Positions 1 to 37,898 of a stretch of DNA of 37,898 bases are shown here, piece after piece. Origin of the DNA: Bacteroides sp. (GTDB taxonomy: Bacteria > Bacteroidota > Bacteroidia > Bacteroidales > Muribaculaceae); assembly GCA_014802045.1 (NCBI GenBank), contig JAAVDA010000017.1, positions 95,449 to 133,346 of the forward strand, in the 5' to 3' direction. Position numbers and translations under genes: made by a program. The notes beneath the pieces were generated by a model. That model made no database searches. It saw only the letters and a list, made by a program, of their open reading frames with translations, and was not told the origin of the DNA. How positions within the stretch are numbered: the first letter of the stretch is position 1; every line of letters begins with the position of its first letter.

Positions 1-1
1 T

Positions 2-196
2 CTGATGAGGTCGCCGATGGAAAGCTTCAATATGCTCATGGATCCGGGCGATCTTCTGGAGAAAATCGACGCACGTCTCGCAATGGACAACGTAACGGCA
101 TCAGATTTTGAAATCCTGACGCATCTCAGGGAAAGTATTTCAGAGGATGACAACAGCTATATCCTGCATGGAAATTATAAGAACCGGACTCGATAA
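2..196 (+). CDS. 3' end of an unidentified gene (partial)
   Basis: This frame is open from the left window edge to a TAA at 194-196, giving about 64 residues. An internal ATG at 5 exists, but the frame is open right up to the edge, so it is more likely the C-terminus of a longer protein. The visible part is acidic and looks helical, with no signal peptide, membrane segment or catalytic motif I recognise. The following helicase gene has its own promoter-like element, so this gene is probably a separate transcription unit. Function is unknown; it could also be a short complete protein starting at 5 or 20. Confidence 0.5.
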   Translation: MMRSPMESFNMLMDPGDLLEKIDARLAMDNVTASDFEILTHLRESISEDDNSYILHGNYKNRTR

Positions 197-251
197 TTCG
201 AATCAATAGCAGTTGCGGCAGATGGGGTGAGGATATTCCGGAATAAAGCCG

Positions 252-259
252 TAACTTTG
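252..259 (+). promoter_or_regulatory. Bacteroidetes -7 promoter element just before the helicase start
   Basis: TAACTTTG matches the Bacteroidetes -7 consensus TAnnTTTG exactly. The helicase ATG lies five bases after the final G, so transcription would start at or within a few bases of the ATG, giving a leaderless or nearly leaderless message. I see no clear TTG/TTTG -33 element at the usual spacing, so strength is uncertain. Confidence 0.5.
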
Positions 260-264
260 CGGGC

Positions 265-1677
265 ATGGATACCCGGGAATTCGCAGAGAGGATATTTCTC
301 AATCTACCCTACAGCCCTAATGACCAGCAGATACAGCTGATAGCGGCTCTCGCTCGCTTCTGCTCGGGGGAGACGCCGAGCGATTCGGTGTTTCTGCTCA
401 ACGGCTACGCCGGCACCGGTAAGACATCGGTGACCGGCGCTCTCGTAAGGGCTCTGCGCGAGGTGAGGATGCCATCCGTGCTGCTTGCGCCCACAGGGAG
501 AGCGGCCAAGGTGTTTGGCGCATTTGCACGCCATCAGGCCTATACCATCCACCGGCGCATATATAAGGCGGCTCCGACAGGTATGGGCTACGGTTGGGGC
601 GAAGTGGCCGACAATACGGCCCGGAACACGGTGTTTATAGTCGACGAGGCATCGATGATAGGCGAAGACAGCGGAGAGGGCCGCGGCAATTTGCTTGAAG
701 ATCTGATTCACTATGTGTATTCCGGCGAAGGATGCCGGATGATACTTTTAGGTGATACAGCGCAGCTGCCTCCGGTGGGGTGCGCCGAGAGTCCGGCCAT
801 GAATCCTGCCCGGCTGCGGTCTTACGGTCTGAGAGTGACGAGGGCTGTGATGACCGAGGTGGTGCGTCAGGGGAGCCGGTCGGGAATACTCTTCAACGCC
901 ACATGGCTCCGCAAGGCGATGCGCATGCCAGAGCTGCCGGAGCCACAGATAAGGCTGAAAGGATTTGACGATGTGGTGCTCTCACCGGGCGAGGAGCTGC
1001 AGGACGAGATAGAGCATTGCTACGCTTCGGCCGGAATCGAGGAAACGATAGTGGTGACCCGCTCCAACAGGCGCGCCACACAGTTTAACCTCGCCATCCG
1101 CTCGGGAATACTCGGCCGGGAGGAGGAGCTGACGCGCGACGAGCGGCTGCTCGTGGCCAAAAACAATTATCTCTGGAGCGCCAAGGTGAAGGGGCTTGAT
1201 TTCATAGCCAACGGTGATGTGGCCGTGGTGAGCCGTATTCACTCCACGGAGCAGAAATACGGTGTGAGGTTTGCCGACGTGACCCTCACCCTTCCAGACC
1301 GCGGCGTGGAGGTTGACTGCAAGATTATGCTCGACTCGCTCACCTCCGACACTCCGGCTCTGGCGCCCGACAAAGCGGCCGGGATGCTTGAGGCGTTCAT
1401 GACAGACCCAAATCTCTTTACAGCCGACACTCCCCTACCTACACGCAGAAGATTGGCGCGGACCGATCCGTGGCTCAACGCGCTTCAGGTGAAATATGCC
1501 TATGCAGTGACATGCCATAAGTCGCAGGGCGGACAGTGGCAGGAGGTGTTCGTAGACATGGGCTACATCCCGCCTGAATCGCGGGGTCTGGATTTCTATA
1601 GATGGCTCTACACATCGGTGACACGAGCCACAAAACGGCTCCATCTCATAAATCCCGACGTTAAACTTATTGAATAA
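265..1677 (+). CDS. RecD-like ATP-dependent DNA helicase (superfamily 1)
   Basis: This 470-residue protein carries the SF1B/RecD2-type helicase motifs in order. Walker A is GYAGTGKTS (residues 47-55), Walker B is FIVDEASMI, motif III is LLGDTAQLPPVG, and the UvrD-like C-terminal part has the TCHKSQGGQW motif followed by YTSVTRATKRL (motif VI with its arginine). It should unwind DNA using ATP in the cytoplasm during repair or recombination. It lacks the long N-terminal extension of full RecD2 and fits the shorter family common in Bacteroidetes, often annotated as 'AAA family ATPase' or 'ATP-dependent RecD-like DNA helicase'. The start at 265 is chosen because a -7 promoter element ends at 259 and the protein is complete from here. 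The exact biological role is not shown by the sequence. Confidence 0.88.
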   Translation: MDTREFAERIFLNLPYSPNDQQIQLIAALARFCSGETPSDSVFLLNGYAGTGKTSVTGALVRALREVRMPSVLLAPTGRAAKVFGAFARHQAYTIHRRIYKAAPTGMGYGWGEVADNTARNTVFIVDEASMIGEDSGEGRGNLLEDLIHYVYSGEGCRMILLGDTAQLPPVGCAESPAMNPARLRSYGLRVTRAVMTEVVRQGSRSGILFNATWLRKAMRMPELPEPQIRLKGFDDVVLSPGEELQDEIEHCYASAGIEETIVVTRSNRRATQFNLAIRSGILGREEELTRDERLLVAKNNYLWSAKVKGLDFIANGDVAVVSRIHSTEQKYGVRFADVTLTLPDRGVEVDCKIMLDSLTSDTPALAPDKAAGMLEAFMTDPNLFTADTPLPTRRRLARTDPWLNALQVKYAYAVTCHKSQGGQWQEVFVDMGYIPPESRGLDFYRWLYTSVTRATKRLHLINPDVKLIE

Positions 1678-1711
1678 CCGCAGCAACGACCTCTATGTGG
1701 AGATTTTTTTG

Positions 1712-1719
1712 TAAGTTTG
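1712..1719 (+). promoter_or_regulatory. Bacteroidetes -7 promoter element of the phosphoesterase operon
   Basis: TAAGTTTG fits TAnnTTTG. It lies in the 68-base gap after the helicase stop, with the likely DHH start (ATG 1746) about 26 bases downstream. No convincing -33 TTTG is visible at 19-21 bases upstream. It probably starts the operon that runs through the lipoprotein and glmM genes. Confidence 0.5.
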
Positions 1720-1745
1720 CAACTTGAAAAAGCCAATCGTTGCGC

Positions 1746-2813
1746 ATGAATCTGACAGAAATCATAAGCCGGACTCAGGTAGATGAGGTTGCCACACTGC
1801 TCGGCAGAGCAAAGAAGGTGGTGATTACCTGCCATATGACCCCCGACGGAGATGCCCTCGGGTCTTCTCTGGCTCTGGCCAACATCCTTGCGGCAAGAGG
1901 CTACTATGCCCATGTCGTGACGCCCGACACTCCTCCCCGCTCTCTTGATTTTCTGCCGGGAGTGTGCGACATAGTGATCGCATCACGCTACACTGAGAAA
2001 GCCAGGATGCTACTCACCACCGCCGACCTTATTTTCTGTCTGGATTATAATGCCATAAAGAGAATAGACCGTCTCGGCCCGCTGCTTGAGCAGGCTAAGG
2101 CTCCGAGAGTGATGGTTGACCATCATCTTGACCCCGAGCCAATGGCTGATGTGGTGATTTCACATCCCGAAGCATCATCTACATGCTCGCTGCTCTATCA
2201 TCTCATAGATGCTCTCGGGTGGGCGGCAGACATATCGCCGGAGGCCGCCACATGCATCTATACCGGCATGCTCACCGACACCGGCAATTTCTCCTACAAT
2301 TCAAATGATCCCGACCTCTATCTCATCATAGCCCGACTGCTTGAACGCGGGCTTGACAAGGACCGGGTGTATACTCTTGCCTGGAACACCAACCGTCCAA
2401 ACAGACTGCGGCTGTGTGGCTACGCTCTCTGCCATAAAATGCAGCTTATACAGCCCCACAAGATGGCTCTCACCATCCTCACCCGCGGAGAGCTCGATGA
2501 GTATGGCTATATAAAGGGTGATACCGAAGGGCTGGTCAACAAACCGCTGAGCATACCCGGGATAGTCTACAGCGCCTATATCCGCCAGGATGAAGACAAT
2601 TATGTGAAAGTGTCCATGCGGAGTGTGGGCGATTTTCCCGTCAATCTCATCTGCGAGCAGCTCTTTGGCGGAGGAGGCCATCTGAATGCCGCCGGCGGAG
2701 AATATCACGGTCCTCTCGACGAAGCCGTAAAAAAACTCCTCGATGCGCTCCCCGACTACGACCGATACCTTCCGGCCGACACAACCACGGCAACCTGTAA
2801 TAACAATCAATGA
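1746..2813 (+). CDS. nrnA: DHH/DHHA1 family phosphoesterase (NrnA-like oligoribonuclease / pAp phosphatase)
   Basis: This is a bimodular DHH protein of 355 residues. The N-terminal DHH domain has DGDALGSSLAL (DxD metal site), FCLDYNAIKRI, the signature VDHHLDPE and the TDTGNF motif. The C-terminal DHHA1 domain ends with GGGGHLNAAGGE, which binds substrate. The family degrades very short RNAs (nanoRNA) and often dephosphorylates 3'-phosphoadenosine 5'-phosphate in the cytoplasm, using Mn2+. An upstream TTG at 1740 is in frame, but ATG 1746 fits better with family N-termini and with the -7 element at 1712. The next gene follows after 15 bases, suggesting one transcript. Which substrate dominates cannot be read from the sequence. 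Confidence 0.88.
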   Translation: MNLTEIISRTQVDEVATLLGRAKKVVITCHMTPDGDALGSSLALANILAARGYYAHVVTPDTPPRSLDFLPGVCDIVIASRYTEKARMLLTTADLIFCLDYNAIKRIDRLGPLLEQAKAPRVMVDHHLDPEPMADVVISHPEASSTCSLLYHLIDALGWAADISPEAATCIYTGMLTDTGNFSYNSNDPDLYLIIARLLERGLDKDRVYTLAWNTNRPNRLRLCGYALCHKMQLIQPHKMALTILTRGELDEYGYIKGDTEGLVNKPLSIPGIVYSAYIRQDEDNYVKVSMRSVGDFPVNLICEQLFGGGGHLNAAGGEYHGPLDEAVKKLLDALPDYDRYLPADTTTATCNNNQ

Positions 2814-2828
2814 TATTAATTCCCGACT

Positions 2829-3416
2829 ATGGTTCACTTAAATAAATCTGTGCTTATGCGCAGCTGCATGATTCTCTTTGCCGCTGTGGCTACAATGCTT
2901 ACCCAGAGCTGCGACGACAGCAAAAGCTATGCCGAACTACTGGCCGAAGAAAACTCATCCGTCAACCGCTTTCTGGCCGACCAGCGTGTGGTGTCGGAGC
3001 TTCCGGCAGACAATAAATTCATCACTGGCGAAGATGCCCCCTATTATCCTCTCGACAATGAGGGCAATCTGTATATGCAGGTGATTTCCATCGGCACAGG
3101 AGAAATGGCCGAAGACAATCAGCTTATCTATTTCCGTTTCACCCGCTATGCGCTCTCCTACTACGCTTCAGGCGAGGAGATGGAAGGAGAAGGTAACAGC
3201 GAGAACCCTGAATATGGCAACATGGCATTCAGATATGGCAACTACACCCTCTCCTCGTCATCGCAGTGGGGCACCGGCATTCAGGAGCCTCTCAAATATC
3301 TGCCCATAGGGAGCGAAATCCGTCTGATCGTGAAATCACAGTGGGGCTGGACCTCCGAAATCTCCAATGTGCAGCCTTTCCTCTACCACATCCGTTATTA
3401 TTCCTCGCAAATTTAA
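2829..3416 (+). CDS. DUF4827 lipoprotein (FKBP-like fold)
   Basis: The 195-residue protein has a lipoprotein signal peptide: a basic start, a hydrophobic stretch, and a lipobox ending LTQSC with the acceptor cysteine near residue 28, followed by acidic residues (CDDSKS), as often seen in Bacteroidetes surface or periplasmic lipoproteins. The rest resembles the DUF4827 family, whose members look like FKBP-type peptidyl-prolyl isomerase domains. I see no way to tell whether isomerase activity is retained. An internal ATG a few codons in (MRSCM) could also be the start. It sits between the DHH phosphoesterase (15 bases) and glmM (21 bases); this order is familiar from Bacteroidales genomes, and co-transcription is likely. 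Its function is unknown. Confidence 0.75.
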   Translation: MVHLNKSVLMRSCMILFAAVATMLTQSCDDSKSYAELLAEENSSVNRFLADQRVVSELPADNKFITGEDAPYYPLDNEGNLYMQVISIGTGEMAEDNQLIYFRFTRYALSYYASGEEMEGEGNSENPEYGNMAFRYGNYTLSSSSQWGTGIQEPLKYLPIGSEIRLIVKSQWGWTSEISNVQPFLYHIRYYSSQI

Positions 3417-3437
3417 TATCCTAAACATACCCCAACA

Positions 3438-4823
3438 ATGGCACTCATCAAATCAATTTCAGGCATCCGCGGCACAATTGGCGGTGCCCCCGGCGAAGGA
3501 CTCTCGCCACTTGATATCGTGAAATTTACCGCCGCATATGCAACATTCATACGCCGCACCACAACCCGCACATCCAACGTTATCGTGGTGGGTCGCGACG
3601 CACGCCTCTCCGGAGAGATGGTGAGCGGCATCGTTGTTTCCACTCTCTGCGGCATGGGATTTGATGTTGTCAATATCGGCCTCGCCTCTACTCCCACCAC
3701 CGAAGTGGCCGTTGTGGCCGAAGGAGCCTGCGGCGGCATAATCATCACCGCATCCCACAACCCCACCCAGTGGAACGCCCTGAAGCTCCTCAACGAGCAG
3801 GGAGAATTCCTCAACGATGCCCAGGGCAAAGAGGTGCTCGCCATTGCAGCCGACGACTCTTATAAGTTTGCCGACGTGATGGAGCTCGGCCACGAACAGA
3901 TCAACACCACCTACAACCGCAAGCACATAGACCAGGTGCTCGCCCTTGATCTCGTGGACCGCGACGCGATTGCCAAAGCCAACTTCACTGTGGCGGTAGA
4001 TGCTGTCAACTCCGTAGGCGGCATCGTCATCCCCCAGTTGCTCCGTGCGCTCGGCGTGAAAAACATTGTAGAGCTCAACTGTGAGGCTACCGGACACTTC
4101 GCCCACACTCCCGAGCCGATTCCCGAAAACCTCACCCAGATATCCGACCTGATGAAAGAGGGTCGTGCAGATGTGGGCTTCGTGGTAGACCCCGATGTAG
4201 ACCGTCTGGCTATCGTGATGGAAAACGGCGAGATGTTTGTGGAAGAATACACCCTTGTGGCTGTGGCCGATTATGTGCTTTCAAAGACCCCCGGCTCAAC
4301 CGTGTCTAACCTCAGCTCTTCGCGCGCCCTGCGCGACGTGACCGAACGTCACGGCTGCAGCTACTCGGCATCGGCCGTGGGCGAGGTAAACGTTACCACC
4401 AAGATGAAAGAGACCGGAGCTGTGATAGGCGGCGAGGGCAATGGCGGAGTGATCTATCCCGCCGCCCACTATGGCCGTGATGCTCTTGTGGGTGTGGCTC
4501 TATTCCTCACCCTGCTTGCAAAGAGCGGCAAGAAGGTGTCGGAACTCAAGCAGACCTATCCCCCTTATGCCATTGCCAAAAACAAGATTGAGCTCACCCC
4601 CGACATTGATGTAGATGCGATTCTCGCCGAGGTGAAAAACCGCTTTGCCAACGAAAAAATCACCGATATCGACGGTGTGAAGATTGATTTCGCTGATTCG
4701 TGGGTTCATCTCCGCAAGAGCAACACCGAGCCTATCATCCGAATCTACTCGGAAGCTTCGACCATGGAAGCCGCAGAGGCATTAGCCGGACGTATTAAGG
4801 AAGTCATCGCCTCCATGGCATGA
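3438..4823 (+). CDS. glmM: Phosphoglucosamine mutase (phosphohexomutase family)
   Basis: The protein has 461 residues, typical of the alpha-D-phosphohexomutases. The active-site serine loop is TASHNP (serine at about residue 106), the Mg2+ loop is DPDVDR, the sugar-binding loop is GEGNGG, and the C-terminal phosphate-binding loop is RKSNTEPIIRI. The expected reaction is glucosamine-6-phosphate to glucosamine-1-phosphate, feeding UDP-GlcNAc for peptidoglycan, LPS and capsule. A phosphomannomutase or phosphoglucomutase role cannot be fully excluded from motifs alone. Its context (lipoprotein before; NlpC/P60 wall peptidase and PAP2 phosphatase after) favours an envelope role. The stop overlaps the next start as ATGA, implying translational coupling. 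Confidence 0.9.
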   Translation: MALIKSISGIRGTIGGAPGEGLSPLDIVKFTAAYATFIRRTTTRTSNVIVVGRDARLSGEMVSGIVVSTLCGMGFDVVNIGLASTPTTEVAVVAEGACGGIIITASHNPTQWNALKLLNEQGEFLNDAQGKEVLAIAADDSYKFADVMELGHEQINTTYNRKHIDQVLALDLVDRDAIAKANFTVAVDAVNSVGGIVIPQLLRALGVKNIVELNCEATGHFAHTPEPIPENLTQISDLMKEGRADVGFVVDPDVDRLAIVMENGEMFVEEYTLVAVADYVLSKTPGSTVSNLSSSRALRDVTERHGCSYSASAVGEVNVTTKMKETGAVIGGEGNGGVIYPAAHYGRDALVGVALFLTLLAKSGKKVSELKQTYPPYAIAKNKIELTPDIDVDAILAEVKNRFANEKITDIDGVKIDFADSWVHLRKSNTEPIIRIYSEASTMEAAEALAGRIKEVIASMA

Positions 4824-5812
4824 TAGCCCGGCTTTTCCGTAAAATAGCACTCACCGCACTTCTGCTCCCCGCCCTGGCGCGGGGAGCGGGTGCTGACTCC
4901 GCCCCCTCCGTCCCTTCCGGACGCTGGGGGCTGGTCAATATTCCGGTGGCGTGCGTGAGAGCTCTTCCGTCGCATTCTTCAGAGCTGTCCACTCAGGCAG
5001 TGGCCGGCACTCCCCTCCGGCTCACGGAGAAAGATGGCGAATGGTGGGCCGTGACTCTCCCCGACGGATATGAAGGATTTGTCAACGAATCGTCTGTGGA
5101 GCCTCTCGACTCTGCGGCCTTTGACCGCTGGCGCACAGCACCACGCATGGTCATTATAGCCGACGGAGTCACGACCTTGCGCTCGGACACAACCGGCTAT
5201 GAGTCTCCCGCCTCAGTAATCGCGCCTCTCACCGGAGGAGCTATTGTGGAGGCTTCGGGAGAATGGCACGGAAAATTCACCCGGGTGGCTCTCCCCGACG
5301 GACGCACCGGCTTTGTGCCCTCTGAAAGCGTGATGGAGATTGACGAATGGAGCTCACGTCCCTTCAGTCCGCAACTCGCTGTGGAGACAGCCCGGGCCAT
5401 GATGGGCGCACCCTATCTATGGGGAGGCACATCGTCGCTTGCTCCCGACTGCTCCGGGCTGGTGAAGTGTGCGTGGCTTGCAAACGGAATAATCGTGCCG
5501 CGCGACGCCTCTCAGCAGGCGGAGGCCGGAATGGATATTCCAGTAAACCGACCCGATCTATGGATGCCGGCCGACCTTCTGTTTTTCACCAATGCAGCCG
5601 GAACCCGCATCACCCATGTGGCCATATATGACAGAAATGGAGGTTTCGTCCATTCCTCCGGAAGAGTTAAACCAGGACATATAGACCCTGCACATCCCGA
5701 CAGCGACGGGAGGAGAGTATTCAGCGTGAGCCGCTTCGCAGGCTGTGAGTCCACCCCCGGAATCATACGCGTGGCCAACCATCCATGGTATTTTATCCAA
5801 TCCTCAGAATGA
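4820..5812 (+). CDS. Secreted NlpC/P60 cell-wall peptidase with SH3 domains
   Basis: The 330-residue protein starts with a signal peptide (basic MIARLFRK, hydrophobic core, cleavage probably after residue 21-25). Two bacterial SH3-like segments follow (about 37-95 and 108-175), both containing the WxxVxLPDGxxGFV pattern, and then a C-terminal NlpC/P60 domain. The catalytic cysteine is in PDCSGLVKCAW (C211), the histidine in THVAIYD (H266), and the third polar residue is probably H278 in FVHSSG. Proteins of this type cut peptidoglycan stem peptides, often gamma-D-Glu to diamino acid bonds, in the periplasm. The start overlaps the glmM stop by ATGA, and its own stop overlaps the PAP2 start in the same way. 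Confidence 0.88.
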   Translation: MIARLFRKIALTALLLPALARGAGADSAPSVPSGRWGLVNIPVACVRALPSHSSELSTQAVAGTPLRLTEKDGEWWAVTLPDGYEGFVNESSVEPLDSAAFDRWRTAPRMVIIADGVTTLRSDTTGYESPASVIAPLTGGAIVEASGEWHGKFTRVALPDGRTGFVPSESVMEIDEWSSRPFSPQLAVETARAMMGAPYLWGGTSSLAPDCSGLVKCAWLANGIIVPRDASQQAEAGMDIPVNRPDLWMPADLLFFTNAAGTRITHVAIYDRNGGFVHSSGRVKPGHIDPAHPDSDGRRVFSVSRFAGCESTPGIIRVANHPWYFIQSSE

Positions 5813-6420
5813 AGAAGAATCTCCCTGCCATATTGGTTACTCTCCTGGCCATTCTCATGCCGCTACAGGCTCTATGTAGCGACCCCGGCCAAAAGGCGCA
5901 TCACTATTACCTGGATGATATAGGCCAGTTTATGCCTACTATCGGTGGAGTGGTGCTGTCTGCCGCCGGCATACAGGCCCGTCACTCAGTGAAAGAACGC
6001 CTGGCTGTGACTCTTACCTCGATGGCTCTGTGCGAAGCCGGGGTATGGACTCTCAAACACACCATCCATTCCACACGCCCTGACGGCACCGACCGCCATT
6101 CTTTCCCCTCGGGGCATACGGCCAGAGCATTCAGAGGAGCCGAGATTGTGCGCACCGAATTCGGCTGGGGATGGGGTGCGGGAGCCTATGCCGTGGCAGC
6201 CGGAGTGGGAGCGCTCCGCATCCACCACCACCGTCACCGATTCGGCGATGTGGCGGCCGGGGCTGCCTACGGATTTCTCTCTGCGCGCGCGGCCTACTGG
6301 CTCCTGCCGCTCGAACGCAAGCTGTTCGGCTGGGACAAATCGACTGTCACTGCCATGGCTCTGCCGGTTTGCAATCTGCCCGGACGCACTTTCGGTGCAT
6401 CCGTAGCCATAGTTTTCTAA
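5809..6420 (+). CDS. PAP2 superfamily membrane-associated phosphatase
   Basis: The full PAP2 signature is visible in 203 residues: KxxxxxxRP (K83 to RP 90-91), PSGH (100-103) and RxxxxxHxxxD (R137, H143, D147). The start is ATG 5809, which overlaps the preceding TGA as ATGA; an in-frame ATG at 5785 lies inside the previous gene and is less likely. A signal-like hydrophobic N-terminus (residues 6-22) suggests export, so the active site probably faces the periplasm. Relatives hydrolyse lipid phosphates such as phosphatidic acid or undecaprenyl pyrophosphate. Location beside GlmM and a wall peptidase makes a carrier-lipid or lipid A phosphatase role plausible, but that is inference. The next gene follows after 14 bases. 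Confidence 0.85.
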   Translation: MKKNLPAILVTLLAILMPLQALCSDPGQKAHHYYLDDIGQFMPTIGGVVLSAAGIQARHSVKERLAVTLTSMALCEAGVWTLKHTIHSTRPDGTDRHSFPSGHTARAFRGAEIVRTEFGWGWGAGAYAVAAGVGALRIHHHRHRFGDVAAGAAYGFLSARAAYWLLPLERKLFGWDKSTVTAMALPVCNLPGRTFGASVAIVF

Positions 6421-6434
6421 AATACTCTTCCATA

Positions 6435-7787
6435 ATGAGAAAAATATTAATCTCCGCTTTATTACTCACAGCAGCGACAGCCTCTGCCTCCCCCGCCATA
6501 ATTGATACAACCGGCGTGGGAAACCGACTCAGCGTGTGGTTTGACTACTACCTGTCGGGCAATGCACCTGCGCCATTCACTCCCGATATTAAATTCAAGC
6601 AAGCTCAGAACGAGGAGATGACACGGATGGTGTGGGACGCATGGTGCCGCGCCAACAATGCCTTTGACGAAGAGAAACTGCCGCATCTCACACCGCTTTC
6701 CGACGACTCAGCTTCATGGCAGATTCCTCCTTCGCTGGAGCCGAAAGCAGTGATGACCTTCCGCTACGGTTCAAAAGGCTCACGCCCGGAAGCCGGATAC
6801 CCTCTGTTTCTTTACATTCATGGTTCGGGAGAGCCCTCCCGCGAATGGGCCAACGGACTCCACTTCGGAAAAACTTTTGAAGACTCTCCGTCGGTCTATT
6901 TCATACCCCGCATACCCAACACCGGCGAATGGTATCGCTGGTATCAGCGCGGCAAGCAATTTGCATGGGAACGCCTCCTCAGGCAAGGCTTCGTGTCGGG
7001 AGAAATTGACCCAGACAAGGTGTACTTTTTCGGCATATCCGAGGGAGGCTACGGTTCGCAGCGTCTGGCCTCATTCTATGCCGATTATCTTGCTGGAGCC
7101 GGACCGATGGCCGGAGGCGAACCTCTTAGAAACGCCCCTGCCGAAAACTGCCGCAACATAGCATTCTCCCTGCGCACGGGCGATCAGGACTTCGGGTTCT
7201 ACCGCGACCGCCTCACCCGCTCCACGCTTGCGGCATTCGATAGCCTTAAGGCAGCCAACCCCGAGGATTTCAACCATTGGATTGAGCTCATACCCGGCAA
7301 AGGCCACGCGATAGACTACACTCCTACAACCCCCTGGCTTCGAAAATCCACACGCAACCCATGGCCCAGAAGAGTGAGCTGGGAAAATTTTGAGATGGAC
7401 GGACGCAAGCGCAACGCATTCTATAATCTCGCTGTCTACGAACCAGACACCCTAAAGGGACGCACACGCTACGAGATGAATATAGACCGCAACGTGGTGA
7501 CTCTCACAGTAGACCGAGTGGAATACGTGACCACCGAAAGCGATCCCCGCTGGGGCATAGAGATGGCATTCTATCGTAAATATACTCCTGCCACAGGGGG
7601 GAGTGTAACGATTTATCTAAACTCCCACCTCGTAGACCTCAACAAACCGGTCACTGTAATAATCAACGGGGTGAAAGCCTTCAAAGGCAAACTCCCCCTC
7701 ACTCTGGACAACCTCGTTGAATCGTGTGCGCTCTTCTATGACCCCCGGCGCCTGTTTCCGGCCTCTGTGACGCTACCGGTGAAATAA
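6435..7787 (+). CDS. Secreted alpha/beta hydrolase, esterase/PHB depolymerase-like
   Basis: From ATG 6435 the product has 450 residues, starting with a clear signal peptide (MRKILISALLLTAATASASP). The alpha/beta-hydrolase core shows an oxyanion-type HGSG motif (129-132), the nucleophile elbow GISEGGYGS (serine 202), an aspartate in RTGDQDFGF and a histidine in GKGHAID. This resembles exported esterases distantly related to polyhydroxybutyrate depolymerases. The C-terminal part, of roughly 130 residues, looks like a beta-rich accessory domain. The substrate is unknown; a carbohydrate ester is possible. The frame is open further upstream, back to 6171, inside the PAP2 gene, but the signal peptide decides the start. 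The gene is followed by a strong inverted repeat, so the operon probably ends here. Confidence 0.75.
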   Translation: MRKILISALLLTAATASASPAIIDTTGVGNRLSVWFDYYLSGNAPAPFTPDIKFKQAQNEEMTRMVWDAWCRANNAFDEEKLPHLTPLSDDSASWQIPPSLEPKAVMTFRYGSKGSRPEAGYPLFLYIHGSGEPSREWANGLHFGKTFEDSPSVYFIPRIPNTGEWYRWYQRGKQFAWERLLRQGFVSGEIDPDKVYFFGISEGGYGSQRLASFYADYLAGAGPMAGGEPLRNAPAENCRNIAFSLRTGDQDFGFYRDRLTRSTLAAFDSLKAANPEDFNHWIELIPGKGHAIDYTPTTPWLRKSTRNPWPRRVSWENFEMDGRKRNAFYNLAVYEPDTLKGRTRYEMNIDRNVVTLTVDRVEYVTTESDPRWGIEMAFYRKYTPATGGSVTIYLNSHLVDLNKPVTVIINGVKAFKGKLPLTLDNLVESCALFYDPRRLFPASVTLPVK

Positions 7788-7825
7788 ACAAGCTCTCAAA
7801 GCACATATCAAGACTTTATAACGGG

Positions 7826-7866
7826 TAACTGCGTGGAACGTTCGCATCATACGTTCCACGCAGTTA
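7826..7866. terminator. Strong inverted repeat between the esterase gene and parA
   Basis: A perfect 16-bp stem: the left arm TAACTGCGTGGAACGT (7826-7841) and right arm ACGTTCCACGCAGTTA (7851-7866) surround a 9-base loop. Only a short T/A-rich tail (TTTACA) follows, so it is not a textbook Rho-independent terminator, yet the stem is strong. It may stop the upstream operon in either direction. The 193-base gap 7788-7980 otherwise holds only the parA promoter. Confidence 0.6.
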
Positions 7867-7917
7867 TTTACATTAGCGGCCAGTTATGAACATTTAACGC
7901 TTTTAGCCTCTTTGTAT

Positions 7918-7950
7918 GTTGGTTATCAAACAAAAAACCACGTACTTTGC
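7918..7950 (+). promoter_or_regulatory. parAB promoter
   Basis: A -33-like GTTG (7918-7921) and a -7-like TACTTTGC (7943-7950) are separated by 21 bases. The second is the one-base-shorter variant of TAnnTTTG common in Bacteroidales. The parA ATG is at 7981, leaving a leader of roughly 25 bases. It likely drives parA, parB and perhaps the genes after them. Confidence 0.55.
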
Positions 7951-7980
7951 AATCAGTAACAAACAACCGCTTCATTATCT

Positions 7981-8760
7981 ATGGGCAAAATCATAGCAAT
8001 AGCCAATCAGAAGGGAGGAGTGGGCAAAACCACAACAACCATCAATCTCGGCGCCTCTCTCGCCGCAGAAGGAAAAAAGGTGCTTATTGTAGACGCAGAT
8101 CCTCAGGCCAACGCCACCTCAGGCTACGGCATCAACCCCGACCAGATGACCTCTTCCATCTACGAGTGTCTGGTAGACGACTATCCTCTTGCAGGGTCGC
8201 AGGTGCCAACCTGTGTGGACGGTCTTGATCTCGTGGGGTCGCGTATAGACCTTGCCGGCGCAGAACTTGAGCTCATCAGCCGCCCCAACCGCGAACGAGT
8301 GCTCGCCAAGGTGCTTGAGAGCGTGGTGGACGCCTACGACTACATTCTCATAGACTGCTCCCCCTCTCTCGGTCTGATTACTGTCAACGCCCTCACGGCA
8401 GCCCACTCGGTGATTATCCCGGTGCAGGCTGAATATTTCGCTCTTGAGGGCATCACAAAACTTATCAACACCATACGCATCATCAAGCCCAAGCTCAATC
8501 CGGGGCTTGAAATCGAGGGGTTTCTGCTAACAATGTATGACGCACGCCTGAAACTCGCCAACCAGATTTACGAAGAACTGAAGGGGCATTTCGGCGATAT
8601 GGTGTTCAACACCGTCATACCGCGCAATATCCGCCTCAGCGAAGCTCCCTCTCACGGACTCCCGGCTCTGCTCTACGATCCCGAAAGCCGTGGCGCCACA
8701 TCGCATGTGGCTCTCGCGAGGGAGATAATCAACAAACATAAGCGTAAACAACAGCAATAA
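7981..8760 (+). CDS. parA: Chromosome partitioning ATPase ParA (Soj)
   Basis: This 259-residue deviant-Walker ATPase carries KGGVGKTTTT (11-20) with the signature lysine, the switch motif VDADPQANATSG and the Walker B-like YILIDCSPSLG. ParA dimerises with ATP on the nucleoid and moves or separates ParB-bound origin regions. It is followed by parB after 19 bases, and the pair is chromosomal in type because it sits among housekeeping genes. The start is fixed by the conserved MGKIIAIANQKGG beginning. Expression probably starts from the promoter at 7918-7950. Confidence 0.95.
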   Translation: MGKIIAIANQKGGVGKTTTTINLGASLAAEGKKVLIVDADPQANATSGYGINPDQMTSSIYECLVDDYPLAGSQVPTCVDGLDLVGSRIDLAGAELELISRPNRERVLAKVLESVVDAYDYILIDCSPSLGLITVNALTAAHSVIIPVQAEYFALEGITKLINTIRIIKPKLNPGLEIEGFLLTMYDARLKLANQIYEELKGHFGDMVFNTVIPRNIRLSEAPSHGLPALLYDPESRGATSHVALAREIINKHKRKQQQ

Positions 8761-8779
8761 AACCTCTCACTTACAAAAT

Positions 8780-9670
8780 ATGGCTTCCAAACGCAGCGCT
8801 TTAGGGCGAGGACTCGGCTCACTCATTTCGATGGACGATGTGCCTGCCACCGGCTCGTCGGCAATCAACGATGTAGACATAGACCTCATTTCGCCCAATC
8901 CCGAACAGCCCAGAACCACTTTCGACGAAGAGGCTCTGGCAGAACTCGCCGCTTCGATACGCGAACTCGGTATCATCCAGCCGCTATCGCTAAGAAAAAC
9001 CGGTGCGTCAACCTATCAGATTATAGCCGGCGAACGACGCTTCAGGGCGGCACGCATGGCCGGTCTGACATCTGTGCCGGCATATGTGCGCAGCGCCAAC
9101 GATGCAGAGCTCACCGAAATGGCTCTCATTGAGAACATCCAGCGTGAAGACCTCAACGCCATTGAGATTGCATTGACATTCAGAAAACTTATAGACCAAT
9201 ATTCGCTCACTCAGGAACGCCTGAGCGAACGAATAGGCAAGAAACGCGCCACTATCGCCAATTTTCTCCGGCTTCTCCGGCTTCCGGCCGAAGTGCAGCT
9301 CGGACTGCGCGACAAGAGAGTGGATATGGGTCATGCCCGTGCTCTCCTGTCGGTGGAAGACCCCACCATGCAACTCAAACTCTACAATAGAATAGTGAAA
9401 GAGGGGCTCTCAGTGAGGAAGGTGGAGGAGATAGTGAAATCACTCAAAGAAAAGTCTGCTGAAGATACCGGCGAAAACACCCGGCGCGACAACACTCTGG
9501 CAAGAGATTTCGAGATACTCAAACAGCATCTTTCAGACAAATTCCAGGCTCCGGTGCAATTTGCCTGTGACCGCTCCGGCAAAGGAAAAATCACATTCAG
9601 CTTCAAAAATGAGGCCGAACTTGAGAGATTAATTACTATCTTTGACGAAATAAAACAACAGGACTCCTGA
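8780..9670 (+). CDS. parB: Chromosome partitioning protein ParB (Spo0J)
   Basis: The 296-residue protein has the N-terminal CTP-binding ParB/Srx domain with GERRFRA (84-90) and ENIQRED (118-124), then a helix-turn-helix around residues 142-170 (LTQERLSERIGKKRATIANF) and a C-terminal dimerisation region. The start MASKRSALGRGLGSLI, which carries the ParA-stimulating basic stretch, is typical. It binds parS sites, slides as a CTP clamp and loads condensin near the origin. No perfect parS palindrome was found in the window (see findings for half-site-like sequence at 7832-7860). Confidence 0.95.
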   Translation: MASKRSALGRGLGSLISMDDVPATGSSAINDVDIDLISPNPEQPRTTFDEEALAELAASIRELGIIQPLSLRKTGASTYQIIAGERRFRAARMAGLTSVPAYVRSANDAELTEMALIENIQREDLNAIEIALTFRKLIDQYSLTQERLSERIGKKRATIANFLRLLRLPAEVQLGLRDKRVDMGHARALLSVEDPTMQLKLYNRIVKEGLSVRKVEEIVKSLKEKSAEDTGENTRRDNTLARDFEILKQHLSDKFQAPVQFACDRSGKGKITFSFKNEAELERLITIFDEIKQQDS

Positions 9671-9732
9671 CCGAAAAAACGGACAGGCACCCATTTTCAA
9701 CCCTAAACTACGGAATATCAGGAAATAAACAG

Positions 9733-10569
9733 ATGAGACGCGACATATCCCACCATAAAGCCACACTGCGTGGGGCAGTGATGACAAGGGTAATCGGCAT
9801 GATGATAATCGTGCTGATGTGTCCGTTTAACATTTTTTCTGAAAATCCTCAGAAGCCTATCAGGCCGGTGAGGCGCACTCCCCCGCCCACTGAACTTCCC
9901 GATTCAATACCGATGTCGGAATCGGTGAAACTTCCGGCCGAAGTGGAGGTTGATTCGCTCGAAGTGACACCACGCGGCAATGTGGAGATAAATCCTATCG
10001 ATTCGTTTACCATTGTAAACGGTCCGACGATGGCCCAGATACCCGACAGTCTGGGCGGCGACCAAGGGGCGGTAAGGGTTTTCAACCCCGACCCTGTGAG
10101 GGCGGTGTGGATGTCGGCACTTTTCCCCGGACTCGGCCAGGCCTACAATAGGCGCTACTGGAAACTGCCTCTCGTAGCGGCCGGATTTATGGGACTCGCC
10201 TACGGAACGTCATGGAACAACGGTATGCTCCGCGACTATACCAAGGCCTACAGCGACATCATGGACAATGATCCAAACACAAAGAGCTATATGGACTTCT
10301 TCCCCTCAACCATCAAGGAGGAGGATCTCGATAAAACCTGGCTCACCAACATACTCAAATCACGTAAAGATTATTACCGCCGCAACCGTGACCTCTGCAT
10401 AATCTCCATGGTGGGAGTTTATCTTCTTGCCATGGTCGATGCCTATGTCGACGCCTCGTTAGCACATTTCGACATATCTTCAGATCTCTCCGTGCAGGTT
10501 GCTCCGGCATTGATACCCGACTCGCGCAATAAGCCGGGATTCGGACTCCAATGGGCATTCACATTTTAG
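9733..10569 (+). CDS. DUF5683 membrane protein downstream of parB
   Basis: The 278-residue protein has a hydrophobic signal-type segment (about residues 18-35, starting MTRVIGMMIIVLMCPFNIF), a proline-rich linker, then the DUF5683 core containing SALFPGLGQAYNRRYWKLP, a hydrophobic segment LVAAGFMGLAYGTSW, and another hydrophobic stretch near CIISMVGVYLLAMVDAYVD. It is likely envelope-embedded. The conserved position after parAB in Bacteroidales is known, but no function is established to my knowledge. ATG 9781 is an alternative start that would place the signal segment at the extreme N-terminus. The spacing to the next gene is 16 bases, so it should be co-transcribed. Confidence 0.75.
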   Translation: MRRDISHHKATLRGAVMTRVIGMMIIVLMCPFNIFSENPQKPIRPVRRTPPPTELPDSIPMSESVKLPAEVEVDSLEVTPRGNVEINPIDSFTIVNGPTMAQIPDSLGGDQGAVRVFNPDPVRAVWMSALFPGLGQAYNRRYWKLPLVAAGFMGLAYGTSWNNGMLRDYTKAYSDIMDNDPNTKSYMDFFPSTIKEEDLDKTWLTNILKSRKDYYRRNRDLCIISMVGVYLLAMVDAYVDASLAHFDISSDLSVQVAPALIPDSRNKPGFGLQWAFTF

Positions 10570-10585
10570 GCGGCAGGTAAAAAAA

Positions 10586-12301
10586 ATGGTCATCAATCCA
10601 ATGAAAAAGACAGTTATCACATTTCTCGTTTCAGTAGCCGTGGCCTCCATTGCGTGTGCGGCTCCGCTCTCCATTCTGGATATAAAGCACTCCATCACTG
10701 ACGATAATGTTGTGCCGCCGGAAAGTTTCGAGACCAAGACCCGTGAACTCGAAGAGAATTTCTTTCTCAAAAATTTTGCCAGCCGTGCCTCTGAAAGCGG
10801 TGAGAGAATAATCAGCGGCACTCCGCAGCAATATGAGCAGTTGCTGAGCCAGCTTCCCGCCGAGATTGAGCTCCCCTACAACTCGATTGTGGGCAATTAT
10901 ATCGACATGTATCTCGGACGCCGCCGTGACCTTGTGGCCGACATGCTTGCCCTCAACAACTACTACAGCACCATATTCGTGGAGGAACTGCTGCGTGCCA
11001 AACTCCCCCTCGAACTGCAATATCTGCCCGTGATCGAGTCAGCCCTCAACCCCAACGCAGTGTCGCGTGCCGGAGCGGTGGGTCTCTGGCAGCTCATGCC
11101 GGCAACTGCCACCGGACTCGGTCTGGAGGTGAACTCACTCGTTGACCAACGACGCGATCCGCGCCTTGCCACCCGACAGGCTGTGCGCTATCTCAAACAA
11201 CTATATGATATCTATGGAGATTGGTCGCTTGCCATTGCCGCCTACAACTGTGGCCCGGGCAACGTCAACAAGGCTCTCCGCCGCGCCGGAGGTGGCAAGA
11301 AAGACTATTGGGAAATCTATTCCTATCTCCTGCCTGAGACACGCGGCTATGTGCCCGCATTCATTGCAGCCAACTATGTGATGAACTATTATGACAAGCA
11401 CGGCATCCGCCCCACGCTGGTGAAACAGAAGCTCGTCACCGACACAGTGCTCGTGGATAAACGAGTGCATTTCAATCAGATTGCTGAAGTGCTAAATATA
11501 CCGGTTGAGGAAATCCGCATGCTCAACCCGCAATTCCGCAAAGACATAATTCCGGGCGACAATCATCCCTATGCGCTCGTGCTCCCCTCACAGCAGGTGC
11601 TCAGCTACATAATGAGCGAAAAAGAGATTCTTGAAAGAAACGCCGACAGCTATGCCCGGCGCACACATGTAGAACCCGGACAAACCACCACAGTGCTTGA
11701 CGACGGCACTACCGTGGCCACCAGACTTGTAAAGAAGACTCATGTGGTGGGTCGCGGAGAAAATCTGCGCAGCATAGCGAAGAAATATGGCGTGAGCGCC
11801 ACCGACATCAAACGGTGGAACAATATGAAGAGCAGCAAGGTGAAGTCTGGCAGAAAACTCGTGATAGAAACCTACGAACGCGAGCCTTCGGAAGGCGCGC
11901 GGCTCACCGCCCGCACATCGGCTGCAGCCGACACTCCACAGACCACAGAGCAGAAACCCGACTCTTCAAAGACGGCTCCGGCCAGAAACGCCGACAAAGC
12001 TGTAGCCCGCAATGAGAAGCCGGAAGCAAAAGCAGCTCCCGAGAAAACCACCACGAAAAAGTCAGCTTCAAAAACTCAGCAGAAGCAGGCTGCCAATCCT
12101 CAGCCCAAACAGGCTGCGGCAACCACCTACAAAGTGCGCAAAGGCGACAACCTCGACAAGATAGCCCGCGCCCACGGAACCACAGTTGCCGCCATTCAGG
12201 CAGCCAACGGAATGACTAAAAACCAGACCCGTATTGATATCAATCAGGTGCTCAAAATCCCTGCTCCGGCAGCCAAAAAACAGACTCAACGCAAACGCTG
12301 A
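10586..12301 (+). CDS. mltD: Membrane-bound lytic murein transglycosylase D with LysM domains
   Basis: The product has 571 residues (566 if ATG 10601 is used, which gives a cleaner signal peptide beginning MKKTVITFLVSVAVA). The SLT domain (about 135-260) carries the catalytic glutamate in PVIESALNPNAVSRAGAVG (E151) and the AAYNCGPGNVNKA motif. A degenerate LysM-like stretch sits near 290-335, a clear LysM at about 385-430 (VGRGENLRSIAKKYGV), then a low-complexity Ala/Lys/Pro/Thr linker, and a final LysM (VRKGDNLDKIARAHGT). It should cut peptidoglycan glycan strands in the periplasm, anchored to the wall by LysM. An intrinsic terminator follows, so the parAB transcript probably ends here. Confidence 0.93.
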   Translation: MVINPMKKTVITFLVSVAVASIACAAPLSILDIKHSITDDNVVPPESFETKTRELEENFFLKNFASRASESGERIISGTPQQYEQLLSQLPAEIELPYNSIVGNYIDMYLGRRRDLVADMLALNNYYSTIFVEELLRAKLPLELQYLPVIESALNPNAVSRAGAVGLWQLMPATATGLGLEVNSLVDQRRDPRLATRQAVRYLKQLYDIYGDWSLAIAAYNCGPGNVNKALRRAGGGKKDYWEIYSYLLPETRGYVPAFIAANYVMNYYDKHGIRPTLVKQKLVTDTVLVDKRVHFNQIAEVLNIPVEEIRMLNPQFRKDIIPGDNHPYALVLPSQQVLSYIMSEKEILERNADSYARRTHVEPGQTTTVLDDGTTVATRLVKKTHVVGRGENLRSIAKKYGVSATDIKRWNNMKSSKVKSGRKLVIETYEREPSEGARLTARTSAAADTPQTTEQKPDSSKTAPARNADKAVARNEKPEAKAAPEKTTTKKSASKTQQKQAANPQPKQAAATTYKVRKGDNLDKIARAHGTTVAAIQAANGMTKNQTRIDINQVLKIPAPAAKKQTQRKR

Positions 12302-12337
12302 TTGCGAGAGAACCACTATCATATAGCATTTTGCTAT

Positions 12338-12376
12338 AAAGCCCCTTTGATTTAACTAAAATTAAGGGGCTTTTTT
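12338..12376 (+). terminator. Intrinsic terminator after mltD
   Basis: The arms AAAGCCCCTT (12338-12347) and AAGGGGCTTT (12364-12373) form a 10-bp stem with a 16-base A/T-rich loop, followed by T residues to 12376. A smaller hairpin just upstream (TATAGCA 12322-12328 with TGCTATA 12332-12338) may add to it. It separates mltD from gdhA. Confidence 0.88.
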
Positions 12377-12412
12377 ATGCATTAAAGTGACCTCCGTTTG
12401 AATTTTTAATCG

Positions 12413-12420
12413 TACATTTG
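12413..12420 (+). promoter_or_regulatory. gdhA promoter -7 element
   Basis: TACATTTG is an exact TAnnTTTG match, about 48 bases before the gdhA ATG at 12468. There is no clear -33 TTTG at normal spacing; a TTTG at 12397-12400 is too close (12 bases). The A/T-rich leader continues to the start codon. Confidence 0.6.
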
Positions 12421-12467
12421 CGACAGATATACAAATCAATACCATTTAATACATAAATATTAAAAAG

Positions 12468-13805
12468 ATGGATATAAACAGTATCATGAACTCCCTTGAG
12501 GTGAAACACCCCGGCGAAAAGGAGTATCTGCAGGCTGTCAAAGAGGTGCTGATGTGTGTGGAAGATGTCTACAACCAGCATCCCGAATTTGAGAAAGCTA
12601 AAATAGTAGAGCGTATGGTCGAGCCCGACCGTATAGTGACTTTCCGTGTCACATGGACTGATGACCACGGCGATGTGCAGACCAACATCGGCTATCGTGT
12701 GCAGTTTAACAATGCCATCGGTCCTTACAAAGGCGGTATTCGCTTCCATGCCTCCGTCAACCTCTCAATCCTTAAATTCCTCGGATTCGAGCAGACTTTC
12801 AAAAACGCCCTCACCACTCTCCCCATGGGTGGAGCAAAAGGTGGCAGTGATTTCTCACCCCGCGGCAAGAGCGAGGCCGAAATCATGCGCTTCTGTCAGG
12901 CATTCATGCTTGAACTCTGGAAGAATATCGGCCCCGACCGCGACGTGCCCGCCGGTGATATCGGTGTTGGCGGACGCGAGGTTGGCTATATGTATGGCAT
13001 GTATAAAAAACTCGTCAATCAGTGCGACGGCTCAATGACCGGCAAGGGTCTTGATTTCGGCGGATCACGCATCCGCCCTGAAGCCACCGGATTCGGTGCC
13101 CTCTACTTCGTGCAGAGCATGCTGGCAGAGAAAAAAGACACCATCAAGGGCAAGACTGTTGCTGTGTCAGGCTTCGGAAATGTGGCCTGGGGAGCTACTC
13201 TCAAGGCCAACGAACTCGGTGCGAAGGTTGTCACCATCTCCGGCCCCGACGGATATATCTACGACCCCGAAGGAGTGTCTGGCGACAAGATTGACTATAT
13301 GCTCCATCTCCGTGCCACCGGTGAAGACATCGTGGCACCCTATGCCGAAAAATATCCCGAAGCAACCTTCTTCCCCGGCCGCAAACCCTGGGAGCAGAAG
13401 GTTGACATCGCCCTCCCCTGCGCCACTCAGAACGAGCTCAACGGCGACGATGCCAAGCAGCTTATAGACAATGGCGTGGAGATGGTTGCCGAAGTTTCCA
13501 ACATGGGTTGCACCCCCGAAGCTATCGACGCTTTCATTCAGGCACGGGTAACATATGCCCCCGGCAAGGCTGTCAATGCCGGCGGTGTGGCCACATCCGG
13601 TCTGGAAATGAGCCAGAACGCCATGCACCTGCAGTGGAGCGCTGAAGAAGTCGACGAAAAACTCCACACAATCATGCGCGATATCCATGGCCAGTGCGTG
13701 AAATACGGCACCGAACCCGACGGCTATCTCAACTACATGAAGGGCGCCAATATCGCCGGCTTCATGAAGGTGGCCAACGCCATGATGGGTCAGGGAGTAA
13801 TCTGA
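12468..13805 (+). CDS. gdhA: NADP-type glutamate dehydrogenase
   Basis: The 445-residue length and sequence fit the hexameric bacterial GDH family. The substrate-binding glycine/lysine region reads LPMGGAKGGSDFSPRGKS, preceded by GPYKGGIRFHASVN, and the Rossmann domain contains VAVSGFGNVAWG. It interconverts 2-oxoglutarate plus ammonia and glutamate in the cytoplasm; NADPH preference is inferred from family membership. The gene is monocistronic: it has its own promoter and a terminator 28 bases downstream. Confidence 0.95.
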   Translation: MDINSIMNSLEVKHPGEKEYLQAVKEVLMCVEDVYNQHPEFEKAKIVERMVEPDRIVTFRVTWTDDHGDVQTNIGYRVQFNNAIGPYKGGIRFHASVNLSILKFLGFEQTFKNALTTLPMGGAKGGSDFSPRGKSEAEIMRFCQAFMLELWKNIGPDRDVPAGDIGVGGREVGYMYGMYKKLVNQCDGSMTGKGLDFGGSRIRPEATGFGALYFVQSMLAEKKDTIKGKTVAVSGFGNVAWGATLKANELGAKVVTISGPDGYIYDPEGVSGDKIDYMLHLRATGEDIVAPYAEKYPEATFFPGRKPWEQKVDIALPCATQNELNGDDAKQLIDNGVEMVAEVSNMGCTPEAIDAFIQARVTYAPGKAVNAGGVATSGLEMSQNAMHLQWSAEEVDEKLHTIMRDIHGQCVKYGTEPDGYLNYMKGANIAGFMKVANAMMGQGVI

Positions 13806-13833
13806 TTGCTGAAGCTACACACCTAAAAACACT

Positions 13834-13882
13834 TCCGGGAGAACCGACCTTCAAACAGGCAGGTTCTCCCGGATTCTTTTTT
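13834..13882 (+). terminator. Intrinsic terminator after gdhA
   Basis: A perfect 12-bp stem of TCCGGGAGAACC (13834-13845) and GGTTCTCCCGGA (13862-13873) with a 16-base loop is followed by TTCTTTTTT. Nothing else of note is seen between it and the end of the convergent DUF2807 gene at 13976. Confidence 0.92.
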
Positions 13883-13975
13883 ACGTGTATCAAATTATCT
13901 TGAAGCTGTTCTTGTCTAATTATATTAGGTATCTATCTATAATACGTTGCGTCCTATCTATGCTATTCAACCGAC

Positions 13976-14698
13976 TCATTTCGCTGAATTTCTGATTGAC
14001 CCACCGCTCGACTTGCTGGAGCGCACCAAGTTGGCTATCGCCGACGAAACACCGGCTCCGCTTGAAGCCGACACCTTTCCGCTTGAAGCCTTAAGCTCTC
14101 CCGCACTAATCGAAGCTCCGCTTGAAGCCGTAAGGCCGGCCGATGTGCAGCTCCCTGTGACCCGGGCAGATGAGCCAGACGAAGCCTCCACCTCAACACT
14201 TTCGGCCTTGACCAATCCGAGATTTACAGACGCGCCGGAAGAGGTCTCAACCTCAAGAGATCGGCAGGTTATTCCATTCGCCGACACCGACCCTCCCGAA
14301 GAAGCTTCGACCTCAATGCTCTCAGACTGGAGATTGACTCCCGAGGTAATCTCTATCGACGCCCCAGACGAAACCTCATATTCCTTCAGAGCCGGAGCGC
14401 TCATTGTCACTATCACCTTATTCCGACCTCCATGTCCAAACCATTCCATTTTGCGATATATCTTAAGCGTAGAGCCCGACCGGGCAAACTTCACTCCCTC
14501 CATATCTTCCGCAGTAGCAGTGACCTTTACACTGACAGACGCCGACGGAGTATAAATCACCTGAATACCGTTGGCCACATCTATCGACGTGAAGCCGGAG
14601 GCCACACTCACCGCTTTTGTCACAGTCTTCTCTGCCGCATTGCCTATGCCTACAGCCATAAGCATCAGTAGCGGAATAAAAATATTTACAAATCTCAT
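13976..14698 (-). CDS. Secreted DUF2807 'head GIN domain' beta-helix protein
   Basis: The 240-residue product has a signal peptide (MRFVNIFIPLLMLMAVGIGNAA) and then the DUF2807/GIN pattern, beginning with the typical SGFTSIDVANGIQVIYT. The C-terminal half is a run of short degenerate repeats around the core ASSGAS/VEASSGG spaced by roughly 18-22 residues, expected to form a right-handed beta-helix. Such proteins are common and exported in Bacteroidetes; adhesion has been suggested for the family, but this is unproven. It is the only clear gene on the minus strand, convergent with gdhA and divergent from the GH89 gene. The plus-strand open frame 13947-14555 is an antisense by-product. Confidence 0.85.
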   Translation of the reverse strand: MRFVNIFIPLLMLMAVGIGNAAEKTVTKAVSVASGFTSIDVANGIQVIYTPSASVSVKVTATAEDMEGVKFARSGSTLKIYRKMEWFGHGGRNKVIVTMSAPALKEYEVSSGASIEITSGVNLQSESIEVEASSGGSVSANGITCRSLEVETSSGASVNLGLVKAESVEVEASSGSSARVTGSCTSAGLTASSGASISAGELKASSGKVSASSGAGVSSAIANLVRSSKSSGGSIRNSAK

Positions 14699-14747
14699 AA
14701 TGATAATTTTTATGGGGATTACACTCTATTGACGCCGACCGACCCCG

Positions 14748-14755
14748 GAAAGTTA
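14748..14755 (-). promoter_or_regulatory. Possible -7 element for the DUF2807 gene
   Basis: Read on the minus strand this is TAACTTTC, one base off TAnnTTTG, about 50 bases before the start codon. No -33 element is evident, so this is weak. Confidence 0.3.
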
Positions 14756-14773
14756 CACCAACCTCATATTTTT

Positions 14774-14804
14774 TTTGCATAATGGCATATTTTGCCTAAC
14801 TTAG
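14774..14804 (+). promoter_or_regulatory. Promoter of the GH89 gene
   Basis: TTTG (14774-14777) and TAACTTAG (14797-14804) are separated by 19 bases; the second differs by one base from TAnnTTTG. A TTTG at 14791-14794 within TATTTTGC offers an alternative -7. The start codon is 37 bases downstream. It is divergent from the minus-strand DUF2807 gene. Confidence 0.45.
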
Positions 14805-14840
14805 CCACATAATTCACCGTTTGACCTTAGATTCAAAGCA

Positions 14841-16913
14841 ATGATAAGAATATTGACCCTCTTTCTTCTGGCAACCCTCACCACACTCCAACTCAGAGCC
14901 CTCGAACCCATAGATTCGCTTGCGCTGCGCGTGACGGAGGGCACATCGGCCGGAAAAATCGAATTTCGCGAAATCCCTTCCGACTCAGACTTCTTCCAGA
15001 TAAGTTCCGACAACGGCCGCGTGCTCATCGAAGGAAACAATCCGGTGTCTATGGCCGTAGGGCTGAACTGGTATCTGAAATATGTGGCAAACATACATCT
15101 CTCATGGGACCGGCTTACCGCTCCCCTGCCCGATCCGCTGCCACTACCCCGGACCACCGAACGCCACACAGCCTCCGTTGACCACCGCTACTACCTCAAC
15201 TACTGCACCTACTCCTACTCCATGCCCTTCTGGAACGAAGACCGATGGATGAAAGAGATTGACTGGATGGCTCTCCACGGCATAAACATGCCACTGAGCA
15301 TCACCGGAATAGAGACAGTGTGGCGCAATCTGCTCCGCACCTACGGCTACACCGACGAAGAAATAGGCCGATTCATCAGCGGACCGGCCTACATGGCATG
15401 GTGGCAGATGAACAACCTCGAAGGCTGGGGAGGCCCGCTCCCCGCCGAATGGTATGACAATCAGGCAGCACTGCAACAAAGCATACTCCGCCGCATGAGA
15501 TCGCTCGGCATCCACCCCGTATTCCCCGGATTTGCCGGAATGGTGCCCTCCGACAGCGGCGACAAGCTCGGCCTCAACGTGGCCGATCCCGGCCTCTGGT
15601 GCGGATTCCGCCGTCCGGCATTCCTCTCGCCAGAAGACCCCCGCTTCGACGAACTCGCCGACGCCTACTACCGCGAACTCGCCGCCCTCTACGGCACATC
15701 GCCCTACTACTCCATGGACCCCTTTCACGAAGGAGGCAATGCACGCGGCATCAATCTCGCCACAGCCGGAACAAAAATCATGCAAGCCATGAAGCGCGCC
15801 AATCCCGACGCAAAATGGGTCATACAGAGCTGGAACGAAAATCCCCGCCAGCCCCTCGTCGACACCCTCAGCGCCGGCCACCTCATTGTGCTCGACCTCT
15901 ATAGCGAGATGGTGCCCAAATGGCGCCGAGGCAACGGATATGGCAAACATGATTGGGTCTACTGCAATCTGCTCAATTTCGGAGGCAACGTAGGCCTCCA
16001 CGGACGCATGGACGCCCTCATCAACGGATTTTACGACGCCCGCAACGATACCATCCACGGAGGACAGCATCTCGTAGGAGTGGGAGCCACACCCGAAGGC
16101 ATTGAAAACAACCCCGTGATGTATGAACTCACATTCGAACTCCCCTGGCGCGAAGAGCGATTCAGCTCAGCCGACTGGCTCCCCGGATATCTCACCGCCC
16201 GCTACGGCTCCGCCCCCACTCCCGAAGTCACCGCCGCATGGGAAGCCCTTCGCAACACCGTCTACAACGCTCCCACCGACTATCCCGGCCAGGGCACCGT
16301 CGAATCGCTCATGTGTGCCCGTCCCGAATGGAACCCGCAAAGCGCGTCCACCTGGGGATGCTCACTCCTCTTCTATTCCCCCGACAGCACCGCCAAAGCA
16401 GCATCACTCATGCAACAGGCAGCCCCAGCCTATGCCGGCAACCCAAACTTTGCCCACGACCTTGCCGACATCACCCGACAGGCCAACGCCGACGAAGCCA
16501 ACCGACTTCTGAGCCAGATGAACGCAACCCGCGAAAACGGCAACCGCGACAGCCTCATCCTGCTCTCCAACCGCTTCCTCAACCTCATTCTCGAGCAAGA
16601 CAGCCTTCTTGCCCCACACCCCGACATGAATGTAGACACATGGCTCAATGCCGCTGCAAACATGGCCAACGGTGACGAAAACGCCCGCCGACTATATCGA
16701 CGCAACGCCGCACAACTCATCACCGTGTGGGGCGACGAAACCGCAGCCAACCGTGGAGGGCTCCACGACTACTCCCACCGCGAATGGAGCGGACTGCTCC
16801 GCGGCCTCTACTACCCCCGCTGGAAAGCATTCTTCGACCACCAACTCCACGGCCCCCCCCAGCCCGACTACTACCGCATGGAATGCGAATGGGTCGACGC
16901 CGCATCACGCTGA
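14841..16913 (+). CDS. Alpha-N-acetylglucosaminidase, glycoside hydrolase family 89
   Basis: The 690-residue exported protein (signal peptide MIRILTLFLLATLTTLQLRA) matches the NAGLU/GH89 layout: a small N-terminal domain (about 25-105), then the catalytic TIM barrel with the characteristic YLNYCTYSYSMPFW, WMALHGINMPLSITG, YYSMDPFHEGG and WVIQSWNENPRQP segments, and a helical C-terminal domain. The glutamate of DPFHEGG and one in the TPEGIENNP region are candidates for the catalytic pair. GH89 enzymes release terminal alpha-linked GlcNAc, for example from mucin glycans or heparan, so host-glycan use is plausible. A run of eight C (16853-16860) lies near the 3' end. The coding strand is markedly C-rich towards the end, which opens all three forward frames. 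Confidence 0.93.
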   Translation: MIRILTLFLLATLTTLQLRALEPIDSLALRVTEGTSAGKIEFREIPSDSDFFQISSDNGRVLIEGNNPVSMAVGLNWYLKYVANIHLSWDRLTAPLPDPLPLPRTTERHTASVDHRYYLNYCTYSYSMPFWNEDRWMKEIDWMALHGINMPLSITGIETVWRNLLRTYGYTDEEIGRFISGPAYMAWWQMNNLEGWGGPLPAEWYDNQAALQQSILRRMRSLGIHPVFPGFAGMVPSDSGDKLGLNVADPGLWCGFRRPAFLSPEDPRFDELADAYYRELAALYGTSPYYSMDPFHEGGNARGINLATAGTKIMQAMKRANPDAKWVIQSWNENPRQPLVDTLSAGHLIVLDLYSEMVPKWRRGNGYGKHDWVYCNLLNFGGNVGLHGRMDALINGFYDARNDTIHGGQHLVGVGATPEGIENNPVMYELTFELPWREERFSSADWLPGYLTARYGSAPTPEVTAAWEALRNTVYNAPTDYPGQGTVESLMCARPEWNPQSASTWGCSLLFYSPDSTAKAASLMQQAAPAYAGNPNFAHDLADITRQANADEANRLLSQMNATRENGNRDSLILLSNRFLNLILEQDSLLAPHPDMNVDTWLNAAANMANGDENARRLYRRNAAQLITVWGDETAANRGGLHDYSHREWSGLLRGLYYPRWKAFFDHQLHGPPQPDYYRMECEWVDAASR

Positions 16914-17002
16914 CACTTCCCCATCCCGCAATCCCCCATCCCCCCAATCCATTCCCCCCACATAAGCAACTCCCGCGAAATATTCACCTTAATCGCAAAA
17001 AA

Positions 17003-17034
17003 CTTGCATATGTGGCGGAAATGGATTAATTTTG
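17003..17034 (+). promoter_or_regulatory. Promoter of the surface polysaccharide operon
   Basis: A -33-like CTTG (17003-17006) and a perfect -7 TAATTTTG (17027-17034) are separated by 20 bases, the best-formed promoter in the window. Transcription would begin near 17039-17042. The stretch between the GH89 stop and here (16914-17002) holds only C-rich low-complexity sequence (CCCCATC-like) with no terminator seen. No inverted repeats flank the promoter, so it is not obviously invertible. Confidence 0.7.
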
Positions 17035-17037
17035 TCA

Positions 17038-17241
17038 AACCAAGCACACCTACATCTCATTGAGCTTGGTTCAACCACTGCCTGAGCACCTGGACAGGTA
17101 GATAGCAGAGACCCGAGACCCCCACAGCGGTCAGCCGGGCGGTTGAGACGGCCGCGTCAGAGGCAAATAAAGCCACCGACGGGCGAGAAATAAATATGGC
17201 CGCCCACCTCCCAGACACTCTGCTTCCATCTAAAAGACACA
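17038..17241 (+). promoter_or_regulatory. Structured 5' leader of the polysaccharide operon (putative antitermination leader)
   Basis: About 200 untranslated bases lie between the predicted start site and upxY. Hairpins visible are AACCAAGC (17038-17045) with GCTTGGTT (17064-17071), GACG-GCCG-CGTC (17147-17158), and GGGCG (17181-17185) with CGCCC (17201-17205). In Bacteroides capsule operons the upxY leader is where the UpxY antiterminator acts, so the same role is inferred here. No convincing short peptide gene is seen in it. Confidence 0.5.
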
Positions 17242-17766
17242 ATGCAAACCGCCAACCAAAATTGGTATGCTCTGCGGGCTACACACGAATTTGACGTAGC
17301 CAACACACTGCGCACAGAGTGCTCAGACGTATATCTCCCGGTAGAGCAGGCACGCACAGCTGATGGAGCCACCCGCACCCGGCCCCTCATATCTCGAGTG
17401 CTCTTTGTCCGCGACACCGAGACCCACCTCCTCCAGCTCGAAAAACGCGGCCACGACCCCCTCGACTCCATCCAACCCTTCTGGATCTACCGCTACGAAC
17501 GCGGAGGAGCCATCCAACCCGTCAAAGACACCGAGATGCAACTCCTGCGCCTCCTCTCGGCCACCGACTCAACCCGCTGCGAAATCTACACCCGCACCGA
17601 CTTCCACGCCGGCCAAGCCGTAGAAGTGATAGCCGGCCCCTTTGCCGGCTACCGCGGCCACGTGCGCCGCATCCAGCGCAACCGCCACGTGATAGTCGAA
17701 ATCGAAGGCATCTGCGCCATCGCCCTCCCCTTCATCCACCCCGACCTCCTCTCCCCCCTCCCCTAA
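17242..17766 (+). CDS. UpxY-like NusG-family transcription antiterminator
   Basis: The 174-residue protein starts with an NGN domain (NWYALRATHEFDVANTL, about 7-110), which binds RNA polymerase, and ends with a KOW motif (GQAVEVIAGPFAGYRGHVRRI, about 124-145). This is the architecture of the Bacteroides UpxY/RfaH-like specialised NusG paralogues, which promote elongation of their own capsule operon. It is the first gene after a promoter and long leader and precedes a flippase, which is the classic location. Its composition is GC-rich like the housekeeping region, unlike the AT-rich genes that follow. No UpxZ-type partner gene is present next to it. Confidence 0.85.
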   Translation: MQTANQNWYALRATHEFDVANTLRTECSDVYLPVEQARTADGATRTRPLISRVLFVRDTETHLLQLEKRGHDPLDSIQPFWIYRYERGGAIQPVKDTEMQLLRLLSATDSTRCEIYTRTDFHAGQAVEVIAGPFAGYRGHVRRIQRNRHVIVEIEGICAIALPFIHPDLLSPLP

Positions 17767-17800
17767 TCCAGACCTTTAGAAAAACACAGTGATTAGAATC

Positions 17801-17815
17801 AGCCTCGTTGAGGCT
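17801..17815 (+). other. Short hairpin between upxY and the flippase gene
   Basis: AGCCTC (17801-17806) and GAGGCT (17810-17815) form a 6-bp stem with a three-base loop; no T tract follows. It could be an mRNA processing or polarity signal, or simply chance. It marks the GC to AT composition boundary. Confidence 0.35.
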
Positions 17816-17835
17816 TCCACTATTAAGCTTAAGAA

Positions 17836-19272
17836 GTGGAATCTAAATCTCTAAGACATAAAACCCTTAAGGGTACTATTTGGAGTAGTATAGAACGATT
17901 CTCTGTACAAGGGCTATCATTCCTAATAATGATATTTATGGCAAGAGTTCTTACTCCTGCTGATTATGGCCTAATTGGAGAATTATCAGTGTTTATTGCA
18001 ATTTCCATGTCACTCGTAGACAGTGGATTTTCTCAGGCTCTCATTAGAAAACAAAACCGTACAGAAGCTGACAATTGCACAGTTTTCTATTTTAATCTTG
18101 TAATCAGCGTCAGTCTCTACTGGATATTGTTTATATCCGCCCCAGTTATCGCCAGATTTTACAACGAACCTTTACTTACTTCCCTTACAAGAGTTATTTC
18201 ATCGGTCTTAATAATTAACTCCTTTGGTGTAGTCCAAAGAGCATTATTAATTAGTAAGCTCGACTTCAAAACACAAGCGAAAGCTTCTTTCTCCGGAATC
18301 TTACTTGGTGGCATTGTTGGTATTATTATGACTTATTCCGGATTTGGAGTGTGGTCTCTTGTTTGGTATCAAATTATTTCTGCCACAATAACATTATTTG
18401 TACTTTGGTTCATTTCGCCTTGGAGACCCCAGATTTTATATTCATGGCAATCTTTCAGAGAACTCTTTGGATTTGGATCTAAAATGGCAATTAGTGGGAT
18501 TATAAATACACTCTATCTCAATATTTATCTTATTGTAATTGGTAAGGTGTTTCGACCAGCTGATTTAGGTTATTATACTCGCGCTCATCAATTTGCTCAG
18601 CTACCATCTCAAAATCTCAATGATATCGTTCAAAGAGTCTCATATCCTGTACTCTGCACAATCTCCGATGATGACGAAAGATTAAGAAATGTCTATCGTC
18701 GCTTCCTAAGACTGTCTGCATTTATAGTTTTTCCCCTCATGATTGGCCTGGCTGTTTTAGCACATCCGCTCATTATTATTATCCTTAAGGAACAATGGGC
18801 GTTTGCGGCGACTCTCTTATCTATTCTTTGCCTATCTATGATGTGGTATCCCATACATGCGATAAATCTGAACCTATTACAAGTAAAAGGACGCTCAGAT
18901 TTGTTCCTACGACTTGAGATTATCAAAAAAATTGTAGGGGCAATTATTTTGGTCATCACTCTCCCTATCGGACTGATTGCTATGTGTATTGGAAGCATAT
19001 TCAGTAGTCTTATTTGCTTAGCCATAAACACCTATTACACCGGCAAACTAATACAAGTAGGTTTCTTCACACAGATGAGAGACCTACTCCCGACTATCAT
19101 TTATTCACTTTCTATGGGAGTGATAATCTTGGGTGCAACGTATTTTCTACAAGCAGACTGGCTTAAGCTCGTCGTCGGAACTCTCATAGGAATAGCTTAC
19201 TACTTCTCCATAACAAAATTCACGGATTCCAATGATTTAAAAGAATTATATAGCTTTATAAAAACAAGATAA
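17836..19272 (+). CDS. wzx: Wzx-type lipopolysaccharide/O-unit flippase (MOP superfamily)
   Basis: The 478-residue polytopic membrane protein has about 12-14 hydrophobic segments and the start typical of the polysaccharide-transporter (WzxC/RfbX-like) family: KTLKGTIWSSIERFSVQGL, then MARVLTPADYGLIG, then SGFSQALIRK. It should move undecaprenyl-linked repeat units across the inner membrane. The start is GTG 17836; the first ATG is inside the first membrane segment, so GTG fits better. It is the first AT-rich gene of the locus and is followed by the aminotransferase gene after 9 bases. Confidence 0.9.
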   Translation: MESKSLRHKTLKGTIWSSIERFSVQGLSFLIMIFMARVLTPADYGLIGELSVFIAISMSLVDSGFSQALIRKQNRTEADNCTVFYFNLVISVSLYWILFISAPVIARFYNEPLLTSLTRVISSVLIINSFGVVQRALLISKLDFKTQAKASFSGILLGGIVGIIMTYSGFGVWSLVWYQIISATITLFVLWFISPWRPQILYSWQSFRELFGFGSKMAISGIINTLYLNIYLIVIGKVFRPADLGYYTRAHQFAQLPSQNLNDIVQRVSYPVLCTISDDDERLRNVYRRFLRLSAFIVFPLMIGLAVLAHPLIIIILKEQWAFAATLLSILCLSMMWYPIHAINLNLLQVKGRSDLFLRLEIIKKIVGAIILVITLPIGLIAMCIGSIFSSLICLAINTYYTGKLIQVGFFTQMRDLLPTIIYSLSMGVIILGATYFLQADWLKLVVGTLIGIAYYFSITKFTDSNDLKELYSFIKTR

Positions 19273-19281
19273 ATATCAGTC

Positions 19282-20403
19282 ATGAATATACCTGATTCAA
19301 AAATAACAGTCACATCTCCCCTCCTGCCCGATTTAGAGGAGTTTCATGCAATGCTAAAGGATATATGGGATTCCAAGTGGATTACCAATAACGGAAGCTA
19401 CCATCAGCAATTAGAAAAATCCTTAGCTGAATATTTGAAAGTTCCATATATAAGTTTATTTACCAACGGCACTCTCCCATTAATCACAGCATTGCAAGCT
19501 CTGAGAGTCACCGGTGAAGTAATAACAACACCCTATAGTTTTGTTGCAACAACCCACTCCCTATGGTGGAATGGCATAAAACCAGTTTTTGTTGACATAG
19601 ATCCAAGTACAGGAAATTTAGACCCCAATAAAATTGAAGCTGCCATTACTCCTAAAACTACGGCCATAATGCCGGTGCATGTCTATGGACAGCCTTGTGA
19701 TACCATAGCTATCCAATCAATCGCAGATAAGTATGGATTAAAAGTAATCTATGATGCCGCCCATGCATTTGGAGTAGAAGTCAATGGACAATCCATCTTA
19801 AACGCCGGTGACTTGTCTACTCTGTCTTTCCATGCTACCAAAGTCTATAACACGATTGAAGGTGGAGCTATGGTGATGCAGGATGAACAGACAAAAAGAC
19901 GCATTGATTATCTGAAAAATTTCGGATTTGCCGGAGAGACCACCGTCGTAGCACCTGGAATTAACTCAAAAATGGATGAGGTCAGAGCTGTTTATGGTCT
20001 CCTTAACCTTCGCCAAGTTGATGAGGCCATAGAAGCCCGACATAGGACGACAGACAAATACCGGGAGGCACTGAGGAATATTGAAGGCATAACATTCTTT
20101 GAAGACTCTCCCAATATACGTCATAACTACTCCTATTTCCCTATTTTTATTGATGCAGAAAAATATGGAAAAACCAGAGACCAAGTATACGAAGAATTAA
20201 AATCACACAATATCTTAGGTCGCAGATATTTCTATCCACTTATAAGCGAATTCTCCACATATCGAGGTCTTCCATCATCTTCACGCGAAAATCTTCCTAA
20301 TGCCTACAGGATGGCCGAGTCTGTCCTCTGCCTCCCGATGCACCACGCACTAACAGATTCTGAAATAAGTCATATCACAAATTATTTTAACAATGGAAAC
20401 TAA
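19282..20403 (+). CDS. DegT/DnrJ/EryC1/StrS sugar-nucleotide aminotransferase
   Basis: This 373-residue PLP enzyme has the family marks: FTNGTLPLITAL (phosphate contact), TTPYSFVATTHS, the PLP-nitrogen aspartate in IYDAAHAFG (D158) and the Schiff-base lysine in SFHATKVYNTIEGG (K187). It transfers an amino group, normally from glutamate, to a keto sugar nucleotide. The HATKVYNTIEGG block resembles VioA/FdtB-type dTDP-keto-6-deoxyhexose transaminases, so a 3- or 4-amino-dideoxy sugar is a plausible product; this is inference. No dTDP-sugar synthesis genes (rmlA/rmlB) are in the window. Its last 11 bases overlap the ATP-grasp gene that follows. Confidence 0.88.
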   Translation: MNIPDSKITVTSPLLPDLEEFHAMLKDIWDSKWITNNGSYHQQLEKSLAEYLKVPYISLFTNGTLPLITALQALRVTGEVITTPYSFVATTHSLWWNGIKPVFVDIDPSTGNLDPNKIEAAITPKTTAIMPVHVYGQPCDTIAIQSIADKYGLKVIYDAAHAFGVEVNGQSILNAGDLSTLSFHATKVYNTIEGGAMVMQDEQTKRRIDYLKNFGFAGETTVVAPGINSKMDEVRAVYGLLNLRQVDEAIEARHRTTDKYREALRNIEGITFFEDSPNIRHNYSYFPIFIDAEKYGKTRDQVYEELKSHNILGRRYFYPLISEFSTYRGLPSSSRENLPNAYRMAESVLCLPMHHALTDSEISHITNYFNNGN

Positions 20404-21607
20404 GCGCAAAATATTATTGCTAGGCGGATCTGCTGCTCAATTAGTGGCAATCCGTAAAGCTAAAGAATTAGGATACTATACTATCGTTTGTGATTATCTC
20501 ATGGATAATCCCGGGCAACATATAGCTGATAGATATTATAATGTCAGTACAACAGATATAACTAAGATTCTTAAGATTGCATCTGAAGAAAATATCGATG
20601 GTATTGTAGCATATAGCTCTGATCCTGCAGCTCCTACCGCAGCATATGTCGCACAGAAACTTAATTTACCAGGACTTGATTATGAAAAGGTTCGTCACTT
20701 CTGTGAGAAACAACTTTTCAGAAAATTTCTGAAAAACAATGGTTTTAATGTTCCGAGGTCATTAGAAATCAAAATTCCACTCCAGATAGAATCTCTTAAT
20801 AGTAATGCACTTAAGTATCCGGTAATTATTAAGCCGACAGACTCATCTGGAAGTAAAGGTGTTTCTGTACTACAAGATACAACTAATCTAAAAAAAGCGT
20901 TAGAAGAGGCTGCAAAATTTTCTAGAAACAAAACTCTAATTATAGAAGAATTTATAGAAAGAGATCACCCCCATGTAATAGAGGCCGAAATTTTTACAAT
21001 TAATGGTAAGGTCGTTTCATGGGGTTTAATAAATAGTATTCGAGATTGTGAATCAAATCCTCTACTTCCGGCTGGCTATAGCTATCCATTGGAATTGTCC
21101 AATGAAAGAATTAAATTAGTGAAATCAGAGATTTCACGGCTTATTCATGCCTTTGGCAACCCATCAGGAGCATTTAATATAGAAATGATTATTGATAAGA
21201 ATAATCAACTTTATTTTTTAGATGCTGGTCCTCGCAATGGTGGCAATATGTTACCCGAATTCATCTCAATGATATCAGGAAAAGATTTAGTAGAAGCCAC
21301 TATAAGAAATGCAATGGGAGAAATTGGTGGTCTTGACGTTGAATTAGATAGTAAAAGTGGAGAGTACTGGGGCTTAGCTGTCCTACACACTAATCAACAT
21401 GGTAAATTTAAGACAGTCAATTATAATCCCATCGCAAAAAAAGCACTGGTAAGAGAAGAAATCCAAAAATCCCCGGGAGAAGAGGTCACACCTTTTATAA
21501 AGTGTAATGATCTTATAGGTCTGAGTTTCTTCCATTTCAGAGAACAACTAGAGATGGAGAACGTAATGGGAAACATGAATAATTCTATAATTATTAGTAC
21601 TACATGA
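20393..21607 (+). CDS. ATP-grasp ligase, first copy
   Basis: The 404-residue protein has a pre-ATP-grasp Rossmann-like domain (KILLLGGSAAQLVAIRKAKE), then the ATP-grasp fold: YPVIIKPTDSSGSKGVSVL (lysine 147, glycine loop 151-157), IIEEFIERD, and the metal-binding LDAGPRNGGN (D277, R281, N282). Members form carboxylate-amine or thiol bonds through an acyl-phosphate. The carboxylate and acceptor are not visible here. Its place between two aminotransferase genes suggests acylating an amino sugar with an amino acid or other acid, but this is inference. The second ATP-grasp gene (22553) shares the order of motifs and the AKELG...DYL...DSP/DNP...AD...N(V/I)S pattern, so the two look like distant paralogues. 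It ends in an ATGA overlap with the next gene. Confidence 0.85.
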   Translation: METKRKILLLGGSAAQLVAIRKAKELGYYTIVCDYLMDNPGQHIADRYYNVSTTDITKILKIASEENIDGIVAYSSDPAAPTAAYVAQKLNLPGLDYEKVRHFCEKQLFRKFLKNNGFNVPRSLEIKIPLQIESLNSNALKYPVIIKPTDSSGSKGVSVLQDTTNLKKALEEAAKFSRNKTLIIEEFIERDHPHVIEAEIFTINGKVVSWGLINSIRDCESNPLLPAGYSYPLELSNERIKLVKSEISRLIHAFGNPSGAFNIEMIIDKNNQLYFLDAGPRNGGNMLPEFISMISGKDLVEATIRNAMGEIGGLDVELDSKSGEYWGLAVLHTNQHGKFKTVNYNPIAKKALVREEIQKSPGEEVTPFIKCNDLIGLSFFHFREQLEMENVMGNMNNSIIISTT

Positions 21608-22533
21608 AACCCATAGGAGGTTACTTTGAGATAGAATGTGGAAAAATACCACCATATTATACAGATGGTATTTATCTAAATTCTTGTAGGAACGGAATAA
21701 AATATCTTATTCGTACACTAGGTATTTCAGAAATTCATGTCCCATACTACACATGTGACGTAGTCTTTCAAGCCATCTTACAAGAAGGGTGTAAAATGAA
21801 GAAATATCACCTTGATGAAAATCTTATGCCCGCCCGTGAATTTAAGACATGTGACTTCATTATATACAATAATTATTTTGGAGTTTCAGGGGAAAAGATA
21901 AAAGAACTAGCGAATTTATATCCCAATCTAATTGTAGATAATGCCCAATCATTTTATTCAACGCCTAATTGCAGAGCAACAATATATAGTCCTCGAAAAT
22001 TTTTTGGGCTACCTGACGGAGGAATACTTCGAGGAAGAGACATACCTATAGTAAATTTGCCCATAGGTACCTCATATAAATTATGTAGTCACCTCCTCAA
22101 ACGTATTGATTTAGGCCCACAAGCAGCCTATAATGATTTTGTTTTAGATGATAAGGCATTAGAAGAATATCCACTAGAACAAATGTCAATACTTACAAGA
22201 GCTTTAATGGGAAATATTGATTATGAGACAATAAAATCTCAACGCATAAAGAATTTCGAGTTCTTAGAAGACTCATTACATACAATTTTTCCCATCTCTT
22301 TCTCTAACGATGATGTCCCGATGGTGTATCCTTACATTACTAATAATAGCCACTTGCGTGATAAACTTATTTCAAAGAATATCTTTGTGGCAACATATTG
22401 GCCAAATGTCTTAAAAAGTTGCAATCGGAATTCTGCTGAATATCATTTCGCGAAAAATATTATTCCTCTTCCTATCGATCAACGTTATGGAGAAGAAGAC
22501 ATGAAAATAATCTGTAACTTAATTAATAAATAA
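21604..22533 (+). CDS. Short PLP-dependent aminotransferase-like protein
   Basis: The 309-residue protein resembles a compact fold-type I aminotransferase. It has a SCRNGIKYLI segment, VPYYTCDVV, an aspartate in IVDNAQSFYS that would hold the PLP nitrogen, and a candidate Schiff-base lysine in YSPRKFFGLPDGGIL. It is shorter than the 373-residue DegT/StrS enzyme upstream and diverges strongly, so it is not a recent duplicate. Its substrate is unknown; it may make the amine or amino acid used by the neighbouring ATP-grasp ligases (inference). It is coupled upstream by ATGA, with a 19-base gap to the next ATP-grasp gene. I am fairly confident of the fold, less so of activity. Confidence 0.65.
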   Translation: MKPIGGYFEIECGKIPPYYTDGIYLNSCRNGIKYLIRTLGISEIHVPYYTCDVVFQAILQEGCKMKKYHLDENLMPAREFKTCDFIIYNNYFGVSGEKIKELANLYPNLIVDNAQSFYSTPNCRATIYSPRKFFGLPDGGILRGRDIPIVNLPIGTSYKLCSHLLKRIDLGPQAAYNDFVLDDKALEEYPLEQMSILTRALMGNIDYETIKSQRIKNFEFLEDSLHTIFPISFSNDDVPMVYPYITNNSHLRDKLISKNIFVATYWPNVLKSCNRNSAEYHFAKNIIPLPIDQRYGEEDMKIICNLINK

Positions 22534-22552
22534 TATACATTTAACTTTAACT

Positions 22553-23803
22553 ATGAAAAGACTGCTTATACTAGGAGGAACAAATATATCACTTCAAATT
22601 CTTCATGCGGCTAAAGAACTAGGACTAGAGGTTTATGTTGCCGATTATCTATCAGATTCCCCTTGTAAAGTATTTGCTGATAAGAGTTTTAACATCAGTG
22701 CTACGGACGTGGATGCTATTTGTAAACTGATAAGCACAGAGCATATCGACGGAGTTTTAATGGGGTATGCAGATGTTCTATTAAAACCATATATAGAGAT
22801 TTGCTCTAGGGTCGGCCTCCCATGTTACGCTAATAAAACAGCCATTGAAATCACATCTGACAAGAGAAAGTTTAAAGACTACTGTAGGAGATTTAACATC
22901 CCTGTCATCCCTGAATACTCTTTTGAGTCTATCATAAGAGGGGAGAAACCGTTTCCTATCATCATAAAGCCTGTAGATAATAGTGGTGCCCGAGGTATTT
23001 ATATTTGTAATAACATTCCTGAGTTTAAGCAGTTTTATCTTGAAGCGTTGAATTATTCACCAAGTAAGACTATTATAATAGAACCGCTTCTTAATGAAAA
23101 GGAAGCTACTATATTTTATTTCATCAAACGCGGAATTCCATATCTATTAGGAGTTGGAGATCGGTTAATGTATGAACAAGATTCCAACATAATTAAACTC
23201 CCGGTTGGATACATATTCCCTTCAAAATCAATAGATTCCTTTATTAAGAACCAAGACTATAAATTTAGACAACTTTTTAGCTCACTCTCCATGAATGATG
23301 GAATGGTATTCATTCAAACATTTCTAAAAAACGACCAATACATTGTTTATGAGATGGGATACCGTCTTACAGGATCAATTGAGCATCATCTTATAGATAG
23401 ACAGTATAGCTTTAATCATCTTAAGGAAATGATTCACTTCGCTGTTGGTGAAGATACTTCTGATGAGACTCTCACTAAGATAGATCCGAAAAAATGTTGT
23501 ATGGCCAATATATCCTTACTATTACGTGAAGGAATAATCCAACGTTACGAAGGACTTGAAAATTTAAAGTCAATGCCTGAAGTCGTGCATTATCATGTTT
23601 CTTATGATATCGGCACAGTTATTGACCAAAATATTATAGGGAAATTAGCTCAGGTTGGTATAAGAATACTATTAGTAGCACAAAATAAAATAGAGCTACT
23701 ACAGAAAATGGATGAGATTAAAAACACCCTCTCCGTAATCGATACGACTGGTAAAGACATGATCATTAAAGATTACTCATATCAAATTATTGCTGAATCA
23801 TGA
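22553..23803 (+). CDS. ATP-grasp ligase, second copy
   Basis: The 416-residue protein begins MKRLLILGGTNISLQIL with the pre-ATP-grasp domain. It then shows FPIIIKPVDNSGARGIYI (lysine 139, loop 142-149), IIIEPLLNEKEATIF and YEMGYRLTGSIEHH (E267, R271) for metal and nucleotide binding. A C-terminal domain of about 90 residues follows. It differs from the first copy in the metal site (an E-x-G-x-R arrangement instead of D-A-G-P-R-N), which hints at a different substrate. It probably forms an amide or ester bond on a polysaccharide precursor. It overlaps the next gene by ATGA. Confidence 0.82.
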   Translation: MKRLLILGGTNISLQILHAAKELGLEVYVADYLSDSPCKVFADKSFNISATDVDAICKLISTEHIDGVLMGYADVLLKPYIEICSRVGLPCYANKTAIEITSDKRKFKDYCRRFNIPVIPEYSFESIIRGEKPFPIIIKPVDNSGARGIYICNNIPEFKQFYLEALNYSPSKTIIIEPLLNEKEATIFYFIKRGIPYLLGVGDRLMYEQDSNIIKLPVGYIFPSKSIDSFIKNQDYKFRQLFSSLSMNDGMVFIQTFLKNDQYIVYEMGYRLTGSIEHHLIDRQYSFNHLKEMIHFAVGEDTSDETLTKIDPKKCCMANISLLLREGIIQRYEGLENLKSMPEVVHYHVSYDIGTVIDQNIIGKLAQVGIRILLVAQNKIELLQKMDEIKNTLSVIDTTGKDMIIKDYSYQIIAES

Positions 23804-24699
23804 ATCTACTAATTACTGGTGCTTCTGGTTTAGTCGCCACAGAGTTAATTTTTTCATTGTTAAAGAATAAGGACTATCACCTGACCTTATTATCCAGAAA
23901 TACAGATGAAATTTTTGATAGATATGGGCATTATCATAACCAAATTGAGTCGATTACTATTGAGGAAGCGTATCAGAGGATTCCATATCCTAAATATGAC
24001 TGCGTAATCCATACCGCATTTGCTCGTTCTCCAAACGGTCACGATATCGCAGCTTCTCTATCTTATCTCTCGAACTTATGTACATGGTTAAAAGAGGGAA
24101 TAGTGAGAAAATTCATAAATATTTCTTCCCAAAGTGTATATGGAAGTGATTATAAAGCCGGAATAAAAGAGTCTGAAACTTGCTCTCCCGACTATCTATA
24201 CGCAATGGGGAAATATGCTAGTGAAATTATTGTAACCGGATTTTTCACCGATACATCTACAGAAGTAATAAATCTACGACTAGCATCAGTGTGTGAAAAT
24301 GCACGTTTCATGAAAATCTTTGTAGGGAAAGCTCTCAATGGTGAAAAAATCGAATTGACAGCTCCGCAACAAACAGTTTCATTCATTGACGTACGAGATG
24401 TTTCGACCGCCATATTACAGATTATTGCTCAAAAGCACAGTGTAAGTGGAACATATAATCTTGGAACTGGACAGTGGTACACAATAAAGCATGTTACAGA
24501 ACGAATTAAAGAACTCGGAGAGCAGGAATACAATATAAAACCACTTCTTATTAAAATCACGAATAATCATAATAGCTCTTCTATTGGAATGTCAAACGAG
24601 TTATTCACAAAGACGTTCCATTGGACATCTAATTATACATTGGATGACATGATTCGCTCATTATACGAAATGTTAACAAATGCAAATGGGGGGGGGTAA
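23800..24699 (+). CDS. NAD(P)-dependent SDR epimerase/dehydratase ending in a nine-G tract
   Basis: The extended SDR (299 residues) has GASGLVATEL (7-16) for the dinucleotide, a catalytic serine in INISSQSVYG, and YAMGK (Y134, K138). It is likely a sugar-nucleotide epimerase, dehydratase or reductase; the exact reaction is unknown. The last codons are AAT GGG GGG GGG TAA, with nine consecutive G at 24688-24696. A one-base insertion there would extend the protein by 13 residues to a TGA at 24735-24737 that overlaps the next ATG by ATGA. A one-base deletion would add about seven residues and end at a TAA. It is translationally coupled to the ATP-grasp gene upstream. Confidence 0.85.
   Translation: MNLLITGASGLVATELIFSLLKNKDYHLTLLSRNTDEIFDRYGHYHNQIESITIEEAYQRIPYPKYDCVIHTAFARSPNGHDIAASLSYLSNLCTWLKEGIVRKFINISSQSVYGSDYKAGIKESETCSPDYLYAMGKYASEIIVTGFFTDTSTEVINLRLASVCENARFMKIFVGKALNGEKIELTAPQQTVSFIDVRDVSTAILQIIAQKHSVSGTYNLGTGQWYTIKHVTERIKELGEQEYNIKPLLIKITNNHNSSSIGMSNELFTKTFHWTSNYTLDDMIRSLYEMLTNANGGG
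24688..24696 (+). repeat. Nine-base G homopolymer
   Basis: A run of nine G in an otherwise AT-rich region, at the extreme 3' end of the SDR coding sequence. Such tracts can slip during replication. Two seven-G tracts lie inside other genes of the locus (29912-29918 and 36508-36514). Confidence 0.95.
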
Positions 24700-24733
24700 A
24701 ATTCCCAATATCCTTTAAGGTCGTTTATCATTT

Positions 24734-25486
24734 ATGACTAGAATACTGCAAGTTATTAAATATGGATGGTACCATGCTGGAATGCGCCGTTCTGACGTGA
24801 GAGGACGACTTAAAGTCTTCTTAGATATTATAGTTTGCTTTTATAAGTATCGAATGTGGTCAAACCAATATATTTCAGAAGCGTTTGATACACTCACAAA
24901 TGAACAACGTGAAATTATAGGGAGTAAATATCTTAAAGCTGGAATAAAAAGAGATAAATGGCAGCGCGATTTTAGAGCCAACAGAAAATTTCTGTTAAAG
25001 TATTCAGGGAAAAAATACGAATTGGCACGATTGCGTAATAAGAGACAGAAAGCATATTCTACAAGGTTTAATATAGGAAAAGACTTAATGGTGGAATATG
25101 ATGTTAATATTTCAAGACAGCATTACTTGGAAGGGAGTATTAGTATTGGAAATAATGTATTGCTGGCTAAACACGTTTTCATAGACTATTCCGGCGATGT
25201 AAGAATTGGAGATAATGTCCAATTAACAAATGGAGTAATCATAGAGACACATTATCACCCATTCCACTCTGATTATAAAGAGTCAAGAAATGATGTTATC
25301 CCAACATCACTTGTTATAGACGATGGTGCCGTTATTGGATCAAGAGCTATAATTATGCCAACTGTACGCCGCATAGGAAAACATGCACGTGTTGGAGCTG
25401 GAGCCGTAGTTACTCACGATGTGCCGGATTATGCCGTAGTAGTCGGGGTTCCGGCAAAAATTATACGGTATCAAAATCCAACCTAA
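24734..25486 (+). CDS. Hexapeptide-repeat (left-handed beta-helix) acyltransferase
   Basis: The 250-residue protein has a mostly helical, basic N-terminal domain (about 1-105) and then hexapeptide repeats ([IV]-G-x-x-x-x) from about 115 to 245: SISIGNNVLL, VRIGDNVQLTNGVII, GAVIGSRAIIMPTVRRIGKHARVGAGAVV and a terminal DVPDYAVVVGVPAKIIRY. The end is typical of WbbJ/maltose O-acetyltransferase-like sugar O- or N-acyltransferases using acetyl-CoA. A histidine-rich stretch THYHPFH may hold the catalytic histidine. It probably acetylates a sugar of the repeat unit. It follows the SDR after 34 bases. Confidence 0.85.
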   Translation: MTRILQVIKYGWYHAGMRRSDVRGRLKVFLDIIVCFYKYRMWSNQYISEAFDTLTNEQREIIGSKYLKAGIKRDKWQRDFRANRKFLLKYSGKKYELARLRNKRQKAYSTRFNIGKDLMVEYDVNISRQHYLEGSISIGNNVLLAKHVFIDYSGDVRIGDNVQLTNGVIIETHYHPFHSDYKESRNDVIPTSLVIDDGAVIGSRAIIMPTVRRIGKHARVGAGAVVTHDVPDYAVVVGVPAKIIRYQNPT

Positions 25487-25497
25487 GTAATAAGTCC

Positions 25498-26544
25498 ATG
25501 CAACAATTTCCAGAAAATATATCACTTCGTATATCTGAAATTAAATCTCAATGTTCCCTGATTAAGCCATTGGTTACTATCAGTTGCGGAACATTCAATC
25601 AGAAGAACTATATACGTGAGACACTTGATGGTTTTGTAATGCAGATAACAACGTTTCCATTTGTAGTAATAGTTCATGATGATGCATCTACAGATGGAAC
25701 AGCTAGCATAATTAAGGAATATGCCGATAAATATCCGAATCTAATAATCCCTATTTTTGAAAGTGAAAATCAATATTCAAAAGGAGAAGGAAAGCTTTCT
25801 AATATTATGGGAGAGATACGCAAGGCAACTGGTGCGGAATACTATGCATTCTGTGAAGGAGATGATTATTGGACAAACCCATTAAAGCTTCAAAAACAAT
25901 ACGATATCTTAGAACTACATCAAGATTTATCTATAGCTCTTAATCGAGTTGGACTAATTAATAAAAATGGAGAACAAATTGATGGTTGTATACCTCCTAA
26001 GGATTCATTAAAAGAAGGTATTGTTACACTGGCAACCTTAATGGATGAGGAATTTATGAAGGGAAACTGGACCTTTCATACAAGCAGTTTTTTCATTCGT
26101 AAAACTGTATTAGAAAAATACAGTGAAATTCGAGAGAGTGTATTTAACCATTTCCCTTACGGTGACATGCCTTTACTTTTGAATTGTCTTTTACTCGGTA
26201 ACGGCTATTTCTTCACAGAAGAGATGGGATATTATAGAGTTCTCTCAGGAGGTTATAATTCCTCTCTTGTGGCTTCCCCTCAGAAAGCTATCGCAGAGTT
26301 TCGGCAGGTAGCAACTGCATACAGAGACTTTGACACTTATACTTTAGGAAAATATCATAAACAAATAGAAAGAGCGGCCCGAAGATACGAATGGAGAGCC
26401 ATGAAGTTGTTATATCCTAAAAAATTACTGTGGAGATTTCAGGCTAAATATTTCCCATTTCTAAGCTTCAAAGAAATCATAAGATTCAAATATCCCACTT
26501 TTTATACATTAGTTAAATCGTTATTAAAACATAGTGAAAAATAA
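25498..26544 (+). CDS. Glycosyltransferase family 2
   Basis: The 348-residue protein has a GT-A fold with LVTISCGTFNQKNYIRETLD at about 25-44, the nucleotide-binding VIVHDDASTDGT (57-68) and the DxD-like CEGDDYW (119-125). The C-terminal region has no strong membrane helix. It should add one sugar to the lipid-linked repeat unit at the cytoplasmic face; donor and acceptor are unknown. It overlaps the start of the following lipoprotein gene by 11 bases. Confidence 0.9.
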   Translation: MQQFPENISLRISEIKSQCSLIKPLVTISCGTFNQKNYIRETLDGFVMQITTFPFVVIVHDDASTDGTASIIKEYADKYPNLIIPIFESENQYSKGEGKLSNIMGEIRKATGAEYYAFCEGDDYWTNPLKLQKQYDILELHQDLSIALNRVGLINKNGEQIDGCIPPKDSLKEGIVTLATLMDEEFMKGNWTFHTSSFFIRKTVLEKYSEIRESVFNHFPYGDMPLLLNCLLLGNGYFFTEEMGYYRVLSGGYNSSLVASPQKAIAEFRQVATAYRDFDTYTLGKYHKQIERAARRYEWRAMKLLYPKKLLWRFQAKYFPFLSFKEIIRFKYPTFYTLVKSLLKHSEK

Positions 26545-27568
26545 GATTATATACATATTTCATATCTTCATCATTGTTTTGCCAATCTCTTTATATGGAT
26601 GTTCTAATACTCCTGATATTTGGGATGAATCAGATCCGGAATGGATCGAAGGTGTACCAGCTCATACTGATGGAGGATATTTATTTGCATTTATAACAAG
26701 CAGTGAGTATTATCGGCTTCATTATGCAGTTTCACGGGATGCCTATAATTGGCAGACCTTGAACAATGGTAAAATTATTAATGAAACTTATAAAGGACAT
26801 CCCGATATCTGTCAAGGACCAGACGGAGTGTATAGAATGATTGGAGTTATGCCTCTTGCTCTATGGGAGTCTTTGGATTTGATTGATTGGACCATAACAC
26901 CTTTGGATACGGACATATTTGATCAGAGCAGTAAATTAGGTTACTTTGCCGTCCCAGACTATGGCGCGCCCAAAATTTTTTACGATGCAATTAGTGAACA
27001 ATATATCATAACATGGCATGCATGCCGTACCCCTAATAATAATGATTGGGCATCAATGAAAACACTATATATTCTCACTTCGGATTTTAAACACTTTACC
27101 GAAGCTGCCTTTTTACATAACTTCTCAGGTAAAGATGCCGACATATGCACCATCGACAATATTATCCGTTATATTGACGGATGCTACTATTCAATCTTGA
27201 AGGATGAGAGAGAACCGATATTTGCTCCGGATACTGGCAAGACGATAAGAATTTCAAAATCACAGAATCTCACAGGTCCATACAATGAACTCTCAGCTCC
27301 GATAACACCAGTAGGAGATTTGCTGGAGGCGCCAATATTAATAGAACTACCAGAACAGTCTGGGTATGCGCTATATGCGGAAAGTTTTGCCGGTCCCCGT
27401 TTTGGATATCATATGTTTGTTGCTGATAATATCGAAGGACATTTTATTGAACACCAGTTCTGTCCACCAAATACAAGAGATGGTTCAAACAGACCTCTTG
27501 CACGACATGGATGCATAGTAAGAATTCACGAAGATACTTATATGGGTTTAATCAGAAAGTATCAATGA
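26534..27568 (+). CDS. GH43-like five-bladed beta-propeller lipoprotein
   Basis: The 344-residue product starts at GTG 26534 with a lipoprotein signal peptide, ending in the lipobox LYGC (cysteine 23) and followed by an acidic stretch (SNTPDIWDESDPEW) similar to Bacteroidetes surface-export signals. The body reads as beta-propeller glycosidase-like sequence: LHYAVSRDAYNW, KGHPDICQGPDGVYRMIG, APKIFYDAISEQYIITWHA, RISKSQNLTGPYN, EAPILIELPEQSGYALYAES. Such blades are found in GH43/GH117-related enzymes. Whether the catalytic acids are complete cannot be decided by eye. A secreted sugar-binding or sugar-cleaving protein inside a biosynthesis locus is unusual; it may trim, modify or anchor the polymer. 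It couples to glf by ATGA. Confidence 0.65.
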   Translation: MKNKIIYIFHIFIIVLPISLYGCSNTPDIWDESDPEWIEGVPAHTDGGYLFAFITSSEYYRLHYAVSRDAYNWQTLNNGKIINETYKGHPDICQGPDGVYRMIGVMPLALWESLDLIDWTITPLDTDIFDQSSKLGYFAVPDYGAPKIFYDAISEQYIITWHACRTPNNNDWASMKTLYILTSDFKHFTEAAFLHNFSGKDADICTIDNIIRYIDGCYYSILKDEREPIFAPDTGKTIRISKSQNLTGPYNELSAPITPVGDLLEAPILIELPEQSGYALYAESFAGPRFGYHMFVADNIEGHFIEHQFCPPNTRDGSNRPLARHGCIVRIHEDTYMGLIRKYQ

Positions 27569-28704
27569 CACAAGTAGCAAAATATGACTATCTAATAGTC
27601 GGTGGCGGACTTTACGGAGCTACTTTTGCACACCTTGCTGCAAAGCGAGGGAAACGATGCCTGGTTATCGACAAACGTCCACACGCAGGGGGCAATATAT
27701 ACTGCGAAGAGATTGAGGGGATAAACGTGCACAAATACGGTGCGCACATCTTCCACACCTCCGATGAAAAGGTCTGGAAATTCGTCAACTCAATAGTCCC
27801 CTTCAACCGCTATACAAACTCTCCCGTTGCATCGGCTCCTGACGGTAGGTTTTACAACCTTCCGTTCAACATGAACACCTTCTATCAGATGTGGGGCTGC
27901 AAGACTCCCCAAGAGGCTCAGACTAAACTCGACGAGCAGCGCCTGGAGGCTATCGATAGAATGCGGACCGAGGGAATCAATGAGCCCCGCAATCTTGAAG
28001 AACAGGCCCTCACTCTCATCGGCACAGACATCTACAATCTCCTCATCAAAGGATACACCGAGAAGCAGTGGGGACGTCCGTGCACCGAACTGCCGGCATT
28101 CATAATCCGTCGTCTGCCCGTCCGGCTCACTTTCGACAACAACTACTTCAACGACTCCTACCAAGGTATTCCCATCGGAGGATATAACCGACTTATCGAC
28201 GGACTCCTTGAAGGAATTGAAATACGACTCAACACGGACTTCTTCGACGACCGCCGCCACTGGGAATCTATCGCCGACCACATAGTCTTTACCGGCAAAA
28301 TAGATCAGTTCTACGACTACCGCTTCGGACAGCTCGAATATCGCAACGTGCGCTTCGAAACAGAGGTGCTGCCAACTCCCAACTATCAAGGCAACGCTGT
28401 GGTCAACTACACCGCCGCCACCGTCCCCTACACCCGCATTATCGAACACAAACACTTCGAGGTCTTCGGCGACGAAGTATACCGCAATCCGCACACAGTG
28501 ATTTCTCGCGAATACTCCGCCGAATGGCGCCCAGGCATGGAACCGTTCTACCCCGTAAACGACTCCCGCAACCAAGCCCTCTACGCTCGCTACCGCGAGC
28601 TTGCCGATGCCGAGACCCGCGTTACATTCGGTGGCCGCCTCGCCGAATACCGCTACTACGACATGGCCCCCATAATCTCCCAAGTTCTAAACCATTTTAA
28701 TTAA
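27565..28704 (+). CDS. glf: UDP-galactopyranose mutase
   Basis: The flavoprotein has FAD-binding YLIVGGGLYGATFA (9-22), RPHAGGNIYCEE, the conserved HIFHT segment, and the signature YTEKQWGRPCTELP and GIPIGGYNRLIDGL. With the start at ATG 27565 it has 379 residues, the normal size; an in-frame ATG at 27511 lies inside the previous gene and its extra 18 residues are not family-like. It converts UDP-galactopyranose to UDP-galactofuranose, so the polymer should contain Galf. The gene is clearly GC-rich with codon use like the housekeeping region, unlike its AT-rich neighbours, so it has a separate history. Confidence 0.95.
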   Translation: MTQVAKYDYLIVGGGLYGATFAHLAAKRGKRCLVIDKRPHAGGNIYCEEIEGINVHKYGAHIFHTSDEKVWKFVNSIVPFNRYTNSPVASAPDGRFYNLPFNMNTFYQMWGCKTPQEAQTKLDEQRLEAIDRMRTEGINEPRNLEEQALTLIGTDIYNLLIKGYTEKQWGRPCTELPAFIIRRLPVRLTFDNNYFNDSYQGIPIGGYNRLIDGLLEGIEIRLNTDFFDDRRHWESIADHIVFTGKIDQFYDYRFGQLEYRNVRFETEVLPTPNYQGNAVVNYTAATVPYTRIIEHKHFEVFGDEVYRNPHTVISREYSAEWRPGMEPFYPVNDSRNQALYARYRELADAETRVTFGGRLAEYRYYDMAPIISQVLNHFN

Positions 28705-28705
28705 C

Positions 28706-29554
28706 ATGGAAAAGAAGTCTCCGCGTATCAAAATTCTTGTAGCTTGTCATAAGGCAGATACAAATATATGTCAGGATGATACATATATGCCTATCCAAGT
28801 TGGTAAAGCACTGCATCCGGAAATTGATTTAGGATTCCAATGCGATAATACCGATGACAACATTTCTGAAAAAAACGATACGTATTGTGAACTCACTGCT
28901 CTTTACTGGGCGTGGAAAAATCTCAAAAACATAGACTATATCGGACTCTGCCACTATCGACGATATTTCGATTTCGCGAACATAGGAAAGAACAGACATC
29001 TGATATCTTACTCAAGTACGCCAGACTCCATCATATTTGATGAATCTCGTATTCCAACTCTTCTATCTCCTGATTCTGTAATCATATCATCACCTTTCTA
29101 TTACCCATATTCCTTAAAAACAGACTATTGTCTCAATCATATAAAAGAAGATTTCGATATCTTGGAAAAAGTAATCAAGGATGAGTTTCCTGATTGCTAT
29201 CCTGCTTTTGATAAAGTAATTAATAAGGGGAATAAAGCTTCCTTATGCAATATGTTTATAATGAGTTGGAGCAACTTTGATAAATATTGCGAGTGGCTCT
29301 TCGAGGTATTAAGTAAAGTAGAACAGCAGGTCAAGTTATCTCCATATCCTTATCAAAGACGAGTATTCGGCTTCATGGCTGAGAGACTCCTGAATGTCTA
29401 TTTATATCATCGAAAAAATAATTGCACGATTACTTACTGTCCTATTAAAATGATAGATGAGTGTCAGAGTAAAACGCTAAAAATGAAAATCCATACTCAA
29501 TTATCACTCAATCTTAAAGCACGAATTAATAGAGGTAGAAATAATAAATCATAA
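28706..29554 (+). CDS. DUF4422 glycosyltransferase
   Basis: The 282-residue protein shows the DUF4422 pattern: IKILVACHKAD near the start, the invariant-looking NDTYCELTALYWAWKNL, then DYIGLCHYRRYF, and later SLCNMFIMSWSNFDKYCEWLF and YQRRVFGFMAERLLNVY. The family belongs to GT-A-like transferases in capsule and O-antigen loci. It begins one base after the glf stop, so a galactofuranosyltransferase role is an attractive guess, not proven. It is AT-rich like the rest of the locus. Confidence 0.8.
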   Translation: MEKKSPRIKILVACHKADTNICQDDTYMPIQVGKALHPEIDLGFQCDNTDDNISEKNDTYCELTALYWAWKNLKNIDYIGLCHYRRYFDFANIGKNRHLISYSSTPDSIIFDESRIPTLLSPDSVIISSPFYYPYSLKTDYCLNHIKEDFDILEKVIKDEFPDCYPAFDKVINKGNKASLCNMFIMSWSNFDKYCEWLFEVLSKVEQQVKLSPYPYQRRVFGFMAERLLNVYLYHRKNNCTITYCPIKMIDECQSKTLKMKIHTQLSLNLKARINRGRNNKS

Positions 29555-29561
29555 TAATAGC

Positions 29562-30491
29562 ATGTCGAATATCCTATTTATTGGAGGAGCCGGATTTATT
29601 GGTTCCAGTATAATAAATCACTTATCACAATATAATATGAGAATCTTTATTTTAGATCCTCATGCTTCAGAGAAAAATAACAAATTTGGCCGTAATATCC
29701 AACTACTAAAAGGAAGCCTATCAGAAATCGATTTAATCAAAGATATTATCATCTCAAATAATATCTCAAAAATCATTCATCTAGCATCTTGTATGATTCC
29801 TTCGAGTGATTTTAATGCGTATATTTCAGAATATGAGAATATTATTCTACCGACAATCCGATTAATTAAATTATGCAGTGATTATAAGATTCAATTCATT
29901 TACTTCTCCTCGGGGGGGACTGTATATGGTGAAAATCCCTCGTTGACATTAATAGAGGAAATATCAGTAAAAGCTCCTATCTCATACTATGGCCTATCTA
30001 AGGATATGATTGAAAGCTTCATCCTATTCGAAAATAGAGCCAATCGATTGAAATATCTAATCTTACGTCCATCAAACCCCTATGGTCCAGGACAAAATAT
30101 TCATGGTCAGCAAGGATTGATAGCTGTAACTATCGGAAAACTGCTTGAGAATCAGGAAATCACAATTTGGGGAGACGGGTCATCAATAAGAGATTATATA
30201 TATATTGATGACCTCGCTATTATTGTAACTCAATTAATTGTAACTGACGTAAGTAATCTAACCATAAATATTGGTTCAGGCAAAGGATATACCGTCAATC
30301 AAATATTATCTATTATCAGAGAAATTATTCCTATCAAAATGGATGTGAAATATCTTCCTGACCGTAAGAATGATGTGTCAAATGTTCTACTTGACACATC
30401 ATTATTAAATAATCTTGTGAGAATTAAATTCACTTCTTTAGAAGAGGGTATCCTACGTTTTTATAACTACGAGTTGGAAAATCATGAGTAA
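29562..30491 (+). CDS. NAD-dependent nucleotide-sugar epimerase (extended SDR)
   Basis: The 309-residue SDR has GGAGFIGSSI (8-17), catalytic serine context FSSGGTVYG (115-123) and YGLSK (Y143, K147), plus RPSNPYGPGQ and DYIYIDDLA typical of UDP-glucose 4-epimerase-like enzymes. A UDP-Glc/UDP-Gal (or GlcNAc/GalNAc) 4-epimerase activity would supply the Glf substrate, which suits the neighbourhood, but other epimerisations are possible. A seven-G tract (29912-29918) lies within the SSGGT motif. It overlaps the next gene by 8 bases. Confidence 0.85.
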   Translation: MSNILFIGGAGFIGSSIINHLSQYNMRIFILDPHASEKNNKFGRNIQLLKGSLSEIDLIKDIIISNNISKIIHLASCMIPSSDFNAYISEYENIILPTIRLIKLCSDYKIQFIYFSSGGTVYGENPSLTLIEEISVKAPISYYGLSKDMIESFILFENRANRLKYLILRPSNPYGPGQNIHGQQGLIAVTIGKLLENQEITIWGDGSSIRDYIYIDDLAIIVTQLIVTDVSNLTINIGSGKGYTVNQILSIIREIIPIKMDVKYLPDRKNDVSNVLLDTSLLNNLVRIKFTSLEEGILRFYNYELENHE

Positions 30492-31413
30492 AAGACAACC
30501 AATACTTTCATTATGCATACCAACAAATGGAGCCAAGGAATGGGTTCTCCCAGTTATTGAAAGTATATATACTCAGAGAGTAGATGATAATTTATTTGAA
30601 ATTATTATCTCTGACAATGGCTGCAACACAGAGCTTGAAAGCTCATTGTCATCATTCAACCATAACAATTTATTCTACTATAAATCAACTGATGAAGGAT
30701 TTACTAATCAAATTAATTCCATAAAAAAGGGTACCGGACTCTATAGAAAAATGATTAATCATAGGAGTTGTTTAATTCCCGGAGCACTCCAACAAATGAT
30801 TAATCTAATCTTAAAATATAATGACACACGCCCCGTCATTTATTTCTCGGATAATAAAATTAAAACTAATGGGGAGAATATCGTGGAATGTAATTCATAT
30901 AACGAACTTGCATACAATTTACATTATTGGATTTCATGGAGTGCAGGAGTTGGATTATGGGATACCGATTGTGACAAACTGGATAAATTAAATCCAGATA
31001 AATTATTCCCACACATATCACTTATTTTTGATATCAGGCCAGAATCAGAATGTATCATATGGAATGGACGATATCAGAGGATGCTCAATGATGATGGTAA
31101 GGGTGGATACAACGTATTTAACACATTTTCTGTCATCTTTCTAAATATTTTATCTGACTATGTTAAATCTGGCAAAATATCCAAAGTCTCATATTCCAAA
31201 ATTAAAAAAAAATTATTTGGTTTTCTATGTGAATTATATCTTCGAGAAGTTATCCTCCCCACCAAACGCACATTTGAACTCTCTAACATTAGACAATCGA
31301 TTAGTACTCATTATTCAACGAAAGGATATTTTAAGATGCTCATTTTCGCATACTTTAATGGTATAAAATCCATTCATAAAAAACTCAAGCATATTTGTCA
31401 TATTTATAGGTAA
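30484..31413 (+). CDS. Glycosyltransferase family 2 (divergent)
   Basis: The 309-residue protein has a GT-A start (LSLCIPTNGAKEWVLPVIES) and the IIISDNGCNTE nucleotide-binding turn (41-50). Around residue 140 it has NLHYWISWSAGVGLWDTD. This fits a family of divergent GT2 enzymes of O-antigen loci (abequosyltransferase-like). Donor and acceptor are unknown. It is followed by a 251-base stretch without a gene. Confidence 0.8.
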   Translation: MSKRQPILSLCIPTNGAKEWVLPVIESIYTQRVDDNLFEIIISDNGCNTELESSLSSFNHNNLFYYKSTDEGFTNQINSIKKGTGLYRKMINHRSCLIPGALQQMINLILKYNDTRPVIYFSDNKIKTNGENIVECNSYNELAYNLHYWISWSAGVGLWDTDCDKLDKLNPDKLFPHISLIFDIRPESECIIWNGRYQRMLNDDGKGGYNVFNTFSVIFLNILSDYVKSGKISKVSYSKIKKKLFGFLCELYLREVILPTKRTFELSNIRQSISTHYSTKGYFKMLIFAYFNGIKSIHKKLKHICHIYR

Positions 31414-31664
31414 ACGGACCAAAATATATTGATATACATAAGACTGAGCTAATAATATGTTTTTTTTCGAGTTTAATGGTTTTTATCTTCTTATCAATAT
31501 TCATTCCATCATTTTGAGCAAATACTGATACTAAAACATTATCGTCAATAATTGAGTCTATTAAAAAGAACATTCTCTAAAATAAATACTATGTTCACAG
31601 AAACTGTCTCTTATAGATCATTTTTTAACTATATTTCCAACCCATTTATTACCTTGAAAACAGA
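31414..31664. other. AT-rich stretch without a supported gene
   Basis: No supported gene lies here, and no terminator or strong promoter is seen. A minus-strand open frame of 62 codons (31385-31573) has a fairly protein-like composition but no recognisable domain; it may be the remnant of a lost transferase gene. This is the largest gap inside the polysaccharide operon. Confidence 0.5.
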
Positions 31665-32243
31665 ATGACACCTATCGATTTCATTCACCTAATAAAGCGC
31701 ATACGAATTAAATTATATAGTTCCTTCTATTCTTATATATTTCATACAGAAAAATTGTCAATCTGTTATCCAATTAATCGTATAAAAGGTGAACAATATT
31801 TCTTGGTGGGGAAAAATTGTTCTTTCGGCATATACACCGTTCTTACAGCTTGGGATAAATATGATGCGCATATATTTCATCCTTCTGTTAAAATTGGTAA
31901 TAATTGTAGTTTTGGTGACTTCTTACACTTAACATGCTGTAACTCAATTTCTATAGGTAATAATGTCCTAACCGGAAGATGGGTAACGATTACGGATAAT
32001 AGCCATGGATATACTGATTACCAGTCACTAAGAATATCACCAATTCATCGAAAACTAATTAGTCCGGGAGCTATTCAAATCGGAGATAATGTTTGGATTG
32101 GAGACAAAGTTACAATCCTCCCAAATGTTGAAATCGGGGAAGGTTGTATAATCGGCGCTAACGCCGTGGTAACAAACAACATTCCTCCGTACTCAGTTGT
32201 AGGAGGAAATCCAGCCAAAGTAATAAAAACCAGTTATAAATGA
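31665..32243 (+). CDS. Hexapeptide-repeat acyltransferase
   Basis: The 192-residue protein has beta-helix hexapeptide repeats through residues 50-185: VKIGNNCSFGDFLHL, SISIGNNVLTGRWVTITDNSHG, IQIGDNVWIGDKVTILPNVEIG, EGCIIGANAVV, ending in PPYSVVGGNPAKVIK. The DNSHG loop holds the histidine usual in WbbJ/NodL-type O-acetyltransferases. It likely acetylates a repeat-unit sugar. It is a different subgroup from the acyltransferase at 24734. It overlaps the next gene by ATGA. Confidence 0.87.
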   Translation: MTPIDFIHLIKRIRIKLYSSFYSYIFHTEKLSICYPINRIKGEQYFLVGKNCSFGIYTVLTAWDKYDAHIFHPSVKIGNNCSFGDFLHLTCCNSISIGNNVLTGRWVTITDNSHGYTDYQSLRISPIHRKLISPGAIQIGDNVWIGDKVTILPNVEIGEGCIIGANAVVTNNIPPYSVVGGNPAKVIKTSYK

Positions 32244-33343
32244 GTAAACCTAAAATTATTGCATTTTATCTCCCCCAATATCATCCGACTCCAGATAACG
32301 ACAAATGGTGGGGAAAGGGATTCACCGAATGGACAAACGTTGGTAAAGCCAAACCTCTTTTCAGAGGGCACAACCAACCTAAAGTACCAGCGGATTTAGG
32401 GTATTATGATCTCCGTTTACCCGAAGTGAGAGAAGCTCAGGCTGAACTTGCACGTGAAGCGGGCATATATGGCTTCTGTTACTATCACTACTGGTTTGGG
32501 AATGGCAAAGAGGAACTCGAACTTCCATTTAATGAGGTTCTGCGCCTAGGCAAACCTGATTTTCCTTTCATGCTTTGTTGGGCAAATGAATCTTGGCACA
32601 AAAAATTTTGGGATAAAGACGGCAACGGCTCATCAAAAGAACTGCTTATAGAGCAGACTTACCCAGGCGCACAAGATATCATACATCACTTCTATCGTCT
32701 TTTACCTGCCTTCAAAGACCCTCGCTACATACGGATAAATGGTAAACCGGCCTTCATGATATATACCCCTAATGAACTACCTAATCCGTCTGAGTTTATA
32801 GGAATATGGAATGAACTTGGGGAAAAAGAAGGGATTGGTCAATTTCACTTTATAGCTCAACTCAGAGAAGATACTTCTTATGACAATATAGAAAGAAATA
32901 TTAAAGAAGGTTTTAACGCTATAAATACTGTCCGACTTACAGAAGCATGGCGTAAAAGTCGAACATTCCTCGGTAGAGTTTGGGAAAAAGGGTTATCTTT
33001 AATTACTGGTATACCTCGAATCCGAGAATACGATAAAATTTTTCATAGATTTATTGGTAAAGAAGATTTTCTTCCTAAAATATATCCTACCATTATTCCA
33101 AACTGGGATCATACCCCCAGGAGTGGTAAAAATGGTGCAGTACTCATTAATAGTACCCCAGAGAACTTCAAATCACATGTCATAGAAATTATAGACTGCA
33201 TTAAGAAGAAATCCCCAGATGATAAAATATGTTTTCTTAAATCGTGGAATGAATGGGGGGAAGGTAATTATGTGGAACCTGACTTAACATATGGAGATAA
33301 CTATATTACTACGCTCAAAAGCATACTCGAATTCCATAATTAA
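32240..33343 (+). CDS. WbsX-like protein (GH99-like domain) of polysaccharide biosynthesis
   Basis: The 367-residue protein starts with the WbsX pattern IIAFYLPQYHPTPDNDKWWG and GFTEWTNVGKAKPLF, followed by YYDLRLPEVREAQAELAREAGIYGFCYYHYWF, WANESW and, near the end, FLKSWNEWGEGNYVEPD. Pfam groups these as 'Glyco_transf_WbsX'; the fold is a GH99-like TIM barrel. The role is reported as glycosyltransferase-like in O-antigen clusters, but biochemical evidence is thin. No signal peptide, so cytoplasmic. Confidence 0.88.
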   Translation: MSKPKIIAFYLPQYHPTPDNDKWWGKGFTEWTNVGKAKPLFRGHNQPKVPADLGYYDLRLPEVREAQAELAREAGIYGFCYYHYWFGNGKEELELPFNEVLRLGKPDFPFMLCWANESWHKKFWDKDGNGSSKELLIEQTYPGAQDIIHHFYRLLPAFKDPRYIRINGKPAFMIYTPNELPNPSEFIGIWNELGEKEGIGQFHFIAQLREDTSYDNIERNIKEGFNAINTVRLTEAWRKSRTFLGRVWEKGLSLITGIPRIREYDKIFHRFIGKEDFLPKIYPTIIPNWDHTPRSGKNGAVLINSTPENFKSHVIEIIDCIKKKSPDDKICFLKSWNEWGEGNYVEPDLTYGDNYITTLKSILEFHN

Positions 33344-33347
33344 AACA

Positions 33348-33790
33348 TTGAGGTACAACACACGACATAGAAGGAAAGGAATTACGTCCCTTTTTATCTT
33401 TTTTTGTTTTTTCCCTTACATCCAAATAATACCATCTGGAACTGACAGCCAACCCTATGCTCTATTTTTTGGAGTAATTATTCTACTTATTACCCATCCT
33501 TCAAAAATGATACAAGAGTTGTTTTATCTCTTTCTAATCATGGGATGATCTATTCTGCTCCTATTTTTTATAGACTCGACTTCAATTCTATCCGCTCCAT
33601 ACTTAACTATGTTTCCTTGTTCGTTATTACTACAGCTACCTATATCATTCTTTGCAAGCATGGTCGTCTTAAATCCAATGTTTGTGGAGCTTTATACACA
33701 TCCTCGAAGATGTCTTTTCTAGCTTTTCTCAATACTTCATTTTTCATTCTCGGATATACAATTAAGCAACTTCTTAAAATTATCAAATAG
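33348..33790 (+). pseudogene. Truncated and frameshifted Wzy-type polymerase remnant
   Basis: Two short frames meet in an ATGA at 33545-33548. The first (probable TTG start 33348, or ATG 33291 inside WbsX) encodes RRKGITSLFIFFCFFPYIQ, then IIPSGTDSQPYALFFGVI. The second continues with FYRLDFNSIRSILNYVSLFVITTATYIIL and stops at 33790. Read together they look like the N-terminal membrane part of an O-antigen polymerase of about 400 residues, but only about 147 residues remain and a one-base shift splits them. I think it is a decayed polymerase replaced by the intact one at 33797; two real small membrane proteins are the alternative. Confidence 0.6.
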
Positions 33791-33796
33791 TAATAT

Positions 33797-34993
33797 ATGA
33801 CCTCATCTTCTCGTAAATATATTCCTTTCCACCTATATCTATTTCTTTTTGGCGCAATTTACTATTGGTTATTCCCTGTTATAATTCTTGATTATAATCT
33901 TATTGAAGGGATGCCGGGAGTTAGTTTACTTGATAAATATAATTATAAGCCATTCAAATCTGAATATATCCAAATTGTATCTCTGCTAATTATTTCATAT
34001 ACAATTGGCTGTATATTACCACTAAAATTTAAAAGGTTACCAACATCCCGAAAGAGTCCTAAAATAATCGTTTCTCCCCGGGACTTACTTCTATTTTCTC
34101 TTCCTGTTTTCTTGTTTGGACAATATACTATTTTCAAAGCTCGGAATATCCTCTTTAAAGGATATTCCATGGACTATGATATTGAGATTCTGGGAGCTAT
34201 TGCTACAGCAAACAGTATATTCCTCGTTCTCCTTCTTTTCCTTTTCTCTAACAACTATAAGAATTCTTTTTGGTCGAATACTGCAAAAAAATATTCTATA
34301 TTTGGATTAATTGAGTTTTCAATTATATTATTAGGCCTAGGATCTAGAATGTATGTTATGATCCCTGCTACAGCTCTATTTATTTATTATTTACAGAATC
34401 ATAGAATAACTCGTAAATTGATATTTGTCTCTCTCTCTATCGTACTTTTATTTCTATGGATTGGTATTTGGCGAATATCTAATTCCGGAATAAGCTGGGA
34501 ATTATTATTTTATATAGGAAGCGCAGAACCATTACTAACCTGGATTAGTGCTGTCTCCTTTTTTTCTTATAACCAGATTAGCTGGATTTCTATACCACAG
34601 AATTTCCTTAGTTCTTTTATTAATTTTATTCCAACATTCATCTTCCCATCAAAAGGCAACTATATTATACCTTTTAACGGAATTTATGATTCTCCATTGG
34701 GTGCTACGAATCTAATAACATCTTTGCTAGGGGATTTTGGTTTAATTGGAAGTTGTCTCATTCTCATGTTACTTGGGTTTATATTAACACTAATTCAATA
34801 CAACTGGACTAATACTTTTGGTCGAATCTACTACTACTGCTTATGTGGTATAATTCCTTTCCAACTTTTTAGAGACAATTTACCCATTATCAATAAAGTC
34901 GCCATATTTAACATGCTGATAGTCCCGATTCTTACCTACTCTCTAATTCATTTTATTTCAAGAAAATATAACAATGGGGAAAATAGAACTTGA
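33797..34993 (+). CDS. Wzy-like repeat-unit polymerase (membrane protein)
   Basis: The 398-residue protein is almost entirely hydrophobic, with about 10-12 predicted membrane segments and a larger loop around residues 260-300. This is the topology of oligosaccharide repeat-unit polymerases, which have little sequence conservation. No other intact polymerase is present in the locus, so by elimination this should be Wzy, joining flipped repeat units at the periplasmic face. It follows the broken polymerase after 6 bases and overlaps the GT4 gene by 20 bases. Confidence 0.72.
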   Translation: MTSSSRKYIPFHLYLFLFGAIYYWLFPVIILDYNLIEGMPGVSLLDKYNYKPFKSEYIQIVSLLIISYTIGCILPLKFKRLPTSRKSPKIIVSPRDLLLFSLPVFLFGQYTIFKARNILFKGYSMDYDIEILGAIATANSIFLVLLLFLFSNNYKNSFWSNTAKKYSIFGLIEFSIILLGLGSRMYVMIPATALFIYYLQNHRITRKLIFVSLSIVLLFLWIGIWRISNSGISWELLFYIGSAEPLLTWISAVSFFSYNQISWISIPQNFLSSFINFIPTFIFPSKGNYIIPFNGIYDSPLGATNLITSLLGDFGLIGSCLILMLLGFILTLIQYNWTNTFGRIYYYCLCGIIPFQLFRDNLPIINKVAIFNMLIVPILTYSLIHFISRKYNNGENRT

Positions 34994-36023
34994 TAATATC
35001 ATATTCTCTCTTCAAAAGACTGGCGGAATATCAATAGTATGGGCAAATCTCATCAGAACGCTTATGAATACGGGCACTGATTTTCGATGTCTAGAATATG
35101 GTTGCCCAGAAAATATACACCGTACACAATTAAATATTCCACAAAACAATATTATTGAAAAGAGTGATAATGGCTTGATCCTTAAACGCTACTTATCTCC
35201 AAAAACGAGTACTGATACCCCAACTATTTTCCATTCCTCCTACTATCGGACCGTTAAATCTCCACTTGTAAAAAATGTAACGACCGTACATGACTTTACA
35301 TATGAGTATTTCACTAACGGTCCACGAGCCTGGATTCATAAATGGCAAAAATTCAAGGCTATTCGCCATTCGGATAAAATAGTGTGCATAAGTGAAAACA
35401 CACGAAAAGATTTGCTGAAATTTCTTCCGGAGATATCTCCGCCAAAAGTTTCTGTCATCTATAACGGAGTATCAGAAGACTATCATCCAATTTCACTCGT
35501 TAAAAGTAAATTATCTGATTTCCTGATGTTTGTTGGCGCAAGAGGAGGATATAAAAACTTTGATTTTGCCGTCGAGATTGCAGCTCAGAGCAAAAAGAAG
35601 TTACTGATTTGTGGAGCGCCGCTTAATGATGCAGAAACAAAACTACTGGCATCAAGACTGGGAAACTCAGGATTCATCTCTCATATTAGACCATCAAACA
35701 AAGAGCTCAACGAATACTATAATTCTGTATTCGCCCTTATATATCCCTCCTCTTATGAAGGTTTCGGAATTCCGGTTTTAGAAGCTCAAAGAGCTGGATG
35801 TCCCGTTTTAGCACTTAATGCATCATCAATTCCTGAAATTATTGGCTCGGATTATCCTATGCTTAATCAAATGTCGACAGCTGACGCCATAAAAATTTTA
35901 CATCGATTTGATCAATCAAGCTTTAGAGAGGATATTATTCGACATGGCATTGAGAATGCCAATCAATACTCATGGGATAAGATGGGTAAGGAATATATCA
36001 AATTATACAACTCAATGATATGA
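34974..36023 (+). CDS. Glycosyltransferase family 4
   Basis: The 349-residue GT-B enzyme has KTGGISIVWANL near the start, TTVHDFTYE, KIVCISENTRKDLL, FVGARGGYKNFD (186-197) and the nucleotide-binding EGFGIPVLEAQRAGCPVLA with the E-x7-E pair (262 and 270). The motif set is that of GT4 transferases such as mannosyltransferases or N-acetylglucosaminyltransferases; specificity is not visible. It overlaps the following GT2 gene by ATGA. Confidence 0.92.
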   Translation: MGKIELDNIIFSLQKTGGISIVWANLIRTLMNTGTDFRCLEYGCPENIHRTQLNIPQNNIIEKSDNGLILKRYLSPKTSTDTPTIFHSSYYRTVKSPLVKNVTTVHDFTYEYFTNGPRAWIHKWQKFKAIRHSDKIVCISENTRKDLLKFLPEISPPKVSVIYNGVSEDYHPISLVKSKLSDFLMFVGARGGYKNFDFAVEIAAQSKKKLLICGAPLNDAETKLLASRLGNSGFISHIRPSNKELNEYYNSVFALIYPSSYEGFGIPVLEAQRAGCPVLALNASSIPEIIGSDYPMLNQMSTADAIKILHRFDQSSFREDIIRHGIENANQYSWDKMGKEYIKLYNSMI

Positions 36024-36775
36024 AAATTTCGGTAATCACATCGACTTTCAATAGTGCGAAAACTGTGCGCGACACTTTTGAAAGTATTCTCTGCCAAACG
36101 CATACGGATATTGAGTGCATAGTTGTGGACGGAGCATCTCGAGACGGAACGGTTGATATTATCCGGGAATATGAGCCGAGGTTCAATGGACGGATGCGAT
36201 GGATTAGCGAACCGGACAAAGGAATCTATGATGCAATGAACAAAGGGATAAAAATGGCCTCTGGAGAAATTATAGGGTTTCTAAATTCGGATGATGTATT
36301 TGCTAATCAAAATATTCTTAGAAGAATTGATACTGAAATTCAAAATGTAGACTGTATTTACGGTAATCTCGATTTTGTTGAAATATCATCTACTTCAAGA
36401 ATAGTCCGGACATGGAGAGGGTCACCTTACACTAAGGGAGCATTTAAAAGAGGATGGCATCCGGCTCATCCAACGTTCTACGCACGAAAAGAATGTTATG
36501 AAAAATTGGGGGGGTACAATACTTCTTTAAGTGTTTCTGCAGACTTTGAACTCATGTTGCGTTTCTTAGAAAAAAATAATATTTCTAACAAATTCATCCC
36601 GGAAGTTCTAGTACATATGAGAATGGGTGGGGAAAGCACAGGCTCCTTAAAAAACATATTAATTGGCAATAAAAATATCCTTAAGGCATTTGAAATAAAT
36701 GAGATAACCCCCCAGAGATTTTATACGTTTCGGCGGCTAATCCCCAAATTAATTAATCGGATTAAACATCACTAA
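36020..36775 (+). CDS. Glycosyltransferase family 2 (WcaA-like)
   Basis: The 251-residue GT-A enzyme has ISVITSTFNSAKTVRDTFES at the start, CIVVDGASRDGT (33-44), the characteristic SEPDKGIYDAMNKGI (63-77) and the DxD-like FLNSDDVF (87-94). It is of the short, soluble type and adds a sugar at the cytoplasmic face. A seven-G tract (36508-36514) lies in its coding sequence. The next gene starts one base after its stop. Confidence 0.92.
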   Translation: MKISVITSTFNSAKTVRDTFESILCQTHTDIECIVVDGASRDGTVDIIREYEPRFNGRMRWISEPDKGIYDAMNKGIKMASGEIIGFLNSDDVFANQNILRRIDTEIQNVDCIYGNLDFVEISSTSRIVRTWRGSPYTKGAFKRGWHPAHPTFYARKECYEKLGGYNTSLSVSADFELMLRFLEKNNISNKFIPEVLVHMRMGGESTGSLKNILIGNKNILKAFEINEITPQRFYTFRRLIPKLINRIKHH

Positions 36776-36776
36776 A

Positions 36777-37772
36777 ATGAATATTTCACTAATCGGTGCC
36801 AGCGGATTCGTTGGTACAAGACTCCTTGATTTACTTAAAGAAGAGCCTAAGAAATATACTTGTAAAAATATAGATTTGCTTCCGAGTCATTTCTTCAATG
36901 ATATCACTACAATAGGTGATGTGCGTAATCAGAAGCAAATGGACCAAGAACTTCAGGATACAGATGTTGTTGTTTTACTCGCTGCTCAGCATCGGGATGA
37001 CGTGACACCCATTTCTCTCTACTATGATACTAATGTCAAAGGGATGGAAGTCACACTACGAGCCATGGAAATGAATGGAATCAAGCGTATCATCTTTTTC
37101 TCCTCAGTTGCTGTCTACGGGCTGAATAAGAAGAATCCGGATGAAAATCATCCTGCAGATCCGTTTAATCACTACGGCAAGTCTAAATGGCAAGCCGAAG
37201 AAGTGCTCCAACAATGGTATAAAGACCATCCTGATTGGAACATCGATATCATTCGTCCGACTGTCATATTTGGAGAACGCAATCGTGGTAATGTCTACAA
37301 CCTCCTGAAGCAGATTTCTTCCGGAAAATTCCTGATGGTCGGTAAGGGTGAGAATCAGAAATCGATGGCTTATGTAGGAAATATAGTTGCTTTCGTAAAA
37401 TATATGATTGATAATGTAACCACCGGCTATAATATATTTAATTATATCGATAAACCGGATAATAATATGAACCAACTGGTTGCTCACGTAAGTAAGGTGC
37501 TCGACAAACATATACCCGCCACTCATTTTCCCTATTGGCTCGGAATGTTAGGAGGATATTGTTTTGACTTGCTATCCAAAATCACAGGAAAGAAAATGAC
37601 AGTTAGTTCTGTCCGCGTCAAAAAATTCTGTGCTACGACTGAGTTTGATGCCACTAAGGCTCATTCTTCCGGATTCAAGGCTCCATATACCCTTGACGAG
37701 GGATTAGCTCGTACATTAGAATTTGAATTTGTTCACCCACGGACTGATGATATTCAATTCATAAGCGAGTAA
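36777..37772 (+). CDS. NAD-dependent epimerase/reductase (extended SDR), last gene of locus
   Basis: The 331-residue SDR has IGASGFVGTRL (6-16), FFSSVAVYG and HYGKSK (Y133, K137). The RPTVIFGERNRGNVYNL and SMAYVGNIVAF blocks match SDRs that in Bacteroides loci are usually placed at the end of capsule operons next to an undecaprenyl-phosphate sugar-1-phosphate transferase of the WecA/WbpL type. Here that transferase is absent: a terminator follows 44 bases after the stop. It may make the first sugar nucleotide of the repeat unit (for instance a UDP-FucNAc or QuiNAc type), but this is inference. Confidence 0.85.
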   Translation: MNISLIGASGFVGTRLLDLLKEEPKKYTCKNIDLLPSHFFNDITTIGDVRNQKQMDQELQDTDVVVLLAAQHRDDVTPISLYYDTNVKGMEVTLRAMEMNGIKRIIFFSSVAVYGLNKKNPDENHPADPFNHYGKSKWQAEEVLQQWYKDHPDWNIDIIRPTVIFGERNRGNVYNLLKQISSGKFLMVGKGENQKSMAYVGNIVAFVKYMIDNVTTGYNIFNYIDKPDNNMNQLVAHVSKVLDKHIPATHFPYWLGMLGGYCFDLLSKITGKKMTVSSVRVKKFCATTEFDATKAHSSGFKAPYTLDEGLARTLEFEFVHPRTDDIQFISE

Positions 37773-37816
37773 TAGTAACATAAAGATATGTATGGGGATA
37801 GAACCTCCCCTATCGG

Positions 37817-37845
37817 AATCCGGGCCTGAGAAGGTCCGGATTTTT
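37817..37845 (+). terminator. Intrinsic terminator of the polysaccharide operon
   Basis: AATCCGGGCCT (37817-37827) and AGGTCCGGATT (37832-37842) form an 11-bp stem with one G-U pair, capped by a GAGA (GNRA) tetraloop and followed by T residues. It ends the operon that starts near 17040. Confidence 0.92.
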
Positions 37846-37855
37846 CGTGGGTGGA

Positions 37856-37896
37856 TTTTTCGGACGGCTACTCCATAAACGTATCCGTCCGAAAAA
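37856..37896. terminator. Second hairpin, probably a bidirectional terminator
   Basis: TTTTTCGGACGG (37856-37867) and CCGTCCGAAAAA (37885-37896) are perfect 12-bp complements; TAC/GTA pairing extends the stem after one mismatch. T tracts on both strands suit termination in both directions, suggesting that a convergent minus-strand gene may end just beyond the window. Confidence 0.75.
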
Positions 37897-37898
37897 GT

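Follow-up and report, generated by a model that had tools for sequence, protein, structure and literature searches.

A recurrent aminotransferase and ATP-grasp gene module in Bacteroides and its predicted role in amino-acyl substitution of a surface-polysaccharide sugar

The window analyzed here, a 37,898-nucleotide stretch of DNA from Bacteroides sp., contains at positions 19282–24699 five genes in the order AT1, AG1, AT2, AG2 and SDR, all transcribed in the forward direction and all with open reading frames (Table 1). The spacings between consecutive genes were recomputed as −11, −4, +19 and −4 bp, so that the alternating layout described in the initial annotation is correct to the base, as is its remark that the two aminotransferase-like proteins differ in size (373 and 309 aa). 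The Wzx flippase gene also neighbors AT1 in several related loci, as judged from their gene strings, and a gene 61% identical to ACT occupies the equivalent place in one of these (L035). The locus also contains two epimerase-family genes and glf, and assignment of the module to a surface-polysaccharide cluster is supported.

Table 1. Positions and predicted roles of the module genes and their immediate neighbors in the window.
Feature	Coordinates	Strand	Family	Predicted role or remark
Wzx flippase	17836..19272	+	PF13440	Directly upstream of AT1
AT1	19282..20403	+	VioA-type sugar aminotransferase; PF01041	Predicted dTDP-4-amino-4,6-dideoxy-D-glucose (Qui4N) synthase
AG1	20393..21607	+	ATP-grasp ligase	Predicted to acylate the Qui4N 4-amine
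AT2	21604..22533	+	Short DegT-like PLP-type family	Predicted to place a second amine on the acyl group
AG2	22553..23803	+	Second ATP-grasp ligase	Predicted to acylate the second amine
SDR	23800..24699	+	PF01370	Extended short-chain dehydrogenase/reductase
ACT	24734..25486	+	PF00132	Hexapeptide-repeat acyltransferase; possible terminal acetylation

The same four-gene alternation is present in cultured Bacteroides stercorirosoris (locus L170), and a VioA-type AT1 lies directly upstream of AG1 at 12 of 19 AG1 places, with another four having one near by (hand count across 393 genomes). Because it recurs in L170, and because AT1 accompanies AG1 at most of its places (16 of 19, a strong linkage), the alternation reflects more than chance. 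The doubled pairing is nonetheless not an indivisible unit: AG1 is replaced by the unrelated protein WbqC in many loci, AT2 is missing from some, and AG2 travels with SDR. We found neither a paper on this module nor one joining ATP-grasp enzymes with sugar nucleotides in the open literature searched. The match there for ATP-grasp together with O-antigen concerns, in the part of the source available, Pantoea ananatis.

AT1 is a DegT/DnrJ/EryC1 protein (PF01041, 327 bits) with 57–60% identity to three annotated Escherichia coli VioA proteins, which are Qui4N aminotransferases, and 53% identity to the enzyme of the O123-type locus. The PLP-type aspartate and lysine (D158 and K187) are invariant across 17 aligned rows, and the protein scores 300 on the related NCBIfam DesI model, below its cut-off of 650. 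RmlB is encoded in the window's own genome. AT1 is predicted, from its relatives, to make Qui4N from dTDP-4-keto-6-deoxyglucose.

The two ATP-grasp proteins belong to separate clades (SH-aLRT 98 for AG1 and 100 for AG2). AG1 matches both PF02786 and PF13535 above cut-off, whereas AG2 falls barely below (26.8 against 27.0 for PF13535 and 19.2 against 19.8 for PF02786). The best PDB match of AG1 is 4dim, with a function known by annotation only, followed by the L-amino acid ligase BL00235; the nearest characterized PDB relatives of AG2 include BL00235 and 4wd3. A grouping with purine or biotin ligases, which the initial annotation regarded as fatal to a module, was checked and no NCBIfam cut-off was reached among the 25 of 64 families listed for AG1 (best 83.8 bits for PRK02186 with a cut-off of 625; purT 49 against 502) or the 25 of 28 listed for AG2 (best 32.7 against 218). 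Conserved AG1 residues are K147, E264 (invariant in 12 rows), an acid at 277 and R281; in six AG2 rows K139 and R271 are invariant, position 267 is E or D, and the first acidic, metal-binding position is Q255 in all six. The residues named earlier for the metal sites (D277, R281 and N282 in one protein, E267 and R271 in the other) are present, but D277 corresponds to E267, both are acidic and the substitution is conservative, AG1 itself having D in 2 of 12 rows and E in 10, so we rejected this pair as a difference. The real contrast is E264 in AG1 versus Q255 in AG2.

AG2 and SDR form a portable pair. SDR follows AG2 in six of six loci; none was recognized behind AG2 in L170. Among relatives both AT2 and AG2 are optional: L098 and L099 have no AT2, with AG2 directly behind WbqC or AG1 (the order in L099 being AT1, AG1, AG2, SDR), and AG2 can therefore do without AT2.

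There are several facets to the relationship between AG1 and WbqC. First, their likeness is one of position and partners alone; the proteins are unrelated, and the WbqC family PF08889 gives no Pfam match in AG1. Second, 54 stretches bear one or the other, AG1 in 20 and WbqC in 34, and none bears both. Third, they share the neighbors AT2, AG2-SDR, the O121-type GNAT and SDR335. Fourth, the 21 AT2 loci that carry AT1 divide into 8 with AG1, 11 with WbqC, 2 with neither (L030 and L041, as far as is in view) and none with both (Fisher 2.2e-4, a value that counts kindred loci as independent and includes L058, which entered through WbqC rather than AT2). The two look exchangeable between loci. WbqC has further uses, since among its best 30 places 17 lack a VioA-type AT1 and 25 lack AT2 (within 1.5 kb). 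Related WbqC proteins occur both with and without AT2, requiring at least nine changes on a weakly supported tree, and a strict substrate switch is therefore not favored. The WbqC profile has no credible PDB match (best E 0.13), a Proteus gene used as query for E. coli WbqC matched nothing, and no characterization of WbqC is evident from titles and opening parts of abstracts in the open literature searched.

Searched by itself, AT2 has no match in Pfam at E≤0.001 or in NCBIfam at E≤0.01, and its one PDB match, at E 0.34, is not significant. A profile of 23 rows, however, reaches DegT enzymes in the PDB (QdtB, E 1.2e-5), and profile–profile comparison with AT1 (hhalign) gives E 3e-11; PF01041 is matched by one of the 23 family members (E≤0.01), the window's AT2 not being the one. 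D112 and K132 are invariant in all 23 rows, and by these comparisons the family is judged homologous to DegT aminotransferases with the PLP-type Asp and Lys kept. Of 28 AT2 loci, 16 have a recognized acylating gene (ATP-grasp, GNAT or FemAB-like) among the next three genes behind AT2 (hand count); the other 12 (L031, L034, L038–L045, L060 and L062) have none recognized downstream, two of them being at contig ends. Association of AT2 with the type of terminal GNAT was considered as support and set aside: the O121-type GNAT is rarer with AT2 (2 of 23 versus 11 of 31 loci, p 0.03), and the O123-type shows no significant link (p 0.15).

E. coli loci with an O123/O186-family wzx have the order rmlB-rmlA-wzx-AT1-WbqC-AT2-GNAT-MaoC. 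The O121-type locus has AT1-WbqC-GNAT and no AT2 within the 14.7 kb examined, and five other vioA loci (the O116, O39 and O49 families among them) have neither WbqC nor AT2. We take the O121 repeat to be the same as that of Shigella dysenteriae D7. A review table, in the part available, gives the O123 repeat as containing Qui4N bearing N-[(S)-3-hydroxybutyryl]-D-alanyl and the D7 sugar as acetyl-glycyl-Qui4N (PMC10609480). WbqC therefore tracks the first amino-acyl group and AT2 tracks D-alanyl across these loci. The AT2 homologue in the O123/O186-type loci is annotated as a hypothetical protein.

Given the directly established gene order, families, active-site residues, AG1/WbqC exchange and E. 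coli gene parallels, we propose that the module probably builds an amino-acid-like side chain, joined through an amide to a single sugar nucleotide, ahead of repeat-unit assembly. The order that we favor, with some reserve, is amine, acyl, second amine and second acyl, all on one sugar and in one chain. AT1 would convert dTDP-4-keto-6-deoxyglucose to dTDP-Qui4N, AG1 would couple a small acid to the 4-amine at the expense of ATP (WbqC having an equivalent role in other loci), AT2, as a PLP enzyme, would leave that acyl group bearing an amine, AG2 would add a second acid to that new amine, SDR would modify the product, and ACT may acetylate it. For AT2 the likeliest route would be that a 2-oxo acyl group, while tethered, is transaminated to give a (D-)amino acyl group; the complete version, in which AG1 puts a 2-oxo acid on dTDP-Qui4N, AT2 turns the bound oxo acid into a D-amino acyl group by transamination in situ and AG2 lengthens the chain, is offered tentatively as a possibility. 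The likeliest product is an amino-acyl-substituted amino sugar, an example already named in the initial annotation; L-amino acid ligases are the nearest characterized PDB relatives of both ATP-grasp proteins. The single-chain proposal draws further support from the acylating genes behind AT2 in 16 of 28 loci and from the nonulosonate loci described below. Weighing against it are the optional status of AT2 and AG2, the WbqC places lacking AT1 or AT2, the occurrence of related WbqC proteins with and without AT2, loci L030 and L041, the 12 AT2 loci with no acylating gene recognized downstream, and the glutamine of AG2 at the first metal position.

That annotation envisaged two amine-bearing precursors, with one acylated amino sugar coming from AT1 and AG1, another from AT2 and AG2, and both entering the polymer. 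The aminotransferase-like families are indeed two and so are the ATP-grasp clades, AT2-AG2-SDR is kept as a block in L028, L035 and the window, and the locus has other sugar genes (the two epimerase-family genes and glf); but the tabulated O123 repeat has one Qui4N and one chain, its gene list, as we read it, leaving no other residue in need of AT2, and AT1 occurs with AG1 or WbqC in 18 of 28 AT2 loci, AG1 or WbqC lying mostly between AT1 and AT2. The O123 parallel points instead to one sugar and one growing chain, and two precursors appear less likely than this and, in our estimate, rather improbable.

It is also unlikely, if somewhat less so, that AT2 makes a free amino acid which AG1 or WbqC then attaches, AG1 hence acting after AT2. 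This would suit the L-amino acid ligases, which use free amino acids, and the presence of WbqC without AT2 in the O121-type locus, where glycine is presumably attached nonetheless; however, the O123-type locus keeps AT2 even though E. coli possesses D-alanine of its own, and AT2 is DegT-like, a family known mostly for nucleotide-sugar substrates. The least probable reading is that AT2 is no aminotransferase and is instead a PLP epimerase that would invert a tethered L-amino acyl group to the D configuration. AT2 does track D-alanyl in O123 and is absent with the presumed glycine, which has no D form, but this link comes from one known structure, and the PDB relatives of the AT2 profile (20 matches at E≤1) are, going by their names, aminotransferases, dehydratases and one synthase, with no racemase among them.

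The single-chain proposal gives testable roles to AT2, WbqC, AG1 and AG2, families without an assigned role in the sources searched. If true, it would account for the placement of D-alanyl and glycyl groups on Qui4N, marks of some O-antigens, and would make such groups predictable from gut-bacterial capsule loci. Its complete version, with a 2-oxo acid transaminated in situ, would represent peptide-like chain growth without a template on a sugar carrier, in which the ligases (AG1, WbqC and perhaps FemAB-like proteins) are exchangeable and AT2, an unnamed PLP family, sets the stereochemistry.

Among known systems, the E. coli O123/O186 locus shares with the window the order Wzx, AT1, an amide-forming gene and AT2 (AT2 being 38% identical), but has WbqC in the place of AG1 and GNAT and MaoC in the place of AG2-SDR. 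The E. coli O121/S. dysenteriae 7 locus likewise has an aminoacyl gene and an N-acylating gene behind AT1, although AT2 and relatives of AG1 and AG2 are absent from the 14.7 kb, which stops short of the locus end. The ATP-grasp ligases BL00235, BacD and 4wd3, the nearest characterized PDB relatives of AG1, join free amino acids, whereas in the module a sugar nucleotide is predicted to carry the amine. The VioA–VioB pathway, for which O39, O49 and O116 are named in the available part of its source (PMC4732683), has a VioA-like AT1 in common with the window but a single acyltransferase step and no second amine gene. Finally, the review table lists legionaminic acid with a D-alanyl group for E. 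coli O161 (PMC10609480, in the part available), and legionaminic acid loci (LegB-LegC-NeuB) resemble the window in having a distant AT2 (23–28% identical) among LegC, GNAT and NeuB, with a FemAB-like protein and NeuB encoded downstream of it in three of three nonulosonate loci; they differ in the sugar and in having the FemAB-like protein, with neither AG1 nor WbqC.

The five genes AT1, AG1, AT2, AG2 and SDR lie exactly where the initial annotation placed them, all on the + strand, with recomputed spacings of −11, −4, +19 and −4 nt. The surrounding polysaccharide island is low in GC and opens with a Wzx flippase at about 17.8 kb. AT1, a VioA-type aminotransferase and predicted Qui4N synthase, shares 57–60% identity with three annotated VioA proteins of E. 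coli and 53% with the O123-type enzyme, and RmlB, the maker of its presumed substrate, is found in the window's genome. The island's glf gene (GC 0.513, GC3 0.61, versus GC of 0.31–0.41 in the other genes) appears by its composition to be of different origin.

Genes of the run and further island features (window coordinates)
Feature	Start	End	Strand	Assignment
AT1	19282	20403	+	DegT aminotransferase
AG1	20393	21607	+	ATP-grasp protein
AT2	21604	22533	+	No match in Pfam or NCBIfam within the thresholds applied, nor a significant one in the PDB (the only such gene of the five)
AG2	22553	23803	+	ATP-grasp protein, match borderline
SDR	23800	24699	+	Extended short-chain dehydrogenase
ACT	24734	25486		Hexapeptide-repeat acyltransferase
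ORF	26534	27568		344 aa, no Pfam match
glf	27511	28704		UDP-galactopyranose mutase
ORF	30484	31413		309 aa, no Pfam match
ORF	33797	34993		398 aa, no Pfam match; may be Wzy polymerase

To judge from sequence, AT2 is a remote DegT relative that the Pfam, NCBIfam and PDB libraries miss, since Asp112 and Lys132 are invariant in a 23-row alignment (in the order expected for PLP fold-type I enzymes), its profile matches DegT structures including QdtB and ColD (E about 1e-5) as well as AT1 (hhalign, E 3e-11), and only one of the 23 members reaches PF01041 (E≤0.01). At E≤0.001 the order's 393 genomes include 24 with AT2 relatives (distant ones counted), among them the window's own; in the phylum of the genome that carries locus L027, 2 of 398 genomes match the E. 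coli AT2 at E≤1e-15, and one of the two is that genome itself. AT2 is split or short in loci L049 (4174–4826) and L045 (9752–10201), perhaps as decaying copies or assembly faults.

AG1 (E≤1e-50) occurs at 19 places in 18 of the 393 genomes. By hand count a VioA-type AT1 is directly upstream at 12 of these and is one or two genes away, or adjacent in antisense, at four more; genomes G245, G074 and G293 have no such linkage. AT2 directly follows AG1 at six (G000, G166, G108, where it is distant, G230, where it is short, G315 and G357). AG2 (E≤1e-30) is found in 7 of 393 genomes, or four once the AG1-type proteins of G387, G194 and G245 are removed. The alternating four-gene order noticed in the initial annotation is found again in full in B. 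stercorirosoris (L170; AT1 76%, AG1 40%, AT2 43% and AG2 28% identical to the window), whose AG2 is placed within the AG2 clade and is followed by no recognised SDR. SDR follows AG2 in all six loci of a gene-string scan, and in L050 AT1-AG1-AT2 precede an ATP-grasp of a third clade. The arrangement is real, conserved and modular. A 114 kb plasmid record of B. finegoldii (L165) carries an AT1-AG1-ATP-grasp-SDR-GT cassette.

AG1 and the unrelated WbqC (PF08889) look interchangeable. The window's gene order, AT1-x-AT2-AG2-SDR-ACT, is repeated in locus L035, where a WbqC-family protein takes the place of AG1; AG2, SDR and ACT there are 55, 46 and 61% identical to those of the window. Among 73 stretches scanned (65 + 8; AG1 ≥200 bits, WbqC ≥240 bits), 54 have one or the other, AG1 in 20, WbqC in 34 and both in none, proportions that are not a census, the stretches having been gathered via AT2, AG2, WbqC and AG1 searches with only part of the WbqC places fetched. 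The WbqC limit drops L042, L124, L126, L131, L132 and L134, all of them lacking AG1, and weaker third-clade ATP-grasps stand beside WbqC in L125 and L133. Both kinds of locus share the same neighbors: AT2 within 5 kb (8 AG1 loci, 15 WbqC loci), AG2-SDR (the window and L099 with AG1; L028, L035 and L098 with WbqC), and the O121-locus GNAT and SDR335, each found with either. The 21 AT1-bearing AT2 loci divide into 8 with AG1, 11 with WbqC, two with neither and none with both (one-sided Fisher 2.2e-4, which is optimistic because L038–L040 are closely related to one another and L058 came from the WbqC search), and the AG1/WbqC label changes at least six times on an AT1 tree with many weak branches.

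The with- and without-AT2 labels change at least nine times on the WbqC tree, and AT2 is therefore an optional insert rather than a fixed partner. AG2-SDR occurs without AT2 in L098 and L099, so an amine can probably be supplied by the first ligase directly, for instance with glycine. AT1 plus AG1 or WbqC is present in 18 of 28 AT2 loci (≥190 bits); L030 and L041 have AT1 and AT2 with neither AG1 nor WbqC seen. A recognised ATP-grasp, GNAT or FemAB-like gene lies within three genes after AT2 in 16 of the 28, and none was recognised at that distance in L031, L034, L038–L045, L060 and L062 (L034 and L041 are at contig ends). A VioA-type AT1 lies within 1.5 kb at 13 of the best 30 WbqC places and AT2 at five, so WbqC works in other settings too, some with adenylation-like genes. 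AT1-WbqC precedes an amino-acid-adenylation-like protein in L105, L106, L107 and L129, with a small carrier-like protein and SDR in between at the G294 place (L107, also L084); such a gene is perhaps a third way of charging the acyl group. In L120 (G114) a protein of ~376 aa, aminopeptidase-like by eye, comes after AT1-WbqC, and GNAT genes come next. WbqC-family (PF08889) matches occur in 379 of the order's 393 genomes and fall into two groups, a strong one with E below about 1e-48 and a weaker one, at E around 1e-30, that looks like a common gene.

E. coli loci with known sugars suggest an order of steps. Those with O123/O186-family wzx (one also with wzy) read rmlB-rmlA-wzx-AT1-WbqC-AT2-GNAT-MaoC. 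This AT2 bears the annotation hypothetical protein; at 96–100% DNA identity it is present in 10 of 5426 genomes. The O121-type locus has AT1-WbqC-GNAT, and AT2 is absent from its 14.7 kb, a stretch that ends inside the locus; we take O121 and S. dysenteriae D7 to have the same acetyl-glycyl-Qui4N structure. Neither WbqC nor AT2 is in five other vioA loci, the O116, O39 and O49 families included; MaoC is present in the O49 locus, and O49 Qui4N presumably bears 3-hydroxybutanoyl directly. A review table lists acetyl-glycyl-Qui4N for S. dysenteriae D7 and, citing Perepelov 2010, Qui4N with N-[(S)-3-hydroxybutyryl]-D-alanyl for O123 (PMC10609480); the O123 and O186 clusters belong to a set reported as 98–99.9% identical (PMC4732683). 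Subtraction across these few structures would pair WbqC with the first amino-acyl group, AT2 with D-alanyl, and GNAT plus MaoC with the terminal acyl group.

Applying this order to the window, with AG1 for WbqC and AG2-SDR for GNAT-MaoC, AT1 would make an amine, AG1 would acylate it, AT2 would make a second amine and AG2 would acylate that. The initial annotation's expectation of amide-linked amino acids is right in general, and its version with two amine-bearing precursors, each joined to an acid, is less likely than one chain. An uncharacterised PLP-type family, AT2, is at the centre of the pathway. The nearest characterised PDB relatives of the ligases are L-amino acid ligases (3vot and 4wd3 for both, BacD for AG1); the best match of each, 4dim, carries annotation only. 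The first metal position of AG2 is Gln in all six rows, which may mean altered chemistry.

Distant AT2 proteins (28, 26 and 23% identical) also occur in L046, L047 and L048, with a FemAB-like protein and NeuB downstream of them. In L048 LegB, LegC and NeuC are over the cut-off as well, and its FemAB-like protein passes PF13480 and not PF02388 (FemAB). D-alanyl on legionaminic acid is tabulated for E. coli O161 (PMC10609480), which together with these loci weakly suggests a role for AT2 with amino-acyl groups on sugars other than Qui4N as well.
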